Source: Spirosoma oryzae (GTDB lineage: Bacteria; Bacteroidota; Bacteroidia; Cytophagales; Spirosomataceae). Taken from it: a stretch of DNA of 64,000 nt. Location: positions 1 to 64,000 of the forward strand of contig NZ_PVTE01000006.1 of the NCBI RefSeq assembly GCF_003002825.1, written 5' to 3'. The notes below the pieces were generated by a model. That model saw only the letters and a program-made list of their open reading frames with translations. It made no database searches and had not been told where the DNA came from. Below are positions 1-64,000 of this stretch, one piece after another (the first letter of the stretch is position 1; each line of letters begins with the position of its first letter). Made by a program: the position numbers and the translations under genes.

Positions 1-34
1 CCGTTGATATTCTATGAGTTCCATATTGCTTTAG

Positions 35-78
35 TCGGCTTTAGCCGAATTTTAGTGAAGCCACCGCCTTTAGGCGGT
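35..78. terminator. Two adjacent short hairpins at the 3' end of the phage minus-strand genes
   Basis: Two palindromes stand side by side: TCGGCTTTAGCCGA (35-48) and ACCGCCTTTAGGCGGT (63-78), both with a TT loop. They lie just past the stop of the last visible minus-strand gene, so they may act as a terminator for it. The first is followed by ATTTTAG on the plus strand, so it could also stop plus-strand transcription. No long T-run follows on the minus strand, so the terminator call is tentative. Confidence 0.4.
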
Positions 79-89
79 CGGTACAGTTA

Positions 90-530
90 TCACTTCTTCT
101 TTTTGTTGCGGGCCGGTAGCTTTCTGGCAGGGCGGGACGTTGTCTGACGAGAATCGAGCTGATACAGATCAGCCGTCAATGTTTCGCTGACCGGGACAAC
201 AATGAGTCCATCATGTTTTATGTCAGCCCGTATTCTACTACACAGTTCGCGGTGCGATAGATTGAACCGCTTGGTTCTATCCTTCTGGGTGGTCGTTTGT
301 CGAACTGGAAATCCCTTCGGGTCTTCCAGTTTCAAATACCAGTCGCCGTGCCTTTTGTCCCGGTTAAATCCGATCCGTGTACCTTTGGCTAGTTTAAGCA
401 ATGTGGCAGCAGCGTTGTTGAAGGCAATCACACCATCGGTTCGGATGCTGATCGACGGGACGGGCTCGCTTTCGCTCAGTGAATGTGAGGGGAGCGTCGC
501 CTGGTTGAATACTTCAAAGTCGATATTCAT
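90..530 (-). CDS. Phage protein of unknown function with basic tail
   Basis: A 146-residue soluble protein with no family I recognise. The C-terminus is strongly basic (ends RNKKKK), which suggests nucleic-acid contact. Residues around 88-96 read KRFNLSHRELC and closely resemble RKFNLTYKEFC in the small protein at 8710-8988, so the two share a domain. The start codon overlaps the stop of the upstream LytTR gene (527), so the pair is probably translationally coupled. It is the last gene of the visible minus-strand cluster. Confidence 0.65.
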   Translation of the reverse strand: MNIDFEVFNQATLPSHSLSESEPVPSISIRTDGVIAFNNAAATLLKLAKGTRIGFNRDKRHGDWYLKLEDPKGFPVRQTTTQKDRTKRFNLSHRELCSRIRADIKHDGLIVVPVSETLTADLYQLDSRQTTSRPARKLPARNKKKK

Positions 531-865
531 TTTGTTTGCTGTTTGGCGGTCAACGATTCGGTTAGTTGCTGGCGTACCTGCTCGATACGACGGCGGGCCA
601 CGGGCAGTACGAGTCCATTGGAGAGGGTGACGGTGGCTTCAATGCGACTGATCCGGTTGAAGCGAATAACGTACTTTGGATTGACAGCGTACCGTTTGTG
701 GATGCGCAGCAGGGCGGGTTGCCGCTCGACGCAGACGCGAACCGTGAGGGCGAATATGTCGACACTCAGGTCGGTATAGATAATTTGGGTGTAGTTGCCG
801 TCGCCTAGGAGGTGTTGTATTTTGTCCAGCTTGGTTGTCAGCGCACCGGTTACTCGTTTTATCAT
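527..865 (-). CDS. Stand-alone LytTR DNA-binding domain protein
   Basis: A 112-residue protein that is almost entirely a LytTR domain. The signature is visible in residues about 50-92: RIHKRYAVNPKYVIRF followed by LSNGLVLPVARRR, matching the RIH+sYiVN...V.L.nG..LPVSRR pattern of LytTR proteins. These domains bind direct repeats in promoters. There is no receiver domain or sensor, so it would act as a free-standing regulator. It overlaps the RusA-like gene upstream by ATGA and the next gene downstream. Its place at the distal end of the early operon is compatible with a switch to late transcription, but that is inference. Confidence 0.8.
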   Translation of the reverse strand: MIKRVTGALTTKLDKIQHLLGDGNYTQIIYTDLSVDIFALTVRVCVERQPALLRIHKRYAVNPKYVIRFNRISRIEATVTLSNGLVLPVARRRIEQVRQQLTESLTAKQQTK

Positions 866-1239
866 GGCGCGTGGGTTGGGTCTACGTCGATGATACGGAT
901 GACCGTCATCTGACTCTTATGATTGATCGCTTTGGTCTGGCTGTAGCTGGGCTGACCGATGTAGTCAGGGCTGTCGTCGACGATGATCCCCGCTCGCTTC
1001 ATAGCATCGAACGGCAACTTGCCGGATGAAACGAGTCCGTCGTAATCGGCGGGCTGACCCGTACTGTGACGCACCAGTTCGATACGTACCTGACCCGTAT
1101 GTCGATTGGTTGTCTGCGTGCGGAACAGTAGCTGGTAGTAGTCGCGGAGCTTATTTCGTTTGCGCCAGTGCATACGAAGCAAGCCATCCCGGCCATTGTT
1201 CATCGGACAACGACCGGGTATGACGAGTTTGGTAATCAT
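862..1239 (-). CDS. RusA-like Holliday junction resolvase
   Basis: A 125-residue protein of the RusA endodeoxyribonuclease family, which cuts four-way DNA junctions formed during phage replication and recombination. Visible hallmarks are the N-terminal strand and NN turn (IPGRCPMNNG), and the acidic cluster DYDGLVSSGKLPFDAMKRAG followed by IIVDDSPDYI, corresponding to the D..N..K..lD.L..AG.i.DD core where metal-binding aspartates lie. The usual Asn of D-x-x-N is not obvious. Length is normal for the family. It sits in a replication/recombination gene set and overlaps the LytTR gene by 4 nt. Confidence 0.85.
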   Translation of the reverse strand: MITKLVIPGRCPMNNGRDGLLRMHWRKRNKLRDYYQLLFRTQTTNRHTGQVRIELVRHSTGQPADYDGLVSSGKLPFDAMKRAGIIVDDSPDYIGQPSYSQTKAINHKSQMTVIRIIDVDPTHAP

Positions 1240-1242
1240 TGA

Positions 1243-1593
1243 CTAGTCGTCGCCTAATAGTGCCGCCAACATACCAATCCCACTACGTCTTTCTGCTTGC
1301 TGACGAATCTTTGAGAGAACATCGCCGATAAGCAAAAGAGCGTATACTTCTTCGTTTTTATTGCGCGGAGCAAATTCATCAACAGCGGCAAGCAAAGCCG
1401 CGAGCGTCTTGGTTATCACCGCCTTGTCGCCCTCGATACTGTCGTAATATTCTTTAATATACTTTTTAGAGAGTATATTCAATTCCTCTGATCTTGACTC
1501 GTCAATACCAAGCGTGTCAGACATTTTAGCCTTACTTAACTCATGTACGGTTGGGTTTACGATTGATGCGTAGGATGTTTCTGGAGTAAGCAT
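1243..1593 (-). CDS. Phage protein of unknown function, paralogue of the next gene upstream
   Basis: A 116-residue, probably all-helical soluble protein. No known family recognised. Its sequence aligns with the product of 1630-2028: a start of LGIDESRSEEL against FGISDDRANEF, then ALLAAVDEFAP against FLLAAVDRVFKP and a Y....LG/IGD..L..I/V ending. The two genes therefore look like a tandem duplication. The start at 1593 follows a spacer with a GTTGATTGG and an ACTGATTAAG motif typical of this element's gene junctions. Confidence 0.65.
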   Translation of the reverse strand: MLTPETSYASIVNPTVHELSKAKMSDTLGIDESRSEELNILSKKYIKEYYDSIEGDKAVITKTLAALLAAVDEFAPRNKNEEVYALLLIGDVLSKIRQQAERRSGIGMLAALLGDD

Positions 1594-1629
1594 AAAACTT
1601 GTGGTTGATTGGTTGATAAATAAAACTGA

Positions 1630-2028
1630 TTAAGCTGTTGCGATTGGTCGCTTGGATTGTGGACGTTGCTCGCGTTGCTGCTGCATCTCGGCCACCCACT
1701 CATTGAAATCAAAGGGCGGTAGCGACACCTGCTGGGATGTGACCTGTTCGAGTCGACTACCCAGGGCGAAGTACACGTAGTAGCCTTCCGCCTGTGACTG
1801 CGGCTTGAAGACCCGGTCGACGGCGGCAAGCAGGAAGGCGATCATCTCCGATGCCGCGTACTGCTCACGGCCCAGATCGTCGAGGTGTTCCTCGAACGCC
1901 TGATCGGCCTGCTGCATGGCTTCGATGAACTCGTTAGCCCGATCATCGCTGATACCGAAGAGGGTATTCATTTTCGTGTTACCGGCATCTGCTGGCCGGA
2001 CGGCGAAATACTGCGCTAGTGATTCCAT
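1630..2028 (-). CDS. Phage protein of unknown function, tandem paralogue
   Basis: A 132-residue acidic helical protein (starts MESLAQYF). The reading frame is open further upstream to 2211, but that extension overlaps the better-supported gene 2040-2240 and has biased composition, so I chose the ATG at 2028. It shares the LLAAVD core and flanking pattern with the product of 1243-1593. The C-terminus is Gln/Arg rich. Function unknown. Its stop codon lies within a TGATTAAG junction motif. Confidence 0.65.
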   Translation of the reverse strand: MESLAQYFAVRPADAGNTKMNTLFGISDDRANEFIEAMQQADQAFEEHLDDLGREQYAASEMIAFLLAAVDRVFKPQSQAEGYYVYFALGSRLEQVTSQQVSLPPFDFNEWVAEMQQQREQRPQSKRPIATA

Positions 2029-2039
2029 GTTTTGGTAGC

Positions 2040-2240
2040 TTACAGGTTGCGAATCTTTTCGATAAGCGAGAAACCGTGCGTGGCAAATGCCTCGGCTACT
2101 GCTTCGGCCAGTTCCCGGTCTTTCATCGGCAGGTCGGAAAGTTTGATCGTTACTCCGATATTTCTCGGGGCTGGCTGCCCACCGGGGCGTTTGTTTGGAA
2201 TTTTGGTACACTCTTTTGGAAATGGGATTGCCGTTTGCAT
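2040..2240 (-). CDS. Small phage protein of unknown function
   Basis: A 66-residue protein with a basic, Pro-rich N-terminal third and an amphipathic helical C-terminus (residues about 30-66, IKLSDLPMKDRELAEAV and on). No family recognised. It is preferred over the competing N-terminal extension of the next gene because it starts after the AATTGATTAG junction motif (2259-2268) and has a coherent protein-like composition. It lies just downstream of the sliding-clamp gene. Confidence 0.5.
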   Translation of the reverse strand: MQTAIPFPKECTKIPNKRPGGQPAPRNIGVTIKLSDLPMKDRELAEAVAEAFATHGFSLIEKIRNL

Positions 2241-2280
2241 TGCTGTACTGGTTTAGAGAATTGATTAGGAACGAAACTTA

Positions 2281-3483
2281 TTACCGAATAAAGTTTGCCA
2301 TGAGCAGCGTCCGGCGACCAGACTCTTCGATCAGGAGCGCCTTGCTTCGACCACTGCTACTCAGCCTGATAGCGACGCTGGTGCCAAGTGTTTGTTTGAT
2401 AACGGGAATGAATCGCTTCACGTCGACCCCGCAAATCCAGTCGAGTTCGGGACCATCCCATCCCTCGATGGGTTGCTCGATCTGGTAGCTACCGGACTCG
2501 TCGGCATAGTCGATTCGTTCGCTGGTCAGCGTGGCTATGTGCGTCCCCAGTGTACCACCTTTGATAGTCAGGCCAGGCATCGCCGTGATGCGGGCGAGCG
2601 TGCCGAGTAGCACGGCACGGTCTTCCTCCCATGTTACGTCGAGCTGATCGGCGAGCGGGAACAGAGCACTCATTTCGACGGGCCTGTAGTCGTAGAGTCG
2701 GACCCATAGTTCCTGCTCACTAGTATCGACGCCGAGCCAGCTTGGTAGCAGTTTGAGCGTTGCCTGTGCCGTCTCACCTCCACCCAGTACCGAAGACAGA
2801 ACCGAAACAACTCCGTCGATACTATCACTCGGTATCAGGATCGGGCCGTAGGTCCAGGGAATATCAAGCGTTTCGATGGTAGCAGTATACACATCCGAGG
2901 CTTCCAGCGATAGCTTACCATCGGCAGCTTTTATCCACACACCGGCAAGGTGGGGGTAGATGTCGGTGCTGGTCAAACAGAATTTACCCGCCCGTTCGAG
3001 GGCGGCAGCCAGCAGCAGTGCATCACCTTCGCCGAGCACCAGTGTATCAGGTTCTCCTTTAGTTATCGTAAGGCGGGGATAGTCGCTGGGCGTCATACCT
3101 GCCAGCTTTGCATCGCCAACCGAACTGGATAACCGAAGCTGAACGCTATCATACTGCGGTTCGGTACTATGAACTTCTTCCAGCCAGACCAGACCAGAAG
3201 GCGTAGCTGCCAGCAGATCGAGCGTGGGCTTTAGTTCGGGGCAGTAGGCTAGTTCCGACTCATCTTCTTCCATGTCGACCATCGCCCCGGCCATACGGAT
3301 CGTCAGTCTTCGGGTATCGGTTCCGCCCATGATCGTCATAGCACCCGAAGGGTATGCTTTAATCAGCGCATAGGCGTAGGCCGGAATCGTTGGATTGTCT
3401 TTGGTTACAGACTTGACAACCCGCAGTGCAGCGAGCAGTTCTTTCTGCCCGATGCGAACCTGTGACGTTAAGCTCGTTGTCAT
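2281..3483 (-). CDS. Phage DNA polymerase III beta-like sliding clamp
   Basis: A 400-residue protein that resembles DnaN, the ring that tethers replicative polymerase to DNA. Seen in the sequence: the N-terminal ELLAALRVVKSV..NPTIPAYAYALI segment with a following GGTDTRRLTIRM (beta clamps have LP.L.n.l and lTgTDle), a DYPRL turn near residue 133, then a second-domain stretch LTSTDIYPHLAGVWIK and LEASDVYTATIETL that matches the T.D.r..L.Gv....LslvAtDghRla repeat, and a C-terminus ending MANFIR in the place of MPMRL. It is a little longer than the usual 365-380. It belongs to the phage replication module with the DnaC and initiator genes. A phage-encoded clamp could recruit host polymerase to phage forks. 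Confidence 0.85.
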   Translation of the reverse strand: MTTSLTSQVRIGQKELLAALRVVKSVTKDNPTIPAYAYALIKAYPSGAMTIMGGTDTRRLTIRMAGAMVDMEEDESELAYCPELKPTLDLLAATPSGLVWLEEVHSTEPQYDSVQLRLSSSVGDAKLAGMTPSDYPRLTITKGEPDTLVLGEGDALLLAAALERAGKFCLTSTDIYPHLAGVWIKAADGKLSLEASDVYTATIETLDIPWTYGPILIPSDSIDGVVSVLSSVLGGGETAQATLKLLPSWLGVDTSEQELWVRLYDYRPVEMSALFPLADQLDVTWEEDRAVLLGTLARITAMPGLTIKGGTLGTHIATLTSERIDYADESGSYQIEQPIEGWDGPELDWICGVDVKRFIPVIKQTLGTSVAIRLSSSGRSKALLIEESGRRTLLMANFIR

Positions 3484-3484
3484 A

Positions 3485-4186
3485 TCAGCGTGGGTAAGTG
3501 GTGGCTACAAACGACTCCAGTACCGCAGCCAGGTTCGGCTTCTCGTATCCGTATGGCTTCTGAATCTTATCGTCAGACTTACGACGCACGACCCACTTGC
3601 CATTGCACTCTACATGATAGCATTCGGTGCCATCCATGTAGAGTTGGTTGCAGGAGATGATCGCTTCCTGTTCACTGGCGCAGCACTTGGTCATGTTCGA
3701 CCGGTGAATCTCTGCGATCACGGCAGGCATAACTGTTGGCACGTCGAAGAAAACGATCACCGACATCGCCCGCTCCAGTTCATCAAGCCAGTAGATAGAA
3801 TCGAGTAGTACCGTAGTCAGTGTAGTTATATCGCCAGCTTTGTAGGGCGATACCATTGCCTCGAATGAATTGTATAGCTGTTCCAAGCAGGTACTTACCA
3901 TGAAACCATGCTCGGTTAGTTTTAGTGAACTTTGCTCAACAGCATTCTGTAGACCAAGATTGAGTGCAAGTCCGTATTGGACGTAGCGTATATCGCCTAT
4001 CCCATCCAGAATCTCAATTCGATCAACGCATTCCAGCGCATCATTCAATTCGCTACACTCTTCTGTCAGAAAGCGAATACGAAAATCAAACGTTTTGCGG
4101 TCACACATCCCCGGCGTATCGCGGATCGCCTGCGGATCAAAGGTTTGGTGAAACTCGGTCACCATCTGCATTGTCGATTGTTGCAT
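3485..4186 (-). CDS. MazG-like all-alpha NTP pyrophosphohydrolase
   Basis: A 233-residue protein. The N-terminal part carries the metal-binding helix EECSELNDAL (about 42-51) and DGIGDIRYVQYGLAL (about 61-75), the E..E...D pattern of MazG/HisE-like pyrophosphatases that hydrolyse (d)NTPs. The C-terminal part has IHRSNMTKC and ends KPYGYEKPNLAAVL, both typical of the phage phosphoribosyl-ATP-pyrophosphohydrolase-like family. The usual short linker between these two motifs is lengthened here. The likely role is nucleotide-pool control during phage replication. It starts 8 nt upstream-adjacent to the lipoprotein gene and is followed at once by the clamp gene. Confidence 0.8.
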   Translation of the reverse strand: MQQSTMQMVTEFHQTFDPQAIRDTPGMCDRKTFDFRIRFLTEECSELNDALECVDRIEILDGIGDIRYVQYGLALNLGLQNAVEQSSLKLTEHGFMVSTCLEQLYNSFEAMVSPYKAGDITTLTTVLLDSIYWLDELERAMSVIVFFDVPTVMPAVIAEIHRSNMTKCCASEQEAIISCNQLYMDGTECYHVECNGKWVVRRKSDDKIQKPYGYEKPNLAAVLESFVATTYPR

Positions 4187-4193
4187 GGGATTG

Positions 4194-4469
4194 CTACTTA
4201 TTTAGGATGATTACACTTCGCATCTTGGTTAGGCTGTCGCACGGCACACAGGCGATTGAGAACACATTGCGAAATCCGTCAGCCTCATTGTTTAGTACAG
4301 CGAAGCATAGGTTAGTGCGTGGGTCGCGTGTGTAATGGATGCTACTATTTACCTTGTTAATCTCTGTAGCGTTTACATCGACGATGTCTTCGCCTTCTCT
4401 TTTTCGCACCGGGCCTCCACACGACTGGAACAACACAAGGCCAAGTGAAGCAACTAGGATTCTTTTCAT
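4194..4469 (-). CDS. Small phage-encoded lipoprotein
   Basis: A 91-residue protein with a lipoprotein signal: MKRILVASLGLVLFQSCGG, with lipobox FQSC so that Cys17 would be lipidated. The mature part contains HYTRDPRTNLCFA and later ACVPCDSL, giving three further cysteines that could pair. I recall similar RD.RT.LCFA proteins as unnamed in phage and plasmid settings. The function is unknown; an envelope protein in an early operon could play a part in superinfection exclusion, which is speculation. Two AATTGATTA motifs precede its start. Confidence 0.7.
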   Translation of the reverse strand: MKRILVASLGLVLFQSCGGPVRKREGEDIVDVNATEINKVNSSIHYTRDPRTNLCFAVLNNEADGFRNVFSIACVPCDSLTKMRSVIILNK

Positions 4470-4471
4470 AA

Positions 4472-4495
4472 AATTGATTAATAAAATTGATTAGA
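4472..4495. repeat. Tandem pair of the element's gene-junction motif
   Basis: AATTGATTA (4472-4480) and AATTGATTAG (4486-4495) lie between the DnaC gene stop and the lipoprotein start. On the coding (minus) strand the motif reads CTAATCAATT. The same word recurs at other gene junctions of this element (see findings). Confidence 0.7.
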
Positions 4496-4498
4496 TAA

Positions 4499-5428
4499 TT
4501 AACAACGAAGACTGGGGGTGTCGGCAGGGTACTCGATGAAGTTGAACATCTGAATCATCCGGTCGTAGACGCGGTGGTCATAGTTGGTTTTGATGTCGGC
4601 TTCACTGGCGTTGGTGGTGATGTGCGTCCACGGACCCCGGCAGTTTCGGTAGCGCCCTTGCAGAATCAGCTCCATCAGGTTGACCCGGTTGCCCATGTAG
4701 CTGGTTTCTCCCTCCGCCCCAAAGTCATCGAAGCAGGTGCCGATGTAATCGTGGCCGTAGTAGAAGCTACGCTTCTCGGTGTGCCGTGGCCCAACGTGCT
4801 GGTCGATCACCTTCGAGCCGCCCTTCTCTTTGTCGGAATACTCCACGGCCAGATCAATGCAGGAGACAAACTGAAACGGTGACCAGGGGTTACGGGCGAA
4901 GAGTCGCATCATATCTGACTTGCCGACGCCCACGCCACCTGCCAGCAGCAGCCCTTTACTCAGCGAGAATGAACCATCTTCGTAACCCAGCAGCGCCGGA
5001 CCTTCCGTCTCGAATCGTTCGTCGCCCATGAAGTAGAGCGAGAGCAGTTTGTAGTACGGCCAGCGCCAGGTGTCCAGTTCGAATGGTTTGCGCCACCCAT
5101 CACGCTTGGCGAGTGAGCGGCCCCTGATCTGCACCTCGACAAAGAACTCTTCTGGCGATTCAGGAACGTGACTGAGTTGTGCTTCTTTCAACGCTTGCTT
5201 CTCCCGCTCCAGTCGGTAGTGCTTTTCTTTCTGAGCGGTCTTCAGTACATGGGGAAGTGCCGCTTCGATGGCCTCGCGTATCTCGTCGTCGGTTAATTCA
5301 GGCCAGCCGGGACTAGGATACCCGCTGATTAAACCTTGATACTGTACCAGGCTGCTCACTGGCTGGCTTGTTTGCGAGTGTGGCAACGATAGGGCCAGCT
5401 CGGCGACTGTTGTTAAATTGTTTCCCAT
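4499..5428 (-). CDS. DnaC-like helicase loader ATPase
   Basis: A 309-residue AAA+ ATPase of the DnaC/IstB type. Residues: Walker A GGVGVGKS at about 164-171, Walker B-like GTCFDDFGAEG at 230-240, sensor-1 TTN at 271-273, and arginines at about 286-290 (HRVYDR) that would fit the Arg-finger motif. The N-terminal 120 residues are a separate region with a charged helix (about 62-85) that may contact the helicase. It lies directly downstream of the initiator gene, the same order as lambda O and P, and probably loads the host DnaB helicase at the phage origin. Its start overlaps the initiator gene by 116 nt; a later non-ATG start is possible. Confidence 0.85.
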   Translation of the reverse strand: MGNNLTTVAELALSLPHSQTSQPVSSLVQYQGLISGYPSPGWPELTDDEIREAIEAALPHVLKTAQKEKHYRLEREKQALKEAQLSHVPESPEEFFVEVQIRGRSLAKRDGWRKPFELDTWRWPYYKLLSLYFMGDERFETEGPALLGYEDGSFSLSKGLLLAGGVGVGKSDMMRLFARNPWSPFQFVSCIDLAVEYSDKEKGGSKVIDQHVGPRHTEKRSFYYGHDYIGTCFDDFGAEGETSYMGNRVNLMELILQGRYRNCRGPWTHITTNASEADIKTNYDHRVYDRMIQMFNFIEYPADTPSLRC

Positions 5429-6197
5429 TGGATTGCTGGCTAGGTTTTTCTCGACTGAACCAGGATGCTAATCGACCGGCCAAGTCCCACGTTTTTTCTG
5501 TCTTCCATCTTGGTTTTCCAATCTCTGATTTTTTGCTGCTGTTTTGAATAGGAGCTGACCAGTAATTGATAAAGGCTGCGTACATCTCTGGGGTATACTT
5601 ATCCGGCTGTTTGTGGTAATAGTCCAGACAGTGTTGTCGCAAGTCTTTCTCCGGCTCGGCGGGAGAGGGGGTAGGGGGAGTGGGGATTTCTTTTTTTTCT
5701 TCTTTGACAACAGGTGTTGGCTGTTGCGCGTCGCTCGCTGGTGCGACAGCACTAGCACTATCAGTTTTATTATCAGCTTTATTATTACTTATATTATTAT
5801 GGTCGGGTTTTTCTCCGATAGCTATAGGGTTTTTCTCCGGTAGGGTATCCGGTTTTTTGCCAGTACCTATAGGGTTTTTATCCGATAGCTCACCACCTTT
5901 AAGCCCTATAGGTAAAATATCCGATAGGTGTATGTGACGCTTAAATCCTTCTTCTTTTCGAAGTTCAACGCGGATATAATTGGCAGTAGATAACTCCCCT
6001 ATCCACGCTGAGACGGTATCCTTCTTTGTCAAAAAAAGATCAGCGAAGTATTTGTTGCTTGCCCAGCAGTACCCCTCTGTGTTGCAGAGTGAAACGATCA
6101 CACCGTATAGTATTCGTGCCATCGGGCTGATACTTCGGTTTGTTAATATCGCCATAGGGATGGTGGCGAAGTAGTTCGGAGTAGGTTCACGATCCAT
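5313..6197 (-). CDS. Phage replication initiator, helix-turn-helix type
   Basis: A 294-residue protein. Residues about 5-95 form a winged-helix region typical of phage replication initiators (PTPNYFATIPMAIL, then MARILYGVIVSL and WASNKYFADLFLTKKDTVSAWIGEL). Residues about 95-195 are a low-complexity linker with repeated KNPI and KPD words and many Pro, Ala and Lys. The C-terminal part (about 195-260) contains a DYYHKQPDKYTPEMYAAF segment and a Trp-rich stretch that may hold the helicase loader. The linker is encoded by DNA with 22-nt repeats, which looks like the origin itself. The next gene is the DnaC-like loader. Confidence 0.85.
   Translation of the reverse strand: MDREPTPNYFATIPMAILTNRSISPMARILYGVIVSLCNTEGYCWASNKYFADLFLTKKDTVSAWIGELSTANYIRVELRKEEGFKRHIHLSDILPIGLKGGELSDKNPIGTGKKPDTLPEKNPIAIGEKPDHNNISNNKADNKTDSASAVAPASDAQQPTPVVKEEKKEIPTPPTPSPAEPEKDLRQHCLDYYHKQPDKYTPEMYAAFINYWSAPIQNSSKKSEIGKPRWKTEKTWDLAGRLASWFSREKPSQQSNGKQFNNSRRAGPIVATLANKPASEQPGTVSRFNQRVS
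5745..5927. other. Putative replication origin inside the initiator gene (iterons plus AT-rich region)
   Basis: On the plus strand the core GGGTTTTTCTCCGATAG occurs at 5805-5821, again at 5827-5843 (one change), in degenerate form at 5849-5865, and at 5872-5888 (one change). A partial copy ends ATCCGATAG near 5926. The period is 22, 22 and 23 nt. That is not a multiple of three, so the repetition is in the DNA rather than in the protein. Next to it, 5745-5800 is very AT rich (runs of ATTATT and TTATTA) and could be the unwinding element. Iterons, then AT-rich DNA, inside the initiator gene and upstream of a helicase-loader gene is the lambda origin plan. Confidence 0.65.
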
Positions 6198-6202
6198 ATG
6201 TT

Positions 6203-6805
6203 TTACTCACTGTCAAGTTGAAACATATCGCTCTCGTTGCCCCACTTAGAAAGCCTGACCATGTCCCTGTAAAAAGAAGTGGTTAGCTTTATGGTTGGAT
6301 GTGCTGCGTTTTTTTTGTGCCAGAAGTCCCAACCTTCTCCGTAAGTTGTAAACCTTAACCCGTCAATGCCAAAAGAATATTCACAGAGATATAGGTCGCT
6401 TCGTGAATTTACTGAGTACAAAAAGTCACTACCCTTTTCTATGCTGCTTCCAACCAGCACGACATAAATATCTACGTGTACTCCTTTTAACTCAGGAATT
6501 GAATTTGCGAAATGTCTTACCGCAGTTTTGTATCTATCTACTTGACCAAGAGTACTGAGTCCTATTTCGCCTTTCTTTAATTCGTAAATTCTAATTGTAA
6601 CGTACCGATCTCCTCGTGTACCGTTAATATTTAACCTGTTACATGATATAGAAAGCAGGTCAGCGCGTCCATAATCAGAAAGGGTTACTTGTCGAAGCAC
6701 TTTCCCTATTATTGGAAAGCCCCTGTCTCTAAGAGCGGACTGGCCCTCTACTGTTTGTGCTGCCTCAAAGATCATATCTTCAAGGTCTTTCTCTGAGATG
6801 TCCAT
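6203..6805 (-). CDS. PD-(D/E)XK nuclease-like protein
   Basis: A 200-residue protein with a motif arrangement of the PD-(D/E)XK superfamily: YGRADLLSI (about 45-53) supplies the acidic residue, and after about 20 residues IRIYELKKGEIG gives the E-x-K strand, followed by QVDRYKTAVRHF, a helix with Q and RY typical of RecB- and NucS-like enzymes. The C-terminal half has no recognised domain. It may cut or process DNA, but this is a fold-level call. The gene lies between the wHTH protein and the initiator. Confidence 0.55.
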   Translation of the reverse strand: MDISEKDLEDMIFEAAQTVEGQSALRDRGFPIIGKVLRQVTLSDYGRADLLSISCNRLNINGTRGDRYVTIRIYELKKGEIGLSTLGQVDRYKTAVRHFANSIPELKGVHVDIYVVLVGSSIEKGSDFLYSVNSRSDLYLCEYSFGIDGLRFTTYGEGWDFWHKKNAAHPTIKLTTSFYRDMVRLSKWGNESDMFQLDSE

Positions 6806-6806
6806 A

Positions 6807-7121
6807 CTACGCGGCCTGTTTGAGTGAGTAGAAATGTTCGGGTTGCTTCATCGGCCCCGGCTTTGTCTCTGGTAGCTTGACCATCATACCGCCCTTCACC
6901 AGATCGGAGATGGCCCGGCGAATCGAGGTGATGGGTACGTGATGGGTGATGAGCTGGTGCTTGACCATGCCGTTGTAAATCTGCGATGGCGTCGCCCGCT
7001 TGACGCTGGGGTTGTCAGCGAATAGCTGGAGTACTTTCTCTGCCTGCGACTGGGATCGTGCAGTGGCGGCAGCTTTCTGCTCACCAGAAACGCCGTTGGT
7101 ATTGTAGTGTGTACCGATCAT
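6807..7121 (-). CDS. Winged-helix phage protein
   Basis: A 104-residue protein. After an Ala/Gln-rich N-terminus, residues about 25-100 look like a winged helix: QAEKVLQLFADNP, then TPSQIYNGMV, then ITSIRRAISDLVKGGMMVKLPE and a final FYSLKQ strand. It probably binds DNA and may regulate neighbouring early genes. No closer family name is justified. It begins within the end of the 54-residue gene upstream on the coding strand. Confidence 0.65.
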   Translation of the reverse strand: MIGTHYNTNGVSGEQKAAATARSQSQAEKVLQLFADNPSVKRATPSQIYNGMVKHQLITHHVPITSIRRAISDLVKGGMMVKLPETKPGPMKQPEHFYSLKQAA

Positions 7122-7125
7122 CGCG

Positions 7126-7290
7126 TTAGGCTTTCATGGTGAGGTATCCCATGCCGACGCACCACGTAATCGCTGAGTGTCGCTTGCTGATGTTGCGACC
7201 CGTATGTGACTTCCATATCTGGCGGGCGGTATTTTCGCTGATGTTGCGAAAGAAGTGCCGTTCCGCATCGGTCCATTTGATTGGCTCCAT
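7126..7290 (-). CDS. 54-residue HTH-like small protein
   Basis: A short reading frame: ATG at 7288-7290 and TAA at 7126-7128. The product starts MEPIKWTDAERHFFR and continues with NTARQIWKSHTGRN and SKRHSAITWCVGMGYL. The pattern of W...E..F.......R.I........S..AI resembles small Myb/HTH-type DNA-binding proteins that recognise by a helix after an acidic one. The start lies 17 nt after the stop of the previous gene, with TTTTGATTAG in between, as at other junctions here. It ends just upstream of the start of the winged-helix gene. Probably real. Confidence 0.6.
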   Translation of the reverse strand: MEPIKWTDAERHFFRNISENTARQIWKSHTGRNISKRHSAITWCVGMGYLTMKA

Positions 7291-7307
7291 TTGAGTAAGA
7301 GTTTTGA

Positions 7308-7538
7308 TTAGAAAGGGGTAGTCTTCTCTGATGACTCTGATCGTTTCATGCCTGAGATCAGAGTCTGTATTAGTTCGGGATTTTCTTTGACCACGAACAA
7401 TTGATTGCTTGTCGTTCTGATAACGGAGCCACCGGGATACTCGACCGAAGCGCGGAAGTAAACGACCTGACCAGGGTTAATATAGACTGGCCCTTCGCTT
7501 TCTTCATTGGCGTGGGTGACACAGATGAATTGATTCAT
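7308..7538 (-). CDS. Small beta-rich phage protein
   Basis: A 76-residue protein: MNQFICVTHANEE, then GPVYINPGQVVYF, GSVIRTTSNQLFVVKENPELIQTLI. The layout of short beta strands with an INP turn and a final V-K-E helix resembles small FlbD-like proteins, but the match is by pattern only. It is the first gene after the structured leader and putative promoter at 7561-7756, so it may head a separate transcript covering 7538 to 90. The TAA stop is embedded in the junction motif TTTTGATTAG. Confidence 0.6.
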   Translation of the reverse strand: MNQFICVTHANEESEGPVYINPGQVVYFRASVEYPGGSVIRTTSNQLFVVKENPELIQTLISGMKRSESSEKTTPF

Positions 7539-7560
7539 GGCTTGGATGGGACAAAAAGAA

Positions 7561-7634
7561 TCCCCCTGTAGTGTGTGTCGTCTGGCGGACGAAAGCTGCG
7601 GAGAGGCCGACAGCTAACACACACTACAGGGGGA
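7561..7634. ncRNA. Perfect 18-bp inverted repeat enclosing two hairpins (three-way junction leader)
   Basis: Arms 7561-7578 (TCCCCCTGTAGTGTGTGT) and 7617-7634 are exact reverse complements. The 38-nt interior folds into two further hairpins: CGTC/GACG (7579-7582 with 7588-7591) and AGCTG/CAGCT (7594-7598 with 7611-7615) with an inner CGG/CCG. Together they make a three-way junction. It lies 23 nt before the start of the gene at 7538. On the minus strand TTCTTTTT follows, so a terminator or attenuator is possible. It could also be a small mobile palindrome. The RNA label is inference. Confidence 0.5.
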
Positions 7635-7709
7635 TCATGTATGGTCGATACCTGAACTCCTGTCTTTCTTCCTCTCCTGTATGTACTCCGCAATTGCCAG
7701 TTGCGTATC

Positions 7710-7717
7710 CAAATATA
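7710..7717 (-). promoter_or_regulatory. -7 box of putative second early promoter
   Basis: On the minus strand these bases read TATATTTG, a perfect Bacteroidota TAnnTTTG box. Transcription would start near 7704, leaving a leader of about 165 nt that contains the three-way hairpin. No clear TTG lies at the expected -33 position; instead the operator-like palindrome 7737-7756 is there. Confidence 0.5.
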
Positions 7718-7736
7718 CAACTTAAAGGTAGAATAG

Positions 7737-7756
7737 TTTCTACTTATAAATAGAAA
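7737..7756. promoter_or_regulatory. Putative repressor operator (near-palindrome)
   Basis: TTTCTACTTATAAATAGAAA is a 20-bp near-palindrome. Its left half, read on the other strand, is TAAGTAGAAA, which is exactly the word found in the direct repeats before the repressor gene (12102-12111). Directly beside it, CAACTTAAAGGTAGAAT (7718-7734) nearly repeats CAACTTAAAAGTAGAAA at 12118-12134. The shared words point to one regulator, probably the S24-type repressor, acting at both places. Confidence 0.55.
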
Positions 7757-7771
7757 TCGAAGTTAAAATTT

Positions 7772-8230
7772 TTAGAATGCTTTTAGTCCGAGCGATCTCA
7801 GGTAGTGGACCACACTTCCCGCATCGAATGGAACCGAATCATACATCGAATCGCCGCTATATTCGTCTTTATGTTCCGTGAAGCAATCTATAAACCCGTT
7901 TTCGTAAACGTGCATCTCGTACTCGGCGAGCTTTAGTTTTACCCTCCGTGTACCCTTCTTCCCGAAGGGCATATCGCAGTCCAGCTTTGACTGCTCTTGG
8001 TCTACCTGCCCTTTCACGTAGTTGCCCAACGCCAGATTCCATGCCGTTTGCCACTGCCCGTTCGTAACATCGAACAGGTCAATCGGTGGGATAGGGGCCA
8101 TGTGCTGATTGTAGTACGCCCGCATGGCGGCTTCAACTTCACCACGCATGTCTGACTCGTGCTGGTTATTAAGTACCTGCCACGAATGGCTGGACAGACA
8201 CTCGCTCAGAATCTGATCGACAGTTTTCAT
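7772..8230 (-). CDS. Phage protein of unknown function
   Basis: A 152-residue soluble protein. The N-terminal half is helical (DQILSECLSSHSWQVL, then VEAAMRAYYNQH), and the C-terminal half has beta character with VKLKLAEYEMHVYENGFIDCF. No family recognised. The gene is the last of the upstream cluster before the putative promoter/leader region 7561-7756. It starts 6 nt after the previous gene, across a TGATTAA junction. Confidence 0.6.
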   Translation of the reverse strand: MKTVDQILSECLSSHSWQVLNNQHESDMRGEVEAAMRAYYNQHMAPIPPIDLFDVTNGQWQTAWNLALGNYVKGQVDQEQSKLDCDMPFGKKGTRRVKLKLAEYEMHVYENGFIDCFTEHKDEYSGDSMYDSVPFDAGSVVHYLRSLGLKAF

Positions 8231-8236
8231 AGATGA

Positions 8237-8710
8237 TTAATTGTTGTGTACTACAGATACAGGAGTGAACGGATGCTCAGTGAAGTAGATGCCCATCTCC
8301 CGGTCCCCTGCTTCCAGGATGAGCCGCCAGTAGGGTTTGTTCTGAACCAGTACCGGGCGTTGTTCAGGCATGACGTAGCTGCACAGCATCGACGGGTTGA
8401 TCCAGATTTTGTAGGGGGCGCACTCATCGAGCGATGGTTCGGGCAGGTCCAACTCATCGGCCAGACTCGACTGGTTCGGATCGAAGAACATCACCCCCTC
8501 GATCCATCCTTTTGGCTTGGGCAAGGTGGTTGGTGTCGAAGCCAGTATCCTGCCATCGAGCGAGAATACGTTATGGTGTTTGACCCCGTTGTACTCGGCG
8601 AAGTCAACCGACTCGTGAATGATACCGATATTTGCCATGTGAACGTAGGTGATCGTCTCACCGTTGGCGTCGAGCAGGGCAAAGAAGTGTCCGATGTGTG
8701 GGCTTTTCAT
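8237..8710 (-). CDS. Phage protein of unknown function
   Basis: A 157-residue protein starting MKSPHIGHFFALLDANGE. The frame is open to 8815 but that part overlaps the next gene and has unlikely composition; the ATG at 8710 overlaps the TAA of the upstream gene as TAATG, a usual coupling in this operon. The product is beta-rich with segments ETITYVHMANIGI and PYWRLILEAGDREMGIYF. Its final region reads as a small beta sandwich, but I recognise no family. Confidence 0.6.
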   Translation of the reverse strand: MKSPHIGHFFALLDANGETITYVHMANIGIIHESVDFAEYNGVKHHNVFSLDGRILASTPTTLPKPKGWIEGVMFFDPNQSSLADELDLPEPSLDECAPYKIWINPSMLCSYVMPEQRPVLVQNKPYWRLILEAGDREMGIYFTEHPFTPVSVVHNN

Positions 8711-8988
8711 TAGAATAGAACTTGACTGGGTAATGGGTTGACAATGATCTGATCGAGGTTGGGCCGCAGGACCGAGTTGCAAAACTCCTTGTAGGTCAGG
8801 TTGAACTTGCGCCACGGATCGCGGCAGGGGCGGGTATCAGTCGAGAATCGGTAGAAGATGAACTGATCGCCAACCTGATCGACGACGATGCGCCACTGCC
8901 GTGGCGTAATGTGCTGGTGGTGCAGGTTGGAGTAGTAGAGAGTATCCCCCGCCTGGATGCCATGCTTATTCATGGGCGGGAGTGACAC
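8710..8988 (-). CDS. Small phage protein sharing a motif with the protein at 90-530
   Basis: A 92-residue protein (or 87 if the second Met, at 8973, is used). It begins with a beta-barrel-like part (GIQAGDTLYYSNL, then QWRIVVDQVGDQFIFYRF) and ends with RKFNLTYKEFCNSVL, which resembles KRFNLSHRELCSRI in the 90-530 product. So both carry a common C-terminal module. Function unknown. It overlaps the end of the pentapeptide-repeat gene by about 8-23 nt. Confidence 0.6.
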   Translation of the reverse strand: MSLPPMNKHGIQAGDTLYYSNLHHQHITPRQWRIVVDQVGDQFIFYRFSTDTRPCRDPWRKFNLTYKEFCNSVLRPNLDQIIVNPLPSQVLF

Positions 8989-9655
8989 CTGTTAGCCGGA
9001 TAAACTCATCTATCCACTCAACGGTAAGTTTGACAATTGGCGAATTATCTGGTGTCTCGCCCGGCTTGATCGCAAGAAACCAGCGTTCAATGGGTGACGA
9101 TGAGTCAACCGGCATACCGGATAGCTTAACCGTTTCGATTGAAACCTGACGAACGTTACACAGCGTACCAACCAAACAGGCACAATCACCACTGTACACC
9201 GACCCGTTGACCCGACCTTCTTTAAGTGCTGACAAAAGGCCCGGCACTTCATGTATGGCGTACAGCAATACGGCGAATAGGTCGTGCTTAATGGTTCTCA
9301 GGTCGGCACCGCTCAGGTCGGCATCGCTCAGGTCGGCACCGCGCAGGTCGGCATCGCTCAGGTCGGCACCGCTCAGGTCGGCACCGCTCAGGTCGGCATC
9401 GCTCAGGTCGGCACCGCTCAGGTTGGCACCGCTCAGGTCGGCACCGCTCAGGTCGGCATCGCTCAGGTCGGCACCGCTCAGGTTGGCACCGCTCAGGTTG
9501 GCACCGCTCAGGTTGGCACCGCTCAGGTTGGCACCGCGCAGGTTGGCATTCTGTCGAATGCCCTCACGAATTGTTAAAATAAGATTATTGTCTTCGGCAG
9601 AATGCTCGAACAATACGTCACCTGTGTAGCGGTGTTTGATTTGGATGGTCTTCAT
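8966..9655 (-). CDS. Pentapeptide-repeat phage protein
   Basis: A 229-residue protein starting MKTIQIKHRYTG; an upstream extension to 9733 is rejected because it runs into the next gene. Residues 1-36 are a beta-rich N-terminal unit (TIQIKHRYTGDVLFEH) seen in many phage pentapeptide proteins. Residues about 37-121 are 17 near-perfect A(D/N)LSG/ADLSD pentapeptides, which fold into a right-handed quadrilateral beta-helix. The C-terminal about 105 residues (DLFAVLLYAIHEVPGLLSAL, then GDCACLVGTLCNV) form a separate domain. Some pentapeptide proteins mimic DNA and bind gyrase; nothing here shows that this one does. Confidence 0.85.
   Translation of the reverse strand: MKTIQIKHRYTGDVLFEHSAEDNNLILTIREGIRQNANLRGANLSGANLSGANLSGANLSGADLSDADLSGADLSGANLSGADLSDADLSGADLSGADLSDADLRGADLSDADLSGADLRTIKHDLFAVLLYAIHEVPGLLSALKEGRVNGSVYSGDCACLVGTLCNVRQVSIETVKLSGMPVDSSSPIERWFLAIKPGETPDNSPIVKLTVEWIDEFIRLTGVTPAHE
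9293..9548. repeat. 15-bp tandem repeat array within the pentapeptide gene
   Basis: About seventeen 15-bp units of the form CTCAGGTCGGCACCG follow each other. Units differ only at a few bases (ACCG/ATCG, GTCGG/GTTGG, CTCAG/CGCAG). The near identity at DNA level, beyond what the peptide needs, suggests recent expansion by slippage or unequal exchange, and copy number may vary between strains. Confidence 0.85.
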
Positions 9656-9668
9656 AGTATAAAATTGA

Positions 9669-10007
9669 TTAGCAAAAATTCTGTTTCTCCCATAGCCCCT
9701 GCTCGCGCTCGTCCCAGTCAGGGGTGCGGTCATCGTCAGGGTCTTCGTCGGCTTTTCGCACCTGGGTTATCCACTGCCAACCAGTGACCGGGTGGTGCTC
9801 GACTACGTAGTACTGCTCACCGATGCTGTAGTTCGAGGGATGATCGCCACCTTGGCTGACGACTGCCAGCGCATCATCGAAGTCGACGCCGCACCTGGAT
9901 TCGTACCATTCAGCCAGCCGGATAATGTCGCGCTCGTCCATGCTGGAGGGGAACACCAGCAGTAGCTGGCTGGCTGATGTTCCTGCTCCGTGGTTAGGCT
10001 GGCACAT
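9669..10007 (-). CDS. Phage protein of unknown function
   Basis: A 112-residue protein when started at MCQPNHGAG (10007); the frame is open to 10028, and MDERDII at 9941 is another candidate. The core is WYESRCGVDFDDALAVV, then GEQYYVVEHHPVTGWQWI, and an acidic stretch DEDPDDDRTPDWDE near the end. Acidic tails can mimic DNA, but no family is recognised. The stop TAA is embedded in AATTGATTAG (9663-9672). Confidence 0.55.
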   Translation of the reverse strand: MCQPNHGAGTSASQLLLVFPSSMDERDIIRLAEWYESRCGVDFDDALAVVSQGGDHPSNYSIGEQYYVVEHHPVTGWQWITQVRKADEDPDDDRTPDWDEREQGLWEKQNFC

Positions 10008-10374
10008 TGGTATGGGTGGGTAGCGCAAAGACTTCCACGCAGGAAATCCGGTCGTCAGCAGCGGCCAGGTCAGCTTCGTTCCGCGTCTTGAAGAGCGGAG
10101 CGCCCGCGTTCACGTTGATAAAACCCAGCGATTTGGGTGGGTTCTCGACCAGGATCAGGTTGGTATCTTCCGTGCTGGCCCCCGAGTAGAGGCCGTCCGG
10201 CCCCCAGACGATGACGTTGTCGCTGCCCGCAATCTTTCCTACCACCGGAAAGGCTCCGCCACCTGTCACGGTAAAGAGGGTAGCCAGCTTGCCGGACTTG
10301 GTTTCGACATGGTAGTCGCCGAGCATGGCAACGTCTTCATTGTACGCTTGTACACTAAATGGTTTGGTGTTCAT
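9994..10374 (-). CDS. Conserved phage protein of unknown function
   Basis: A 126-residue beta-rich protein. Segments KPFSVQAYNEDVAML, FPVVGKIAGSDNVIVWGPDGLY and a following acidic turn have the layout of a small protein often found in phage early operons (a-v-tR-G..V.iv, then PV.G.i.....v..W..dG.Y). I cannot name a function. Two AATTGATTA motifs stand before the start; the gene overlaps the next one by 14 nt if that starts at 10007. Confidence 0.6.
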   Translation of the reverse strand: MNTKPFSVQAYNEDVAMLGDYHVETKSGKLATLFTVTGGGAFPVVGKIAGSDNVIVWGPDGLYSGASTEDTNLILVENPPKSLGFINVNAGAPLFKTRNEADLAAADDRISCVEVFALPTHTNVPA

Positions 10375-10383
10375 GGTTTATAG

Positions 10384-10405
10384 AATTGATTAGGTAATTG
10401 ATTAA
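10384..10405. repeat. Tandem pair of the element's gene-junction motif with embedded stop codon
   Basis: AATTGATTAG (10384-10393) and AATTGATTAA (10396-10405) lie between two minus-strand genes. The stop codon TAA of the upstream gene (10402-10404) is part of the second copy. The same arrangement is seen at 1630, 7308, 8237 and 9669. Confidence 0.7.
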
Positions 10406-10689
10406 GTTGTTTCTGTCATTGCACTGATCGTGAACTGGGCAGAGTGGTGCTGCTCCAGACAGTAGACACTCCAGAGTTCCAGCCCACCGACCTCGGTGTC
10501 GGCTACCGGGTGGCTCGCGGCAATCTTGTAGTACTTGCCATCCTCTTCGGAGTAGAAGGTGAACGACTTGGGTTTACTGATGTCCGTCTCCTGCCCCCGC
10601 AGCAACGGCCCCTGAAAGAACGCCCGCCGCCGCATCCCGTAGAAGACGAACCAGTACTCCTGATTAGGTATTGCTTCGCTGGCTTTCAT
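10402..10689 (-). CDS. Phage protein of unknown function
   Basis: A 95-residue protein from MKASEAIPNQEYWFVFYGMRRRAFFQG. The open frame continues to 10752, but ATG 10689 overlaps the upstream stop as ATGA, so I take that as the start. It is rich in aromatic residues and has a beta pattern, including FTFYSEEDGKYYKIAASHP and LWSVYCLEQHH. No family recognised. Confidence 0.6.
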   Translation of the reverse strand: MKASEAIPNQEYWFVFYGMRRRAFFQGPLLRGQETDISKPKSFTFYSEEDGKYYKIAASHPVADTEVGGLELWSVYCLEQHHSAQFTISAMTETT

Positions 10690-10967
10690 GGAAATAGCCA
10701 AGGATAATTTGTTGATAGGTATACTTCCAGTTGACAGTACTCTAAATCCCATCCAAGTAGTGAATGCGCTTCTGCAATTGCTTTAGCTTTTGGTAGAGTT
10801 AAGGCTTCGTATTTTTTTCCACCAGGGCATTGCAATGTAAACTTGGCCGTGTTTTCGTCAAACTTTACCAAAGCATCTCCGAACAAGTATGGTTTATCCC
10901 ACTCGTCTGATGACGCATAACGTTCTATGGTCGACAATAGTGGAGTTGGTAAGTCTGTTAGCTTCAT
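10686..10967 (-). CDS. Small phage protein of unknown function
   Basis: A 93-residue protein. It opens with a helical segment LPTPLLSTIERYASSDEW, continues with LVKFDENTAKFTLQCPGG, a two-strand hairpin, and a helix TLPKAKAIAEAHSLLGW. No family recognised. It overlaps the upstream 49-residue membrane gene and the downstream gene by ATGA, so translational coupling is likely. Confidence 0.6.
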   Translation of the reverse strand: MKLTDLPTPLLSTIERYASSDEWDKPYLFGDALVKFDENTAKFTLQCPGGKKYEALTLPKAKAIAEAHSLLGWDLEYCQLEVYLSTNYPWLFP

Positions 10968-11113
10968 GGCTGGTCTGCGTTAAGGAAACGAATGATGCCG
11001 GAGACGACACCGAAGGCGAGTAGACAACAAAGGATCGACGCCTTTGGGAACATGGTGAGTACCAACATTCCGAGTGTGATAACAATGATGATAGACAGGA
11101 TAAAGCGTAGCAT
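10964..11113 (-). CDS. 49-residue membrane protein
   Basis: A short reading frame from ATG 11113 to TGA 10964. The product has two hydrophobic segments: FILSIIIVITLGMLVLTMF (about 4-22) and ILCCLLAFGVVSGII (about 27-41), separated by a PKAS turn, so it should be a two-pass inner-membrane hairpin. The ATGA overlap with the next gene supports its reality. Small phage membrane hairpins include holin-like and exclusion proteins, but position in an early cluster without a lysin does not allow a choice. Confidence 0.6.
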   Translation of the reverse strand: MLRFILSIIIVITLGMLVLTMFPKASILCCLLAFGVVSGIIRFLNADQP

Positions 11114-11134
11114 AATTAGGTGTGTTGGTGTATA

Positions 11135-11371
11135 CTATTGATTAGATTCGGTAGAACAAAGTCGGCAACTGCGCCCCTGTTTGAGCGATGCTTGCAGTAT
11201 TTTGGTAACACTCGCCTGGTTGATGCCGTCGAAGAGGATGGGGGCGGTCATATCAATGCCATCGTCGTTTTTATAAACGGGGATACAGATGATGGCGTCG
11301 GCAGCAAACAGTGCTTTGGCTTCGGCAGTGGCGTCGGAGAGAAACTTGGCGTCGTTGGCGATTGGATTCAT
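11135..11371 (-). CDS. Small phage protein of unknown function
   Basis: A 78-residue protein with a helical start (DAKFLSDATAEAKALFAADA), a strand IICIPVYKND, and a helix QASVTKILQASL, ending CRLCSTESNQ. The CxxC near the end could bind metal, though only two cysteines are present there. No family recognised. The junction word TATTGATTAG overlaps its last codons. Confidence 0.55.
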   Translation of the reverse strand: MNPIANDAKFLSDATAEAKALFAADAIICIPVYKNDDGIDMTAPILFDGINQASVTKILQASLKQGRSCRLCSTESNQ

Positions 11372-11392
11372 TGGTTCTCGTAGGTTTGGTAG

Positions 11393-11722
11393 TTATTCAA
11401 AGAAGGAAAGGAAGGTGTGAACCGATTCCAGGCTGATACTATACCTGCCGTGGGTCAGTTCACTGGCCTTTAAAAAGTGGGTCGTCCCATTCTTGTCGAT
11501 CCGCCCGTTGCGTATCCAGTCGCGAACGCTGCGTGCCCGTATTCCGTACATAGCCGCCACCTCTTGGGTGTTGTAACGCAGGCGGGGGGTAGCCAGCTTT
11601 CGTTCGACGGCTTCGAGCTGGGCGATCAGCGGAGCGGTGGCCGCCGTCACCTCGCTGGCGATCAGTTCCCGCAGTTGGTCGCCAGCGAGTATGACCATAG
11701 GCGGGTAAGTGGAATTACTCAT
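11393..11722 (-). CDS. Excisionase-like HTH protein
   Basis: A 109-residue protein started at MSNSTYPPM, where ATG 11722 overlaps the upstream stop as ATGA. Residues about 20-50 form a helix (LRELIASEVTAATAPLIAQLEAVERKL). Residues about 55-80 are a MerR/excisionase-type HTH: YNTQEVAAMYGIRARSVRDWIRNGRI, with the wing afterwards. Proteins of this HTH_17 group bind DNA, and excisionases are among them. The integrase lies 1.1 kb away, divergent, so a role in excision is plausible but not shown. Confidence 0.7.
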   Translation of the reverse strand: MSNSTYPPMVILAGDQLRELIASEVTAATAPLIAQLEAVERKLATPRLRYNTQEVAAMYGIRARSVRDWIRNGRIDKNGTTHFLKASELTHGRYSISLESVHTFLSFFE

Positions 11723-11982
11723 GCGGCCTGCGTGGTTTGAGTAGTCTCCCATGTTAGTGGGTCAAAGCCTTCGATCCACTTTACCTCCGACTCCCGAACC
11801 GGCGTTCGACCCGTCAGTCGATCCTTCCAGGCGTCGGGGTTATCGTTGGCCTCGGCGTCGATGTCGGGCCGAAACGTGGCGATCCATGCCCGGCGAATGA
11901 TGCGTTTGTGGTGGCGAACGTGGGCGAAATACGATCGCCGAAAGCGTTCAGTGTTCTGGTTTGGTTCTTCTCCCTGGCTCAT
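11719..11982 (-). CDS. First gene of the leftward early cluster, unknown function
   Basis: An 87-residue protein with a very basic N-terminal half (RFRRSYFAHVRHHKRIIRRAW) and an acidic, Trp-containing second half (DPLTWETTQTTQAA). It may bind nucleic acid. It is the first gene downstream of the leftward promoter in the repressor/early intergenic region. No family recognised. Confidence 0.55.
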   Translation of the reverse strand: MSQGEEPNQNTERFRRSYFAHVRHHKRIIRRAWIATFRPDIDAEANDNPDAWKDRLTGRTPVRESEVKWIEGFDPLTWETTQTTQAA

Positions 11983-12042
11983 GGTTAATACACATTAAAA
12001 CAAAACAGGTATAATTACGTACTCTTTTGTACTCTTTTGTAC

Positions 12043-12050
12043 TACCTTTG
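12043..12050 (+). promoter_or_regulatory. -7 box of putative repressor promoter
   Basis: TACCTTTG fits TAnnTTTG perfectly. Transcription would begin near 12056, giving a leader of about 80 nt that includes the operator repeats. Just upstream, ACTCTTTTGT is directly repeated twice (12021-12040). No TTG with standard spacing is seen, so the upstream half of the promoter is weak or differently spaced. Confidence 0.5.
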
Positions 12051-12089
12051 CACTGTGCTTACACGTATAACACACTACATTTATACTCC

Positions 12090-12138
12090 AAAGTACGCTA
12101 ATAAGTAGAAATTAATCAACTTAAAAGTAGAAATTAAT
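12090..12138. promoter_or_regulatory. Operator direct repeats and leftward early promoter
   Basis: AAGTAGAAATTAAT occurs at 12103-12116 and 12125-12138, exactly 22 bp (two helical turns) apart; the second covers the repressor start codon. On the minus strand, TTG (12117-12119) and a TACTTTG box (12095-12089) with about 21 nt between them could form the leftward early promoter, with one repeat in its spacer. A repressor bound here would block the early operon and the start of its own gene. The half-site recurs in the palindrome at 7737-7756. Confidence 0.6.
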
Positions 12139-12832
12139 GGCAGTAACTATGAAAGCGGAGTCAACAGATCGACCCATAACCAATTTTGAGCGGGTGATGC
12201 GGCAGATTCTGGCTGAAAAGCGCATGAGTCTCACCGAAGCTGCCCGATTATTAGGCTACCGAACCACTCAGGGGTTCTCATCGCTACTGGCAACGGGGAA
12301 CCCGCAGCTCGAAACGTTGCTGAATATTGCCGACAAGCTGGACGTGGCACTGACGAGCCTAATTTCCAGGATCGAGGGGTTGCCCTTTGAGGTTGTCCGG
12401 CGTTCAGAGGAAGTGTTTACCGTACCCTATGTACCGGCAGGAAAGATGCCGGACTTTGTCAACAACCCGTCCGTGTCGCTGCACGCCATGCCCCGCTATC
12501 CGGTGGCGAAGTCTGCCTTTCAGGGTAAGCCAGCCCAGGAACCCGATCAGTACGTGGCGCTCGAAGTGGTTGGATCGAACATGCTACCTGCCCTGCCTGC
12601 CCGCTCGGTGGTGCTGGCAAAGTCGATCGGCGAGAAGGAGTGGGACCATCTGGACCGGGGTATCTACGCGATCCTGACGCCCGACGAGATGCGTCTGGCC
12701 GAAACGTCGAGCGACGAGAGCAGCGAGCTGGTGCTCAACTCGACAAACGGGCGTTACGGTACGGTTCATCTGCTGAAAGACGAGATTAAGTACGTGGCGA
12801 AGGTGGTGGGTTCGTTAGAACGTAGCGTGTAG
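12137..12832 (+). CDS. Phage repressor, HTH plus S24-like domain
   Basis: A 231-residue protein. An XRE-type HTH occupies about residues 16-70 (RVMRQILAEKRMSLTEAARLLGY, then GFSSLLATGNPQLETLLNIADKL). The C-terminal part (about 130-225) resembles the LexA/CI S24 fold: YVALEVVGSNMLPALPARSVVLAKSIG, then DRGIYAILTPDEMRLAE. In self-cleaving members the motif is G(D/N)SM with Ser and a Lys before the R-L; here it reads GSNM and no Lys is visible at the usual place, so the serine-lysine dyad appears to be missing. It would then be a non-cleaving repressor, and induction would need another signal. Operators overlap its start. Confidence 0.8.
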   Translation: MAVTMKAESTDRPITNFERVMRQILAEKRMSLTEAARLLGYRTTQGFSSLLATGNPQLETLLNIADKLDVALTSLISRIEGLPFEVVRRSEEVFTVPYVPAGKMPDFVNNPSVSLHAMPRYPVAKSAFQGKPAQEPDQYVALEVVGSNMLPALPARSVVLAKSIGEKEWDHLDRGIYAILTPDEMRLAETSSDESSELVLNSTNGRYGTVHLLKDEIKYVAKVVGSLERSV

Positions 12833-12835
12833 ATT

Positions 12836-14161
12836 GTGGAATTAACGGCTTATCTACGTTCCGATCAGCCCGACAAGGCCGGGCGTCGGATGATTCAGTT
12901 CGTGCTGATCTGGCAGGGCAACCGGGTGCGATTCTCGACCCACCAGAAAGCCCTGCCAGACGAGTGGGACGCGGGCCGTCAGCGCATCAGGACGCGGGCG
13001 GCCAACGCCATTGTCCGCAATCAGATCATTGCCAAAATCGAGTCATTGATTCATCAGACCTACGACCCGCTGGCGCTGACCCATTCGATGCCCGGGAAAG
13101 CGGAGGTTGAGGGGTACTGTAACCTGATTAGTCAGGCTGCGAAAGACGGCACACTGCTTACGGCTACCCAGTTAGTTCGACCAGTGGTTGAGCCGATACT
13201 GCCGCCCGCCGTCTCGCCGGTTCGTGCGCTCCATGAACAGTACATTCACGAGTACCGATCGCGCCTGGCGAAGAGCACCCTGGATATGTTTCGCCCTCCG
13301 GTGGATCATCTGCTGTCGTTCGCGCCCGATGTGGTGCCCGAGATGGTCGACCTTAGTTTTATCAATGACTGGATGAACTACCTGTCCGACGACCACGGAC
13401 TGGCCGATTCATCGGTGGTTATGTACGTCAATAAGCTGGCGTCACTGTTTCGCTACGGAGCCAGGAAAGGCTACACCCTGCCGGTGGACATCGACGACTG
13501 GCCGTCGAGTCGGCTTCGATCGACACGCTACTGGAGCACCGAGGAAGAGATCGAGCAGATACTCTCGTACCCATACGCCCAGAAGTGGGCCAGGGATACG
13601 GCTATCTGCTATGGCTTTGCCTGCTACACCGGCCTGCGGGTAAGCGATCTGGCCCGCTTCGACGCGGCCGTTCATTTGCGGTCGGGCAAGATGGGCAACG
13701 AAACGTTTCAGTATATCGACATGCAGCAGCAGAAGACAAAGGAGATGGTCAACATAGCCCTGTCTCCCTATGCGATCGACTTACTGGAACGGTGCGGCGG
13801 CAGGCCGTGGGGTGACTGGGGGCACCAGCTAAATAACACGGCTTACAATCTAAGGATAAAAAAGATCGGTCAGCAGGCGGGTATCAACTCGGTTGTCGAG
13901 CGGGTCATCTACCGTAAGGGACGGCCCGAACGTGAACAGGTAGCCAAGTACAGCGTGCTCTCGTCCCATGTCGCCCGCCACAGCTTTGCCTGTAACTCGC
14001 TACTGCGTGGCGTTCCGGTGCAGGTATTGAAAGAGGTGATGGGCCACCGTTCGATTGAATCGACGATGGCCTACGTTCACATCACAGACACGTACAAGCA
14101 CCAGCAGATACTGTCGGCCTGGGCTACACCGCCTGCTCCTGCTCCGGCAGGAACGCCATGA
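12836..14161 (+). CDS. Tyrosine integrase
   Basis: A 441-residue phage integrase with a GTG start 3 nt after the repressor stop. Residues about 1-85 are the arm-binding domain typical of Bacteroidota integrases (FSTHQKALPDEWDAGRQRI), about 130-225 the SAM-like core-binding domain, and about 235-425 the catalytic domain. Catalytic residues are all visible: Arg268 in YTGLRVSD, Lys300 or 302 in QQKTKEM, His378 and Arg381 in SHVARHSF, His404 in MGHRS, and Tyr413 in TMAYVHI, the nucleophile. The protein should be active. Its 3' end overlaps the convergent gene at 14124-14615 by 38 nt. Confidence 0.95.
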   Translation: MELTAYLRSDQPDKAGRRMIQFVLIWQGNRVRFSTHQKALPDEWDAGRQRIRTRAANAIVRNQIIAKIESLIHQTYDPLALTHSMPGKAEVEGYCNLISQAAKDGTLLTATQLVRPVVEPILPPAVSPVRALHEQYIHEYRSRLAKSTLDMFRPPVDHLLSFAPDVVPEMVDLSFINDWMNYLSDDHGLADSSVVMYVNKLASLFRYGARKGYTLPVDIDDWPSSRLRSTRYWSTEEEIEQILSYPYAQKWARDTAICYGFACYTGLRVSDLARFDAAVHLRSGKMGNETFQYIDMQQQKTKEMVNIALSPYAIDLLERCGGRPWGDWGHQLNNTAYNLRIKKIGQQAGINSVVERVIYRKGRPEREQVAKYSVLSSHVARHSFACNSLLRGVPVQVLKEVMGHRSIESTMAYVHITDTYKHQQILSAWATPPAPAPAGTP

Positions 14162-14615
14162 CGTAGCGCCGGATATTGGCAGCTACTTGTTCCTTGGTGG
14201 CATAGCCAGGTAATCCTTTTACGCCTTCATTGAAAAGATAAACGAAATCGGAGATGTCCTCATCCATATCTTCTCCATCATATTCGGCTTGTCTATCTGG
14301 ATTCGGACAGAATAGAAGGTCTTCTGCTGAATCAGGTATGCCAAGGAACTTTCTATTTACAGACCAAATAGAAGTGTCGCTTCCTTTTGCCACAATATGT
14401 AGGCTTCCATTGTGTTTCTTTACCTCAAAGTGGTCAGGAAAAATTACGGGGTACTCGCCGAGTGCGCAGCCTAGTGTACCACAGCCGTGCGTTTCTATTA
14501 CGGAAGTGAAGTCGAATACATTGTTCATTAATTCCGCCTGCGGTTTATCGAGGTGGTCGGCGATGGCGAGCAGGCGCTGGCGTGAAAGTTCGGGGGTGAC
14601 GAGTTGGTCTTGCAT
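14124..14615 (-). CDS. Phage protein of unknown function, convergent with the integrase
   Basis: A 163-residue acidic protein. Residues about 40-56 contain THGCGTLGCALGEYP, a motif seen in unnamed phage proteins in which a Cys-x-x-x-x-Cys loop follows a His. The C-terminal helix TKEQVAANIRRYVMAFL follows an acidic region EYDGEDMDEDISDFVYLF. Its last 38 nt overlap the 3' end of the integrase on the other strand. The start is preceded by AATTGATTAG shared with the divergent membrane-protein gene. Confidence 0.6.
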   Translation of the reverse strand: MQDQLVTPELSRQRLLAIADHLDKPQAELMNNVFDFTSVIETHGCGTLGCALGEYPVIFPDHFEVKKHNGSLHIVAKGSDTSIWSVNRKFLGIPDSAEDLLFCPNPDRQAEYDGEDMDEDISDFVYLFNEGVKGLPGYATKEQVAANIRRYVMAFLPEQEQAV

Positions 14616-14643
14616 GGTGATGTTGATTTAGATAATTGATTAG

Positions 14644-14880
14644 ATGATACAGATGCGTAGCTATGCGGTAGGGTTCGCTGGCGTGGGCGTTGCGCTGATC
14701 GTACTGGCAGTCGTCAGTTTGTTTGTGCCGGACCTGATCGGGGCGGGCTACTACGGCAGTCAGTTGAATCAGTTTGTTAGCATCGCCAACGGCAGCGCAT
14801 CGGGGCTGGCTCAGGCGGGCGCGCTGTGTTTGCTGGCGTCGGCAGTGGCTATGCTGGCCGATAAAAGGCAGGGGCAGTAG
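14644..14880 (+). CDS. Small membrane protein
   Basis: A 78-residue protein with two transmembrane segments: AVGFAGVGVALIVLAVVSLFV (about 8-28) and LAQAGALCLLASAVAMLA (about 55-72), joined by a Gly/Ser-rich loop. The ATG follows directly after the motif TTGATTAG (14636-14643), so the gene is divergent from 14615 and tied to the element. Its role is unknown. It is the last supported gene before the AT-rich region. Confidence 0.55.
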   Translation: MIQMRSYAVGFAGVGVALIVLAVVSLFVPDLIGAGYYGSQLNQFVSIANGSASGLAQAGALCLLASAVAMLADKRQGQ

Positions 14881-16513
14881 GGGCAGGTGACCCGTATGTC
14901 AATGGATGATCGTGTTGGCTATCTGTATATGAGTAGAAAAAGTTCTAGTCTTATACAGAAAATAGTGCAATCTGGTAAGGACAGTACGCACTAATTGCAG
15001 TTGTCGGACTTTGTTAACAATACGTCATAGTGTACGGTAGATGCCATAGAGTAGCAAATACGCTGCCACTACAAGGCGATGAAGTATATAGGGTTTTAAC
15101 TTAGTTCAATTTATAAATGTTACTCACCAATCACTAAGCAATTTATACATGCATAATCTTTACATACTATTAGTACATTCTGTAATAAATTACAGAAGAT
15201 TATGTGGCAACAAGTGTAAATAATTAACTGTTTTGACTAGAGTTTATAAATATTTTCTTTTAAAGAAGGGCCGGTACGCAAAAATAAGTAGTTACGATTA
15301 TTTTTTTACATTAAATATATGGCATATAATAGTTAATGATTGGTAACTAAAATTGGTCTAGATGAAAATTTTCTGGGAGCTATCGAATTGATTTTCAAAA
15401 AGTGACGTGAATAAGGCTGTATAATGGAGACAGTATAAGGCTTGTCTTGTTAGAACAACAAGTTGACAGTATGCCGTATTTGGTTTTCGCTACAGTAGAA
15501 ACCGTTATTGTTAGTCAGTCCCGTTAGTTCGATCAACTTTGCTGACGGTTAATGAGGCCATATTAAGCGTTATCTTTTTAGGAACTTGTAGTGGTGAGAC
15601 ATTATCAGGTATAGAATGGTCGAAGCTATATTCGCTATATATCTGATTAGTAAATGGTTTGCCACTTGGGTGGAAAAGGAAAACCAATAGCTGATAAAAT
15701 AAACATCGGACAGTGCTTTGGCATTGACTAGTACATTCTGTGCCAGACTGAACCGGATAGCCAATGGGAGGGCTACTTTGGAAAGTGTAAACTTTGTGTT
15801 AATTAGCTAATTTAGTTTTTATGATTTTTGTTAAGTAGTAACTATAGGGAAGTGTAGTGCATGGCTTTCCAAGTGGTAGCGGTTACCGATTTGTACATTA
15901 ATCGAAAGCAATTGGCTGCGGCCATTAATACTCTGTTATAGCCGATGTGGCATTGAGTACATTCTGGGGTGTTAGCTCAATTGCACTGCACAGGCACCAC
16001 CAGCGGAGCCAGCCTTCGCGCCACCAATCACAGCCCGTTGTTATACGTGAAAAATATGAATATAATTGGATTATATAGACACTAACTGTTGATTGGCCGA
16101 TCGGCGAATGTGCGGTAGATGATTGATAATTTGCGTGAAAAAAATCGTCGACGCCCCGTTTTACTCTGTCGTCCGCTTCTATACAGGCCAACCGTATTGT
16201 TTCACTGCAACTTGCTTCGCTACTACCGCTACGATTGGGTTGGCAATTTCACTACGGTGGCTGGTGCGGTTCGCTCAGCAACGACGAACATTGTGCGCTA
16301 ATCGTATTCCACAGAGCGGAGATCCACGGCCCAAGCTGGCTACGTGATTGCTGTACCTAGACACCCCCGCAGCAGTTTAAGCTATATCAGGCTTTCGCGC
16401 ATTAAAAAGCGGCATTCGGCCAAATTTCCTATGGTAAATAAACAGGTAAGCCGTAGGAAATGGCGTTATTGTGAGTTGGTTCATCAGCGGCTTTTTTCGC
16501 CTAAACTAACTCT
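14881..16513. other. AT-rich intergenic region, no convincing gene; probable element/chromosome junction
   Basis: Bases 14,900-15,850 are markedly AT rich compared with both flanks. I find no tRNA, rRNA or credible coding sequence; short open frames at 15570-15764 and 15925-16191 lack protein-like composition. Visible structure: TAGTACATTCTGT at 15171-15183 and again at 15729-15741, with AGTACATTCTG a third time at 15956-15966; a small palindrome CTTGTTAGAACAACAAG at 15446-15462; and an ATTTCCTA/TAGGAAAT pair near 16425-16460. The integrase and the last phage-like gene end at 14,880, so an attachment site probably lies here, but its partner is not in the window. Confidence 0.5.
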
Positions 16514-19324
16514 ATGTTCCGTACTACTTTACTTGCGTTAAGTGCAGCATTACTGCTGCGCGTGACGGCATCGGCGCAAACGGTACCGACGCCGAAAGAA
16601 CACTTCGGCTTCAACATCGGCGACGACTACCAACTCGCGACCTTTACCCAGACCGAAGCGTATTTTAAAAAGCTGGCTGCGTCACCCCGTACCAAGCTGA
16701 CCGTGATTGGTAAGACTGAAGAAGGACGCGATCAATTTATGATGATCGTTACGTCGCCCGAAAACCACAAAAAGCTGGCACGGTACCAGGAAATCTCGAC
16801 TAAGCTGGCCAGGGCCGAGGGGCTTTCCGAGGAACAAGCGCGGGCAATGGCCGAGGAGGGAAAAGCGGTCGTATGGATCGACGGGGGGCTGCATGCCACC
16901 GAAACCGTAGGTACGCATCAACTGATCGAAACGGCCTATCAGCTTGTCAGCCGCACCGACCCCGAGACAATGCGGATTCTCGACAATGTCGTTATCCTGA
17001 TGACGCACGCTAATCCCGATGGGCAGGAACTGGTGTCGAACTGGTACATGCGCAACCCAACGCCGGAGAAACGGTCGCTGGATAACCTGCCTCGCCTGTA
17101 TGAGAAATACGCCGGTCACGATAATAACCGCGATTTCTACATCATGAACCTGAAGGAATCGCAGAATATTGGCCGACAACTATTCGTCGACTGGATTCCG
17201 CAGATCATGTACAACCACCACCAGCGTGGACCGGCTGGATCGGTGTTGGCTGGTCCTCCGTACCGTGATCCGTTCAACTACGTCTTCGATCCGCTTATGA
17301 TCACGGGAATCGACGCGGTGGGGGCGGCCATGTACAACCGACTAAACGCCGAGAACAAGCCCGGTTACACCCGGCTCAACGGTTCTGTATTCTCAACCTG
17401 GTACAACGGCGGGCTGCGTACGACGACGCACTTTCACAACATGATCGGCCTGCTGACGGAAATCGTCGGTGGCCCGACACCGGAGAACATTCCCCTGATT
17501 CCGTCACGGCTGATTCCGAACGGAAATACACCGAACCCGGTGACGCCCCAGCGCTGGAAATTCCGCCAGTCGATCGATTACTCGGTATCGCTCAACTATG
17601 CCGTGCTCGACTACGCAGCCCGTCAGCACGACCAACTGCTGTACAACATCTACCGCATGGGTAAGAACTCGATTGAGCGGGGCAGTCAGGATTACTGGAC
17701 GCTGTCGCCGAAGCGGGTTGAGTCGATCAACGAACTGTATCAGGCCGATCAGAAGAAAACGCCATTGGCCAGCGCAACACCCGCCAGCAGTACAACTACG
17801 GTCGGCGTCGCCACGCCGGGCAGTACGACGGCTGTTTCCGATCAGGCTCCGCGTGGGGAAGGGGTGCCCGTCAAATACTTTACGGCGGTGTTAAAAGACT
17901 CGTCGTTGCGGGACCCGCGTGGATACATCATACCATCCAACCAAACGGACTGGCCTACGGCGGTAAAGTTTGTCAATGCGTTGATCAAAACGGGAATTCA
18001 GGTGCAGCAGGCAACCGCTGATTTTAGCGTAGCCGGCAAAACGTATCCGGCGGGGTCGTACATTGTCAAACTCGATCAGGCTTTCCGGCCCCATATTCTG
18101 GATATGTTCGAGCCGCAGGATCACCCCAACGACTTTCAATATCCCGGTGGCCCGCCAATTCGACCTTACGATGCCGCCGGCTGGACACTTGCCTACCAGA
18201 TGAACGTCGACTTCGACCGGCTGCTTACGGCCTTCGATGGCCCGTTCAAGAAACTGCCGTACGGTGAATTGCAAACACCGACGAGCAAAATGAGCGGGTC
18301 CGGCGCAGGGTATGTCCTGAATAGTCAGATCAACAATTCGTTTATCGCTGTCAACGATCTGTTGAAAGCGGGTGTCGACGTATACCGCATGCCAACGGCT
18401 GCCGGTAAGGCTGCTGCGGGTTCATTCTACGTACCAGCATCGGCAAAAGCGAAATCAATTCTCGACGCATCGGGTATGACCGTAACGGGTACGGGCAAGC
18501 GGCCGGGTAACGCGAAAAAGGTAACGTCAATGCGCATCGGTTTGTGGGATACCTACGGTGGATCGATGGCATCGGGCTGGGTGCGCTGGCTGATGGAACA
18601 GTACCATTACCCGGCCCAACTGGTCTATGCGCAGGACATTGACGCGGGTAACCTGAAAAAGAAGTATGACGTAATCGTGTTTGTGACCCGGGCTATTCCG
18701 GCGGTCGGTAATGTGCGGGGCGAAAATGAATACGGCGGAGCGGCTGCACGTGGGCCGAAACCGGAAGAGATTCCGGCTGACTACCGCCCATGGCTTGGCC
18801 GTATCACGGCGGATAAGTCGGTACCGCAACTGAAGCAGTTTATGGAAGCAGGTGGTCAGGTCGTGACAATTGGTACGAGCACAAACCTGGCCTATCATCT
18901 GGGTCTGCCGGTACGCAACGCACTGGTCGACATGGGGCCGAACGGGCAGGAGCGACCGCTCAACAATGAGAAGTACTTTATTCCCGGTAGTATTCTGCGC
19001 GTCACCCTTGACTCGACCCAACAGGCTACCTGGGGTATGCCAACGCTGACCGACGTTTATTTCGATTCGAGCCCGGTGTTCAAACTGGCCCCCGAAGCCA
19101 TCGCGAAAGGGTTGGTCAAGCCGTTGATGTGGTTCCCGAACGATAAACCACTCCGCAGCGGCTGGGCGTGGGGACAGGCCTATCTTCGCGACGGCGTCAC
19201 GGCATTTATGGCACCCGTCGGGGCCGGTAGGCTATACGCGTTTGGGCCTGAGATCACCTTCCGGGCACAGGCACACGGTACGTTTAAACTTCTGTTCAAC
19301 CAGTTGTACGGCTTGTCGGAGTAA
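16514..19324 (+). CDS. Secreted M14-family zinc carboxypeptidase-like protein
   Basis: A 936-residue exported protein. The N-terminus MFRTTLLALSAALLLRVTASA is a signal peptide. The M14 zinc ligands are visible as H127-A-T-E130 in WIDGGLHATE and a His at 235/236 in MYNHHQRG; the catalytic Glu would be E316 in GLLTEIVGG. A linker of Ser/Thr/Ala (about 415-440) then leads to a C-terminal half of about 480 residues with mixed alpha/beta character (for example MRIGLWDTYGGSMASGWVRW), similar to the class I amidotransferase-like fold seen fused to such peptidases in Bacteroidota. It probably digests peptides in the periplasm or outside. A strong terminator follows. Confidence 0.85.
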   Translation: MFRTTLLALSAALLLRVTASAQTVPTPKEHFGFNIGDDYQLATFTQTEAYFKKLAASPRTKLTVIGKTEEGRDQFMMIVTSPENHKKLARYQEISTKLARAEGLSEEQARAMAEEGKAVVWIDGGLHATETVGTHQLIETAYQLVSRTDPETMRILDNVVILMTHANPDGQELVSNWYMRNPTPEKRSLDNLPRLYEKYAGHDNNRDFYIMNLKESQNIGRQLFVDWIPQIMYNHHQRGPAGSVLAGPPYRDPFNYVFDPLMITGIDAVGAAMYNRLNAENKPGYTRLNGSVFSTWYNGGLRTTTHFHNMIGLLTEIVGGPTPENIPLIPSRLIPNGNTPNPVTPQRWKFRQSIDYSVSLNYAVLDYAARQHDQLLYNIYRMGKNSIERGSQDYWTLSPKRVESINELYQADQKKTPLASATPASSTTTVGVATPGSTTAVSDQAPRGEGVPVKYFTAVLKDSSLRDPRGYIIPSNQTDWPTAVKFVNALIKTGIQVQQATADFSVAGKTYPAGSYIVKLDQAFRPHILDMFEPQDHPNDFQYPGGPPIRPYDAAGWTLAYQMNVDFDRLLTAFDGPFKKLPYGELQTPTSKMSGSGAGYVLNSQINNSFIAVNDLLKAGVDVYRMPTAAGKAAAGSFYVPASAKAKSILDASGMTVTGTGKRPGNAKKVTSMRIGLWDTYGGSMASGWVRWLMEQYHYPAQLVYAQDIDAGNLKKKYDVIVFVTRAIPAVGNVRGENEYGGAAARGPKPEEIPADYRPWLGRITADKSVPQLKQFMEAGGQVVTIGTSTNLAYHLGLPVRNALVDMGPNGQERPLNNEKYFIPGSILRVTLDSTQQATWGMPTLTDVYFDSSPVFKLAPEAIAKGLVKPLMWFPNDKPLRSGWAWGQAYLRDGVTAFMAPVGAGRLYAFGPEITFRAQAHGTFKLLFNQLYGLSE

Positions 19325-19365
19325 GTTGCTCGATTTCACTGTACCCTTACGGCAGTGGCCGACCG

Positions 19366-19396
19366 CCCCTCTCCCAAAATAGGAGAGGGGTTTTTT
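19366..19396 (+). terminator. Rho-independent terminator
   Basis: CCCCTCTCC pairs with GGAGAGGGG around a 7-nt loop, followed by TTTTTT. It ends the M14 peptidase transcript, 42 nt after the stop. Confidence 0.9.
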
Positions 19397-19609
19397 GTAA
19401 ACATTCGTTATTGGCTTATTGAGGTCGGCTGTTAAGATTCAATTTGTGCTGACTTACACTTGCGTTTGTGAAAAGACGTAAAAGCGGTTGGTTGATAAAT
19501 TCTTAGACTTGACCGATATGTATTCGGGTAATAGCCATTTTCTATACACATCCGAATCAGGTTTATATTCGATTAGATAGAATAACTGTTGCTGATAGAT
19601 CGGCTGCAT

Positions 19610-19641
19610 AAAAAAGCCCCTCTCCTGTTTTGGGAGAGGGG
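19610..19641 (-). terminator. Rho-independent terminator
   Basis: Read on the minus strand, GCCCCTCTCC, loop, GGAGAGGGGC and TTTTTT follow. It ends the DUF3108 gene (stop at 19684). Confidence 0.9.
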
Positions 19642-19683
19642 CGGTCCGACGTGTCGGTTGGGAGCAAAACCGGCAAACGCTGT

Positions 19684-20472
19684 TTAAAAATACTTCAGAT
19701 CCTGCTTCAGACCACTGTTCTGGCGGAGGTCCATGACCATTGAGCCGACCCACAGATCGACTTCAACTTTAACCGGGATTTTATTTACATCGTCGGAGAC
19801 GAAGATGCGAATCGATTCTTCTTCCTTAAAAAGCTTGTTGGACGGCAAAACGGGATGGAGCCGGATTACGTTGATCTTGCCCTGTTTGGTTTTTAACACC
19901 TGCCGACCCCGGTAGCGCACTTTCATGTTGTACACCATATCATCGTAAAAGGCCGGTACTTCCAAGACCTGCCCGTTGGCGATGTGAGTAAAATCGATCG
20001 TGCGCAGAAAGTAATAGCCACTGATCAGATCGTGCACGTTATCGGGTACGTGAAAGACGTCTCGCTCGGTGCGTTCCTCCGCCTTCACCGTATTGGTCGC
20101 GTGGTTGAAGGTTATGTTTTCTTCCTTCCGGTAATCATTTTCCTGAAGGTTGGTGTAGAACTTCTGCGGCAGAATGGCCGATGTATCGATGTAGGAACGC
20201 CAGGTATCGCGGATGCGCGTAACCAGGTCGAACGCGCCAACAGTCCGGCCATCGACGTTGACCCGGTAGCAGGGTCGTTCGTTGACTTTATACAGCGTAG
20301 GGCTTACGTCGACGGTCGCTTCGGCAGCGTTTAGAAACCCATAGTGAACGCGGTATTCGAGGTGTTCGCCCGGCCCGAAGCTGTTGTTCACGACGCGCCG
20401 ATACGCATTCACGAACGAAAAGCCGGTGCCCAGCACCGCAACGAAGCCAAGACCAATAAGTAGTTTCTTCAT
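19684..20472 (-). CDS. DUF3108 family periplasmic protein
   Basis: A 262-residue protein with an N-terminal signal or anchor (LLIGLGFVAVLGTGFSFV). It then has the DUF3108 pattern: GEHLEYRVHYGFLNAAEATV near residues 36-55, YRVNVDGRTVGAFDLVTRIRDTWRSYID, and a C-terminal IRIFVSDDVNKIPVKVEVDLWVGSM. This family is thought to be a beta-rich envelope protein of unknown role. The gene follows the predicted aminopeptidase on the same strand, 25 nt after its stop, so they may be one transcript. Confidence 0.85.
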   Translation of the reverse strand: MKKLLIGLGFVAVLGTGFSFVNAYRRVVNNSFGPGEHLEYRVHYGFLNAAEATVDVSPTLYKVNERPCYRVNVDGRTVGAFDLVTRIRDTWRSYIDTSAILPQKFYTNLQENDYRKEENITFNHATNTVKAEERTERDVFHVPDNVHDLISGYYFLRTIDFTHIANGQVLEVPAFYDDMVYNMKVRYRGRQVLKTKQGKINVIRLHPVLPSNKLFKEEESIRIFVSDDVNKIPVKVEVDLWVGSMVMDLRQNSGLKQDLKYF

Positions 20473-20497
20473 AGAACTCGGGTGTCCGGTCAGGACA

Positions 20498-21544
20498 TCA
20501 AAGCGACGGATAGGTTTTCTTTAAGTAAGTTAAATACTGGTTGAAATCGCTGCCGAACTTGTTTTCGAACTCTTGCCGAAAGCGATTCTGCTGTTTCCGG
20601 TAAGTAAGATACCCAATAAAGTACGCATTATTAGGGCGACTTAGTTTGTTTGCCGGGCGTTTTTTTACTAAACGCGCTTGTCGCTCAACACGTTCATCGG
20701 TCAAGGTATCCGAACTGGTTACAATCTGATCGATGGTTTGCGCTTTCAACGAATCTTTGACCGAAATGGGCGTCTGCGGTTTAAAGGTCCGGTACAAACT
20801 GTCGAGTAGGCGGGCTCCGCGTAATACATGCTCGTCATAGCGGCCGTAGAAGTCTTTCCGGGCCAGATAATCACGATAGGCAACAGACGTTTTTCCGTAT
20901 TTCATAGCCAGAAATCGTAGTGCACCGTATTCACCGACAAAGTCGGCCAGGTTCTCATTGTACTCTAAATTGTTCTTGACAAACAGCGTGCCGTGCGTAA
21001 GCTCGTGGATGATCAATTCGGCCAGATCGCCTACCGGTCGGTCGAGCATGCTGGATAGAATCGGGTCGTTCAGAAAACCTAGCGTCGACCAGGCCGATAC
21101 TTCGCCGATACGCGTGTCGAGCGTATCGCGTTTCAATTGAGCGACGAGCGTATCAGCACGGTCTTTCTCAAAAAAGCCCTTGTACGAGAAGGTGCCCAAT
21201 AACGGAAACGTCCAGGTTTTGGCTACCAGCGCGTAGGGTTGCGAGGCCGTAACGACCCATAAAATCGGTTTGCCGTGCTGATCGTAAAACGTTCCGTAGC
21301 TGTCCGATGGGTCAAGGCCGAGCGAGTCGACCGTGAAGCGTTTTATCTCCTGAATGAGCAGTATCTTCTGTTTTAGCGAGTCGGGGTACGTCGGATTAGC
21401 GAGCAGGTCGCTGATGGGCTGCGTGTTCCAGATAATGTGCAGTTGCCCTTTTCCCTGCATCCAGCCATAGCTGATAAGGTCACGCTGCCATATACCCAAC
21501 ACGATAAGCAGCCCCAGGATGCCTAAACCAATTTTTTTAAGCAT
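20498..21544 (-). CDS. Predicted zinc aminopeptidase (Aminopep, COG4324 family)
   Basis: A 348-residue protein started at MLKKIGLG (21544) rather than at 21559. Residues about 6-22 are a transmembrane or signal segment. The catalytic centre is IIHELTHGTLFVKNNLEYNENLADF, giving H-E-x-x-H near residues 180-184 and a downstream Glu of NENLADFVGE as third ligand. It belongs to a predicted aminopeptidase family of about 350-400 residues with the motif WSTLG before it. It is presumably anchored in the periplasm. The downstream gene is DUF3108. Confidence 0.8.
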   Translation of the reverse strand: MLKKIGLGILGLLIVLGIWQRDLISYGWMQGKGQLHIIWNTQPISDLLANPTYPDSLKQKILLIQEIKRFTVDSLGLDPSDSYGTFYDQHGKPILWVVTASQPYALVAKTWTFPLLGTFSYKGFFEKDRADTLVAQLKRDTLDTRIGEVSAWSTLGFLNDPILSSMLDRPVGDLAELIIHELTHGTLFVKNNLEYNENLADFVGEYGALRFLAMKYGKTSVAYRDYLARKDFYGRYDEHVLRGARLLDSLYRTFKPQTPISVKDSLKAQTIDQIVTSSDTLTDERVERQARLVKKRPANKLSRPNNAYFIGYLTYRKQQNRFRQEFENKFGSDFNQYLTYLKKTYPSL

Positions 21545-21610
21545 GTATTGACACGACAAAATGCGAATTTTTTACGCGCAAGCTACGGATCAGTAACCGC
21601 CGGAAAAAGG

Positions 21611-21711
21611 GGTTTAAACACAGAGATGCGGAGTATACACGGAGACCACGGAGCACAGACGTCTTTCTCTGTTTGCTCTGTGTATACTCTGTACCGCTGT
21701 GTTTGGAAACC
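21611..21711. repeat. Long stem-loop, family B (ACACAGAG type), copy 1
   Basis: The left part GGTTTAAACACAGAG and GAGTATACACGGAG pairs with CTCTGTGTATACTCTG and CTGTGTTTGGAAACC. It lies between the antiporter gene and the aminopeptidase gene, both minus strand. A second copy of the family is at 61142-61244. Confidence 0.75.
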
Positions 21712-21720
21712 TTCAAAAAA

Positions 21721-23310
21721 TCAGTCCCGGATGGGATGGTCGTTGACTTCCTCGGTCAGATCGATGCGGGCTTCGGCTTTTCGAAGTACCTCGTCATCGA
21801 AATCTTCTTCGTCGCGCAGTCGACGTAACTCCTGCCGTTTGACCTGACTAATATCGCTCAGGATAGCGGCATGCTGAAGCTGCTGTGCGTGTAGGTCGGC
21901 GAGCGTCGGTGATTGAACCAGACGGAGTTCGTTGGTGATTTTTGTTCGTAAGTTGTTAAGTAGCTCACTGGTTTCGCCCGCGTATTTCGTGTCAAGATGA
22001 TTCAGAACAGCGGTTAGCAGGCGTGTCCGGACGGCAACTTCCTGTTCTTTATCAGACAGACTCCCGTCAGCCTCCTTGTAACCAACCATGCGTATGACCA
22101 TCGGTAGGGTCAATCCCTGAACGACCAGCGTAATCAGAATGACAACGAAGGTGATGAACAGAATCAGATTGCGATGTGGAAACGGGCTACCGTCCGACAG
22201 GGTTAGCGGTATGGACAAGGCTGACGCCAGCGATACAACGCCCCGCATGCCGGCCCAGCCCAGTACGATAGGCCCACGCCAGCCCGGATTACGCTCGGCA
22301 ACGGTAATATAACGTCCGATAAAATGGGTAAACGCCGACGCGCCAAGTGCAACAACCATGCGGACGATAATCAACAGGCCCGTAATAACCAGCGCGTAAT
22401 AAACGGCTTCGGCCGGGGAGTATTCACCCAGCGCCCGGATTATTACGGGTAGTTCGAGACCGATCAGGATGAAGACCAGCCCGTTCAGGGCGAAGACGAT
22501 TGTGGCCCACATACCACTGCCCTGCAAGCGGGCGGTGTGGTTCAGAATCTCGTTGTTATGATACGATAAAAACAACCCACCGCTGACGACGGCCATCACC
22601 CCGGACCCACCCACTTCTTCGGCACCCAGATACATCATGTATGGCGCGATAAACGTCAGCAGGATACTGATGCGTGTGGTGGTAGGCAGGAAGCGGTGAA
22701 TCAGATAAAAGATACCCGCTACGACTAGTCCGACTCCCACGCCGAGCAACGTAACGCTGACGAAACCGACGGCTGCTTTATGGAATGTGAACGTGCCCGA
22801 CAGTACGGCCGCCAGCGCAAACCGGAAGACAACAAGGCTCGACGCGTCATTGATCAGGCTTTCACCCCGCAGCAGACTCATCACCCGCTTTGGGGCCGAT
22901 ACGCTTTGCAGGACCGATTCAGCGGCTACCGCGTCGGGGGGCGAAATTATACCACCCAGCAAAAAGCCCAGCGCCAGCGTAAAGCCCGGAATCAGCATGG
23001 ACGACACATAGGCAACGGCCGTTGCCGTGAACAGTACCAGGCCAAAGGCCATGACCAGGATGATGCGTCGCCAGCGCCAGAGTTCCTTCCACGGCATGTA
23101 CCAGGCCGCTTCGTACAGTAAAGGCGGTAAGAACAGCAGAAAAATCAGTTCCGGGTCGACACTGATCTGGGGAATACCCGGAATCAGGCTCAGTACCAGG
23201 CCGCTGATGACCAGAAATATAGGGGTTGAGATGCGTAATCGCTGCCCCAGCATCACAAACAGCGTGACCGCCAGCAGCAGCGCCAGGGAGAGTAGGAGAG
23301 ATTCGTGCAT
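21721..23310 (-). CDS. CPA1-family sodium/proton antiporter
   Basis: A 529-residue inner-membrane transporter with about 12 hydrophobic segments over residues 1-400, and a cytoplasmic tail of about 120 residues (charged, with the end coil VKRQELRRLRDEEDFDD). Family hallmarks are FLLFLPPLLYEAAW near residue 58, GGIISPPDAVAAESVL near 120 and LRGESLINDASSLVVF near 145, where the paired Asp residues (the ND motif) carry ion exchange. It is likely to export Na+ for H+ in pH and salt homeostasis. Length is normal for bacterial NhaP/YjcE-like members. No operon partner is seen. Confidence 0.9.
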   Translation of the reverse strand: MHESLLLSLALLLAVTLFVMLGQRLRISTPIFLVISGLVLSLIPGIPQISVDPELIFLLFLPPLLYEAAWYMPWKELWRWRRIILVMAFGLVLFTATAVAYVSSMLIPGFTLALGFLLGGIISPPDAVAAESVLQSVSAPKRVMSLLRGESLINDASSLVVFRFALAAVLSGTFTFHKAAVGFVSVTLLGVGVGLVVAGIFYLIHRFLPTTTRISILLTFIAPYMMYLGAEEVGGSGVMAVVSGGLFLSYHNNEILNHTARLQGSGMWATIVFALNGLVFILIGLELPVIIRALGEYSPAEAVYYALVITGLLIIVRMVVALGASAFTHFIGRYITVAERNPGWRGPIVLGWAGMRGVVSLASALSIPLTLSDGSPFPHRNLILFITFVVILITLVVQGLTLPMVIRMVGYKEADGSLSDKEQEVAVRTRLLTAVLNHLDTKYAGETSELLNNLRTKITNELRLVQSPTLADLHAQQLQHAAILSDISQVKRQELRRLRDEEDFDDEVLRKAEARIDLTEEVNDHPIRD

Positions 23311-23445
23311 AGTTCGTTACGTGACCGACGAGTAAAAATAGTAGGAGACGGCAACGAATCAAGGATGTCTTCAGACTGATTGACGATTGATCGAGCGGCA
23401 ACGATTCATGGCTGTTCTCGGCTGTTGCGTCGTCAGGCCAACCCC

Positions 23446-24018
23446 TTATCGAGTTGACGCGAAATAAGCGTCGACCAGTCTGAATGCGTCGGCGGGTTCG
23501 TTTGCGCAAGTGGTGCAGTATGAGCCGACGCCGTTGACAGGCCCTTCGTAGCCGAGTTTGAACAGCTTTCGGTAACGCCCGTCCTGACTGGTCATAATCA
23601 ACCGTTCACCGGCTCTGTCCCGACGGATCGTGTACAGCTGACGTATGCCCGGCATGCTAACCTGTAGAACCCGTTGCCCCGCTTCCGATTTGCTGCCGAC
23701 GGGCTGTAACCGAACGCCGTCTTCGCGTTGCCTGTACGCATAAGTCAGTACCAGACCGGCTTTTGTTTTGGAGAATGATAGCTTTTCCCAATCGGGCGAC
23801 GCGTAGTCACCAACCATGAAAAAGGCGCTTGTCTTTTCCTGCGCCAGTGCCGGATGAGTACTAACGAATACACTACTAATAAGCAACGATAAGACGAGCG
23901 GTAAACGGACTATGTTTTTCTGACCCAAACAACGGGTCAGCAGGCCAACTGTGTCTGCAAGCGCGCTGATAGCCAATGCTTTTGTCAGAATTGTTTTTCC
24001 GTTGGGTATCATGTGCAT
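23446..24018 (-). CDS. Secreted protein of unknown function
   Basis: The frame is open to 24219, but the upstream part overlaps the M16 peptidase gene and has biased composition. Starting at ATG 24018 gives 190 residues; a TTG at 23928 would give MGQKNIVRLPLVLSLLISSV, a more typical signal peptide start ending ALA-Q, so the true start is uncertain. The mature part is beta-rich with DYASPDWEKLSFSKTKAGLV and ends with a CTTC pair near the C-terminus. No family recognised. Confidence 0.55.
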   Translation of the reverse strand: MHMIPNGKTILTKALAISALADTVGLLTRCLGQKNIVRLPLVLSLLISSVFVSTHPALAQEKTSAFFMVGDYASPDWEKLSFSKTKAGLVLTYAYRQREDGVRLQPVGSKSEAGQRVLQVSMPGIRQLYTIRRDRAGERLIMTSQDGRYRKLFKLGYEGPVNGVGSYCTTCANEPADAFRLVDAYFASTR

Positions 24019-24080
24019 AACGTGAGTTTGTATCCAGGTATAATCCGCAATCAGTAGGGAAGTTCGATTACAGGGGTATG

Positions 24081-24111
24081 AAAAAAGGGAAGCAGACCGA
24101 GCCTGCTTCCC
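24081..24111 (-). terminator. Rho-independent terminator
   Basis: On the minus strand, GGGAAGCAG and CTGCTTCCC pair around a 7-nt loop, then TTTTTT. It ends the M16 peptidase transcript (stop at 24140). Confidence 0.9.
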
Positions 24112-24139
24112 CTTAACCACTAGCGGTACATAGTGATCG

Positions 24140-27055
24140 TTACTTTTTCGGATTGCCCGACGAACCGCCGGCGCTTGCCGGTGGCTGTGTCGATTGTCCC
24201 GATGAAGCAGCCGACGCACTCATCGGCTCACCTTCTTTGTCGAGCTCAATAACTTCGTAGCCCAACCGTTTCAGACCCGGTTCGATCTGCTTCTTGTTGC
24301 CAACGACAGTGATGATCATCTTATCGACAGGCAACTGTTTTTTAGCAATCGCATCGACTTCGGCCTTGGTGATCTTCTTCAGAATATCGCTCTGCTGCTC
24401 TACGAAATTGCGGGGCAGGTTGTAGTCGATGATGCGGTTCAGGAAGTACGCTTTCTGGAGGGGTGTTTCGTAACGCAGCGCATCGCTTTGGCCCAGCGAA
24501 CTTTTCACAAACGCCAATTCCTGATCGGTGATGCCCGACTTGCCGTAGTTGGTGATTTCCTTAATGAATTCAACCACCGAGCTATCCGTCGTTGCTGCCT
24601 TCACACCCGCCTGTGCCGTGAAGGGGCCCGGCGTATGCGTGCTTGAAAAACGCGACTGGGCTCCATAGGTGTAGCCTTTGTCTTCGCGCAGGTTCATGTT
24701 GATGCGGCTGTTGAACGCACCACCCAGCATGTAGTTGGCTAGTCCGGCGCGGTAGTAATCACCGGTTGCGTCGTACGGCATGTTGGTCAGGTAGCCGATG
24801 CGGATTTCTGACTGAGCTGCCTGATCCTTGTCGATCAGATAGATACGGGTCTTGTCGATTTTCTTGGCGGCTGCTTCCTTGGGCAGATTGACGGGTTTGG
24901 CCTGCCACTTGGTCAGGAACGCCAGCTTCGGCATCACGTCTTTCTGCTCCAGATCGCCCACAACAACCAGATTGGCTACCGATGGCGACACGTAGGCGTT
25001 GTAAAACGCTTTCACGTCGTCGAGCGTGATCGACTCGACCGTTTTGGTCGTACCGCTGGTCGGGATCGAACGAATGTTGCCGTTGCCGTACAGCAGTTTG
25101 TTGTAGGCTTTGTTGGCAATCACGACCGGTTGCGTACTCTGGTTGCCGATCAGTTCGAGCTGCTGTTTTTTCAGCCGGTCGAAATCTTCCTGCGCGAACT
25201 TGGGGTGCAACAGCTTTTCTTCCACCAGCGCCAGCGTCGAATCGAGATTCTTCACCATCGATTCAACCGAAATGTTGATTTCTTCGGTGCTGGCCCCGAT
25301 GTACACGCTGCTACCCAGCTTTTCAAGCTTGGCATTCAGCTGCTCGTTGGTGTAATGCTGCGTCGCTTCGTTCATCAGGTTGGCCGTTAACTGGGCAATC
25401 CCTGCTTTCGACGGATCTTTGGCTGCCAGCAGGTGACCACCTTTGATCGTCATCAGCATTGTTACGGTCGGTACTTCGCTGTTGCGTGTGCCGATTACCT
25501 TGACGCCGTTGGCGAGTCGGTCGGTCCAGAATGGCGGTACTTTCAGGGCCGGGTTCGGGCCGGGGCCGGGTTTCTTGCTACGGTCGAACGAATCGCTCGC
25601 TTTAACGTATTTCAACGCACTGTACCCATAGTCAGGCGCTTTGTAATCGGCTGTCGATACGGTGTAGTTGTCCGGCTTCGAGACGATTTCGGGTTTGCCT
25701 TTCGGATAGACCGTCAGAATGACCGCGTGTTTGCCCCGAATGTACTTGTCGTACACGCGCATGACGTCGGCCTTCGTAACGCTGGTATACCGCTTCAATT
25801 CCTGCGGCAGGTAGTTGGGATTGCCCAAAAACGTCTGGTACTGTGCCAGTTGCGACACCTTACCCGATACGCTCGACAAACCGTCGATCAGCTGTGCTTC
25901 GCGGGTAGCCCGGAACTGCGCAATGTCGTCGTCGGTAACGCCCCGCTTTTCAAACTCGGCTAGTGTCTGCCGTACCAGTGCCTCAGTGCTGTCGAGCTTC
26001 TTGCCGGGGTACGGCAGAATGGTCAACGTCATCTGCCCGGATAGTTCCGTCGCCGGATGCCCTGCGTTGGCTTGTACGGCCTGTTGTGTCTTAACCAGGT
26101 TTTTGTAGAACAGCGAGCTTTTGCCGCCACCCAGAATTTCGGCTAGTGCGTCGAGGGGGGCCTCGTCGGCGTCGAAGTTGGGAACCGTCGGGTAAACGAT
26201 CTGAAGCATCGGGAACCGGACGTTGTCTTCGTACGAGACGTAACGATCCTTGTCGAGCATCGGCGACGGCACCTGCGTCTTGGTTACTTCAGGACCGCGT
26301 GGGATCGAGCCAAAGTATTTCTCTGCGAGCGTTAGCACCTGCTTCGGCGTTACGTCGCCACCAACTGTCAGGACGGCATTGTTGGGGCCGTACCAACGCA
26401 GAAAAAAGTTTTTCAGATCGTTGACGTTAACCCGGTTGAGGTCTTCGATGTAGCCGATCGTCAGCCACGAGTAGGGGTGACCGTAGGGGTACAGCGTCTT
26501 GGCGACGTACTCACTCGACAGACCGTAGGGTCGGTTGTCGTAGTTCTGGCCGCGCTCATTTTTTACGGTTGCCCGCTGAATCTCAAATTTCTTCTGGGTT
26601 ACGGCGTCGAGCAGGAAACCCATCCGGTCGGCTTCGAGCCACATCGCGCGCTCGAGCTGATTGCTGGGTAGCGTTTCGAAGTAATTGGTCCGGTCGCGGT
26701 TAGTCGTACCATTGAGCGTGCCACCCGACTCGGTTACGATTTTGAAGTGCTCGTCGTCGGCTACGTGGTCGGAGCCCTGGAACATCATGTGCTCGAAGAA
26801 GTGCGCAAAGCCGGATTTGCCGATCTCTTCCCGCGCTGACCCGACGTGGTAGGTAACGTCGACGTGAACGATGGGGTCGGAATGATCTTCGTGTACGATG
26901 AGCGTCAGCCCGTTAGGCAGTACGTACTTCTCGTACGGAATAAGTAATTCATTTCCCTGACGGGTGACTTTCTCAACGAGTTTAGCCTGCGAAAAGGCCA
27001 CCCCCGCCGACAATAGCCACGCAGCCGTCAAACGGGTGCAAAAGCTTAGGGACAT
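24140..27055 (-). CDS. Two-domain M16 zinc metallopeptidase
   Basis: A 971-residue exported pitrilysin/insulinase-like protease started at MSLSFCTRLTAAW (27055), a signal peptide. The active site is in the N-terminal half: HFFEHMMFQGS, the inverted HxxEH motif near residue 85, with the second Glu about 75 residues on in ATVKNERGQNYDN. The C-terminal half (about residues 500-920) is a second, non-catalytic M16 domain without HxxEH. The last 35 residues are a Ser/Gly/Pro tail. Such proteins form a closing chamber and degrade peptides in the periplasm. It has its own terminator. Confidence 0.9.
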   Translation of the reverse strand: MSLSFCTRLTAAWLLSAGVAFSQAKLVEKVTRQGNELLIPYEKYVLPNGLTLIVHEDHSDPIVHVDVTYHVGSAREEIGKSGFAHFFEHMMFQGSDHVADDEHFKIVTESGGTLNGTTNRDRTNYFETLPSNQLERAMWLEADRMGFLLDAVTQKKFEIQRATVKNERGQNYDNRPYGLSSEYVAKTLYPYGHPYSWLTIGYIEDLNRVNVNDLKNFFLRWYGPNNAVLTVGGDVTPKQVLTLAEKYFGSIPRGPEVTKTQVPSPMLDKDRYVSYEDNVRFPMLQIVYPTVPNFDADEAPLDALAEILGGGKSSLFYKNLVKTQQAVQANAGHPATELSGQMTLTILPYPGKKLDSTEALVRQTLAEFEKRGVTDDDIAQFRATREAQLIDGLSSVSGKVSQLAQYQTFLGNPNYLPQELKRYTSVTKADVMRVYDKYIRGKHAVILTVYPKGKPEIVSKPDNYTVSTADYKAPDYGYSALKYVKASDSFDRSKKPGPGPNPALKVPPFWTDRLANGVKVIGTRNSEVPTVTMLMTIKGGHLLAAKDPSKAGIAQLTANLMNEATQHYTNEQLNAKLEKLGSSVYIGASTEEINISVESMVKNLDSTLALVEEKLLHPKFAQEDFDRLKKQQLELIGNQSTQPVVIANKAYNKLLYGNGNIRSIPTSGTTKTVESITLDDVKAFYNAYVSPSVANLVVVGDLEQKDVMPKLAFLTKWQAKPVNLPKEAAAKKIDKTRIYLIDKDQAAQSEIRIGYLTNMPYDATGDYYRAGLANYMLGGAFNSRINMNLREDKGYTYGAQSRFSSTHTPGPFTAQAGVKAATTDSSVVEFIKEITNYGKSGITDQELAFVKSSLGQSDALRYETPLQKAYFLNRIIDYNLPRNFVEQQSDILKKITKAEVDAIAKKQLPVDKMIITVVGNKKQIEPGLKRLGYEVIELDKEGEPMSASAASSGQSTQPPASAGGSSGNPKK

Positions 27056-27203
27056 GGATACGATTGGGTTGATTAAGTTCACAAAATACGTAGAAATACC
27101 GTGCCGTCGACACGGAGTTACACAAGCGGTAGCGAGTCACGTTCTGCTGCGCGGGTCAGATACTGGCCTACTCGCTAACCCGCTGGTAGCGATTTGCAGA
27201 CAA

Positions 27204-27216
27204 GGGGGGGGGGGGG
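27204..27216. repeat. 13-G homopolymer in putative higBA promoter
   Basis: A run of thirteen G lies between TTTG (27193-27196) and the -7-like AAAGTTTG (27220-27227). Such tracts slip during replication, so the promoter spacing can change by single bases. See findings. Confidence 0.85.
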
Positions 27217-27228
27217 ACTAAAGTTTGT

Positions 27229-27273
27229 CGCAAACCTAACAATAAACCATACAGGTTTATTGTTAGGTTTGCG
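27229..27273. promoter_or_regulatory. Perfect 20-bp palindrome, probable higBA operator
   Basis: CGCAAACCTAACAATAAACC (27229-27248) is followed by a 5-nt centre and its exact reverse complement (27254-27273). It ends 5 bp before the higB start and just after the -7-like box, the usual place for an autoregulatory operator of a type II toxin-antitoxin operon. As RNA it would also form a strong leader hairpin that could hide the higB start. Confidence 0.75.
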
Positions 27274-27278
27274 GTACT

Positions 27279-27578
27279 ATGACTATCCGCTTTGCCACCC
27301 AACAATTAGAAGATTGGTTTGTCGGTGATTACCAAGGTAAACAGCCTTTCAGTGAAGCGGTGCTCAAGGCTTATCAGAAGACGATCCGTAAACTAGATGC
27401 GGCAGATAGTCTGGCTATACTGCGGCAGAACAAATCACTGAACTTTCATCCACTCAAACGGGACCTGGAAGGCAAATATGCCGTACGTGTCAACATGCAG
27501 TATCGCATCATCTTGTCGATTGACGATGAAGGGGAGATTCAGATACTATTGATCGAACAGCTAACCGATTACCACTGA
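27279..27578 (+). CDS. higB: HigB-type toxin (RelE superfamily)
   Basis: A 99-residue protein of the HigB/RelE family of mRNA-cleaving toxins. The family's C-terminal core is clear: FHPLKRDLEGKYAVRVNMQYRIILSID, followed by ILLIEQLTDYH, with the conserved R/K..L.GkyaVrvN.qyRI pattern that holds the catalytic basic residues. The toxin gene comes first, as in other higBA loci, and its stop overlaps the antitoxin start (TGATG). An operator-like palindrome lies directly upstream. Confidence 0.9.
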   Translation: MTIRFATQQLEDWFVGDYQGKQPFSEAVLKAYQKTIRKLDAADSLAILRQNKSLNFHPLKRDLEGKYAVRVNMQYRIILSIDDEGEIQILLIEQLTDYH

Positions 27579-27925
27579 TGATACTCAATCGCAAAGGAGA
27601 GGAGATTTTCGCTGCGCATCCCACGCATCCGGGCGAACTGCTTACCGACGAGTTAGAAACCCGTCAGATGACGCAGAAGCAGTTGGCTAACCAAACGGGC
27701 GTAAGCGCCACGTTCATCTCGGAGTTGATCCGGGGCAAAAAAAGTGTTTCGGTTGCAATGGCGCTGAAACTGGAAGCCGTGTTGGAAATAGATGCTTCTT
27801 TCTGGTTGAATGCACAGCGCAATTTCAACCGGGATCTTGCTTACCAGAAAGCTAAACAGGAAATGACCAAGCTTAACGTGCCAGAGTCTAGGCAGAGGGA
27901 ACTGCTCAAAGCGGTGGCCGCGTAA
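27578..27925 (+). CDS. higA: HigA-type antitoxin
   Basis: A 115-residue HTH antitoxin. It begins with HPTHPGELLTDELETRQMTQKQLANQTGVSATFISELIRGK, the HigA signature in which HPGE-L-x-E precedes an XRE HTH, followed by SVAMALKLEAVLEIDASFWLNAQ. It should neutralise HigB and repress the operon through the palindrome at 27229-27273. The last 35 residues are charged and helical. Confidence 0.92.
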   Translation: MILNRKGEEIFAAHPTHPGELLTDELETRQMTQKQLANQTGVSATFISELIRGKKSVSVAMALKLEAVLEIDASFWLNAQRNFNRDLAYQKAKQEMTKLNVPESRQRELLKAVAA

Positions 27926-27972
27926 GTAGGGGGCTTTGCTGCGGCAACGTTTCGACGGATTGAATAGCGTAC

Positions 27973-28431
27973 CTACCGCATCTCTCCAATATTCTGCCAG
28001 TATAGGTAGACGAAGAGCAGGCTGAAGAAGACGCCGAATGAGACGTTGAGCGCGCCGAAGCCAGCGAGGATAACGGGTAGAATCAGACCGATAGCGACAC
28101 CGGCTACGTACACCCAGAAACCAATCCGGCGGAGACGGAACATCAGAATCGCTCCGATCAGGGTGATGCCGGAATACAGCAGCTGGGCGATGGCCAACGG
28201 TTGAATGAGTTCCGGGTCGCTGGGCAGGGGAACGTCGCCCGATGCGCGGTCTTCAAAGTAGGACTTCTCCTTTTTCTTCCGGTCTTCGGGCAGGGGCTTC
28301 CGGGTAATGGCTGTCGTTTCGGCTACCGTTTGCGTATTGGATAGTGAAACGACCGCATCGAATAGGCCAATGCCACAACTGATAAACGTAAGAACACAGA
28401 GAAGAGTCAAAAATTGAGAACGCATACACAA
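27973..28431 (-). CDS. Membrane protein of unknown function
   Basis: A 152-residue protein with four hydrophobic segments: about 5-25, 86-100 (AIAQLLYSGITLIGAILMF), 108-125 and 128-145. A charged segment of about 50 residues (KPLPEDRKKKEKSYFEDRASGD) separates the first from the rest. It may start at Met 3. No family recognised. It is convergent with higA. Confidence 0.6.
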   Translation of the reverse strand: MCMRSQFLTLLCVLTFISCGIGLFDAVVSLSNTQTVAETTAITRKPLPEDRKKKEKSYFEDRASGDVPLPSDPELIQPLAIAQLLYSGITLIGAILMFRLRRIGFWVYVAGVAIGLILPVILAGFGALNVSFGVFFSLLFVYLYWQNIGEMR

Positions 28432-28615
28432 ACGTACCGATTTTGTGGCAGATATGGCGGTGTCGAGTGGGCTACGCTATGCGGCTGCTAACGAAAATTG
28501 CCATACCGTCGATATACGAACGATTGCGCCAGTATGGGCATCGGGCCGATAGGGAAAACCTTATTTTCGCGTCGGGGTTTCTCTGTCAACCACTAAAATC
28601 GAACTCCCTCCCACA

Positions 28616-28912
28616 ATGACGATTCAGGAGATTACTGAGCAGGTCCGGCGCAAAGCGGCCAACGCAACGCCGTTCGAGGCAACTGCTAAAATTGTAACCG
28701 ATCAGGGCGTAGTCTATATCGACGGCAACCAATCGCCCGTTACCGTATCGAACGACGATAAACCCGCCGACTGTGAGCTACAGGTCAGCGTTGATAACCT
28801 GGTGAAACTGGGAACGGGCGACCTGAACCCAATGATGGCCGTTATGTCGGGCAAACTGAAAGTAAAAGGCGATATGGGTATCGCTATGAAGATGGGTCAG
28901 ATAATGGGCTAA
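28616..28912 (+). CDS. SCP2 sterol-transfer-domain protein
   Basis: A 98-residue protein that is a single SCP2 domain, a small lipid-binding fold. The C-terminal pattern is clear: CELQVSVDNLVKLGTGDLNPMMAVMSGKLKVKGDMGIAMKMG, where L-x-G-x-L..G-d......l matches the family. In bacteria these proteins bind hydrophobic ligands of unknown identity. It is transcribed alone, with the Gfo/Idh/MocA gene 114 bp downstream on the same strand. Confidence 0.88.
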   Translation: MTIQEITEQVRRKAANATPFEATAKIVTDQGVVYIDGNQSPVTVSNDDKPADCELQVSVDNLVKLGTGDLNPMMAVMSGKLKVKGDMGIAMKMGQIMG

Positions 28913-29026
28913 TTGACTTGTTAGTAGATCGATTTGTGCTTTAGCATGACTTTGTCCGGCAGATGCGCTAGCTTGCGTAGCTGCCGGACCCCACGCAGGC
29001 CGTCGATTCACTAATTCGTCGTACCC

Positions 29027-30475
29027 ATGACCCCGTTTTCGAAAAAATCGCGTCGTTCGTTTCTAAAAGACAGTTTGCTGGCGACAGCCGTTGCTGCGAC
29101 CAGTAGTTTTTCCATCGTACCCCGTCACGTGTTAGGCGGTACCAGAGCCGATGGTTCCCGCGTCATCGCCCCGTCCGACAAGCTGAATATTGCGGCTGTC
29201 GGTTGTGGCGGGAAGGCCGACTTCAACATTCAGCAAGCGTACAACAGCGGGTCCGATAATTTCGTCGCCCTCTGTGATGTCGACGACCGGCAAGCCAAAA
29301 AATACCGCGCCAAGTTCAGCAACGCGCCTTATTTTCAGGATTACCGTGAACTCTTCGATAAAGCCGGCAAGACCTTTGACGCGGTAATCGTCAGTACGCC
29401 CGACCATATGCACGCGCCCATTGCGATGGCAGCGATGCAACTGGGTAAGCACGTGTACGTCGAAAAGCCACTAACCCACGACATTTACGAAGCCCGAATG
29501 CTGACGGAAGCGGCTCGCAAATACAAGGTCGTGACGCAGATGGGAAATCAGGGAAGCTCGGGCGACGCTACGCGGATCATCGAAACGGCTATTCAGGACG
29601 GTATTATCGGTCACGTGCATACCATCCAATGCTGGACCAACCGCCCCGTCTGGCCCTCGGGTGTGCAGTCGCCGAAGGACAAGGGTGAATCGCAGCCGAT
29701 TCCGGCTGGCGTCAACTGGCCATTGTGGCTCGGCACAGCGCCCACGCGTCCGTATCACGAAGCATACATGCCGTTCCGGTGGCGTGGCTACTGGGACTTC
29801 GGTACGGGTGCCCTGGGCGATATGGGTTGCCACTTTATGGACGTGCCGTTCCGGGCGCTGAAACTCAATTACCCCACCTCGGTCGAATGCAGTGTCGGGT
29901 CGGTATACGCCGATTTCTTTAAGGAAGCCTTCTTCGATGACTCCTGCCCACCGTCGGCGGCTATTCACCTGACGTTTCCGTCGAACGATAAGAAAGTAAA
30001 AGAGATCAAATTCTCGTGGTTCGACGGGGGAATCCGGCCCCCGCTGCCGGAAGGAGTAGCCTACGACGATCTGTTTCGTTCGGAAGACGGCGGTATGCTG
30101 TTTATCGGCACGAAAGGCATGCTGACGGGTGGGCTGTTTGGTAACGATCCGAAACTGTTGCTGTCGGATAAGACGCTGCCTGCGCCTAAAGCCCCCCTGG
30201 TCGACGGTAAAACCGACGGGCACCAGCAGCAGTGGGTGAAGGCCTGTAAACAAGGCTATGGCGCGTATACGTCGTCGCCATTCGAGCAGGCCGGCCCATT
30301 GACCGAGACGGTGCTGATGGGGAACCTGGCAACGCGCTCCTACATGGCCCGCGAAAACGGCAAATTCACCGGCCGCAAGAAATTGCTCTGGGATGGCCCA
30401 GCCATGAAAATTACGAACTACGACTACGCCAACCGGTTCGTCCGCCGGGAGTACAACGGAGGGTATAGTCTGTAG
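29027..30475 (+). CDS. Tat-exported Gfo/Idh/MocA oxidoreductase
   Basis: A 482-residue protein with a twin-arginine signal (SRRSFLKDSLLATAVAATSS). The Rossmann NAD(P) domain follows: LNIAAVGCGGKADFNIQ near residue 48 and VIVSTPDHMHAPIAMAAMQLGKHVYVEKPLTHD near 120-150, with Lys of EKP as the usual catalytic/substrate residue. The second half is the family's alpha/beta domain. Bacteroidota secrete many such enzymes for sugar metabolism outside the cytoplasm; the substrate cannot be read from the sequence. Ends at a family A stem-loop. Confidence 0.9.
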   Translation: MTPFSKKSRRSFLKDSLLATAVAATSSFSIVPRHVLGGTRADGSRVIAPSDKLNIAAVGCGGKADFNIQQAYNSGSDNFVALCDVDDRQAKKYRAKFSNAPYFQDYRELFDKAGKTFDAVIVSTPDHMHAPIAMAAMQLGKHVYVEKPLTHDIYEARMLTEAARKYKVVTQMGNQGSSGDATRIIETAIQDGIIGHVHTIQCWTNRPVWPSGVQSPKDKGESQPIPAGVNWPLWLGTAPTRPYHEAYMPFRWRGYWDFGTGALGDMGCHFMDVPFRALKLNYPTSVECSVGSVYADFFKEAFFDDSCPPSAAIHLTFPSNDKKVKEIKFSWFDGGIRPPLPEGVAYDDLFRSEDGGMLFIGTKGMLTGGLFGNDPKLLLSDKTLPAPKAPLVDGKTDGHQQQWVKACKQGYGAYTSSPFEQAGPLTETVLMGNLATRSYMARENGKFTGRKKLLWDGPAMKITNYDYANRFVRREYNGGYSL

Positions 30476-30480
30476 CAGAG

Positions 30481-30571
30481 CGGTATACGGTATTCGGTTT
30501 TCAGTTTACGATTCACCGCCAAATTGCCCATGATTCGTGTGCCGAAAACCGAAAACTGTAAACCGTAAACC
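30481..30571. repeat. Long imperfect stem-loop, family A, copy 1
   Basis: Words such as CGGTATTCGGTTTTCAG pair imperfectly with CGAAAACCGAAAACTG and AAACCGTAAACC. It lies between the convergent Gfo/Idh/MocA and methyltransferase genes. Other copies are at 36215-36300, 53539-53622 and 63588-63696. Confidence 0.7.
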
Positions 30572-30572
30572 A

Positions 30573-31235
30573 TCACGCCGTAATGCGGAATATCGTGGAC
30601 GTTTCGATTGTGCTGTCGGAGGAGGTGGTGGCTTCGCAACTGCCGATTAACTCGAACGGTACGTAGTCGATAAACTCGCGCAGACTGGTAAAATAGTCGG
30701 TGCCGTATTGCTGCGTGCCTTTGTAGAACACCAGGTTGTTGATAAAGTATTTGCCCGCGAATCGCTCTGCCATGATAGCAAACAGATCGTCGAGTTGGGG
30801 TAGTACGTACCAGGTTAGTTCAGCGAACAGAATAGCGTCGTGATCCGGATAATTGGCGATGTTCATCACATCGTCGACGGCAAAGGTCAGGTGCGGAAAC
30901 AGCGTACGGGCTTTGTCGACGGCGGTAGACGAAGTCTCGATTCCTTGTGGTACGATACCTGTTTGTCGATGAATATCCTGCGAATAGTAGCCCAGACCGC
31001 TGCCACATTCCAGCACTGATTTGATACCAAACTTTTTGATGTGGAAAATGCCGGCCTGCCGGGCGTAAGGGTTCGGCTGTTGATCCTGCATCCAGGGTTG
31101 GTCGAACTGTCTGTACATCTCGTCAAACTGCCCAACAAATTGTCCGTCTTTGATAACGTAGTCGTGGTATGTCGCCATCCGTGCGTAAAAAGCTAATTGT
31201 TTTAATAACTTTTTAATCTTCGTGATAGTCTTCAT
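30573..31235 (-). CDS. Class I SAM-dependent methyltransferase
   Basis: A 220-residue protein started at MKTITKIKKLLKQL (31235). The SAM-binding motif I is VLECGSGLGYYSQDI near residues 85-100, with an acidic residue in GIETSS at the end of the next strand, and DDVMNIANYPDHDAILFAELTWYVLPQLDDLF as motifs II-III. The substrate is unknown. The C-terminal 60 residues contain FINNLVFYKGTQQYGTDYF. It is followed by a family A hairpin and lies convergent to the oxidoreductase gene. Confidence 0.8.
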   Translation of the reverse strand: MKTITKIKKLLKQLAFYARMATYHDYVIKDGQFVGQFDEMYRQFDQPWMQDQQPNPYARQAGIFHIKKFGIKSVLECGSGLGYYSQDIHRQTGIVPQGIETSSTAVDKARTLFPHLTFAVDDVMNIANYPDHDAILFAELTWYVLPQLDDLFAIMAERFAGKYFINNLVFYKGTQQYGTDYFTSLREFIDYVPFELIGSCEATTSSDSTIETSTIFRITA

Positions 31236-31263
31236 GCGACCCAAAACTTCGTGAACGGGAAAC

Positions 31264-31296
31264 AAAAAAGCGTTCGGATAAACATATCCGAACGCT
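31264..31296 (-). terminator. Rho-independent terminator
   Basis: A perfect 12-bp stem AGCGTTCGGATA/TATCCGAACGCT with a 4-nt loop, followed on the minus strand by TTTTTT. It ends the aldehyde dehydrogenase transcript (stop at 31322). Confidence 0.92.
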
Positions 31297-31321
31297 GGCT
31301 ATCAAGCAGACTGACAGCTGG

Positions 31322-32677
31322 TTATTCTATCCAGATTGTCTTGGCGTTGACAAATTCCTTCATGCCCAGGTCGGACAGTTCGCGTCCGAAGCCCGATAGT
31401 TTGATACCGCCGAAGGGTACCCGCGCGTCTGATCGCATTAATCCGTTGACGAACACCGATCCCGCCTGAATCTGACGGGCCAGTCGATTTGCCTTGTCAC
31501 TATCCTGTGTCCACAGCGCCGAACCCAGGCCGTAACGCGACTGATTCGCCAGACGGATAGCGTCGGATTCATCTTTTGCCGTGATGATGACGGCCAGCGG
31601 GCCAAACGTTTCGTCGTCGAATGCGGCCATACCGGGCTTTACATTGTCGAGCAGCATCGGTTGGACGTTGCAACCGTTCGCGTCGATTTTATCGGTCAGT
31701 AGTTTCGCGCCTTTGGCTAGCGTGTCGTGCGCTTGTTTCACGATGGCATCGGCCAGGTCGAGCCGGGCCATTGGTCCCATCGTGGTGTTGTCGTTGGTCG
31801 GGTCGCCCTGCTTGATAGCTTCGATGTGGTGAAGCACCCGTTCGGTGAAGGCTTTTTTGACCGACTTCTCGACAATGAATCGCTTAGCCGCGATGCAACT
31901 TTGCCCGGCGTTCTGCATCCGCGACTTCACGGCCGTTTCGGCAGCCTTGTCCAGATCCGCGTCGGCCAGCACAATCAGCGCGTCGGAACCGCCCAATTCG
32001 AGCACCGATTTTTTAATCTGACTGCCGGCAATCTGCGCTACCGACGCGCCCGCTTTCTCACTGCCTGTCAGCGTTACAGCCTTGACGCGCCAGTCGGTCA
32101 GGACGTCTTTGACCGTGTCAGTTTCGATAAGCAGGTTTTGAAATACACCGTCGGGCAGTCCGCTCTCACGGAAAATCGTCTCGATTGCCTGCGCACAACC
32201 CATCACGTTGCCGGCATGCTTAAGCAGACCGACGTTACCCGCAATCAGACCTGGAATAGAGAAGCGCATAGCCTGCCAGAACGGAAAATTCCACGGCATA
32301 ATGGCCAGGACCGGACCCAGCGGCTGGTAACAGATCAGACTGCGCCGGGCGTCGGATTCAATGAGCTGATCGGCCAGAAAAGCCTCGGCATTGTCGGCGT
32401 AAAACGTACAGGTAGTCGCACATTTCTCGACTTCGGAGACAGCCTCTTTTACGGTCTTACCCATCTCGGCCGTAATCAACTCGCCAAGCGCCTGCTTGTT
32501 CGCCAGCATGTACTTACCCACGTTACGCAGGTGTTGGGTTCGATCGGAGAGGGAAAGTGTCGACCAGTCGGCGAAGGCCCTGTCGGCGCGGGTAAGCTTG
32601 CGTTCGAGTTGAGCCGCACTATCGACGCGGTACGTTTTCAGCTTTTGCTGATTATATGGATTGATGGAGGTAAACAT
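31322..32677 (-). CDS. Succinate-semialdehyde dehydrogenase-like aldehyde dehydrogenase
   Basis: A 451-residue NAD(P)-dependent aldehyde dehydrogenase started at [11 protein letters not shown] (32677). Hallmarks: NAD-site MPWNFPFWQ near residue 127, catalytic general base Glu in [11 protein letters not shown] near 230 and nucleophile Cys in [11 protein letters not shown] near 264. The C-terminus [31 protein letters not shown] and the SCIAAKRF pattern fit the Sad/YneI group that oxidises succinate semialdehyde to succinate; the substrate remains inferred. It lies downstream of the marR gene in the same direction, 60 nt after it, and ends at a terminator. Confidence 0.85.
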
Positions 32678-32737
32678 GAGACCGAGGTTTGGAGTCGTAT
32701 AGAACGGTTCGTTGCTCAGAAAACCAGCCACAAAGCG

Positions 32738-33217
32738 CTACTGTTCTTCCCGACCCAGGGCCGTTACCAGTTCGACCATCGTGTTGATAAACGCTTCCAT
32801 ACGATCGTGCCCGACGATACCGTCGAGTTTGACCCGAACCTGATCGATGCCCTGCCGAATGTCGACCAGTAACTCTTTACCCCGCTCGTCCAGAAAAATA
32901 ACACTGGAACGGGAATCATCAGGATTCTTGGTTATATAAATATAACGCTCCTTTTCCAGCAGACTGACCATTTTGCTCATCATCTGCTTGGTCACGTTTG
33001 CGCGTTTGGCCAGCTCATTATTGGTAGTACCCTGTTCCTCGACATTCGAGATGACCATCATGTAGCTCATCTTGAAATCGGTATAGCCCAGGCTGTTCAG
33101 CTGCGGTTCCATCAGATTATCGATGTACCGTTTTAGTTGCCAGAATAGCCGGCCAACGGCTCGTTGCCGGATGGCGCGCAACTCGGCGAAATCAAAGTCA
33201 ATTTTAGCTTTTTCCAC
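32738..33217 (-). CDS. MarR-family transcriptional regulator
   Basis: A 159-residue regulator with a GTG start at 33217. A winged helix is visible at about residues 55-110: NVEEQGTTNNELAKRANVTKQMMSKMVSLLEKERYIYITKNPDDSRSSVIFLDERG, where D-x-R and the following wing are typical of MarR proteins. MarR proteins repress divergent efflux genes and are released by small ligands. Two matching inverted repeats lie in the intergenic region to the divergent efflux operon, which strongly suggests that this protein controls that operon and itself. Confidence 0.92.
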   Translation of the reverse strand: MEKAKIDFDFAELRAIRQRAVGRLFWQLKRYIDNLMEPQLNSLGYTDFKMSYMMVISNVEEQGTTNNELAKRANVTKQMMSKMVSLLEKERYIYITKNPDDSRSSVIFLDERGKELLVDIRQGIDQVRVKLDGIVGHDRMEAFINTMVELVTALGREEQ

Positions 33218-33271
33218 GATTTAACTAAATCTTACTCCGAACAGAGAACCATTCGCAGACTTTTATTTGTA

Positions 33272-33346
33272 CAAATATAGTCAACCTGATTGACTTTATC
33301 CGTTCCTGTCATACATTTGCAGCACCTTAGTCAAACAGGTTGACTA
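33272..33346. promoter_or_regulatory. MarR operators and divergent promoters of the efflux operon
   Basis: Two inverted repeats of the form AGTCAA-N5-TTGACT stand at 33279-33295 and, extended by one base each side, 33328-33346, with centres 50 bp apart. The plus promoter is TTG (33290-33292), 19 nt, then TACATTTG (33312-33319); operator 1 covers its -33 and operator 2 lies at its start point. On the minus strand TATATTTG (33279-33272) is a -7 box for marR, overlapping operator 1. Binding at both sites would shut off both directions. Confidence 0.85.
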
Positions 33347-33396
33347 CTTAAAAGGTTATCCATTCGTAAAAACGTAACCGAGTAAACCGGACCAAC

Positions 33397-34503
33397 ATGG
33401 CAACGGATACATACCCTCAAGTTGAAGAGAAGAGTGCAGTAAAAACGTATTTACCGCGCATCATTATTGCCGCCGTATTGATAATCGGCGGTTATTTTGG
33501 CTACAAGGCCTATCGGCATAGCCAGCAGTTTGAGTCGACCGACAACGCGCAGATCGAAGGAAACACCGCGCCGGTACTGGCTCGCGTGGCGGGTTATGTG
33601 CAGGCTGTCAACGTCAGCGACTATGCCACCGTTACGAAAGGGCAGCCGCTGGTCACGATCGATCCGCAGGAATACGATGTCGCGCTGGCGCAGGTGCAGG
33701 CCGACTATCAGCAATCGCTGGCTGATCTGGCCACTGCCCGCGCGGATCTGCAAAATGCGCAGGCAAACGTCACCAACGTAGCCCAGAACCTACGCGTAGC
33801 TCAGTCAAATGCAGCTGTTCAGGCCGTACGGCGCGATAAGGCGCAGGCTGACCTGAAGCGTGATCAGAACCTGTATCAGGCGCAGTCGCTGACGCAGAAA
33901 CAGCTGGAAGACTCGCGAAATACGGTCGACGTGCAGTCGAAGCAGTATCAGGCCAATGAAGCACAGGTTGGCCTGGCCCGCACGTCGCAGGGCATTGCGT
34001 CGGCTGGTATCGCCCGCGCACAAGCCAATATCGAGAAGATTCAGGCCGTGCTCAAAGTGAAACAGGCTGCTATTGAAGCGGCCAAACTCAAAGTTAGCTA
34101 TGCCCGACTGACAGCGCCCATTAGTGGCAAAATTGGCCGGAAAAATGTGATCGTCGGGCAGTACGTACAACCCGGACAGACGCTGTTCACAATTGTCGAT
34201 GACTCGGTATTCTGGGTGATTGCCAACTTCAAGGAAACACAGCTGGAGAAAATGCAGGTTGGTCAGCCGGTAGACATCAAAGTCGACGCATACCCTGAAC
34301 TGACTGTTGAGGGGCGCGTCATGTCGCTGGCCGATGCCACGGGTGCTCGCTCAGCACTGCTGCCACCCGATAACTCATCGGGTAACTTCGTCAAGATTAC
34401 ACAGCGCGTGCCGGTACGGATCGAAATTCTGAACCCGGAAAAATACAAAAGCAAACTACGCGCTGGTCTGAGTGTCGACGCTGAAGTTCGCGTGGCTAAC
34501 TAG
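33397..34503 (+). CDS. EmrA-like membrane fusion protein
   Basis: A 368-residue HlyD/EmrA-type adaptor of a tripartite efflux pump. After a short cytoplasmic start, residues about 20-37 (YLPRIIIAAVLIIGGYFG) anchor it in the inner membrane. The barrel-lipoyl region NAQIEGNTAPVLARVAGYVQAVNVSD is followed by a long Ala/Gln-rich coiled-coil hairpin (about 100-225), then LTAPISGKIGRKNVIVGQYVQPGQ, the second lipoyl half, and a beta-barrel domain. It links EmrB to the TolC-like channel. First gene of the MarR-controlled operon. Confidence 0.93.
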   Translation: MATDTYPQVEEKSAVKTYLPRIIIAAVLIIGGYFGYKAYRHSQQFESTDNAQIEGNTAPVLARVAGYVQAVNVSDYATVTKGQPLVTIDPQEYDVALAQVQADYQQSLADLATARADLQNAQANVTNVAQNLRVAQSNAAVQAVRRDKAQADLKRDQNLYQAQSLTQKQLEDSRNTVDVQSKQYQANEAQVGLARTSQGIASAGIARAQANIEKIQAVLKVKQAAIEAAKLKVSYARLTAPISGKIGRKNVIVGQYVQPGQTLFTIVDDSVFWVIANFKETQLEKMQVGQPVDIKVDAYPELTVEGRVMSLADATGARSALLPPDNSSGNFVKITQRVPVRIEILNPEKYKSKLRAGLSVDAEVRVAN

Positions 34504-34628
34504 GAGTTGTAGGGTTGTAAAGTTGGATAGTTATAGAGTTGCGGTTCCCCGCAGGGACTGACGCATCTAGTTCAACTCCGTAACCTCAGAACTATTTAAC
34601 TCTACAACCATCCAACTCTACAACTCTA
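34501..34628. repeat. Long imperfect stem-loop, family F, inside the efflux operon
   Basis: TAGGAGTTGTAGGGTTGTAAAG and neighbouring AGTTGGATAGTTATAGAGTT pair imperfectly with AACTCTACAACCATCCAACT and CTACAACTCTA. It fills the space between the adaptor and transporter genes and ends 7 bp before the latter's start. It may modulate expression between the cistrons. Confidence 0.7.
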
Positions 34629-34634
34629 AAGAAA

Positions 34635-36215
34635 ATGGCACAACAATCTGGATTTGGTCGCTGGGTCGTCGTGATTACGGCGGTCTCGGCGGCCATCATG
34701 GAACTGATTGACACGTCGATCGTGAACGTCGGTTTGAACGATATTGCCGGGAACCTGGGTGCTACCATCGAAGACGTATCGTGGGTTGTTACCTCGTATG
34801 GTATCGCCAACGTGATCGTCATCCCGATGACGGGCTTTTTGCAGAAATACTTTGGCCGGAAGAACTACTACATCGCGTCGATTATCCTGTTTACGCTGGC
34901 GTCGTACGGTTGTGGTATCGCGACGGATCTGTGGACGCTGGTGTTCTTCCGGTTTATGCAGGGCGTTGGGGGCGGGGCGCTGCTGTCGACCTCACAGGGA
35001 ATCATGTTCGATGCGTTTCCACCGTCGCAGCGCGCCACGGCATCGGCCTTGTTTGGACTGGGTATCGTACTCGGCCCAACCTTCGGCCCTACGCTGGGGG
35101 GGATCATCATCGACAATTTCCACTGGAGCTGGATGTTCTTCATCAACATTCCGGTAGGTATTCTGGCGGTATTCCTGAGCATCACCTACGTCGAGAAGAA
35201 AGAAGACGAAATAGACATCGACCGGAAGCAGATCAAGATCGACTACCTGGGCATCATCCTGCTGGCCGTTGGGGTCGGGGCACTGCAATACGTGCTGGAG
35301 CGGGGAGAAGCCGACGACTGGTTCGACGATCAGGCCATTATTTACCTGACGGTGGCTGCCGTTGTCGCCATTCCGTTGTTTATCTGGTGGCAACTCTACG
35401 GAACGAAGTCGCCCGTACTTGACCTGCGGGTTCTGAAAAACACGAACCTGGCCATCGGAGCTATTCTGCTGTTTGTCGTCGGCTACGGGCTGTTTACGTC
35501 AGTCTTGTTATACCCATTGTTCGTACAACGTGTTTTGGGTTTTACGGCTACGAAAACCGGTATGCTGCTGATTCCGGGGGGCGCCATCGCTGCCTTCTGC
35601 TTCCCGATGGTTGGGAAGATTCTGAGTAAGGGCGTCTCACCCCGATACGTCGTCATGGCTGGTTACGTTGTGTTCGCCACCTTCTGTTTTCTGATGTCGA
35701 CCTACAATGCTGAAACGCAGGACCCTGATTTTCTGAAGGCACTGCTGATTCGGGGGGTAGGACTGGCCCTGGTCAATGTACCGCTGATTAATACGTCGGT
35801 ATCGACGCTGGCTGTAGCGGAGTTACCAACAGGTATCGCCATCACGAACATGATGCGGCAACTTGGTGGTGCCTTCGGCGTAGCGATCACAAACACCTAC
35901 GTGACGCAACGGGCCGCCGTTCACCGGGGTGACCTGATTGTCAACACATCGCCGGAGAATCCCCTGTTTACGGAGCGTATCAACGCGCTGACGCAGGGAC
36001 TGGCTTCGAAAGGCATCAACGCGCTGGACGCTGTGACGGGTGCTTACCGTAACCTCGACCTGATTATCCAGAAACAGTCGCTGATGCTGGCGTACCTCGA
36101 TACGTTCAAGCTGGCAGGATTGTTCTTCGTTGTCTCGTTTCCTCTGCTATTCTTTATCAAAAACCGCAAAATGGACGCGGCCACCGCGAAAGCCGTCGCC
36201 GATGCAGCGCACTAG
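34635..36215 (+). CDS. EmrB-like DHA2 family MFS drug exporter
   Basis: A 526-residue inner-membrane transporter with 14 expected transmembrane segments. The DHA2 pattern is visible at its start (AIMELIDTSIVNVGLNDIAGNLGAT and VTSYGIANVIVIPMTGFL), then RFMQGVGGGALLSTSQGIMF and TALFGLGIVLGPTFGPTLGG-like motif C at about 125-150. It would pump out drugs or other amphipathic compounds with proton exchange, in complex with the EmrA-like adaptor and TolC-like channel encoded beside it. Confidence 0.93.
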   Translation: MAQQSGFGRWVVVITAVSAAIMELIDTSIVNVGLNDIAGNLGATIEDVSWVVTSYGIANVIVIPMTGFLQKYFGRKNYYIASIILFTLASYGCGIATDLWTLVFFRFMQGVGGGALLSTSQGIMFDAFPPSQRATASALFGLGIVLGPTFGPTLGGIIIDNFHWSWMFFINIPVGILAVFLSITYVEKKEDEIDIDRKQIKIDYLGIILLAVGVGALQYVLERGEADDWFDDQAIIYLTVAAVVAIPLFIWWQLYGTKSPVLDLRVLKNTNLAIGAILLFVVGYGLFTSVLLYPLFVQRVLGFTATKTGMLLIPGGAIAAFCFPMVGKILSKGVSPRYVVMAGYVVFATFCFLMSTYNAETQDPDFLKALLIRGVGLALVNVPLINTSVSTLAVAELPTGIAITNMMRQLGGAFGVAITNTYVTQRAAVHRGDLIVNTSPENPLFTERINALTQGLASKGINALDAVTGAYRNLDLIIQKQSLMLAYLDTFKLAGLFFVVSFPLLFFIKNRKMDAATAKAVADAAH

Positions 36216-36300
36216 GTTCAGTTTACGGTATTCGGTTTACAGTTGTCCGTTGCGCGACAGCCGCTATAAACCGAATACCGCAAACCGAATACTGTAAACC
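36215..36300. repeat. Long imperfect stem-loop, family A, copy 2, inside the efflux operon
   Basis: GTTTACGGTATTCGGTTTAC pairs with AAACCGAATACCGC/AAACCGAATACTGTAAACC. It fills the space between the transporter gene and the TolC-like gene. Confidence 0.75.
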
Positions 36301-36308
36301 GATTTCCG

Positions 36309-37640
36309 ATGAAAGCCACCATACTTACCATTCTTTCCCTATTGACGGCCGGTTTTGTACAGGCGCAGACGCAGCCCGCCGACCTGACCGTGCCCAACGA
36401 CCTGCGGGTGCTGATTCAGCAGGCCAATACGAATTACCCGGTGCTGAAACAGCAACAGCAACTGATTCAGGCCGGTGAGGTGCGGGTCGATATTGCGCGT
36501 ACAGCGATGCGGCCACAGGTCAACCTGAACGGGTCATATACTTATATCACACCTGTACCGAGCGTAACTTTCCCGATCAATGGGACGGAAGCGGTGCTGA
36601 AACTGGCCCCGAACAATAACATCAACGGCAACGTGTCGATCGGGCAGACGATCTACGACTTTGGCCGGACCACGGCTTCAATCCAGCAGGCTGCCGATAA
36701 CGTTCAGCTTCTGCGCCGGAACTTCGAGATAACCCAGCAAACGATTGGCTATCAGGTGGCGGCCGCGTACTACGGTATCGGCTATCTGCAACAGGCTATC
36801 GTTGTGCAGGATTCGGTTATCAGAACGGCGGGTGCCAACGTGCGGCTGCTGTCGCAGCGGCTACAGAATGGTGATGCGTTACCCTATGACGTGCTGACGC
36901 AGGAGGTTCGGGTAAAGGCGTCGACAAACCGTAAGATTGAACTGCAAAATCAACTCGAACGGCAGGTGGCACAGCTGACTTTCCTGACCGGAAATACGAA
37001 CCCGGATCTGAACCTGGCGGCTCAACAGTTTAAACTGGGTATGACGACTGCCGCCGTTTCGCTGTTCGACGTGAACGGGCAACTGCAAGTGGCCGCTGCT
37101 GGCAACAAAGATGTCTTGCTGGCGCAGGACCGGGTAAAAGCTGCCGAGACGGATGTGCTGGTGACGAACAAAGCGGGGATGCCAAACTTCGGCTTCAGCG
37201 GTACGGCCGGGTATAAAAACGGGTATCCGCTCAACGTCGAACAGCTACGATCGAATGTAGCCGCCGGGGTAGCCCTGACGATTCCCTTATATGCGGGTAA
37301 GCGGTATCAGTTACAGAATCAGGCGGCACAGCTGAATTTAAATGCCAGCCGCTACGCGGTCGAGACGGCTAACGCGCAACTGCGCCAGAGTATCGCTCAG
37401 TTGAACGCTGACATTCGCAGTAATCAATCCCGGCTGGCCAACCTTGAAACGCAGGTTCTGCAAGCCCGGCAGGCGCTCAACATCGCCAACGCCCGGTTGC
37501 GCAATGGTGTGATCACGAACGTTGAGTTGCAAAGTGCGGAAACCGGCGTCGAAGAAGCCGAACTCGGCCGCCTGACGTTCCAATACCAACTGCTATTGAA
37601 TCAGCTCGAATTGAAGCGCCTGCTTGGTGAATCGCTGTAG
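36309..37640 (+). CDS. TolC-family outer-membrane channel
   Basis: A 443-residue protein with a signal peptide (MKATILTILSLLTAGFVQAQ) and the long helical, Gln/Ala/Asn-rich repeats of outer-membrane efflux proteins: two halves each with a helical hairpin, one near residues 30-220 and one near 250-440. The motif ANARLRNGVITNVELQSAETGVEEAELGRL near residue 395 is typical of the second repeat. It completes the EmrAB-TolC pump and is the third gene of the operon. Confidence 0.92.
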   Translation: MKATILTILSLLTAGFVQAQTQPADLTVPNDLRVLIQQANTNYPVLKQQQQLIQAGEVRVDIARTAMRPQVNLNGSYTYITPVPSVTFPINGTEAVLKLAPNNNINGNVSIGQTIYDFGRTTASIQQAADNVQLLRRNFEITQQTIGYQVAAAYYGIGYLQQAIVVQDSVIRTAGANVRLLSQRLQNGDALPYDVLTQEVRVKASTNRKIELQNQLERQVAQLTFLTGNTNPDLNLAAQQFKLGMTTAAVSLFDVNGQLQVAAAGNKDVLLAQDRVKAAETDVLVTNKAGMPNFGFSGTAGYKNGYPLNVEQLRSNVAAGVALTIPLYAGKRYQLQNQAAQLNLNASRYAVETANAQLRQSIAQLNADIRSNQSRLANLETQVLQARQALNIANARLRNGVITNVELQSAETGVEEAELGRLTFQYQLLLNQLELKRLLGESL

Positions 37641-37647
37641 TATAAAT

Positions 37648-37717
37648 AACCCCTAAATCCCCTGAAGGGGACTTTGTTCATAAGCGAGCAAAGTCCCCTT
37701 CAGGGGATTTAGGAGTT
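37648..37717. repeat. Long stem-loop, family C, copy 1
   Basis: Two 32-nt arms (37648-37679 and 37686-37717) pair with only two mismatches, around a 6-nt loop. The stem contains TAAATCCCCTGAAGGGGACT. It lies between the convergent TolC and comB genes and could terminate both, although no T-run follows. Confidence 0.85.
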
Positions 37718-37733
37718 AGTCATTGACTGTAAA

Positions 37734-38444
37734 CTACGGCTCCATCGCTACCAGCGACGTACCGCGCAGTACCGGAATAACGTCGTAGAGGTCGTGTTGC
37801 AGACAGTAGGTGATGTCTTTCTGAATACCCAGCTTTTGCAGCCGCCGGATGTGCGACGCGTTGGCCATGTACCCAATCAGATTGTCTTTGCCCTGCTCGT
37901 AAAGCCGACCCGCCATGATAGCGCTGTCTTCGGCTAAGGCGTAACTGGTTTTGAGTCGTTCGACCAATGCCCCGGCGAAGAGTGTATCTTCCAGATTGAC
38001 CCGACCTTTCCAGCCGGCGCATAGAACGAGTACGTCGTACGGTTCGGTGCGTAGGTAGCTGGCAATGGCTTCCAGATTCAGGAACGACCCAACCAGTACT
38101 TTCACCGCCGACCGCGATTTGGTGATGGCCAGTGTGCCATTGGTGGTGGTCATTGCCACGTCGACCCCCCGAATACGCTCGTCCATATAGGTAAACGGCG
38201 AATTGTCGAGTTCAAAGCCTTCGACCTTGCGGGCGTTGCGTTCAGCTGCGGCCAGAAAACCACGCTCCTGATACCGCTGACATTCTTCGATGGTGGCTAC
38301 CGGTACGATGCTTCGTACGCCATAGGCGAAAGCCGTAACCATGCAGCTCGTCGCCCGAAATACGTCAGCTACAACCACGATGGTATTTTCCATCCGGTGC
38401 AGGTCGAGCAGGTCAGGCGTTAAACAGACGTCGATTTGTTTCAT
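37734..38444 (-). CDS. comB: 2-phosphosulfolactate phosphatase
   Basis: A 236-residue ComB-family enzyme. In methanogens this Mg2+-dependent acid phosphatase hydrolyses 2-phosphosulfolactate to sulfolactate. The family signatures are VVADVFRATSCMVTAFAYGVRSIVPV near residues 22-48, EGFELDNSPFTYMDERIRGVDVAMTTTNGT near 75-105, and LCAGWKGRVNLEDTLFAGALVERL near 140-163. In Bacteroidota its physiological substrate is not settled, since coenzyme M is absent; sulfolipid or sulfolactate metabolism is a guess. No sulfonate genes are beside it. Confidence 0.85.
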   Translation of the reverse strand: MKQIDVCLTPDLLDLHRMENTIVVVADVFRATSCMVTAFAYGVRSIVPVATIEECQRYQERGFLAAAERNARKVEGFELDNSPFTYMDERIRGVDVAMTTTNGTLAITKSRSAVKVLVGSFLNLEAIASYLRTEPYDVLVLCAGWKGRVNLEDTLFAGALVERLKTSYALAEDSAIMAGRLYEQGKDNLIGYMANASHIRRLQKLGIQKDITYCLQHDLYDVIPVLRGTSLVAMEP

Positions 38445-38452
38445 AATGGGTA

Positions 38453-38659
38453 TATGTATCCTGAACTTGTCCTGAACTGTGATTTATTTGATTGTACTGA
38501 TAGGCTATGATTTTTCTTTGTGAATCATGGGAATCCTGTAATCAGTGTAATCATAGTTCAAGATTGTCTGAACTATGATTCATGTGATTGAGATGATCGG
38601 CTGTGATTCCAAAAAATCAAGGCAATCATCTCAATCAAATAAATCACAGTTCAAGACAG
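38453..38659. repeat. Repeat family D, copy 1: two consecutive stem-loops downstream of gcvT
   Basis: Hairpin one has GATTGTACTGAT (38490-38501) against ATCAGTGTAATC (38541-38552), extended by TGAACTGTGAT/ATCATAGTTCA. Hairpin two has GATTGAGATGAT (38586-38597) against ATCATCTCAATC (38625-38636) around a 27-nt loop. The bases 38594-38628 recur exactly, inverted, at 39840-39874 on the other side of gcvT. Confidence 0.8.
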
Positions 38660-39748
38660 TTAGCGTACGAAAGGAAGTTTAACGACTTCGGCCTGTAGCA
38701 GTTTGTCGCGGACTTTAATATAGATGGTGCTGCCGGGTTTGCTCAGCGCGGTCGGAACGTAGCCCAATCCGATGCCTTTACCCAGCGTCGGTGATTGCGT
38801 GCCCGACGTGACTTCACCAATGGTGTTGCCATCGGCGTCGGCGATTTCGTAGTGGCCGCGCGGAATCCCCCGGTCGATCATGGTAAAACCGGCAAGTTTG
38901 CGGGGAACGCCCTGCTCTTTCTGCTGCTTCAGCACATCGGCGTCGATAAAGTCGTGCGTAAACTTCGTTACCCAGCCCAGGCCCGCTTCGATGGGTGAAG
39001 TTTCGTCGGTGATGTCGTTGCCGTATAGGTTGTAGCCCATTTCCAGCCGTAGTGTATCCCGCGCACCCAGGCCAATTGGTTTGATTCCGTAGGGCGCACC
39101 GGCTTCCATAATTGCGTTCCAGACAGCTTCGGCCTGATGGTTCGAGACGTAAATCTCAAAACCGCCCGCCCCCGTGTAGCCCGTTGCCGACACGATTACG
39201 TTGGCACAACCGGCAAAATTGGTTTTGACGAAAGTGTAGTACCCAATGGCGTCGAGGTTCTCCTCCGTCAGCGACTGCATCGCTTTTGCGGCCAATGGAC
39301 CCTGTACGGCAAACAGGCTCATTTCGTCGGAAATGTTGATCATCTCCACGGCCCCGTCCGTATTGTACTGACTGATCCAGTTCCAGTCTTTGTCGATGTT
39401 CGATGCATTGACGACCAGCATGTACTCGTGTTCGTTGATGCGGTACACCAGCAGATCGTCGACGATACCACCTTTGCCGTTGGGCAGGTAGCTGTACTGC
39501 ACTTTACCGTCGTACAGGGCATGGGCGTCGTTGGCCGATACCTTGTTGATCAGGCCGATAGCGTGCTCGCCTTTGAGCATAAACTCGCCCATGTGCGACA
39601 CGTCGAACACCCCGACGGCGTTACGGACGGTATTGTGTTCGTCCAGATCGGATGAATAGCGAACGGGCATCTCGAAGCCCGCAAACGGTACGATCTTCGC
39701 ACCGGCCTGTTGATGAATCGAATGAAGGGGAACTTGCTTGAGCGACAT
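38660..39748 (-). CDS. gcvT: Aminomethyltransferase, T-protein of the glycine cleavage system
   Basis: A 362-residue protein started at MSLKQVPLHSIHQQ (39748). T-protein hallmarks are PFAGFEMPVRYSSDLDEHNTVRNAVGVFDVSHMGEF at residues about 21-57, the ATGYTGAGGFEIY motif near 190, where folate-binding residues lie, and GLGARDTLRLEMGYNLYGNDI near 225. It transfers the methylene group from lipoyl H-protein to tetrahydrofolate. The gene stands alone, without gcvH or gcvP next to it, and is flanked by inverted family D repeats. Confidence 0.95.
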   Translation of the reverse strand: MSLKQVPLHSIHQQAGAKIVPFAGFEMPVRYSSDLDEHNTVRNAVGVFDVSHMGEFMLKGEHAIGLINKVSANDAHALYDGKVQYSYLPNGKGGIVDDLLVYRINEHEYMLVVNASNIDKDWNWISQYNTDGAVEMINISDEMSLFAVQGPLAAKAMQSLTEENLDAIGYYTFVKTNFAGCANVIVSATGYTGAGGFEIYVSNHQAEAVWNAIMEAGAPYGIKPIGLGARDTLRLEMGYNLYGNDITDETSPIEAGLGWVTKFTHDFIDADVLKQQKEQGVPRKLAGFTMIDRGIPRGHYEIADADGNTIGEVTSGTQSPTLGKGIGLGYVPTALSKPGSTIYIKVRDKLLQAEVVKLPFVR

Positions 39749-39767
39749 GAGCACTGAGGTTATCCCG

Positions 39768-39775
39768 CAAAGGTA
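39768..39775 (-). promoter_or_regulatory. -7 box of probable gcvT promoter
   Basis: On the minus strand these bases read TACCTTTG, a perfect TAnnTTTG box, 20 bp before the gcvT start. No clear TTG lies 19-21 nt upstream, and the family D repeat begins shortly above it. Confidence 0.4.
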
Positions 39776-39784
39776 CGAACATCA

Positions 39785-39984
39785 GCCTGTGATTGTCCTG
39801 AACTGTGATTGTCTTGAACTATGATTGATTTGATTCGTCTGATTGCCTTGATTTTTTGGAATCACAGCCGATCAGACGAATCACAAGTCAAGATTGTCAG
39901 AACTGTGATTCTTGTGATTACTTTGATGGGCTATGATTTTCAAATCAGCGCGATCATCTCAATCACAAGAATCACAGTTCAAGA
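39785..39984. repeat. Repeat family D, copy 2: two consecutive stem-loops upstream of gcvT
   Basis: Hairpin one has GATTCGTCTGAT (39832-39843) and ATCAGACGAATC (39871-39882) around a 27-nt loop that is the exact reverse complement of the loop in copy 1. Hairpin two has perfect 19-bp arms, 39901-39919 with 39961-39979. It fills the space between gcvT and the TonB-C protein gene. Confidence 0.8.
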
Positions 39985-41436
39985 CTATTCCAGCGTGAAA
40001 TTGATAGGCAGATTATATTTCACGCGGACCCGTTCACCCCGTTGTACGCCGGGCTTCCATTTGCCGCTCATGGCTTTGACAACGCGCAGGGCTTCCCGGT
40101 CGACGGAAGGAGACACGCCTTTTGTTACCTCATAATCGCACAATGTACCATCCGTACACACGACGAAGCTAACGAAAACCCGCCCCTGCTGTCCTTTCTT
40201 CTGCGCGTCGCTGGGATAGCGCAGGTTGTTAGCTAAAAACTGGCCAAGCCCCTGCATGCCGCCTTGAAACTCTGGTTGCTGTTCGCGCTCCGTATACGTT
40301 ACCGGTGCTTTCCCGTCCCGTTGCGACTTGCCTGATTGTAATACGCCTTTGTCGTAGATTTCTTCGTAGGTGTACGAATTATCATCATACTGACCCGTCC
40401 AGAGTCCCTGTCTTTTCCCCTGCACATACTCACCCTGCTCTATGTAACGAACCTGCTTCGTTGAGTCGATGCGTGAGCGGTCTATCTCGGTAAGAATTAC
40501 TTTTCCATTCCCGTCGATGACCGACTGCTTACCGTTGGGCTCCCAATAGTTGATCAGTTGCTCAGTATGCCCTTTGCCTGATGGGTTCTCTTCCTGAAAA
40601 CGAACCTGACGAATCTGTCCATTCGGATACCAGGATGATAAAAAAGTGCGCCCATCCGCTACATAGTCTGTCTCTATCAGAACACCGTTATCGTAATAGT
40701 GTAACGGGGTACTGGCAGGTCTACCATCGAGGTAGGCCGTCTTACCGACCAATATTCCGTTATTATTGACACTGTACACATAGTCAAACCAAAGACCGTC
40801 GGCGTTTTTGTACCCTGTCCAGGTAACGGATTGAGTGTCTGGACCCGCTTGCGAAATTTTTCGCTGCACAAGCGGAATTCGGGTCATCTCCTGCCAGTTT
40901 TTTCGGCCCCGTTCGTATATGACCAGATCGCCGTTCGGAATGCCCGTGCTATCGACGGGCATCAACTGCCGGTATTTGGCAACCGTAGAATTAGTTGTTA
41001 GCTTCTGATCGGCGGCATAGTATGTGATTCGATTCCCGGCCACGTAAGGGAAGGGCTCATTGCGGGTAAACACAACGGGGTACATCACCTGCTGCCGTAC
41101 AGCAATCCCGTCTTTTTTCGCTGGTTTCCAGGCATTGAATAATCGAAATACACGCAGGGCTTCCTGATCCAGATCCGGGCGAAGCGAGCGGAGCAGCGTA
41201 ACGTCGGTGATGCGTCCGTCCGGTTCAACGACGCCCTGAACCAGCACGCGTCCGCCCACACCTTCCGATGCGGCTTTAATGGGCTTACGCAAATTAGCGG
41301 CTAAAAACCGGGTTATATAATCGACGCCACCCCTCGGTATGGCTGCGCTATCGACTTCAAATTCCTTGTAAACAGGTTGCTGACTAAATCCGGCGATGGA
41401 TAACAGGAGGAGGGAAAGGAGAAAGACCGATTTCAT
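39985..41436 (-). CDS. Secreted protein with two TonB-C domains and central MORN/YwqK-like repeats, copy 1
   Basis: A 483-residue protein started at MKSVFLLSLLLLSIAG (41436), a signal peptide. Residues about 30-130 form a TonB C-terminal-like domain (GGRVLVQGVVEPDGRITDVTLLRSLRPDLDQEAL). Residues about 200-375 contain YYDNGVL, WYPNGQIRQVRF, YWEPNGKQSV and QGKRQGLWTGQYDDNS, a pattern of YwqK/MORN-like beta repeats. Residues about 395-480 are a second TonB-C domain (GRVFVSFVVCTDGTLCDYEVTKGVSPSVDREAL). There is no membrane anchor or Pro-rich linker, so it does not look like a standard energy transducer. The next gene is a close paralogue. Confidence 0.8.
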   Translation of the reverse strand: MKSVFLLSLLLLSIAGFSQQPVYKEFEVDSAAIPRGGVDYITRFLAANLRKPIKAASEGVGGRVLVQGVVEPDGRITDVTLLRSLRPDLDQEALRVFRLFNAWKPAKKDGIAVRQQVMYPVVFTRNEPFPYVAGNRITYYAADQKLTTNSTVAKYRQLMPVDSTGIPNGDLVIYERGRKNWQEMTRIPLVQRKISQAGPDTQSVTWTGYKNADGLWFDYVYSVNNNGILVGKTAYLDGRPASTPLHYYDNGVLIETDYVADGRTFLSSWYPNGQIRQVRFQEENPSGKGHTEQLINYWEPNGKQSVIDGNGKVILTEIDRSRIDSTKQVRYIEQGEYVQGKRQGLWTGQYDDNSYTYEEIYDKGVLQSGKSQRDGKAPVTYTEREQQPEFQGGMQGLGQFLANNLRYPSDAQKKGQQGRVFVSFVVCTDGTLCDYEVTKGVSPSVDREALRVVKAMSGKWKPGVQRGERVRVKYNLPINFTLE

Positions 41437-41517
41437 AAAGTGGTTGATCGAGGATAGTTGTGGCTGTAGATGTATAAGGCAGCTGCCACCTTTTCTTAAC
41501 GGAATGTCAGCCGTCAT

Positions 41518-42972
41518 TTAGTAAAGTGCAAAGTTGATGGGTACACTGAACCGTACCCGCACCGGCTCTCCCCGCTGTATGCCGGGCTTCCACTTGCCGC
41601 TCATCTTTTTCACGACGCGCAGGGCTTCGCTATCAATTGATGGGGAGACATGCTGAATGACGTCGTAGTCACACAGGCTACCGTCCGTACAAACGGTAAA
41701 GCTGACTAACACCTTACCTTGTTGACGGCTCCGTTGCGCATCAGCGGGGTAGGCAAGATTCTCGCCCAGGAATTGGCCAAGGCCACCCGCTCCGCCGGGG
41801 AATTCCGGGAGTTGCTCATTGGCTGCGTAGGTAAGATCAGGATGATTGGCTTTGCGCGATGTGCCGGTTTGTAGCTTTCCCCGATCGTACGTTTCTTCGT
41901 AGCTGAACGAACCGTCGGCATAGCGTCCCGACCATACACCTTGCGGCTTCCCGTCCAGATAGCTTCCCTGCTCGGTATAGCGCGTTTGTTTGGACGGATC
42001 GGCGTAGGAGGGACGCTCGGATTCGAAAACCACATCACCGTTCCCGTCAACGACCTGCTGCTTGCCATCCGGTGCCCAATAGCTTTGGACACGCTCGAAT
42101 TTATAGGTTGACCCGAACTGCCCGGCGTCGAAGCGGATTTGCTGAATCTGTCCATTTGGGTACCAGGATGTCGTCAGCATACGGCCCGTTTCTTCGCGAC
42201 TCGTTTCGGCCACCATGCCGTTATCATAGTATCGGGTCGGATAGCTCGTCTGATACGTTTCGCCGTGCCGCGTCTTACGGACTAACATGCCATCGTCGGT
42301 TAACTCGTACGACACAGACTGATTAGCCCACTGCTTATCATCATTCTGGTAGCCGATCTGATACGTAGGCTTGCCCGATGCAGTGCCGACATTCTTTCGA
42401 CGCACGAGCGATAGCCGACTGACTTCTTTCCAGCCACTCCGGTTTTTCTGGTAAGTAATCATTGAGCCGGTTGGCATACCCAGGCTATCGATGGGCATCA
42501 CCTGCCTGTACTGTGCGGCTACCGAATCGCTCGTTAGTTTCAGATCTGGTCCGTAGTAATCGGTTCGTTTACCATCCACATAGCGAAAAGGCAAGTTAGC
42601 GGCAAAGACAACCGGAATTTTAACCACCTGCCGCACAGCGACACCTCCTTTCCTGGCTGGCTTCCAGGCGTTGAACAGGCGAAATACGCGCAGGGCTTCC
42701 CGGTCGAGATCGGGCCGGAGCGATTTTAGTAAACTCACTTCTGAAATGCGCCCATCCGGCTCAACGATACCCGTTACGAATACACGTCGGCTTATTCCTT
42801 CGGCTTCCGCCTTTACCGGTTTTCGCAGATTGGTTTGCAGGAACAGGGTCAGGTAGTCCATGCCGCCCCGTGGGGTAGCTGTGCTGTCGACGTCAAAATC
42901 CTGATAAACGGGTTGCTGCGCAAAACTGGTAAGCGAAAGAAAACAGAAAAGAAGGCTGTAAACTGATTTCAT
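41518..42972 (-). CDS. Secreted protein with two TonB-C domains and central MORN/YwqK-like repeats, copy 2
   Basis: A 484-residue protein started at MKSVYSLLFCFLSLTSFAQ (42972). It has the same order of parts as its downstream neighbour: TonB-C-like domain about 30-130 (RRVFVTGIVEPDGRISEVSLLKSLRPDLD), MORN/YwqK-like repeats about 200-375 (DNGMVAETSREETGRM, WYPNGQIQQIRFD, YLDGKPQGVWSGRYADGS) and a C-terminal TonB-C domain (GKVLVSFTVCTDGSLCDYDV). The two genes are 81 nt apart and clearly arose by tandem duplication. Function unknown; a cell-surface or periplasmic partner of TonB-type proteins is only an idea. Confidence 0.8.
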   Translation of the reverse strand: MKSVYSLLFCFLSLTSFAQQPVYQDFDVDSTATPRGGMDYLTLFLQTNLRKPVKAEAEGISRRVFVTGIVEPDGRISEVSLLKSLRPDLDREALRVFRLFNAWKPARKGGVAVRQVVKIPVVFAANLPFRYVDGKRTDYYGPDLKLTSDSVAAQYRQVMPIDSLGMPTGSMITYQKNRSGWKEVSRLSLVRRKNVGTASGKPTYQIGYQNDDKQWANQSVSYELTDDGMLVRKTRHGETYQTSYPTRYYDNGMVAETSREETGRMLTTSWYPNGQIQQIRFDAGQFGSTYKFERVQSYWAPDGKQQVVDGNGDVVFESERPSYADPSKQTRYTEQGSYLDGKPQGVWSGRYADGSFSYEETYDRGKLQTGTSRKANHPDLTYAANEQLPEFPGGAGGLGQFLGENLAYPADAQRSRQQGKVLVSFTVCTDGSLCDYDVIQHVSPSIDSEALRVVKKMSGKWKPGIQRGEPVRVRFSVPINFALY

Positions 42973-43188
42973 GGGGTGGTTGCTAAGCGGGCAAGTACAG
43001 AGACCAAGATAAGGCGCTTCGTCTACTGGAGCCAAGCAAAGTAGGTAAACGAATGATGAATTGTCGGCGACAATTGACTAATCGGTCGAGCGTTTTTTCA
43101 TAAGTACTATTTGTAAAAAATATTAAAATATACGGCCGCTTTGCTGCTGACTGTGTTGGCCCAATCGATTTTGTGCGTATCATTCGGA

Positions 43189-45591
43189 ATGAATGTATTG
43201 TCCGCTTCACGATCGCTGGCGTTAACGGCCGGTTTATCGTTGCTTCTGTCGGCAGCCCACGCGCAGAAAGTAACTACTCCACTTTACAAAAACGCAGCGG
43301 CCCCGGTCGACAAACGCGTGCGTGACCTGCTGGGCCGTATGACCGTCGATGAAAAAGTCGGGCAATTATCGACGCTGCTGGGCTGGGAAATGTATCAACG
43401 GCAGGGAAACAGCGTATCAGCCAGCGAGAAGTTTAAACAGGCAGTACAAACGCAGCACATCGGTATGCTCTGGGCGACGCTCCGTGCCGATCCCTGGACA
43501 CAAAAAACACTGACCAACGGCCTGAACCCTACATTGGCCGCCGAGGCTACCAATGCATTGCAGAAGTATGTTATCGAGAACACACGGCTGGGTATTCCGA
43601 TGCTGCTGTCGGAAGAGTGTCCACACGGCCATATGGCTATCGGTACCACCGTATTTCCAACCGCGCTGGGGCAGGGGAGCACCTGGAATCCGGCCCTTGT
43701 CAAGCAGATGGCTGCCAGCATTGCAAAGGAAGTCCGGTTGCAGGGGGCACATGATGGCTACGGGCCTGTACTCGATCTGGCCCGTGAGCCGCGCTGGTCA
43801 CGCGTGGAAGAAACTTACGGCGAAGACCCGGTGCTGAACAGCCGGATGGGTGTCGCTATGGTAACAGGTTTTCAGGGCGACCAAATCAACAGTGACGTCA
43901 ACATTATCTCGACGCTGAAGCACTTTGCGGCTTACGGTGTACCCGAAGGTGGGCATAATGGTGGCAGCGTTGCGACTGGTATGCGGGAGCTGTATCAGGT
44001 GTATTTGCCGCCGTTCCGGGCTGCGGTGAAAGCCGGTGCCCGCTCGATCATGACAGCCTACAACTCGATTGACGGGGTACCCTGTACGGCAAATTCCTTG
44101 CTGTTGAAGACTATTTTACGCAACCAATGGGGCTTCCGGGGCTTTTCAGTGTCTGATCTGGGTAGCATCTCAGGTCTGCATAGCAACCACCGGACAGCCG
44201 CCAACGCGACGGAAGCGGCAGCTATGGCAATCAATGCCGGGCTGGATGCCGATTTGAGTGGCTACGGCTTCGGGAAGTCGCTGCTCGATGCGGTGAAGAA
44301 GGGACTGGTAACGCAGGCGGTGCTGGATACGGCTGTAAGTCATGTGCTGCGCCAGAAATTCCAGCTCGGCCTGTTTGAAAAGCCCTACGTTTCACCCGGA
44401 AAAGCGGCTGCGAACGTGCGGACGGCGGAACATATTAGCCTGGCGCGTCGGGTGGCGCAGGAGTCGGTCGTACTATTGAAAAACGAGAACAATCTGTTGC
44501 CCCTGAACCGGCAGACCAAGCGCATCGCCGTTATCGGCCCCAATGCCGACAACGTGTACAACCAGCTTGGCGATTACACCGCCCCGCAGGCCGATGGCAA
44601 CGTGGTGACAGTATTGCAGGGTATCAAAAACAAACTGGGCAATCAGGCTGAGGTTACGTACGTCAAAGGCTGCGCCATCCGCGACACGACGACTGCCAAC
44701 ATCGCCGAAGCGGTGAAAGCTGCGCAACAGGCCGATGTGGCTGTCGTCGTATTAGGGGGTTCCAGTGCGCGCGATTTCAAGACCGAATACCAGAGCACCG
44801 GGGCTGCGACGGTTAAAGCGGGGGAAGGCGTCGTCAGCGACATGGAAAGCGGGGAAGGCTTCGACCGGACCAGCCTGGATCTGCTGGGAAAACAACTCGA
44901 TCTGTTGAAAGCAGTTAGGCAGACCGGTAAGCCCGTTGTGCTGGTAATGATCGAAGGACGTCCCTTGAATCTGAACTGGCCCGCTACGCACGTACCAGCT
45001 ATCGTTACGGCCTGGTATCCGGGGCAGGAGGGGGGCAATGCCATTGCCGACGTGCTGTTCGGGGATTACAATCCGGCCGGTCGCTTACCCATTTCGATCC
45101 CGAAGTCTGTTGGCCAACTACCTGTCTACTACAACTACAAAGTGCCGGCCCGGCACGATTATGTCGAGATGGATACCAAGCCGCTGTATCCATTCGGATA
45201 CGGGCTGAGCTACGCGCAGTTTGCCTACAGCAATATGAATGTGACCGTCTCGGAGCGGGCCGATGATGTGGCCGTTACGGTAACCGTAGCCGTGAAGAAT
45301 ACGGGAAGCCGCGACGGCGACGAAGTCGTTCAGCTATACGTGACCGATAAGGTTAGCTCAGTAGTTGGGCCAGTGAAGCAGTTGAAGGCGTTCGAACGGG
45401 TACCTCTGAAAGCGGGTGAACAGAAAACCGTCACGTTTGTCCTCCATGCCGACGACCTGAAACTGTTCAGTCCCGACCAGAAATGGCTGATGGAAAAAGG
45501 TGAGTTTGCCCTTATGGTCGGCGCGTCTTCCGACGACATACGGGCTACCAAAGACGTTACGATTTCCCGAACGATAGCCGTAAAGCCGTAA
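43189..45591 (+). CDS. Glycoside hydrolase family 3, beta-glucosidase-like
   Basis: An 800-residue exported enzyme started at MNVLSASRSLALTAG (43189); a frame open to 43141 would spoil the signal peptide. The N-terminal TIM-barrel has RVEETYGEDP near residue 205 and FSVSDLGSI at about 320-328, whose Asp (about 323) is the nucleophile. The second domain (about 425-640) has LLKNENNLLPL and GRPLNLNW, and the last 120 residues are a fibronectin III-like domain. It resembles BglX-type beta-glucosidases and beta-xylosidases; the exact sugar is not readable. It ends at a perfect family C stem-loop. Confidence 0.92.
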   Translation: MNVLSASRSLALTAGLSLLLSAAHAQKVTTPLYKNAAAPVDKRVRDLLGRMTVDEKVGQLSTLLGWEMYQRQGNSVSASEKFKQAVQTQHIGMLWATLRADPWTQKTLTNGLNPTLAAEATNALQKYVIENTRLGIPMLLSEECPHGHMAIGTTVFPTALGQGSTWNPALVKQMAASIAKEVRLQGAHDGYGPVLDLAREPRWSRVEETYGEDPVLNSRMGVAMVTGFQGDQINSDVNIISTLKHFAAYGVPEGGHNGGSVATGMRELYQVYLPPFRAAVKAGARSIMTAYNSIDGVPCTANSLLLKTILRNQWGFRGFSVSDLGSISGLHSNHRTAANATEAAAMAINAGLDADLSGYGFGKSLLDAVKKGLVTQAVLDTAVSHVLRQKFQLGLFEKPYVSPGKAAANVRTAEHISLARRVAQESVVLLKNENNLLPLNRQTKRIAVIGPNADNVYNQLGDYTAPQADGNVVTVLQGIKNKLGNQAEVTYVKGCAIRDTTTANIAEAVKAAQQADVAVVVLGGSSARDFKTEYQSTGAATVKAGEGVVSDMESGEGFDRTSLDLLGKQLDLLKAVRQTGKPVVLVMIEGRPLNLNWPATHVPAIVTAWYPGQEGGNAIADVLFGDYNPAGRLPISIPKSVGQLPVYYNYKVPARHDYVEMDTKPLYPFGYGLSYAQFAYSNMNVTVSERADDVAVTVTVAVKNTGSRDGDEVVQLYVTDKVSSVVGPVKQLKAFERVPLKAGEQKTVTFVLHADDLKLFSPDQKWLMEKGEFALMVGASSDDIRATKDVTISRTIAVKP

Positions 45592-45611
45592 CGCTTGTAT
45601 TGATCGATTGC

Positions 45612-45687
45612 CCATACCCCCCAGCCCCCTGAAGGGGGAGCGTTCCGCAAGTGAACCGCTCCCCCTTCAGGGGGCTGGGGGGTATGG
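45612..45687. repeat. Perfect 31-bp stem-loop, family C, copy 2
   Basis: Arms 45612-45642 and 45657-45687 are exact reverse complements around a 14-nt loop. The stem contains CCCCAGCCCCCTGAAGGGGG. It lies between the convergent GH3 and NIPSNAP genes. The centre CCCCTGAAGGGG is shared with copy 1 at 37648-37717. Confidence 0.9.
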
Positions 45688-45746
45688 AAAGTCAAAAATC
45701 AACAGAGCTGATACTGTCGCGGACAATGTAGTCGATCCGCTGCTTA

Positions 45747-46520
45747 TCAATAATCTGAATAGGCCGTTGGGTGCAGCAGATACGTGTCGGCACGCATGAA
45801 ATTGTGGGCGTACTCAGGCAGTGAATTCAGTGTTTTCCAGGCAGGGTCGGCACCGAATGCTTTCCAGTGTGCATCGCGGTCGGCCTTGTCGGTGAACGAC
45901 GTCATGTAATACATATTCGGCATCTTGCCGCCGGCCTGCACCTGTCCGCAGAACACCGTGTTGAACCCCAGCCGTTTGAAGATGTCCAGCTCACCGTTGT
46001 TGAACTGGGCTACCTTGGCTTCGTGCAGTTTCTCGGTAGCCGCTTCGTAGCTACGCAACTCGTACACCCGGTCGGCACGGTTGCCCGTCAGGTCCGGCGT
46101 GATCAGCGTCGGCATGGTCGCAAAGGCCTGCATCAGCACCGATTCGAACCGGCTGTAGTAGGGCTGATCGAAAGGGGCGTTGATATACTCAGCTGCATCC
46201 GTATTGTACTGCTTGTCCTTCATCAGCGTTTCCGACAGGGCCGAAAACTGATCAGCCGATTTGAACGGCGTCAGGACGTAGAGCAAGGAGTCGGCACCGG
46301 TGTTGGGCACAAATACGCCCACCTGCCTGATACCCGCCCGGTGGAGGGCCGGTAAGTACGCTTTTTGCAGATACGTCTCCAGCCGACTTTTCTGGTTGGC
46401 GTCGCGGACGTGGTAGATTTTGAGCTGGTAAAATTCGCGCTTGGGGGCCGATGCGATGGCCTGAACGGTACCTGCCAGGACCAGAAGCCAGATAGCAAGA
46501 CGGAAGTAACGAAGAGTCAT
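45747..46520 (-). CDS. NIPSNAP-family exported protein
   Basis: A 257-residue protein started at MTLRYFRLAIWLLVLAG (46520), a signal peptide. It contains two ferredoxin-like NIPSNAP repeats: EFYQLKIYHVRDANQKSRLETYLQKAYLPALHRAG at about 30-64 and VYELRSYEAATEKLHEAKVAQFNNGELDIFKRLGF at about 155-190. The family is widespread and its role in bacteria is not known. A terminator lies just upstream of its start. Confidence 0.88.
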   Translation of the reverse strand: MTLRYFRLAIWLLVLAGTVQAIASAPKREFYQLKIYHVRDANQKSRLETYLQKAYLPALHRAGIRQVGVFVPNTGADSLLYVLTPFKSADQFSALSETLMKDKQYNTDAAEYINAPFDQPYYSRFESVLMQAFATMPTLITPDLTGNRADRVYELRSYEAATEKLHEAKVAQFNNGELDIFKRLGFNTVFCGQVQAGGKMPNMYYMTSFTDKADRDAHWKAFGADPAWKTLNSLPEYAHNFMRADTYLLHPTAYSDY

Positions 46521-46540
46521 TGGATGGAAAAAGATGGTAC

Positions 46541-46581
46541 AAAAAAAGGTGAACAGCATGCACTTGTGCGCTCTGTTCACC
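46541..46581 (-). terminator. Rho-independent terminator
   Basis: On the minus strand GGTGAACAG and CTGTTCACC pair, followed by TTTTTTT. It ends the transcript from deoC (stop at 46694) and lies just before the NIPSNAP start, so NIPSNAP needs its own promoter or read-through. Confidence 0.85.
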
Positions 46582-46693
46582 CGATAAAGGCAGGCCAATC
46601 CGAAAAATCCTGTTGACTACTAGACCTTTTCTGTAAAATTTCTGGTGCTGGCAGACAGTCTAACGACTAGCGTTTCAGTCACAGAGGTATCGG

Positions 46694-47338
46694 TTACAAA
46701 CTGATACGATTGCTCAGTGTAAGCCGATCGACGCCGGCTTGCACAAGGCTGTCGAGATCGGTTTCGGAAGCGCCATCGGCAATGATTTTTACGCCTACCG
46801 ACCGGGGGACGGTCTGCCGAAACCAACGAGCCTGTTCGATACTGAATGCTTTACCCGTAATACCCGTACCGTTTTTGATAAAATCGGTGCCTGCGTCGGT
46901 GGCCAGCCGAATCATACGTTCGGTCTGTTCCGTGTCGAGGAGGTCGGTATCCAGAATAACCGTCAGCAGTCGTTCCTGCGCGTGGGCCACAGCCACCAGT
47001 TTAACCAGTTCGATCTTCAGCCATACTGATGTCGGCGATAGCAAGGCCGACGTATTCAGCACGATCTCCACTTCTGTCGCACCGTCGTTCAGGGCCAACT
47101 CCAGTTCGAGCTGTTTGACTTCGGTACGCTGATAGCCATACGGAAAGCCGACAACCGCTGATAACACGGCTGGGTGCGTATCACCCAATTCCCGACGCAT
47201 CTTCTTCACCCAGAACGGGGCCACGGTCAGCCCCGCCAGCCCCAACTGCGTCACCTCGTCCAGGACGGCGTACTGCTCGTTGATGCTAACGTCCGGCTGA
47301 ACCAGCGTCCGTTCGATGTAGGGAAAAAGATGGTTCAT
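46694..47338 (-). CDS. deoC: Deoxyribose-phosphate aldolase
   Basis: A 214-residue TIM-barrel aldolase started at MNHLFPYIERTLVQPDV (47338). It cleaves 2-deoxyribose 5-phosphate to acetaldehyde and glyceraldehyde 3-phosphate. Visible: AVVGFPYGYQRTEVKQLELELALNDGATEVEIVLN (residues about 62-96), the Schiff-base lysine in DFIKNGTG near 152, and VGVKIIADGA near 178. The second motif usually reads VKASGGI, so the match is a slightly divergent member. It follows rluB across a family E hairpin. Confidence 0.87.
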   Translation of the reverse strand: MNHLFPYIERTLVQPDVSINEQYAVLDEVTQLGLAGLTVAPFWVKKMRRELGDTHPAVLSAVVGFPYGYQRTEVKQLELELALNDGATEVEIVLNTSALLSPTSVWLKIELVKLVAVAHAQERLLTVILDTDLLDTEQTERMIRLATDAGTDFIKNGTGITGKAFSIEQARWFRQTVPRSVGVKIIADGASETDLDSLVQAGVDRLTLSNRISL

Positions 47339-47350
47339 GGGGTATAATGC

Positions 47351-47430
47351 TGAATGACGGAGTGACAGAATGATTGAATAGGCTGGCGCAAGCAGTTTTC
47401 CATTCAATCATTCTGTCACTCCGTCATTCA
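47351..47430. repeat. Perfect 29-bp stem-loop, family E
   Basis: Arms 47351-47379 and 47402-47430 are exact reverse complements around a 22-nt loop; the stem begins TGAATGACGGAGTGACAGAA. It lies between rluB and deoC, which are read in the same direction. Confidence 0.9.
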
Positions 47431-47434
47431 ATCA

Positions 47435-49195
47435 CTAGTTAAAATATTTCAGCTTGACGACTTCCTTCGGTTCGAGGAAGCGCCATTTGCCACGGGGCAG
47501 TTCTTTCTTGGTCAGACCGGCATAAGTGGTACGGTCGAGCTTGGTGACTTCGTAGCCGAGGTGCTCGAACATCCGGCGGACGATGCGGTTGCGACCCGAA
47601 TGGATTTCGATACCGACCACGTACGCGTCCGGCGTGACGATGCTCAACGCGTCCGGCTTGATGGGACCATCTTCCAGCGTGATGCCTTTGCGCAGCGTCT
47701 CGAAATGCTCTTCCGTAATCGGCTTGTCGAGTTCGACCTGATAGATTTTGCGGATGTTGTTCGAGGGGTGGGTCAGCTTGTCGGCCAGTTCACCATCGTT
47801 GGTCAGCAGCAGCAGCCCCGTCGTGTTGCGGTCGAGTCGGCCAACTGGGTAGATGCGGAACGGACCCGCGTCGGCTACCAGCTCCATTACCGTCCGGCGC
47901 TCCTCAGGATCTTCCGTCGTGGTGATAAAGTCTTTCGGCTTGTTGAGCAGCACGTAGATGAACTTCTCCGGGTTGAGCACTTTCGTGCCGTGCTTCACCG
48001 TGTCGCCCGGCTTCACCTTGTAGCCCATTTCGACAACGACCTTGCCGTTCACCGAAATATCACCCCGCTCGATGAGTTCGTCCGCTTCCCGGCGTGAGCA
48101 CACACCAGCGTTGGCGATGTAGCGATTCAGACGCATCACACCCGGTTCGCTGGGCTGCTTTGGCTCCGACGACTCGGTTTTATCCGACGCTTTCATCCGG
48201 CTGTTTCGTGGATCGCGTTTATCGTAGGGGCGGGTCAGGCGCGCGGTTTCGCGTTCGTAATCGGGTGCCTTGTCGTATTGCCCCGTACGCCGTTCCCCTG
48301 ACTCCTTGCGTTGCTTACTGGTGAACCGTTCGTCGCTGTCCTGATTGCGGCCACCGCGCCGGTCATTACTGCGGTCATTGCCGCGTGAAAAGCGGGGCTT
48401 CGCTTCATCCCGATTGAAGCGCGAGTCGCCACTCCGGGAGTCGCCACTCCGGGAGTCGCCACTGCGCTGGGGCCGGTCGTTGTTCCGATCATCCCGGCTA
48501 AAGCTCCGGGGCCGGTCCGAACTTCCGCTACGTTCGTTCGTATCCCGGTTAAAGCGAGGCCGGTCGTTGTCATTACGATTGAAACGTGAATCACCAGTCC
48601 GGGAATCGCTATCCTTCCGGAAACCATCACGCTGGAACCGGTCGCTATTGCGGTCATCGCGGTTGAAACGCGGGTTACCGCTCCGGGAGTCGCTACTCCG
48701 GGAATTACTGTCACGATTGAAGCGGGGCCGGTCGCCAGCCTGTCCGTCGTCACGACGGTTGAAGCGCGAGTCGCCACTCCGTGGGCGTTCGTTTGTTCTG
48801 TCGTTATCCCGGTTAAAACGTGGCCGGCTGTCATCGCTGCGCCGTTCTGGGCGGGAATCGCCATTCCGGGAGTCGCCACTCCGTGGGCGCTCGTTATCGC
48901 GGTTAAAACGAGGACGAGTATCGTCGCTACGACGGTCAGAACGGGAATCGTTGTTACGGTTGTCCCGGCCGAAACGGGAGCTGCCACTCCGGGAGTCTCC
49001 ACTCCGGGAATCGCTGTCGCGATTGAAACGGGGCCGGTCAGTGCTATTGTCACGGGCATTACTGTCCCGGTTGAAACGTGGCCGATTATCGTCATCCCGA
49101 CGATCGGTTGAACGTGTGGGCCGCTGACCATCCCGGCGCGGGCCATCGAACTTGGGACCGTCAAAGCGGTCGTTCGAGTCTGAATCCTGATTCAT
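47435..49195 (-). CDS. rluB: RluB/RsuA-family rRNA pseudouridine synthase with long Arg/Asp-rich N-terminal tail
   Basis: A 586-residue protein. Residues about 1-330 are a low-complexity tail of repeated DSRSGDSRFNRD and NDRPRFNRD units, rich in Arg, Asp, Asn and Ser and surely disordered. Residues about 352-400 are the S4 RNA-binding domain (MRLNRYIANAGVCSRREADELI). The synthase domain follows, with the catalytic Asp near 451 in PVGRLDRNTTGLLLLTNDGEL. The enzyme modifies 23S rRNA; the tail may bind rRNA. Such tails occur in other Bacteroidota RluB proteins; this one is long and its DNA is repetitive. Confidence 0.9.
   Translation of the reverse strand: MNQDSDSNDRFDGPKFDGPRRDGQRPTRSTDRRDDDNRPRFNRDSNARDNSTDRPRFNRDSDSRSGDSRSGSSRFGRDNRNNDSRSDRRSDDTRPRFNRDNERPRSGDSRNGDSRPERRSDDSRPRFNRDNDRTNERPRSGDSRFNRRDDGQAGDRPRFNRDSNSRSSDSRSGNPRFNRDDRNSDRFQRDGFRKDSDSRTGDSRFNRNDNDRPRFNRDTNERSGSSDRPRSFSRDDRNNDRPQRSGDSRSGDSRSGDSRFNRDEAKPRFSRGNDRSNDRRGGRNQDSDERFTSKQRKESGERRTGQYDKAPDYERETARLTRPYDKRDPRNSRMKASDKTESSEPKQPSEPGVMRLNRYIANAGVCSRREADELIERGDISVNGKVVVEMGYKVKPGDTVKHGTKVLNPEKFIYVLLNKPKDFITTTEDPEERRTVMELVADAGPFRIYPVGRLDRNTTGLLLLTNDGELADKLTHPSNNIRKIYQVELDKPITEEHFETLRKGITLEDGPIKPDALSIVTPDAYVVGIEIHSGRNRIVRRMFEHLGYEVTKLDRTTYAGLTKKELPRGKWRFLEPKEVVKLKYFN
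48400..49090. repeat. Degenerate DNA repeats encoding the rluB tail
   Basis: Units such as CTCCGGGAGTCGCCA and GGTTAAAACGAGGCCGGTC recur many times, in places in exact tandem (48434-48466). They encode SRSGD and DRPRFN words. Copy number is likely to vary between related strains. Confidence 0.75.
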
Positions 49196-49317
49196 GGAAA
49201 AATACAGTAAGTCGTACTGTTAGAAAGAATGTTTAACGGTCTGAAAGTCAACCTTATATTAAGTTTCTGAACGTTTAACGTTAAACCGAAAACCTTAAAC
49301 TAATTATAAACGGGCCG

Positions 49318-49325
49318 CAAAGGTA
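49318..49325 (-). promoter_or_regulatory. -7 box of probable rluB promoter
   Basis: On the minus strand these bases read TACCTTTG, a perfect TAnnTTTG box, about 120 bp before the rluB start. No clear TTG stands at the -33 position. Confidence 0.4.
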
Positions 49326-49456
49326 CACCTTTTCTGAACAGCACGGCTGTAGCGACCTGACTGACAACGCATTTTCCGGAAAAAACAATCCGTAAGTATA
49401 AGAATCCGGGCGATTATCGTTAAGCCAGTACGCTACATTAATCCGTTCGCTCAGTT

Positions 49457-51436
49457 ATGGCTTCCCCCACGCCTGAACGCTTATACACCCCCGACCGGCG
49501 CACTGCCGAGCAATCGATTCTGCAACAGTACATCAACTGGCTCTTTGTCAAGAAAGGCCTGTACCTCCGCGATTATAATGACCTCTGGGACTGGTCAGTT
49601 ACCGATCTGGAAGATTTCTGGGAAAGTATCTACCAGTTTTTTGGCGTCCACAGCCCCACGGAATACAGTCAGGTGATCTACCGACCCAGTGACGACGACA
49701 TGATCGGGGTACGGTGGTTCGACGGGGCTACGGTGAATTACGCCGAGCATATTTTCCGGCACAAAACCAACCAGCGTCCCGCTTTGCTGGTAGCGTCGGA
49801 GCGGCACCGATTACAGACGGTCTCATGGGCGTCGCTTGAATCGCAGGTGGCGGGTATGGCTGCCTGGCTGCGGCAACAGGGGGTTGGGCTGGGCGATAGA
49901 GTCGTGGCGGTGTTGCCCAACGGGTTGGAAGCAGTTGTTTCGTTTCTGGCTACAAACGCCGTGGGTGGGGTGTGGTCGAGCTGCTCGCCCGACTTCGGTA
50001 CGGCCAGTATCATCGACCGCTTTCAACAGATCGAACCGAAAATTCTGATTGCCGCCGATGGATATACCTACAACGGTAAGCCGGTCGATAAAACCGACGC
50101 CATGCGTTCGCTGCGGACAGGATTGCCAACTGTACAACGCTTGGTATGGGTGCCGTACCTCGACGCTACCAGTCGACTGGAGCGCAGTGTGCTGTGGGCG
50201 GATGTACTGAAGACACCGGCCCCCGACGGGCTGACGTTCGAGCCTATTCCGTTCAACGATCCCATCTGGGTACTGTATTCGTCGGGAACGACGGGTAAGC
50301 CGAAAGCGATTACGCACAGCGTCGGCGGTTGCCTGCTCGAACACCTGAAAGCACTGGCGCTGCATCAGGACGTACACGTCGGCGAACGCTACTTCTGGTA
50401 TTCGACAACCGGCTGGATGATGTGGAATTTTGCCCTTGGCTCGTTGCTGGTCGGGGCCACGCTGGTCGTATACGACGGCGCAGCCGGCTATCCGGACCTG
50501 AATACGCTCTGGAAACTGGCCGACGACGCCCGGATCAATCACTTTGGTGGCGGAGCGGCTTACTATCTGGCCTGCATGCGGGCGGGACTGAAACCCATGG
50601 ATACGGTCCGGCTGACGCAACTGCGCAGTATCGGCTCGACCGGCTCGCCGTTACCGCCGGAAGGATTTCAGTGGATATACCAGTCGGTGAAAAGTCAGGT
50701 CTGGCTAATCTCGTTCAGCGGAGGAACCGACGTTTGTAGCGGTTTCGTCGGCGGCAATCCGCTGCTGCCCGTTTACGAAGGCGAAATTCAGTCCCGCTTG
50801 CTGGGCTGTAGTGTCGATGCGATCGATGAGCAGGGGCGGTCGGTACAGGACGAACTGGGGGAAATGGTTATGCGTCAGCCCATGCCGTCGATGCCCATTT
50901 ATTTCTGGAACGATACCGACAACGAACGCTACCGAAACAGCTACTTTACGGAGTATCCCGGTCTGTGGCGACACGGCGACTTTATCCGGATTACCCCCCG
51001 CAACGGCGTTGTTATCTACGGTCGTTCAGACGCGACGCTTAACCGCGATGGCGTGCGTATCGGTACCAGTGAAATCTACAGCGCCGTCGAAAGTCTGCCC
51101 GACATTGCCGACAGTCTGGTGATCGGACTGGAGCAGCCGGGTGGCCGTTATTTTATGCCGCTGTTCGTCGTGCTGAAGAAGGGCGCTGAACTGACCGACA
51201 CCCTGATCGATACCATCCGAAAAACACTACGAACCCAGTTCAGTCCGCGTCACGTACCCGATGCGGTTTACGCGATTAGCGAAGTGCCCTACACAATCAG
51301 TGGGAAAAAGCTGGAAACACCAGTAAAGAAAATTCTGTCGGGGATGGATAGCTCATTGGCCGCAAGTAAAGACACGCTGCGCAATCCGGCGTCGCTCGAT
51401 CAGTTTGTCGATTTCGCCCTGGATGTTCGCTCGTGA
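49457..51436 (+). CDS. Acetoacetate-CoA ligase
   Basis: A 659-residue member of the acyl-CoA synthetase (ANL) superfamily, in the acetoacetyl-CoA synthetase branch. It activates acetoacetate with ATP and CoA. Signatures: the N-terminal DYNDLWDWSVTDLEDFWESI part specific to this group, the phosphate-binding loop WVLYSSGTTGKPKAITHS near residue 270, GRSDATLNRDGVRIGTSEIY near 525 and the C-terminal catalytic Lys in YTISGKKLETPVKKIL near 618. It feeds acetoacetate into central metabolism. Divergent from rluB. Confidence 0.92.
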   Translation: MASPTPERLYTPDRRTAEQSILQQYINWLFVKKGLYLRDYNDLWDWSVTDLEDFWESIYQFFGVHSPTEYSQVIYRPSDDDMIGVRWFDGATVNYAEHIFRHKTNQRPALLVASERHRLQTVSWASLESQVAGMAAWLRQQGVGLGDRVVAVLPNGLEAVVSFLATNAVGGVWSSCSPDFGTASIIDRFQQIEPKILIAADGYTYNGKPVDKTDAMRSLRTGLPTVQRLVWVPYLDATSRLERSVLWADVLKTPAPDGLTFEPIPFNDPIWVLYSSGTTGKPKAITHSVGGCLLEHLKALALHQDVHVGERYFWYSTTGWMMWNFALGSLLVGATLVVYDGAAGYPDLNTLWKLADDARINHFGGGAAYYLACMRAGLKPMDTVRLTQLRSIGSTGSPLPPEGFQWIYQSVKSQVWLISFSGGTDVCSGFVGGNPLLPVYEGEIQSRLLGCSVDAIDEQGRSVQDELGEMVMRQPMPSMPIYFWNDTDNERYRNSYFTEYPGLWRHGDFIRITPRNGVVIYGRSDATLNRDGVRIGTSEIYSAVESLPDIADSLVIGLEQPGGRYFMPLFVVLKKGAELTDTLIDTIRKTLRTQFSPRHVPDAVYAISEVPYTISGKKLETPVKKILSGMDSSLAASKDTLRNPASLDQFVDFALDVRS

Positions 51437-51492
51437 AGTAATGCGGGAACGGTTCGTCAAATTTCAGTAAGTTTGGGGCATACTACGATATC

Positions 51493-52410
51493 ATGCTTAC
51501 GCGTCAATTAACTTCGTTTGTCCTCACTGCGGCCCTTTCCGGGTTGATGGTCAGTGGGTTGTCCAACTGCGGCTCGAAAGGATCAGCTGCGTCAGAAACC
51601 ACCGATACGACGACCGCAGTTTCGGCGTCGGAAGGTGAAAACACGGCTTCTGCGCCCGATCCAACTAAAATTCCGGCGGGTAAAGTGGCCGATGCCGCTA
51701 CGATCCTGAGCCGGCCACAGGTGCCCGTTCTCTGCTACCACCAGATTCGCGACTGGAAAGCCAGCGATTCGAAAAGCGCCCGCGATTACATTATCCCGAC
51801 ACAGGCGTTCACCGATCAGATGCAGATGCTGGCCGATAGCGGGTATCATCCCATCCTGCCCGATCAGTTGTATGCGTACATGACAACGGGCGCTGCGTTG
51901 CCGTCGAAACCGGTACTGCTGACATTCGACGATGGCGATCTGGATCAGTACACGACGGCGCTACCGATTCTGGACAAGCACAAGTTCAAGGCATCGTTCT
52001 ACATCATGACGGTGGCCATCGGTCGGCGCGGCAAGCAGCATTACATGGATAAAGCGCAGATCAAAGACCTGTCTGATCGGGGCCATACCATCGGCGCGCA
52101 TACCTGGGATCACCAGAACGTAAAGAAACTGACGACACCCGAGCAGTGGAAAACGCAGCTGGACGAGCCACGGGAAAAGCTAGAAGCTATTACGGGTAAG
52201 CCGGTTCGGTATTTTGCCTTTCCGTTCGGTCTGTGGAACAAGCAGGCGCTGCCCGAAATTCAGAAGCGCGGTTACGTGGGTGCGTTCACGCTGGCGAGTG
52301 GTCGCGACGAACAGTATCCGCTGCTGACGATCCGTCGGATTATCGCCGGCGGACAGTGGAGTGCGAAAACGCTGTACCGCAATATGACAGAGAGTTTCGA
52401 CGGAAAATAG
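51493..52410 (+). CDS. Lipoprotein polysaccharide deacetylase (NodB domain)
   Basis: A 305-residue protein. Residues 1-26 are a lipoprotein signal with lipobox LSNC (Cys26). A Thr/Ala linker follows. The NodB domain starts near 75 with VPVLCYHQIRDW and has LLTFDDGDLDQYTTALPIL (about 137-155), where two Asp residues form motif 1, and HTIGAHTWDHQNVKKL (about 197-212), the H-x(3)-H metal ligands. The final part includes YFAFPFGLWN. It should remove acetyl groups from a surface or peptidoglycan polysaccharide. It follows the acetoacetate ligase gene. Confidence 0.88.
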   Translation: MLTRQLTSFVLTAALSGLMVSGLSNCGSKGSAASETTDTTTAVSASEGENTASAPDPTKIPAGKVADAATILSRPQVPVLCYHQIRDWKASDSKSARDYIIPTQAFTDQMQMLADSGYHPILPDQLYAYMTTGAALPSKPVLLTFDDGDLDQYTTALPILDKHKFKASFYIMTVAIGRRGKQHYMDKAQIKDLSDRGHTIGAHTWDHQNVKKLTTPEQWKTQLDEPREKLEAITGKPVRYFAFPFGLWNKQALPEIQKRGYVGAFTLASGRDEQYPLLTIRRIIAGGQWSAKTLYRNMTESFDGK

Positions 52411-52435
52411 TCTCCCGAAAACGCCTTATCGTTAC

Positions 52436-52486
52436 CCGCTCCGGTTCAGGCTGACTGCTGTCAGTGCACCGGAGCGGTTTCTTTTT
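52436..52486 (+). terminator. Rho-independent terminator
   Basis: CCGCTCCGGT pairs with ACCGGAGCGG, with an inner CTGAC/GTCAG stem, followed by TTTCTTTTT. It ends the deacetylase transcript. Confidence 0.9.
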
Positions 52487-52605
52487 GGTGCAGTATAGGT
52501 CTGTCAACGTATAATGATGGGTAGTCATGGACAGGTCTTTGCGTGCCAGTTGATGCAAACCTTGCCGGTCGACAGTGGTTACATAGTGGTATAAACAGGA
52601 CCACT

Positions 52606-53538
52606 ATGCCCACCCGGATTCGCCTTGCCCTCGACTGGACTCCCAATACCAACCACACCGGTTTTTACGTCGCGCTGGCTAACGGTAACTACGAAAAAGC
52701 TGACTTACAGGTCGAGCTTATTTCGCCTGACGCTGACGATTACAAGCTGACACCCGCCCGGCGAGTTGCTGCGGGCGAAGCTGACTTGGCGATTGCGCCC
52801 TCCGAAAGTATCATCAGTTTTCAGACGAACAACGTACCGATGCTTGCGGTCGCAGCCGTGTTAGCGCGGGACGCCAGTGCTATTGTGACGTTGAAACAAA
52901 GCGGCCTCGACCGACCGAGTCGGCTGGACGGGAAAGTCTATGCATCCTATAATGCTCGGTACGAAGATGAAATCATCCGGCAGTTAATTATCAACGATGG
53001 GGGGCGGGGGCAGTTCGTGTCACACAAGCCCGCCCGGCTCGACATCTGGCATGCGCTGTTAACAAACGAAGCCGACGCGACCTGGATTTTTCTGCCCTGG
53101 GAAGGTGTTGAAGCCGAACAGCGGGATATTCAGCTGAACCAGTTTCTGCTCGAAGATTACGAAATTCCGTATGGTTACAGTCCTGTGTTAGCTGCGCACA
53201 GCGACTGGGCCACCGAAAATGCAGATGCCCTGCGCCGGTTCCTGAGCGCTACCGCCGAGGGCTTCGCGTTTGCCGTTCGTGACCCCGACGAAGCGGCCCG
53301 AATCCTGTTCGACACAGCCGCCCACCCGTCATTAACCAGTCTGGATTTTCTGGAAAAAAGTCAGCAGGTGGCATCAGGTTATTACCTCGATGCTGAAGGG
53401 CAATGGGGGGTAATGCGCCGTGACATCTGGAATACGTTTGTCAACTGGCTGATTCGTAATCACCTGCTCAATCACCCCGATGGTGATCTAATCCAGCAGT
53501 ACGATGTGTCGCGCCTGTACACGAATGACTATCTGTAA
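52606..53538 (+). CDS. THI5/NMT1-like substrate-binding protein without signal peptide
   Basis: A 310-residue protein started at MPTRIRLALDWTPNTNHTG (52606). It has the NMT1/THI5 fold of periplasmic binding proteins: LDWTPNTNHTGFYVALANGNYEKADLQVELI (about 8-38), then VAAGEADLAIAPSESIISF near 55-75. Many relatives bind a thiamine pyrimidine precursor for an ABC importer, and yeast Thi5 makes the precursor itself. This one has no signal peptide and no CCCFC motif of Thi5, and no ABC permease or ATPase follows. So neither role is assured. No TPP riboswitch motif is seen upstream. Confidence 0.75.
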   Translation: MPTRIRLALDWTPNTNHTGFYVALANGNYEKADLQVELISPDADDYKLTPARRVAAGEADLAIAPSESIISFQTNNVPMLAVAAVLARDASAIVTLKQSGLDRPSRLDGKVYASYNARYEDEIIRQLIINDGGRGQFVSHKPARLDIWHALLTNEADATWIFLPWEGVEAEQRDIQLNQFLLEDYEIPYGYSPVLAAHSDWATENADALRRFLSATAEGFAFAVRDPDEAARILFDTAAHPSLTSLDFLEKSQQVASGYYLDAEGQWGVMRRDIWNTFVNWLIRNHLLNHPDGDLIQQYDVSRLYTNDYL

Positions 53539-53622
53539 GGTTCTCGGTTTACGGCATTCAGTTTACGGTGTCAACCGCCCTGTGCTACAAACCGTGAACT
53601 AAATACCGTAGACCGAAAACTC
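53539..53622. repeat. Long imperfect stem-loop, family A, copy 3
   Basis: CTCGGTTTACGGCATTCAGT pairs with AACTAAATACCGTAGACCGA. It lies between the convergent THI5-like and moaA genes. Confidence 0.7.
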
Positions 53623-53625
53623 GGC

Positions 53626-54606
53626 TTATCCTCCTATCGTTGCCATGGATTCGGTAACGGTCGAGCGATGGCTCTCGGCTTCGAAACCGTTGGCGGGGCG
53701 ATGGGCAAAGGCGCGCAGGAAAGCCGCTTCCAGTCCCGTATCGGTTGCACCCGAACGCATCAGTTCGCGCACGTCGAGCACCCCGTCGTCGTACAAACAG
53801 GTCTTCAGCGTACCCTGTGCTGTCATACGGATGCGGTTGCAGGTGCCGCAGAAGGTCCGGCTGAACGCAGCGATGATACCGACCGTACCCTGATGCCCCG
53901 GAATACGGTAATTCGCCGAGGTTGAATAGCGCGGGTCGGGTATCTTGGTCAGGTTGGGATAGAACGATTGAATTTCCTGGACGATCCGGCGGTGCGTCCA
54001 GTGAAGTACCGGATAATGGCTTCCTTCACCGTTGAACGGCATCTCTTCGATGAACCGAACATCGACGGGACGGTCGCGGGTCAGTTCAGTCAGGGGCACA
54101 ATGTCCTGCGTATTCTGCCCTTCCATGACCACCGCGTTGATCTTGGTCTCGATACCAGCTGCCAGCAAGGCATCGAGCGTGCGGAGTACTGCCGGTAATT
54201 CGTCGCGCCGGGTGATCTGCCGAAACCGCTCCCGATCCAGTGTATCAAGGCTTAGATTGACTGACTTAACCCCTAATGCGGCCATGTCGGCCACGTGCGG
54301 AGCCGTCAGCACGCCATTCGTCGTAATCGACAAATCGCTAATACCATCCACCGCTGCCAGCCGATGCATGAACGACATCAGTTCGGACCGTACGAAGGGT
54401 TCGCCACCGGTGATCCGCACTTTCGATACGCCCAGACGGGCCAGTATCGTGACCAGCCGTTCCATTTCCTCATACGTCAGCAGTTGTTGCTTAGGCATGT
54501 AACGGATACCAGCTTCGGGCATGCAGTAGAAGCACCGAAGGTTACAACGATCGGTTACGGCCAGACGCAGGTAGGTAATGGGACGATTGTGGTTATCGAA
54601 GATCAT
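53626..54606 (-). CDS. moaA: GTP 3',8-cyclase of molybdenum cofactor synthesis
   Basis: A 326-residue radical SAM enzyme. The N-terminal cluster is CNLRCFYCMPEAG (Cys22, Cys26, Cys29), the second cluster CGTCNRIRMTAQGTLKTC near residues 255-272, and the protein ends in GG, the C-terminal pair needed for activity. The GGEP loop (VRITGGEPFVRSEL) is also present near 62-75. It converts GTP to 3',8-cyclo-GTP, the first step to molybdopterin. No other moa genes are adjacent. Confidence 0.95.
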   Translation of the reverse strand: MIFDNHNRPITYLRLAVTDRCNLRCFYCMPEAGIRYMPKQQLLTYEEMERLVTILARLGVSKVRITGGEPFVRSELMSFMHRLAAVDGISDLSITTNGVLTAPHVADMAALGVKSVNLSLDTLDRERFRQITRRDELPAVLRTLDALLAAGIETKINAVVMEGQNTQDIVPLTELTRDRPVDVRFIEEMPFNGEGSHYPVLHWTHRRIVQEIQSFYPNLTKIPDPRYSTSANYRIPGHQGTVGIIAAFSRTFCGTCNRIRMTAQGTLKTCLYDDGVLDVRELMRSGATDTGLEAAFLRAFAHRPANGFEAESHRSTVTESMATIGG

Positions 54607-54846
54607 AGGCTATCGATGTAACAGCAAAACACGGAATTTGATTACAGGTTTCGATCGCCTGCCATTCGGCCGTAGCCAAAGATCGTGAAGTTAATGGGTG
54701 AACGGAAGCATTGCGCTCAACACATGCGTAATTCTACTGACGGGGACAGGTAGCCGAAACGACGCGTAGTTGTTGAAAAATAAGTTGGCTAATAGACGTA
54801 TTTGATGGGATACTATTATTATTTTTGGAGAATTAGCTAGTCACAC

Positions 54847-55377
54847 GTGAAAAAAACGGTCTCAGTTGGTCTCTGTGTTTTGCTGCTCTGCCATGCACTG
54901 GCTTACGTGCTGGTGAGCATCAATACGTGGTACCAGGCTGAGCATGATCTATCGGAACGACTGCGTGTGTACCGGTCGGTCGATAGTATGGTCGAGTTTG
55001 ATATTCCGCTGGACGATCAGATCGACATTAAGCAGGCGGCCTCAGATGGCTTCACACACCGTGGTCACTATTACAGCGTTGTCAGCCTGAACGTACAGGG
55101 CAATACGCTACACATCACTGGACTGGAGACCGAAAGCCGTTCGTTCTGGAAAAGTGATCTGCTGTCATTTCTCAAGGATCACCTGACTAACTCGGCTGAC
55201 TCAGAACAAAAAACGCACAATTTTCTCAAGTTTCTCCTCAAGGAATACTCGCCGACACCCCGGCAGCTGTTCCAGTTTCTACCGGCGCTACGTGTACCAG
55301 CAATACGCATTGCCGACGCGGTATTTGTATTTCCACTCCGGACCTTGCCGGTCCATTCACCCCCTCCTGAGTGCTGA
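54847..55377 (+). CDS. Membrane-anchored protein of unknown function
   Basis: A 176-residue protein with a GTG start. Residues 1-23 (KTVSVGLCVLLLCHALAYVLV) are a membrane anchor or signal. The middle is a small mixed domain (VDSMVEFDIPLDDQIDIKQAAS, GHYYSVVSLNVQGNTLHITGLETES), and the last third is basic and Pro-rich. No family recognised. It precedes the barrel/haloperoxidase genes on the same strand, 132 bp from the next gene, so it could belong to that unit. Confidence 0.6.
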   Translation: MKKTVSVGLCVLLLCHALAYVLVSINTWYQAEHDLSERLRVYRSVDSMVEFDIPLDDQIDIKQAASDGFTHRGHYYSVVSLNVQGNTLHITGLETESRSFWKSDLLSFLKDHLTNSADSEQKTHNFLKFLLKEYSPTPRQLFQFLPALRVPAIRIADAVFVFPLRTLPVHSPPPEC

Positions 55378-55509
55378 ATGATTTTCTGGTTTCTGCACCG
55401 TAGCTGATGCCGCCAATATATAGGCATCTGGTTGTGCAGCATCTTCTGCGACAGCGGTTTGCTCAGCTGAACCGTGTTGCTATCATTCATTCAATTCAGC
55501 ATATCAAGC

Positions 55510-56409
55510 ATGCGTACACATCTAAAAATGATGGTGTGTGCGGCTCTGTTGCTGCCTGCTATATGCCAGGCGCAGATGCCGCACGATGCTATCTACATGA
55601 ATAAAAATGCGGTCTGCGTGGCGGGTTTATACGGCCACTCGACCTGGAGTCAATACTGGGAAAACTCGCTCAAGCGCGAGAACCTGAACATCGGAACGCA
55701 CACCACGCAGAGCGTAATGGTGATGCCGGCCATTGGTATTTCGAAACGTGTTAATGTTATTCTGAGCCTGCCCTACGTCTGGACGAGTACCAGCGCCGGT
55801 AACCTATTGGGCCAACGCGGTGTACAGGATTTGTCGGCATGGCTCAAAGTGAATGCGTTTCAGCGGGGTGGATTTTCAGTCCATGCGATCGTCGGTGGCT
55901 CACTGCCAATGGGCAATTACGTTCCTGATTTTCAGCCGATGTCGATTGGCATGCAATGCCGGACGCTGACCGGTCGTCTGCTGCTGAACTACAAGCACCC
56001 GGCTACGGGCTTGTACGTTACTACGCACGGTTCGTACGGCTGGCGTAGTAATATCCGCATTGACCGGGATGCTTATCTGGCCGATGATCGGATATACAAC
56101 GTTAATCAGGTCAACGTGCCAAACACATACGATGCTGCGTTGCGCGTCGGTGTGTTGCGCCGGAAATGGCAGGCCGAAGCCTTCACGGAGCGGACCGCCT
56201 GTCTCTCGGGCGACTACATTCGTCGCAACGACATGCCGTTTCCAACAAATAACGCAAAAGCGACTATCGTTGGCGTCTACGCTAGAGTGCAGCCCCGTAA
56301 CATCGGAGTCAATGCGCGTGTCGGACAAGTCATCGACGGTGTAAATACTGGTCAAAGCACCAGCTACACCGTTGGCCTATTGTATCTATTCAACTGGAAA
56401 AAGCCGTAA
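55510..56409 (+). CDS. Outer-membrane beta-barrel protein, copy 1 of the barrel/haloperoxidase module
   Basis: A 299-residue protein started at MRTHLKMMVCAALLLPAICQAQ, a signal peptide. The remainder alternates polar and hydrophobic residues in the manner of barrel strands and ends in LLYLFNWKKP. A local stretch, LSLPYVWTSTSAGNLLGQRGVQDL, aligns with IVTAPYIRTEASAGY..QEGFQDV of the product of 58101-59003, as do the PFPTN motifs. It may be a transport channel (MetA-pathway-like). The stop overlaps the start of the haloperoxidase gene (TAATG), which suggests that the two products work together. Confidence 0.75.
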   Translation: MRTHLKMMVCAALLLPAICQAQMPHDAIYMNKNAVCVAGLYGHSTWSQYWENSLKRENLNIGTHTTQSVMVMPAIGISKRVNVILSLPYVWTSTSAGNLLGQRGVQDLSAWLKVNAFQRGGFSVHAIVGGSLPMGNYVPDFQPMSIGMQCRTLTGRLLLNYKHPATGLYVTTHGSYGWRSNIRIDRDAYLADDRIYNVNQVNVPNTYDAALRVGVLRRKWQAEAFTERTACLSGDYIRRNDMPFPTNNAKATIVGVYARVQPRNIGVNARVGQVIDGVNTGQSTSYTVGLLYLFNWKKP

Positions 56410-57959
56410 TGAACAACCGTATATATTCTTTCCTCGGCAACCTGCTCATTCTGACGGGCGTGGTTGTCGGCATGACTGGCTGTAGCAAGACGATCGACGA
56501 GTCGCAGCCGGTAGCCTACTTACCCACTAACCTTGACGAAACGGCAGGCAACTGGAAAACCTACGTATTGACCAGCCCGACCGACGTTACGCTGGCGGCT
56601 CCCGCTGCCACTAATTCGACTACCTATCAGGCGGAATTGAGTGACCTGAAAACCCAGTCGAAAACGCTGACGACAGAGCAGCAGCAGGCCGTGACCTACT
56701 GGGGGGCTGGCGCTGTATACCGCTGGAACGAGATTGCCCGTGAACTATCGGCCCGGTATAACCTGCCCCCCGCGTCGACGGCCGATGGAAAGTACCCCGT
56801 CCCCGATGCGGCCAATCCGCTGGCCGATCCCCGCTTTCCTTTCGCAAATCCGCCTTACACGGCGCGAGCCCTGGCCTACCTGAGCGTAGCGCAATATGAT
56901 GCATTGGTCGCCACCTGGTACTACAAGAAGCAGTACAACCGGGCGGCTCCGTCGACGGTAGACAGCGGTATCAAACCCGCGCTTCCCGTGGCTGCTATGT
57001 CATCATACCCATCGGAAGATGCTGTAGTTGCCATGGCGTCATACACGGTGTTGAAAGCGATGTTTCCCGGCGAAGTGCCGTATCTGGACGCGAAACTGGC
57101 TGAACACCAGAATAGCCGGCTGTGGGCTGGGATGAACGTAGCGAGTGATGTTAGCGCCGGTACGAGTTTAGGTAGTCAGGTTGCTGCCAAGGTAATGGCC
57201 CGCGCCAAAACCGATGGTATGAGTACGTCCAACAATCAGTCGGTAACGGGTGGTATGATCAAAGATGTCCAAACCCGTGGTCTGAGCGAGGTATGGGTGA
57301 GTCAGGAATCGCCCGCCCGCCCACCGATGCTGCCGAACTACGGCGTTGTAAAAACCTGGAATTTCGACCAGGCGACGATGGTAAAAATCCGCCCTGATGC
57401 ACCACCGGCAATTGGTAGCCCGGAGTTTACGAAGGCACTGGATGAGTTGAAAACGATCCAACGGACGCAGACGCGCGAGCAGGCGCGCGTAGCCAACTAC
57501 TGGGCAGATGGCGTTGGTAGCTACACCCCCCCCGGTCACTGGCACCGCACGGCGGCCAATGCTGCCCACGACGCTCGCTACAGTGAGGTACGGATGGCCC
57601 GGACGCTGGCGCTGGTCGGGACGGCGCTGATGGATGCCGCTATCTGCTGCTGGGATACCAAGTATTACTATTACTACCCACGCCCACAACAGTTTGGCCT
57701 GAAAACGTCGGTTGGTCTGCCTAACTTCCCGGCTTACACATCCGGACACTCAACGTTCTCGGGCGCTGCCGCCGTTGTCCTGAGCGGTATTTTCCCCGAC
57801 CAGGCCGACGATTTCATGGCCAAGGCTAACGAAGCATCGGTATCACGCATGTATGGGCTGATTCACTATCGCTTTGACTGTGAGGTCGGTATGGCCTGCG
57901 GCAAAAAGATCGGCTCTTTTGCTACGGCCCGTGGTAAAGCCGATGGGTCAGGGCTATAA
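56409..57959 (+). CDS. Vanadium haloperoxidase/PAP2-family lipoprotein, apparently active
   Basis: A 516-residue lipoprotein (lipobox MTGC). The last 120 residues carry the three PAP2/haloperoxidase motifs: KYYYYYPRP, with Lys418 and the RP pair (KX6RP); PAYTSGH with His447; and SRMYGLIHYRFDCEVG with Arg480, His486 and Asp490. These residues bind phosphate or vanadate and His486 is the nucleophile or vanadate ligand. The large N-terminal region is helical, as in the bacterial vanadium-dependent haloperoxidase group. Oxidation of halides or phosphatase activity are both possible. It is coupled to the barrel gene upstream and is paralogous to 59027-60538. Confidence 0.85.
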   Translation: MNNRIYSFLGNLLILTGVVVGMTGCSKTIDESQPVAYLPTNLDETAGNWKTYVLTSPTDVTLAAPAATNSTTYQAELSDLKTQSKTLTTEQQQAVTYWGAGAVYRWNEIARELSARYNLPPASTADGKYPVPDAANPLADPRFPFANPPYTARALAYLSVAQYDALVATWYYKKQYNRAAPSTVDSGIKPALPVAAMSSYPSEDAVVAMASYTVLKAMFPGEVPYLDAKLAEHQNSRLWAGMNVASDVSAGTSLGSQVAAKVMARAKTDGMSTSNNQSVTGGMIKDVQTRGLSEVWVSQESPARPPMLPNYGVVKTWNFDQATMVKIRPDAPPAIGSPEFTKALDELKTIQRTQTREQARVANYWADGVGSYTPPGHWHRTAANAAHDARYSEVRMARTLALVGTALMDAAICCWDTKYYYYYPRPQQFGLKTSVGLPNFPAYTSGHSTFSGAAAVVLSGIFPDQADDFMAKANEASVSRMYGLIHYRFDCEVGMACGKKIGSFATARGKADGSGL

Positions 57960-57976
57960 ACCGAGCGTCGAACAGT

Positions 57977-58018
57977 AGACGTCCGTGCTTGCAGAGCTGT
58001 CTGTGGGCGCGGACGTCT
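57977..58018. other. Hairpin between the two barrel/haloperoxidase modules
   Basis: AGACGTCCG (57977-57985) pairs with CGGACGTCT (58010-58018). It follows the first haloperoxidase gene by 17 nt. No T-run follows, so a terminator role is uncertain. Confidence 0.5.
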
Positions 58019-58100
58019 GCGTTAGATACGGTCATAAATTGCGTCGATTGCACTGGTGAACATACGGGATCGTGTACCTTTACGTTCCTACACTGTGCCT

Positions 58101-59003
58101 ATGCAACAATTTATCCGACTTAGCCTGATCCTTGTTTGCCTGTCTCTGCCACGATTTGCGTCGGCGCAGGGACTAATGGACGGCTTCATGAAGGGCGACC
58201 GAAAAGCCAGTCTGGCCGTTACGTATTCGCAGGAAACGTTCGATACGTATTACCGGGGAACCACCCCTTTCCGCGACCCGAACCTGGGCACAGTAACCAC
58301 GCAGGCGCTCAATCTGTATGGCGTATACGGATTAGGTTACGACCTCGACCTGATCGTAACGGCCCCCTACATACGTACCGAAGCCAGCGCTGGCTATCAG
58401 CCGAAACAGGAGGGTTTTCAGGATGTAACGGCCGCCTTACGCTGGGAAGCCTTCGACTACAAGCTGGGTAAAGCACGGCTGTCGTGGCTGTTTGCGCTGG
58501 GATACACGATGCCCATTCAGAACTACGTCAACGACAACATGCTGGCGCTCGGGCAAGGCTCGAAAAATATCGACGGTCGGACCATGCTGCATTTTAAGTC
58601 GGGTTCGTTTTTCCTGACCGGTCAGTTTGGCTACATCCGCCGTGGCCCCGTTACGCTCGACCGGATCGTCAATGTCTACGATCCCAGTCAGGTCAATCCG
58701 AACAGCGGTATGAAAGTCAATGTACCTGATGTTACCGAAGCGATTATCCGAACCGGTTTCGCGACAAAACGAGTGTACATCGACGTGTGGGGGCAGCAAC
58801 AAACGCCCTATGCGGTCGGTACGGACATCGGCCCCGGCATACCGTTTCCAACAAACGCCATTGGCTTTCAGCGGGTAGGCGGTACCCTGTTTCTGCGGCT
58901 TGTCGGTCGGCTAGGGCTGAATTTCGGCTACAGCACGACGCTCGACGGGCAGAATATCGGTAAATCAACCCGGCTCAGTGGGGGTATTATCATCGGCAAC
59001 TAA
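58101..59003 (+). CDS. Outer-membrane beta-barrel protein, copy 2 of the barrel/haloperoxidase module
   Basis: A 300-residue protein started at MQQFIRLSLILVCLSLPRFASAQ, a signal peptide. It has barrel-like strands throughout and the shared motifs LIVTAPYIRTEASAGY and PFPTNAIG. It is homologous to the product of 55510-56409 although quite diverged. A TACCTTTA box stands at 58075-58082, near the end of the upstream spacer, and may be part of its own promoter. It is followed 23 nt later by the second haloperoxidase-like gene. Confidence 0.75.
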   Translation: MQQFIRLSLILVCLSLPRFASAQGLMDGFMKGDRKASLAVTYSQETFDTYYRGTTPFRDPNLGTVTTQALNLYGVYGLGYDLDLIVTAPYIRTEASAGYQPKQEGFQDVTAALRWEAFDYKLGKARLSWLFALGYTMPIQNYVNDNMLALGQGSKNIDGRTMLHFKSGSFFLTGQFGYIRRGPVTLDRIVNVYDPSQVNPNSGMKVNVPDVTEAIIRTGFATKRVYIDVWGQQQTPYAVGTDIGPGIPFPTNAIGFQRVGGTLFLRLVGRLGLNFGYSTTLDGQNIGKSTRLSGGIIIGN

Positions 59004-59026
59004 GTGTATCCAACCGGAATCCGGGC

Positions 59027-60538
59027 ATGACTTATACATCAACGGTACGCAACCTGTGCCTTAGCCTGCTGTTAGTGGGCGCTGGACTGACAGGTTGTAA
59101 GGAAAATACAATCAGCGAAGGCGTTCTCCCTTATTTTGAACCAGCTACGATCGACCCGGATGGGGGAACCTGGCGAACCGTACTGCTCTCATCGGCCAGC
59201 GCGATCAGCGTTCCGGCACCAACGGCAATTACGTCGGATGCGTATCAGACGGAATTGACGTCAGTAAAAAACGGAATCCTAACCTCGACGCCGGATCAGA
59301 ATACGGCCGTGAACTATTGGGGGCAGGGGGGCGTGGTACGCTGGAATCAGATTGCCCGGCAGCTCGTCGCCAAATACAACACCGCACCGGTGTACAACGA
59401 CGCGACGGGCCAATACCTGACGGTCGACCCCAGCGCACCGGTGGCCAGTTTACCGTTCGCCACCCGACTGTATGCCTTACTTAGCGCGGCCCAGTACGAT
59501 GCGCTTGTCGTGGCCTGGCGGGCTAAATACCAGTACAACCGGCCTTCGCTGAATCGGCAAAATATCGTCACTCGTTTGCCGGTCGCCGACGTGCCTTCGT
59601 ATCCGTCGGAAGGGGCGGCTATCGCCGAAGCGTCAGCCCAGATTCTGACCTACTTCTTCCCGAACGAAGCCACTTACATCAAGGCGAAGGCGACTGAACA
59701 TAAACAGAGTCAGCTATGGGCGGGTATCAACGTAGCGAGTGATGTGAAAGCGGGGGAAACCCTGGCGGCTGCGGTAGCGGCTGTTGCCCTGAACCGCGCC
59801 CGTACCGATCGGTTCACTACCAGCACGGATAGCTGGGCGACGATGAAGGCCAAAGCGCCGTATGACGTTACCTGGCAAAGTCTGGAAATTCCGTCCCGGT
59901 TGCCGGTCGTACCCCTGGCGGGCCGCGTCAAAACTTGGTTTGACTCGACAACGGTAGCACAGTTATCCCCAGCCGCCCCACCACTGACTAACACCACCGC
60001 GTTTCAGACGGCACTGGCTGAGGTTCGTGCCACCGCCGACAGCCGGACCCGCGACCAATGGGCCACCGCCGATTACTGGAACGACGGGCTGGCGACGTAT
60101 ACCGTGGCAGGTCACTGGAACCTGATTGCCGAGCAACTTATTCAGGAAGATCGGCAGAATGAACTGCGCTCAGCCCGAACCTATGCGCTACTCAACCGGG
60201 CGTTGCACGATGTGACAACCACAGGCTGGCAGGCCAAATACACGTATTTCGTACCCCGCCCCGCCCAGCTCGACGCAAAAATTAAAACATCAGTCCTAAT
60301 GCCGAATACCCCGGCTTATGTCAGCGATCATGCTGCCACGTCCGCAGCGGCCAACACGATACTGACCTACCTGTTCCCGGCTGAAACGACATGGCTGAAG
60401 AAACAGAGCGACGACGCTATTATCGCGACACTCTATGCCGGAACGCAATATCGATTTAGTATCGATGCCGGCGTACAGCTTGGTACGGGTGTCGGTACAC
60501 TGGCTACGAACTGGGGTAAAGCCGACGGCGCGAAGTAA
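59027..60538 (+). CDS. Haloperoxidase-like lipoprotein with lost catalytic residues
   Basis: A 503-residue lipoprotein (lipobox LTGC) that matches the product of 56409-57959 over its length, for example YWGQGGVVRWNQIARQL and LWAGINVASDVKAGETL. KX6RP is kept (KYTYFVPRP), but SGH has become SDH (His435), and SRMYGLIHYRFD has become ATLYAGTQYRFS: Arg480 to Thr468, His486 to Gln474 and Asp490 to Ser478. With the nucleophile His and its partners gone, it should not act as a haloperoxidase or phosphatase. It may bind a ligand or assist the active copy. Confidence 0.8.
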   Translation: MTYTSTVRNLCLSLLLVGAGLTGCKENTISEGVLPYFEPATIDPDGGTWRTVLLSSASAISVPAPTAITSDAYQTELTSVKNGILTSTPDQNTAVNYWGQGGVVRWNQIARQLVAKYNTAPVYNDATGQYLTVDPSAPVASLPFATRLYALLSAAQYDALVVAWRAKYQYNRPSLNRQNIVTRLPVADVPSYPSEGAAIAEASAQILTYFFPNEATYIKAKATEHKQSQLWAGINVASDVKAGETLAAAVAAVALNRARTDRFTTSTDSWATMKAKAPYDVTWQSLEIPSRLPVVPLAGRVKTWFDSTTVAQLSPAAPPLTNTTAFQTALAEVRATADSRTRDQWATADYWNDGLATYTVAGHWNLIAEQLIQEDRQNELRSARTYALLNRALHDVTTTGWQAKYTYFVPRPAQLDAKIKTSVLMPNTPAYVSDHAATSAAANTILTYLFPAETTWLKKQSDDAIIATLYAGTQYRFSIDAGVQLGTGVGTLATNWGKADGAK

Positions 60539-60603
60539 CTTGATAAACACAGACGTTGCTTGTCGAGCATAAAATGCTGCTTAATCTTCGTACTATGTTT
60601 GTC

Positions 60604-60638
60604 ATCCCGAGCCTGCGACCGGGCCGCCGGCTCGGGAT
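60604..60638 (+). terminator. Hairpin after the haloperoxidase-like gene
   Basis: ATCCCGAGCC pairs with GGCTCGGGAT around a 15-nt loop, followed by AATAAAATC. It may end transcription but lacks a T-run. Confidence 0.5.
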
Positions 60639-60667
60639 AATAAAATCAACTCTTTCTACCAAACGTA

Positions 60668-61117
60668 CTACAACGGCTTCGGCTTTTTTGCGAACTGGTA
60701 GGCTATACCCAGGAATGATTGCAGGACGCCGACTTTGAAGTCTTTACGCGAGTAAGGCGCGATCTCCACCGCTACCCGTAGGTTGGGTACGAAGGGGACG
60801 TGTGCCCGCGCGCCAACGTGAAGTGAATAGCCCTCCAGCACATCCCGGTTATCAAGTCCATTCAGGAAATTGGCACGAATGCCGAGGCCCGTGTAATAGT
60901 TGATCCGCTCTTTACGGACGACGTTGACCATCGGGCAGAAAGTCGTGCTGAGCGAGCCAAAAACGGTATTGGTCTGCACGCGGGCGTCGACCCAGAACGC
61001 GCGATCGGCGTTGCTGCTGACCGAGACGACGTTATTGAATGGATAATAAGCGACCGAAGCCTGTCCGAAAGCCGTCAGGCCAACGCTGAGTAAGAGTAGG
61101 GTAAGCGTATGTTTCAT
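60668..61117 (-). CDS. Outer-membrane beta-barrel-like protein
   Basis: A 149-residue protein started at MKHTLTLLLLSVGLTAFGQ (61117), a signal peptide. The frame is open to 61237 only because of a family B stem-loop. The body reads as barrel strands: ASVAYYPFNNVVSV, RAFWVDARVQTNTVFGSL, INYYTGLGIRANFL, YSLHVGARAHVPF, LRVAVEIAPYSR. It is a small OMP-like protein of unknown role. It follows tsaB on the same strand. Confidence 0.7.
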   Translation of the reverse strand: MKHTLTLLLLSVGLTAFGQASVAYYPFNNVVSVSSNADRAFWVDARVQTNTVFGSLSTTFCPMVNVVRKERINYYTGLGIRANFLNGLDNRDVLEGYSLHVGARAHVPFVPNLRVAVEIAPYSRKDFKVGVLQSFLGIAYQFAKKPKPL

Positions 61118-61141
61118 ACTCGCAAAGCAACAACCTTTTTC

Positions 61142-61244
61142 GGGTTTAAACACAGAGTGAACAGAGCTTCGCACAGAGAAAACAGAGAGCCATAGCACTG
61201 TGTACTCTGTGTAAGTCTCTGTTTTCTCCGTGTTCAAACAACCG
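61142..61244. repeat. Long stem-loop, family B (ACACAGAG type), copy 2
   Basis: GGTTTAAACACAGAG and ACAGAGAAAACAGAGA pair with TCTCTGTTTTCTCCGTGTT and CAAACAACC. It lies between tsaB and the OMP-like gene and covers the last codons and stop of tsaB. Confidence 0.75.
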
Positions 61245-61923
61245 TTTTTCGTGGCTGCGTCGTCATGAAATCCTTGAGGTAGAACGGCTCGAACGTAGCC
61301 GGATTTTCAACCTGACCAGCCGCAACTAGTGCCGTTGCCAGTTTACCAATCGTGCGCGCCGACGGAACGACGACCTGCTCGGGGAAAATAGCATTCGGCT
61401 GTTGCCCCAGTACCGCCTGACACTTGGCTGCCCCATCGCCGAAGAAAACGACTGGTTGGTGGCTTAACTGGTCGGTAAACGAATGCTCGTCGATAATCTC
61501 AGCTTTTGTCGGTACCCGCTCTTCACCGGTAGTGTCGTAAAAGGCGCAGTAGACTTCCATCCGCCGGGCATCGATCATAGGACAAAGCAGCATTTCGGCG
61601 GGATAAAAGCCACGAATCTGCTCGGCCATGGCAGCCAGCGTATTGACGGCAATCAGCGGTTTGTCGAGTGCAAAACACAAGCCTTTCGCCGTCGACACGC
61701 CGATACGCAGGCCTGTATACGAACCCGGCCCCATCGCCACGGCAACGGCGTCGAGCTGATTGAGCGTGAAGCTCGTTTGCCGGACTACATCGTCGATCAG
61801 GCTGGTCAGCATCGCCGATGACGTTCGTTCGACAAACAATTCGTAACACCCCAACAGCACGCCATTCTGGTGCAGCGCAACCGAACAGACTGTCGTTGAG
61901 GTGTCGATAGAAAGAATAAGCAC
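61234..61923 (-). CDS. tsaB: tRNA threonylcarbamoyladenosine synthesis protein TsaB
   Basis: A 229-residue ASKHA-fold protein that partners TsaD in t6A modification of ANN-decoding tRNAs. Visible: MLILSIDTSTTVCSVAL at the start, VGPGSYTGLRIGVSTAKGL-type segment (AMGPGSYTGLRIG near residue 65) and LAAMAEQIRGF. It begins 3 nt after the S41 protease stop, so they share a transcript. The extreme C-terminus is encoded by one arm of a family B stem-loop. Confidence 0.95.
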   Translation of the reverse strand: MLILSIDTSTTVCSVALHQNGVLLGCYELFVERTSSAMLTSLIDDVVRQTSFTLNQLDAVAVAMGPGSYTGLRIGVSTAKGLCFALDKPLIAVNTLAAMAEQIRGFYPAEMLLCPMIDARRMEVYCAFYDTTGEERVPTKAEIIDEHSFTDQLSHQPVVFFGDGAAKCQAVLGQQPNAIFPEQVVVPSARTIGKLATALVAAGQVENPATFEPFYLKDFMTTQPRKTVV

Positions 61924-61926
61924 GGA

Positions 61927-63585
61927 TTATTTCTTTTTCAGAATCGAGTTATACCGATTCATGTCTTTAAACAGCGCGAGTGCCGCTTTCAACTCGGTGT
62001 CGTCGGCGAACGAAGCTTCCTTGATCCCTTTCTGTAGGTAATAATGCCCCGCAATCTCTTCGTCGAGCAGCGCGCGAACTTCGTTGCGGAACGTCATCAG
62101 ATCAGCGTCTTTACTGTGCGACATCTTGGTCTTGAGCGACTTCAACTGATCTTGAATGAGGTCGAAATATTTTTCTTTCTTGGCCGATGCTTCCAGCGTA
62201 CCCAGATCTTTTTCAACCTGCGTCGTGTAGTCATACTCCTTGTCGGCGACCCACTTCATGAAGTCGGCGTACTCGGCGTCGGTCAGGCGGAATTCGCGGG
62301 CGGGTTTGATCGTCGGGTGATCGTGATGATACTTCACGGCATAGTCGAAGATCAGTCCTTTGTTGGTCAGGCTTTGCGCGATCGGGGCAGCCAGCTGATT
62401 TTCGGTAACGACATCGGGCAACACACCACCGCCGTCGTACACCGGCCGGCCGGCTTTGGTCTTAAACGCCGTTTGCAGTGAATCGGGAATCTTGCCCACG
62501 CTGCCGTCTGGGTTACGGTGGCTATAGTCGATAGCTTGAATACACCGGCCGCTGGGAATGTAGTATTTCGCCGTTGTAATCTTTAGCTTGGTGTTGAACG
62601 ACAGTTCGCGGGTGGTCTGTACCAGCCCTTTGCCGTACGTCCGTTGCCCGATCAATACACCCCGGTCGTAGTCCTGAATGACACCCGATACGATCTCGGC
62701 GGCCGACGCGCTATGACTGTTGGTCAGCACGATGATCGGAATTTCTAGGTCCATCGGCGCATTCATGGCCGTGTAGGTTTTATTCCACTCGGTCACCTTC
62801 CCCTTCGTCGTCACCACTTCCGAATCTTTCGGGATAAAGATGTTGCAGATGTCGATGGCCATGTTGAGCAGCCCACCGGGATTTTCGCGTACGTCGAGCA
62901 CCAGCTTTTTCATGCCCTTACCCTTCAGCTCCTGCACCGCCGTCCGTACTTCCCGCGAGGCCGTAGCCGTGAAGTCCTTCAGGTCGATGTAGCCCACGTC
63001 GTCCGACAACATGCCGTAGTAGGGCACATTGGTCATCTTCACGACGTCGCGCATCACGGTCACCTCGACCGGCGCCGTAGCCCCGTATCGCTTTACCGAT
63101 AGTTTTACCGCTGTATTGTTCTGCCCTTTGATGAGCTTACTGGCATCGGCATCTTTCCGGCTTTTCAGCTCGACACCGTCAATCTTCAGAATTTCGTCGC
63201 CGATTTGCAGGCCCGACTTCTCGGCGGGGGTGCCTTCGTAAATCATCAGCACGATGTTCTTGCCCTGCCGCTGCCCGATAACCGCTCCGATGCCGTTGTA
63301 GCGACCGGTGGTCATGGTCATGTAATCTTCGATTTCGTCTTCCGCGTAGAAATTGGTGTACGGATCAAGCCCCTTCAGCATCGCATCGATACTGCTTTTC
63401 ACCATCCGGTTAGGGTTGATCTCGTCGACATAGTACATGTTCAGTTCCTTGAACAAAGTCGCGTAAATGTCGAGGTTGCGGGCGATCTCGAAGAAGCGGT
63501 CGTCGTTCTTGAACGAAAACAGGCCAATACCACCCGCTACGAGCCCGGCTGTGGCGAAAAGCGTCAAACGTTTGCTGAGGTGCAT
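61927..63585 (-). CDS. S41-family C-terminal processing protease
   Basis: A 552-residue CtpA-type protease. An N-terminal anchor (LTLFATAGLVAGGIGLFSF) is followed by a PDZ domain near residues 90-170 (GIGAVIGQRQGKNIVLMIYEGTPAEKSGLQIGDEIL) and the S41 catalytic domain: TNSHSASAAEIVSGVIQDY, whose Ser is the nucleophile, and GKGLVQTTREL with the base Lys about 25 residues later. It trims periplasmic proteins. It sits between rnpA and tsaB, a common order in this group. Confidence 0.93.
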   Translation of the reverse strand: MHLSKRLTLFATAGLVAGGIGLFSFKNDDRFFEIARNLDIYATLFKELNMYYVDEINPNRMVKSSIDAMLKGLDPYTNFYAEDEIEDYMTMTTGRYNGIGAVIGQRQGKNIVLMIYEGTPAEKSGLQIGDEILKIDGVELKSRKDADASKLIKGQNNTAVKLSVKRYGATAPVEVTVMRDVVKMTNVPYYGMLSDDVGYIDLKDFTATASREVRTAVQELKGKGMKKLVLDVRENPGGLLNMAIDICNIFIPKDSEVVTTKGKVTEWNKTYTAMNAPMDLEIPIIVLTNSHSASAAEIVSGVIQDYDRGVLIGQRTYGKGLVQTTRELSFNTKLKITTAKYYIPSGRCIQAIDYSHRNPDGSVGKIPDSLQTAFKTKAGRPVYDGGGVLPDVVTENQLAAPIAQSLTNKGLIFDYAVKYHHDHPTIKPAREFRLTDAEYADFMKWVADKEYDYTTQVEKDLGTLEASAKKEKYFDLIQDQLKSLKTKMSHSKDADLMTFRNEVRALLDEEIAGHYYLQKGIKEASFADDTELKAALALFKDMNRYNSILKKK

Positions 63586-63587
63586 AA

Positions 63588-63696
63588 GGGTTTACAGTTT
63601 ACAGTAGTCGGTTTACAGTAGTGATCAGGCGGTGGACCGTCACACGGTTGTGGGTATTGGACAGACGGAAAACCGTAAACTGAATACCGAAAACCT
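63588..63696. repeat. Long imperfect stem-loop, family A, copy 4
   Basis: GGGTTTACAGTTTACAGTAG and CGGTTTACAG pair with AAACCGTAAACTGAATACCG and AAACCT. It fills the space between rnpA and the S41 protease gene and touches the rnpA stop. Confidence 0.7.
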
Positions 63697-64000
63697 ACAA
63701 CTTTCGTAAGGCTAATTTCATACCTTTTTCTATCTCCTCAAACGAAATAATCTGCTTGGCCGTATAAAGCAAGGCGAGGTGGCTGGGTAGGGGGCGCGTG
63801 CGGCCCTCGGGGGGAAAGAGTAACTGCTTGTTGAGCCGGTAAGCCTCGCGGACACGCCGACGAATCAGGTTGCGGTCGACGGCCCGTTTGAACTGCCGTT
63901 TGGGAACGGTAATGACGATGGCGGGCAGCGCTCCGGCGGCTTCAGGTTCGTTTAGATAAAGGAGTCTAAACGGAAAAAGGTAGAACGTCCCAACGGCCGT
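63695..64000 (-). CDS. rnpA: Ribonuclease P protein component, 5' end beyond the window
   Basis: The last 101 residues and stop are present; the start lies outside the window. The RnpA signature is clear: AIVITVPKRQFKRAVDRNLIRRRVREAYRL, with the conserved K-R-A..R-N.I+R..RE..R that binds the P RNA. It is required for tRNA 5' processing. Upstream, rpmH may lie just outside the window, as often in bacteria. The gene is followed by an S41 protease and tsaB. Confidence 0.92.
   Translation of the reverse strand, partial: TAVGTFYLFPFRLLYLNEPEAAGALPAIVITVPKRQFKRAVDRNLIRRRVREAYRLNKQLLFPPEGRTRPLPSHLALLYTAKQIISFEEIEKGMKLALRKL

Follow-up and report, generated by a model that had tools for sequence, protein, structure and literature searches.

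The locus of the gcvT hairpins

The window, i.e. the whole stretch of 64,000 nucleotides of Spirosoma oryzae DNA that we have analysed, carries gcvT on the reverse strand between two neighbour genes of the same orientation, and the features of this locus are collected in Table 1. Four palindromic units are located around gcvT, two per side: the unit that adjoins the end of gcvT is separated by 3 nt from the TAA of this gene, while the unit by the TonB_C gene starts directly past the TAG of the latter.

As the original prediction had described, a 35-nt block of one unit is the exact reverse complement of a block on the other side of gcvT, and the two blocks form the only exact inverted pair of this length in the window; both contain the same 27-nt segment (CGGCTGTGATTCCAAAAAATCAAGGCA), closed by 12 bp in each, and the two stems, GATT-GAGA-TGAT and GATT-CGTC-TGAT, differ in a 4-nt block, all positions of which are paired in both. 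The description is amended here in two respects: the 27-nt segment, present as described, had been called a loop but is partly paired within the predicted folds, and the cores, which are exact, belong to full units that are longer and more numerous than had been noted. For each of the four units, none of 200 shuffled sequences has given as good a predicted RNA fold, and a scan of the window against Rfam has returned no match at the gathering thresholds.

Two terminator-like sites, each a G+C-rich stem followed by a T run, occur between positions 38400 and 40050, where 1.8 would be expected by chance; both are located outside the units, and the reading of the units as intrinsic terminators is rejected.

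Table 1. Genes, palindromic units and repeated segments around gcvT (positions of the window).
Feature	Position	Strand	Evidence
Neighbour gene, 2-phosphosulpholactate phosphatase family	37737..38444	-	PF04029
Arm-edge repeated fragment (CCTGAACT.TGTCCTGAACTG)	38459..38478	+	family D2
Outer palindromic unit downstream of gcvT, adjoining the phosphatase gene start	38468..38560	-	repeat-family match; fold -16.1 kcal/mol, z -2.7
Palindromic unit just past the gcvT stop, containing the first 35-nt block	38564..38658	-	repeat-family match; fold -51.4 kcal/mol, z -11.3
35-nt block (core and inner stem)	38594..38628	+	reverse complement of 39840-39874
gcvT	38663..39754	-	PF01571 and PF08669; TIGR00528
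Arm-edge repeated fragments (CCTGTGATTGTCCTGAACTGTGATTGTC)	39786..39813	+	family D2
Palindromic unit with degenerate outer arm, containing the second 35-nt block	39810..39889	-	unit parse; fold -27.3 kcal/mol, z -5.5
35-nt block, inverted copy	39840..39874	-	reverse complement of 38594-38628
Palindromic unit immediately after the TonB_C gene stop codon	39896..39985	-	unit parse; fold -41.8 kcal/mol, z -9.3
Neighbour gene with TonB_C domain	39988..41517	-	PF03544

A dispersed family of units at gene ends

The units have the architecture TTGAACTRTGATT-N4-TGATT-N4-TGATRGRCTRTGATT, followed by a loop and by a right arm that roughly mirrors the left one, forming a quasi-palindrome of about 86 nt (parsed full units are mostly 84-97 nt long) with arms that are built of 9-nt steps, i.e. 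TGATT and four variable bases; the edges common to full units are TGTCTTGAAC/GTTCAAGACA. The hairpins go beyond chance, because a BLAST search of this genome with a 103-nt query yields 89 matches (both strands of palindromes being counted), and 45 units could be parsed with both arms. In some arms (L013, L014, L016, L262), CTGTGATT is swapped for CCGCCGGGCGGCCCCGTGTGATT, a small palindromic insert that recurs across units and in genome G020.

In order to place the units relative to genes, we have used the 24 stretches with listed matches outside the window, together with the window itself and mechanical ORF calls, a set that contains 31 clusters of units. None of the 31 clusters is located between divergent genes, compared with 59 of 320 spacers that are divergent in stretches of 20 related species (p=0.004). 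A stop codon is faced, at a distance of up to 600 nt, by 37 cluster edges, 25 of which are located at most 20 nt from it (median 8 nt), while 8 of the 24 edges that face a start are as close (median 41.5). As a host gene, gcvT is nothing special to the family, as 29 further clusters are located at other genes. The possibility that the clusters share neighbour genes has been rejected, an all-against-all BLASTP comparison of the cluster-flanking ORFs having found no pair at 1e-4. The hairpins are thus shown to be members of a dispersed palindromic family that is located at gene ends.

Matches to the element were used to fetch 13 loci from G020 and 12 from G022; of these, 12 and 12, respectively, are in synteny with loci that are occupied in Spirosoma oryzae, and by eye the corresponding loci differ in the number, the orientation and the blocks of their units; therefore, the spread within the clade is old, and change is occurring in place.

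Pairing between the arms

The paired difference between the two gcvT stems had been taken to argue for selection on a folded structure, and this argument is mostly not borne out by the family: exact pairing of the named 4-nt block is seen in 3 units of the 38 that are usable, where permutation gives 1.63 (p=0.22), and when G-U pairs are counted the observed value is 0.428 versus 0.444 permuted. In the other 35 units the element is present with this block unpaired, an outcome that the original prediction had itself named as one that would refute it. The second hairpin of the original prediction (39816-39889), with its degenerate outer right arm, is located outside the count of exact pairs, which becomes 4/39 when it is added by hand. 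For the block that follows towards the outside, pairing is mildly in excess (8/36 versus 3.55 permuted, p=0.015; with G-U pairs, 0.722 versus 0.636, p=0.005); units in which the block is not 4 nt long, 9 and 7 of the 45 and including the second hairpin just mentioned, are omitted from the two permutations. A stricter parse of 33 units leaves 3 paired units for the named block (p=0.17) and 6 for the outer block (p=0.04), and no excess of pairing is seen in either block among the 13 units of G020 and the 7 units of G022.

Among the matches listed for four related species, we have also compared 31 pairs of arms that both fit the GAACCNGGATT pattern (19 from G034, 5 from G004, 4 from G031 and 3 from G027), leaving out the arm pairs of G001 and G019, one pair of G027 with an indel and one pair of G034 that spans a GxxExxY gene. 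The two blocks are identical between the arms in 18/31 and 16/31 pairs, versus 6.15 and 3.00 permuted. This agreement is driven mostly by G034: in the remaining species, the outer block taken by itself does not reach significance (p=0.10, 0.23), while the inner block is significant on mean identity (p=0.04, 0.005).

The arms therefore change together across the wider family, most of all in one species, while most units in this genome have drifted, as would not be expected under strong selection on individual pairs; copying from one arm or one copy to another is a better explanation of the joint changes than selection that acts pair by pair. A single inversion of the four bases has been rejected by inspection, as inverted GAGA reads TCTC and not CGTC.

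Palindromes of the gcvT spacer across the genus

The gene gcvT has been found in all 36 genus genomes searched, with 30 loci returned; the spacer between gcvT and the phosphatase gene measures 35-215 nt in 29 species, while the two genes overlap in G002. Ungapped palindromes with a score of at least 16 are located in this spacer in 17 of the 29 species (22 of 29 at a score of at least 12), and inspection by eye places them in several families with no relation to each other (GGATT/TGATT; GTGTCGGTTTTGAG; GTCGTAGTAG; GACGCAGGAAGCATC). In our sample of random spacers, taken from one 20-kb stretch of each of 20 genus genomes (L113-L132), a score of at least 16 is reached by 27/205 co-directional, 23/56 convergent and 1/59 divergent spacers. 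The gcvT site is thus enriched over random co-directional spacers (17/30, where G002, absent from the 29, is counted as having no palindrome; Fisher test, p=5e-7, for species that are not independent). Stem mismatches at the gcvT site, read on the transcript strand, comprise 23 G-T versus 11 A-C (p=0.058), and 32 versus 17 when pooled with the random co-directional spacers (p=0.044), a lean that hints at most at an RNA-level effect.

These figures bear on the reading in which hairpins at gene ends are themselves selected, i.e. compensatory changes would keep a stem that stabilises, separates or processes the transcript, while its sequence is free. The unrelated palindromes of the gcvT spacer, their near absence between divergent genes and the lean towards G-T are what such selection would produce; however, the lean is weak, the species are not independent, a position at gene ends is also expected from purifying selection on insertions, the 4-nt block is unpaired in most units of this genome, and the terminator-like sites coincide with none of the units. 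We consider this reading unlikely.

The spacers of the genus are generally rich in long palindromes with arms of short repeated words (TGAATGATTGA, AATGAATAATGG, GTAGTCGTAA, CACAGAGG). By eye, the gcvT spacers of G012 (L095) and G019 (L109) look chimeric, a different palindrome standing behind an arm of an older family, as though one element had taken the place of another on site; in G049, which belongs to a different family within the order, the 3' end of a coding frame seems, again by eye, to be entered by a TGAACTATGATT palindrome (L043, 4160-4250).

A GxxExxY gene between inverted arms

An association of such repeats with genes of the GxxExxY (TIGR04256) and S23 (TIGR02436) families was suspected, and it has been tested by looking for inverted arms around these genes. 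At the genus loci returned, arms with a score of at least 16 flank 17 of 27 GxxExxY ORFs (3 of 30 loci, having no central ORF, were dropped), compared with 0/80 random short ORFs, 3/30 gcvT genes and 5/81 GxxExxY ORFs with flanks swapped between loci; some loci are orthologous and hence not independent. Outside the sites tested, 15/29 S23 ORFs are located between inverted arms at the same score, versus 6/87 with swapped flanks (1 of 30 loci dropped, likewise). In the phylum-wide sample, from which 1 of 29 loci was dropped, 7/28 GxxExxY ORFs pass the arm test, versus 2/84 with swapped flanks. The S23 arms use other types of words (AGGAGTTAGGAG, AATGATGAATG, GTTTGTAGTTT; L167-L196), and the S23 genes with their arms resemble intervening sequence (IVS)-type elements outside rRNA.

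In Spirosoma oryzae, a GxxExxY gene (PF13366, C8:156984-157325) is flanked by two arrays of the same family as the gcvT hairpins. Full-length relatives, in which such arms enclose a gene, are found at the loci L022, L155, L163 and L282, taken over all the genomes. GxxExxY proteins are common, with a match in 122 of the 247 genomes that were sampled from the phylum. No solved structure is related to the protein by sequence up to E=1, and in the passages available from the open-access literature searched, where mentions are incidental, no function was found.

The MarC/PRA-PH spacer with and without the element

In G001 and G019, a GxxExxY gene is located inside TCTGAACTRTGATT-type arms, within the spacer between the MarC and PRA-PH genes; at E 0.001 the hairpin query matches nothing in either genome, and the G001 copy of the gene contains an in-frame stop. 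The MarC and PRA-PH genes are separated by 5 nt in G018, whereas the spacer with the element included measures 514 nt (G001) and 513 nt (G019); in the latter two genomes, the MarC stop codon is a TGA within the arm. On the sequences compared, the spacer shows a gain or a loss of the element, in a direction that it does not fix by itself.

Palindromes of the TGATTGAGTG/GAATGAGTGAATA type are located at one site before the PRA-PH gene in G021 (L244), G028 (L250), G004 (L252) and G031 (L254); the hairpins of G004 and G028 at this site have like flanks and arms that differ in step, as judged by eye.

Other phyla and the GxxExxY tree

An exact scan for the left arm and the core has found the arm-and-core consensus in 36 stretches, where our own arithmetic gives a chance expectation far below one. 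The record titles name Bacteroidales, Bacteroidia, Parcubacteria, Chloroflexi, Dehalococcoidia, Thiotrichaceae, Desulfobacteraceae, Fibrobacter, Sporocytophaga, Balneolia, Prevotellaceae, Symbiothrix and Spirosomataceae, a list that misbinning may inflate, most of the records being MAGs. By eye, the right arm is not evident in several of these records, and under a strict rule none of 7 two-armed copies is exactly paired, a number too small to use. In the Fibrobacter MAG (L282), five units are followed by a GxxExxY gene and then by another unit, the arm of which supplies the stop codon of the gene; the protein and the C8 copy of Spirosoma oryzae have 65.6% identity across 128 aa. With one query for each family at E 1e-4 and at most 8 kb of DNA per stretch, GxxExxY is found in this stretch only (1/36), and S23 in none (0/36). 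The original prediction is supported in part: its covariation argument has mostly failed, while the recurrence of the core consensus in several phyla lends support to its suggestion of a putative factor that recognises the core.

On a tree of 99 GxxExxY proteins (of 102 loci, one was left out for having no tblastn hit; one short protein and one duplicate were also left out), labelled by crude motif counts within 220-nt flanks, the 42 rows with GATT-type arms need 13 changes, versus 32.1 when shuffled, with 0 of 500 shuffles as low; this clustering is helped by near copies, and the tree is based on a short alignment and on a bootstrap that had not fully settled. The GATT rows are mainly located in two supported groups (14/17 and 20/22 rows, with 8 elsewhere), the second of which contains both the C8 copy and the Fibrobacter copy, while the CACAGAG labels (15 changes versus 15.1) and the CGCAAAG labels (4 versus 4.0) are unclustered. 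The GATT-type arms thus follow GxxExxY subclades, and the other arm types do not.

The breadth of this distribution also bears on the reading in which there is no mobile element now, and in which template switching during replication both generates the palindromes and preserves them in spacers that tolerate them. According to the available passages of PMC8794818, such switching can create hairpins and mend them with multibase compensatory changes, and both the hairpins of G004 and G028 and the many unrelated palindromes of the random spacers are in keeping with it; by itself, however, it would leave unexplained the same consensus in several phyla, as well as the 5-nt versus 513-514-nt spacer and the gene cargo. 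As a complete account it is quite improbable, while it may still be a means of keeping the arms alike.

A probable origin of the hairpins

In our view, the hairpins are probably solo miniature copies, located at gene ends, of a palindromic mobile element that carries GxxExxY; the derivation of the miniatures from such an element is well supported. This reading is based on the copies at stop codons, the arms that flank GxxExxY, the clustering of the GATT arms, the empty and filled states of the MarC/PRA-PH spacer and the arm-and-core consensus in records of several phyla. It is set against the age of the sites, the small share of phylum-wide GxxExxY ORFs that pass the arm test (only 7/28), the unclustered non-GATT arms, the single GxxExxY hit among the 36 cross-phylum stretches and the in-frame stop of the G001 copy; no transposition event, target duplication or excised form has been seen.

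The full form would consist of a small GxxExxY gene (PDDEXK_3, of a nuclease superfamily) between inverted arms of 9-nt steps, and the miniature form, which presumably arose by loss of the gene, would retain the arms and a short loop. GxxExxY may recognise or cut the arms or the target and may mobilise the element; insertions would survive in spacers at gene ends, where they do the least harm, and would multiply there as tandem arrays. The arms would be kept alike by template switching, or by recombination between copies at the conserved TGATT blocks, and not by pair-by-pair selection, and the RNA hairpin past the stop codon is probably a by-product that may protect or process the mRNA end.

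More tentatively, a broader class might exist in several bacterial phyla, in which a GxxExxY nuclease of the PDDEXK type recognises its own inverted arms of short repeats, copies them to gene ends and sometimes supplies the stop codon of the host gene; S23/IVS would then be its sister, and many hairpins that follow genes and lack an explanation would have come from the miniatures. The connection of GxxExxY with a widespread palindrome gives a common protein family a testable role and offers a possible relative for the puzzling intervening sequences of rRNA; it also means that paired stem changes in such repeats are not, alone, proof of selection on structure.

Comparison with known systems

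The IVS of 23S rRNA, associated with the S23 protein (PF05635/TIGR02436), are described in the available passages of PMC4990558 as selfish stem-loops, the termini of which are inverted and the loop of which may contain a small ORF. The family resembles them in its inverted termini, which form a long stem and are able to hold an ORF in the loop; unlike them, its units in the window and in the 31 clusters are located after or between protein genes and not within an rRNA gene, and its cargo is GxxExxY/PF13366 and not S23, the genes of which have other arm motifs.

MITEs are short forms of a gene-carrying element that retain its inverted termini. The family is similar in that it has full-length relatives, at the four loci listed above, in which a gene is enclosed by the same arms, but it is almost wholly palindromic, and it displays neither a classical transposase nor a target-site duplication.

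In the available passages of PMC3733652, where MITEs are also named, REPs are defined as palindromes of 20-40 bp that are tagged with GTAG or CGTC at one end, and the gene linked to them in REPtrons (RAYT) is thought to move them. The family is REP-like in its many extragenic, palindromic copies and in its tandem and inverted arrays, which recall BIMEs, and a Y1_Tnp match occurs in 29 of 36 genus genomes, as would suit REP-type elements mobilised by a transposase of the Y1 (RAYT) kind. This reading is weakened because there are carrier genomes with no Y1_Tnp match: 7 of the 36 genus genomes have none, past presence being possible, and among them G030 and G031 nevertheless have 35 and 22 pattern matches of GAACCNGGATT arms, while the sole match in the genome of Spirosoma oryzae is weak (1.9e-8; L042, G000:C40:29440-29679). 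The units also differ from REPs in their greater length, in having the common edges given above in place of the tag, and in their 9-nt step structure, and we assign very little likelihood to an origin by RAYT. The family works like the IVS and the MITE/REP elements, yet it fails the tested features of the IVS, i.e. rRNA location and S23 cargo, and those of REPs, i.e. size and tag.
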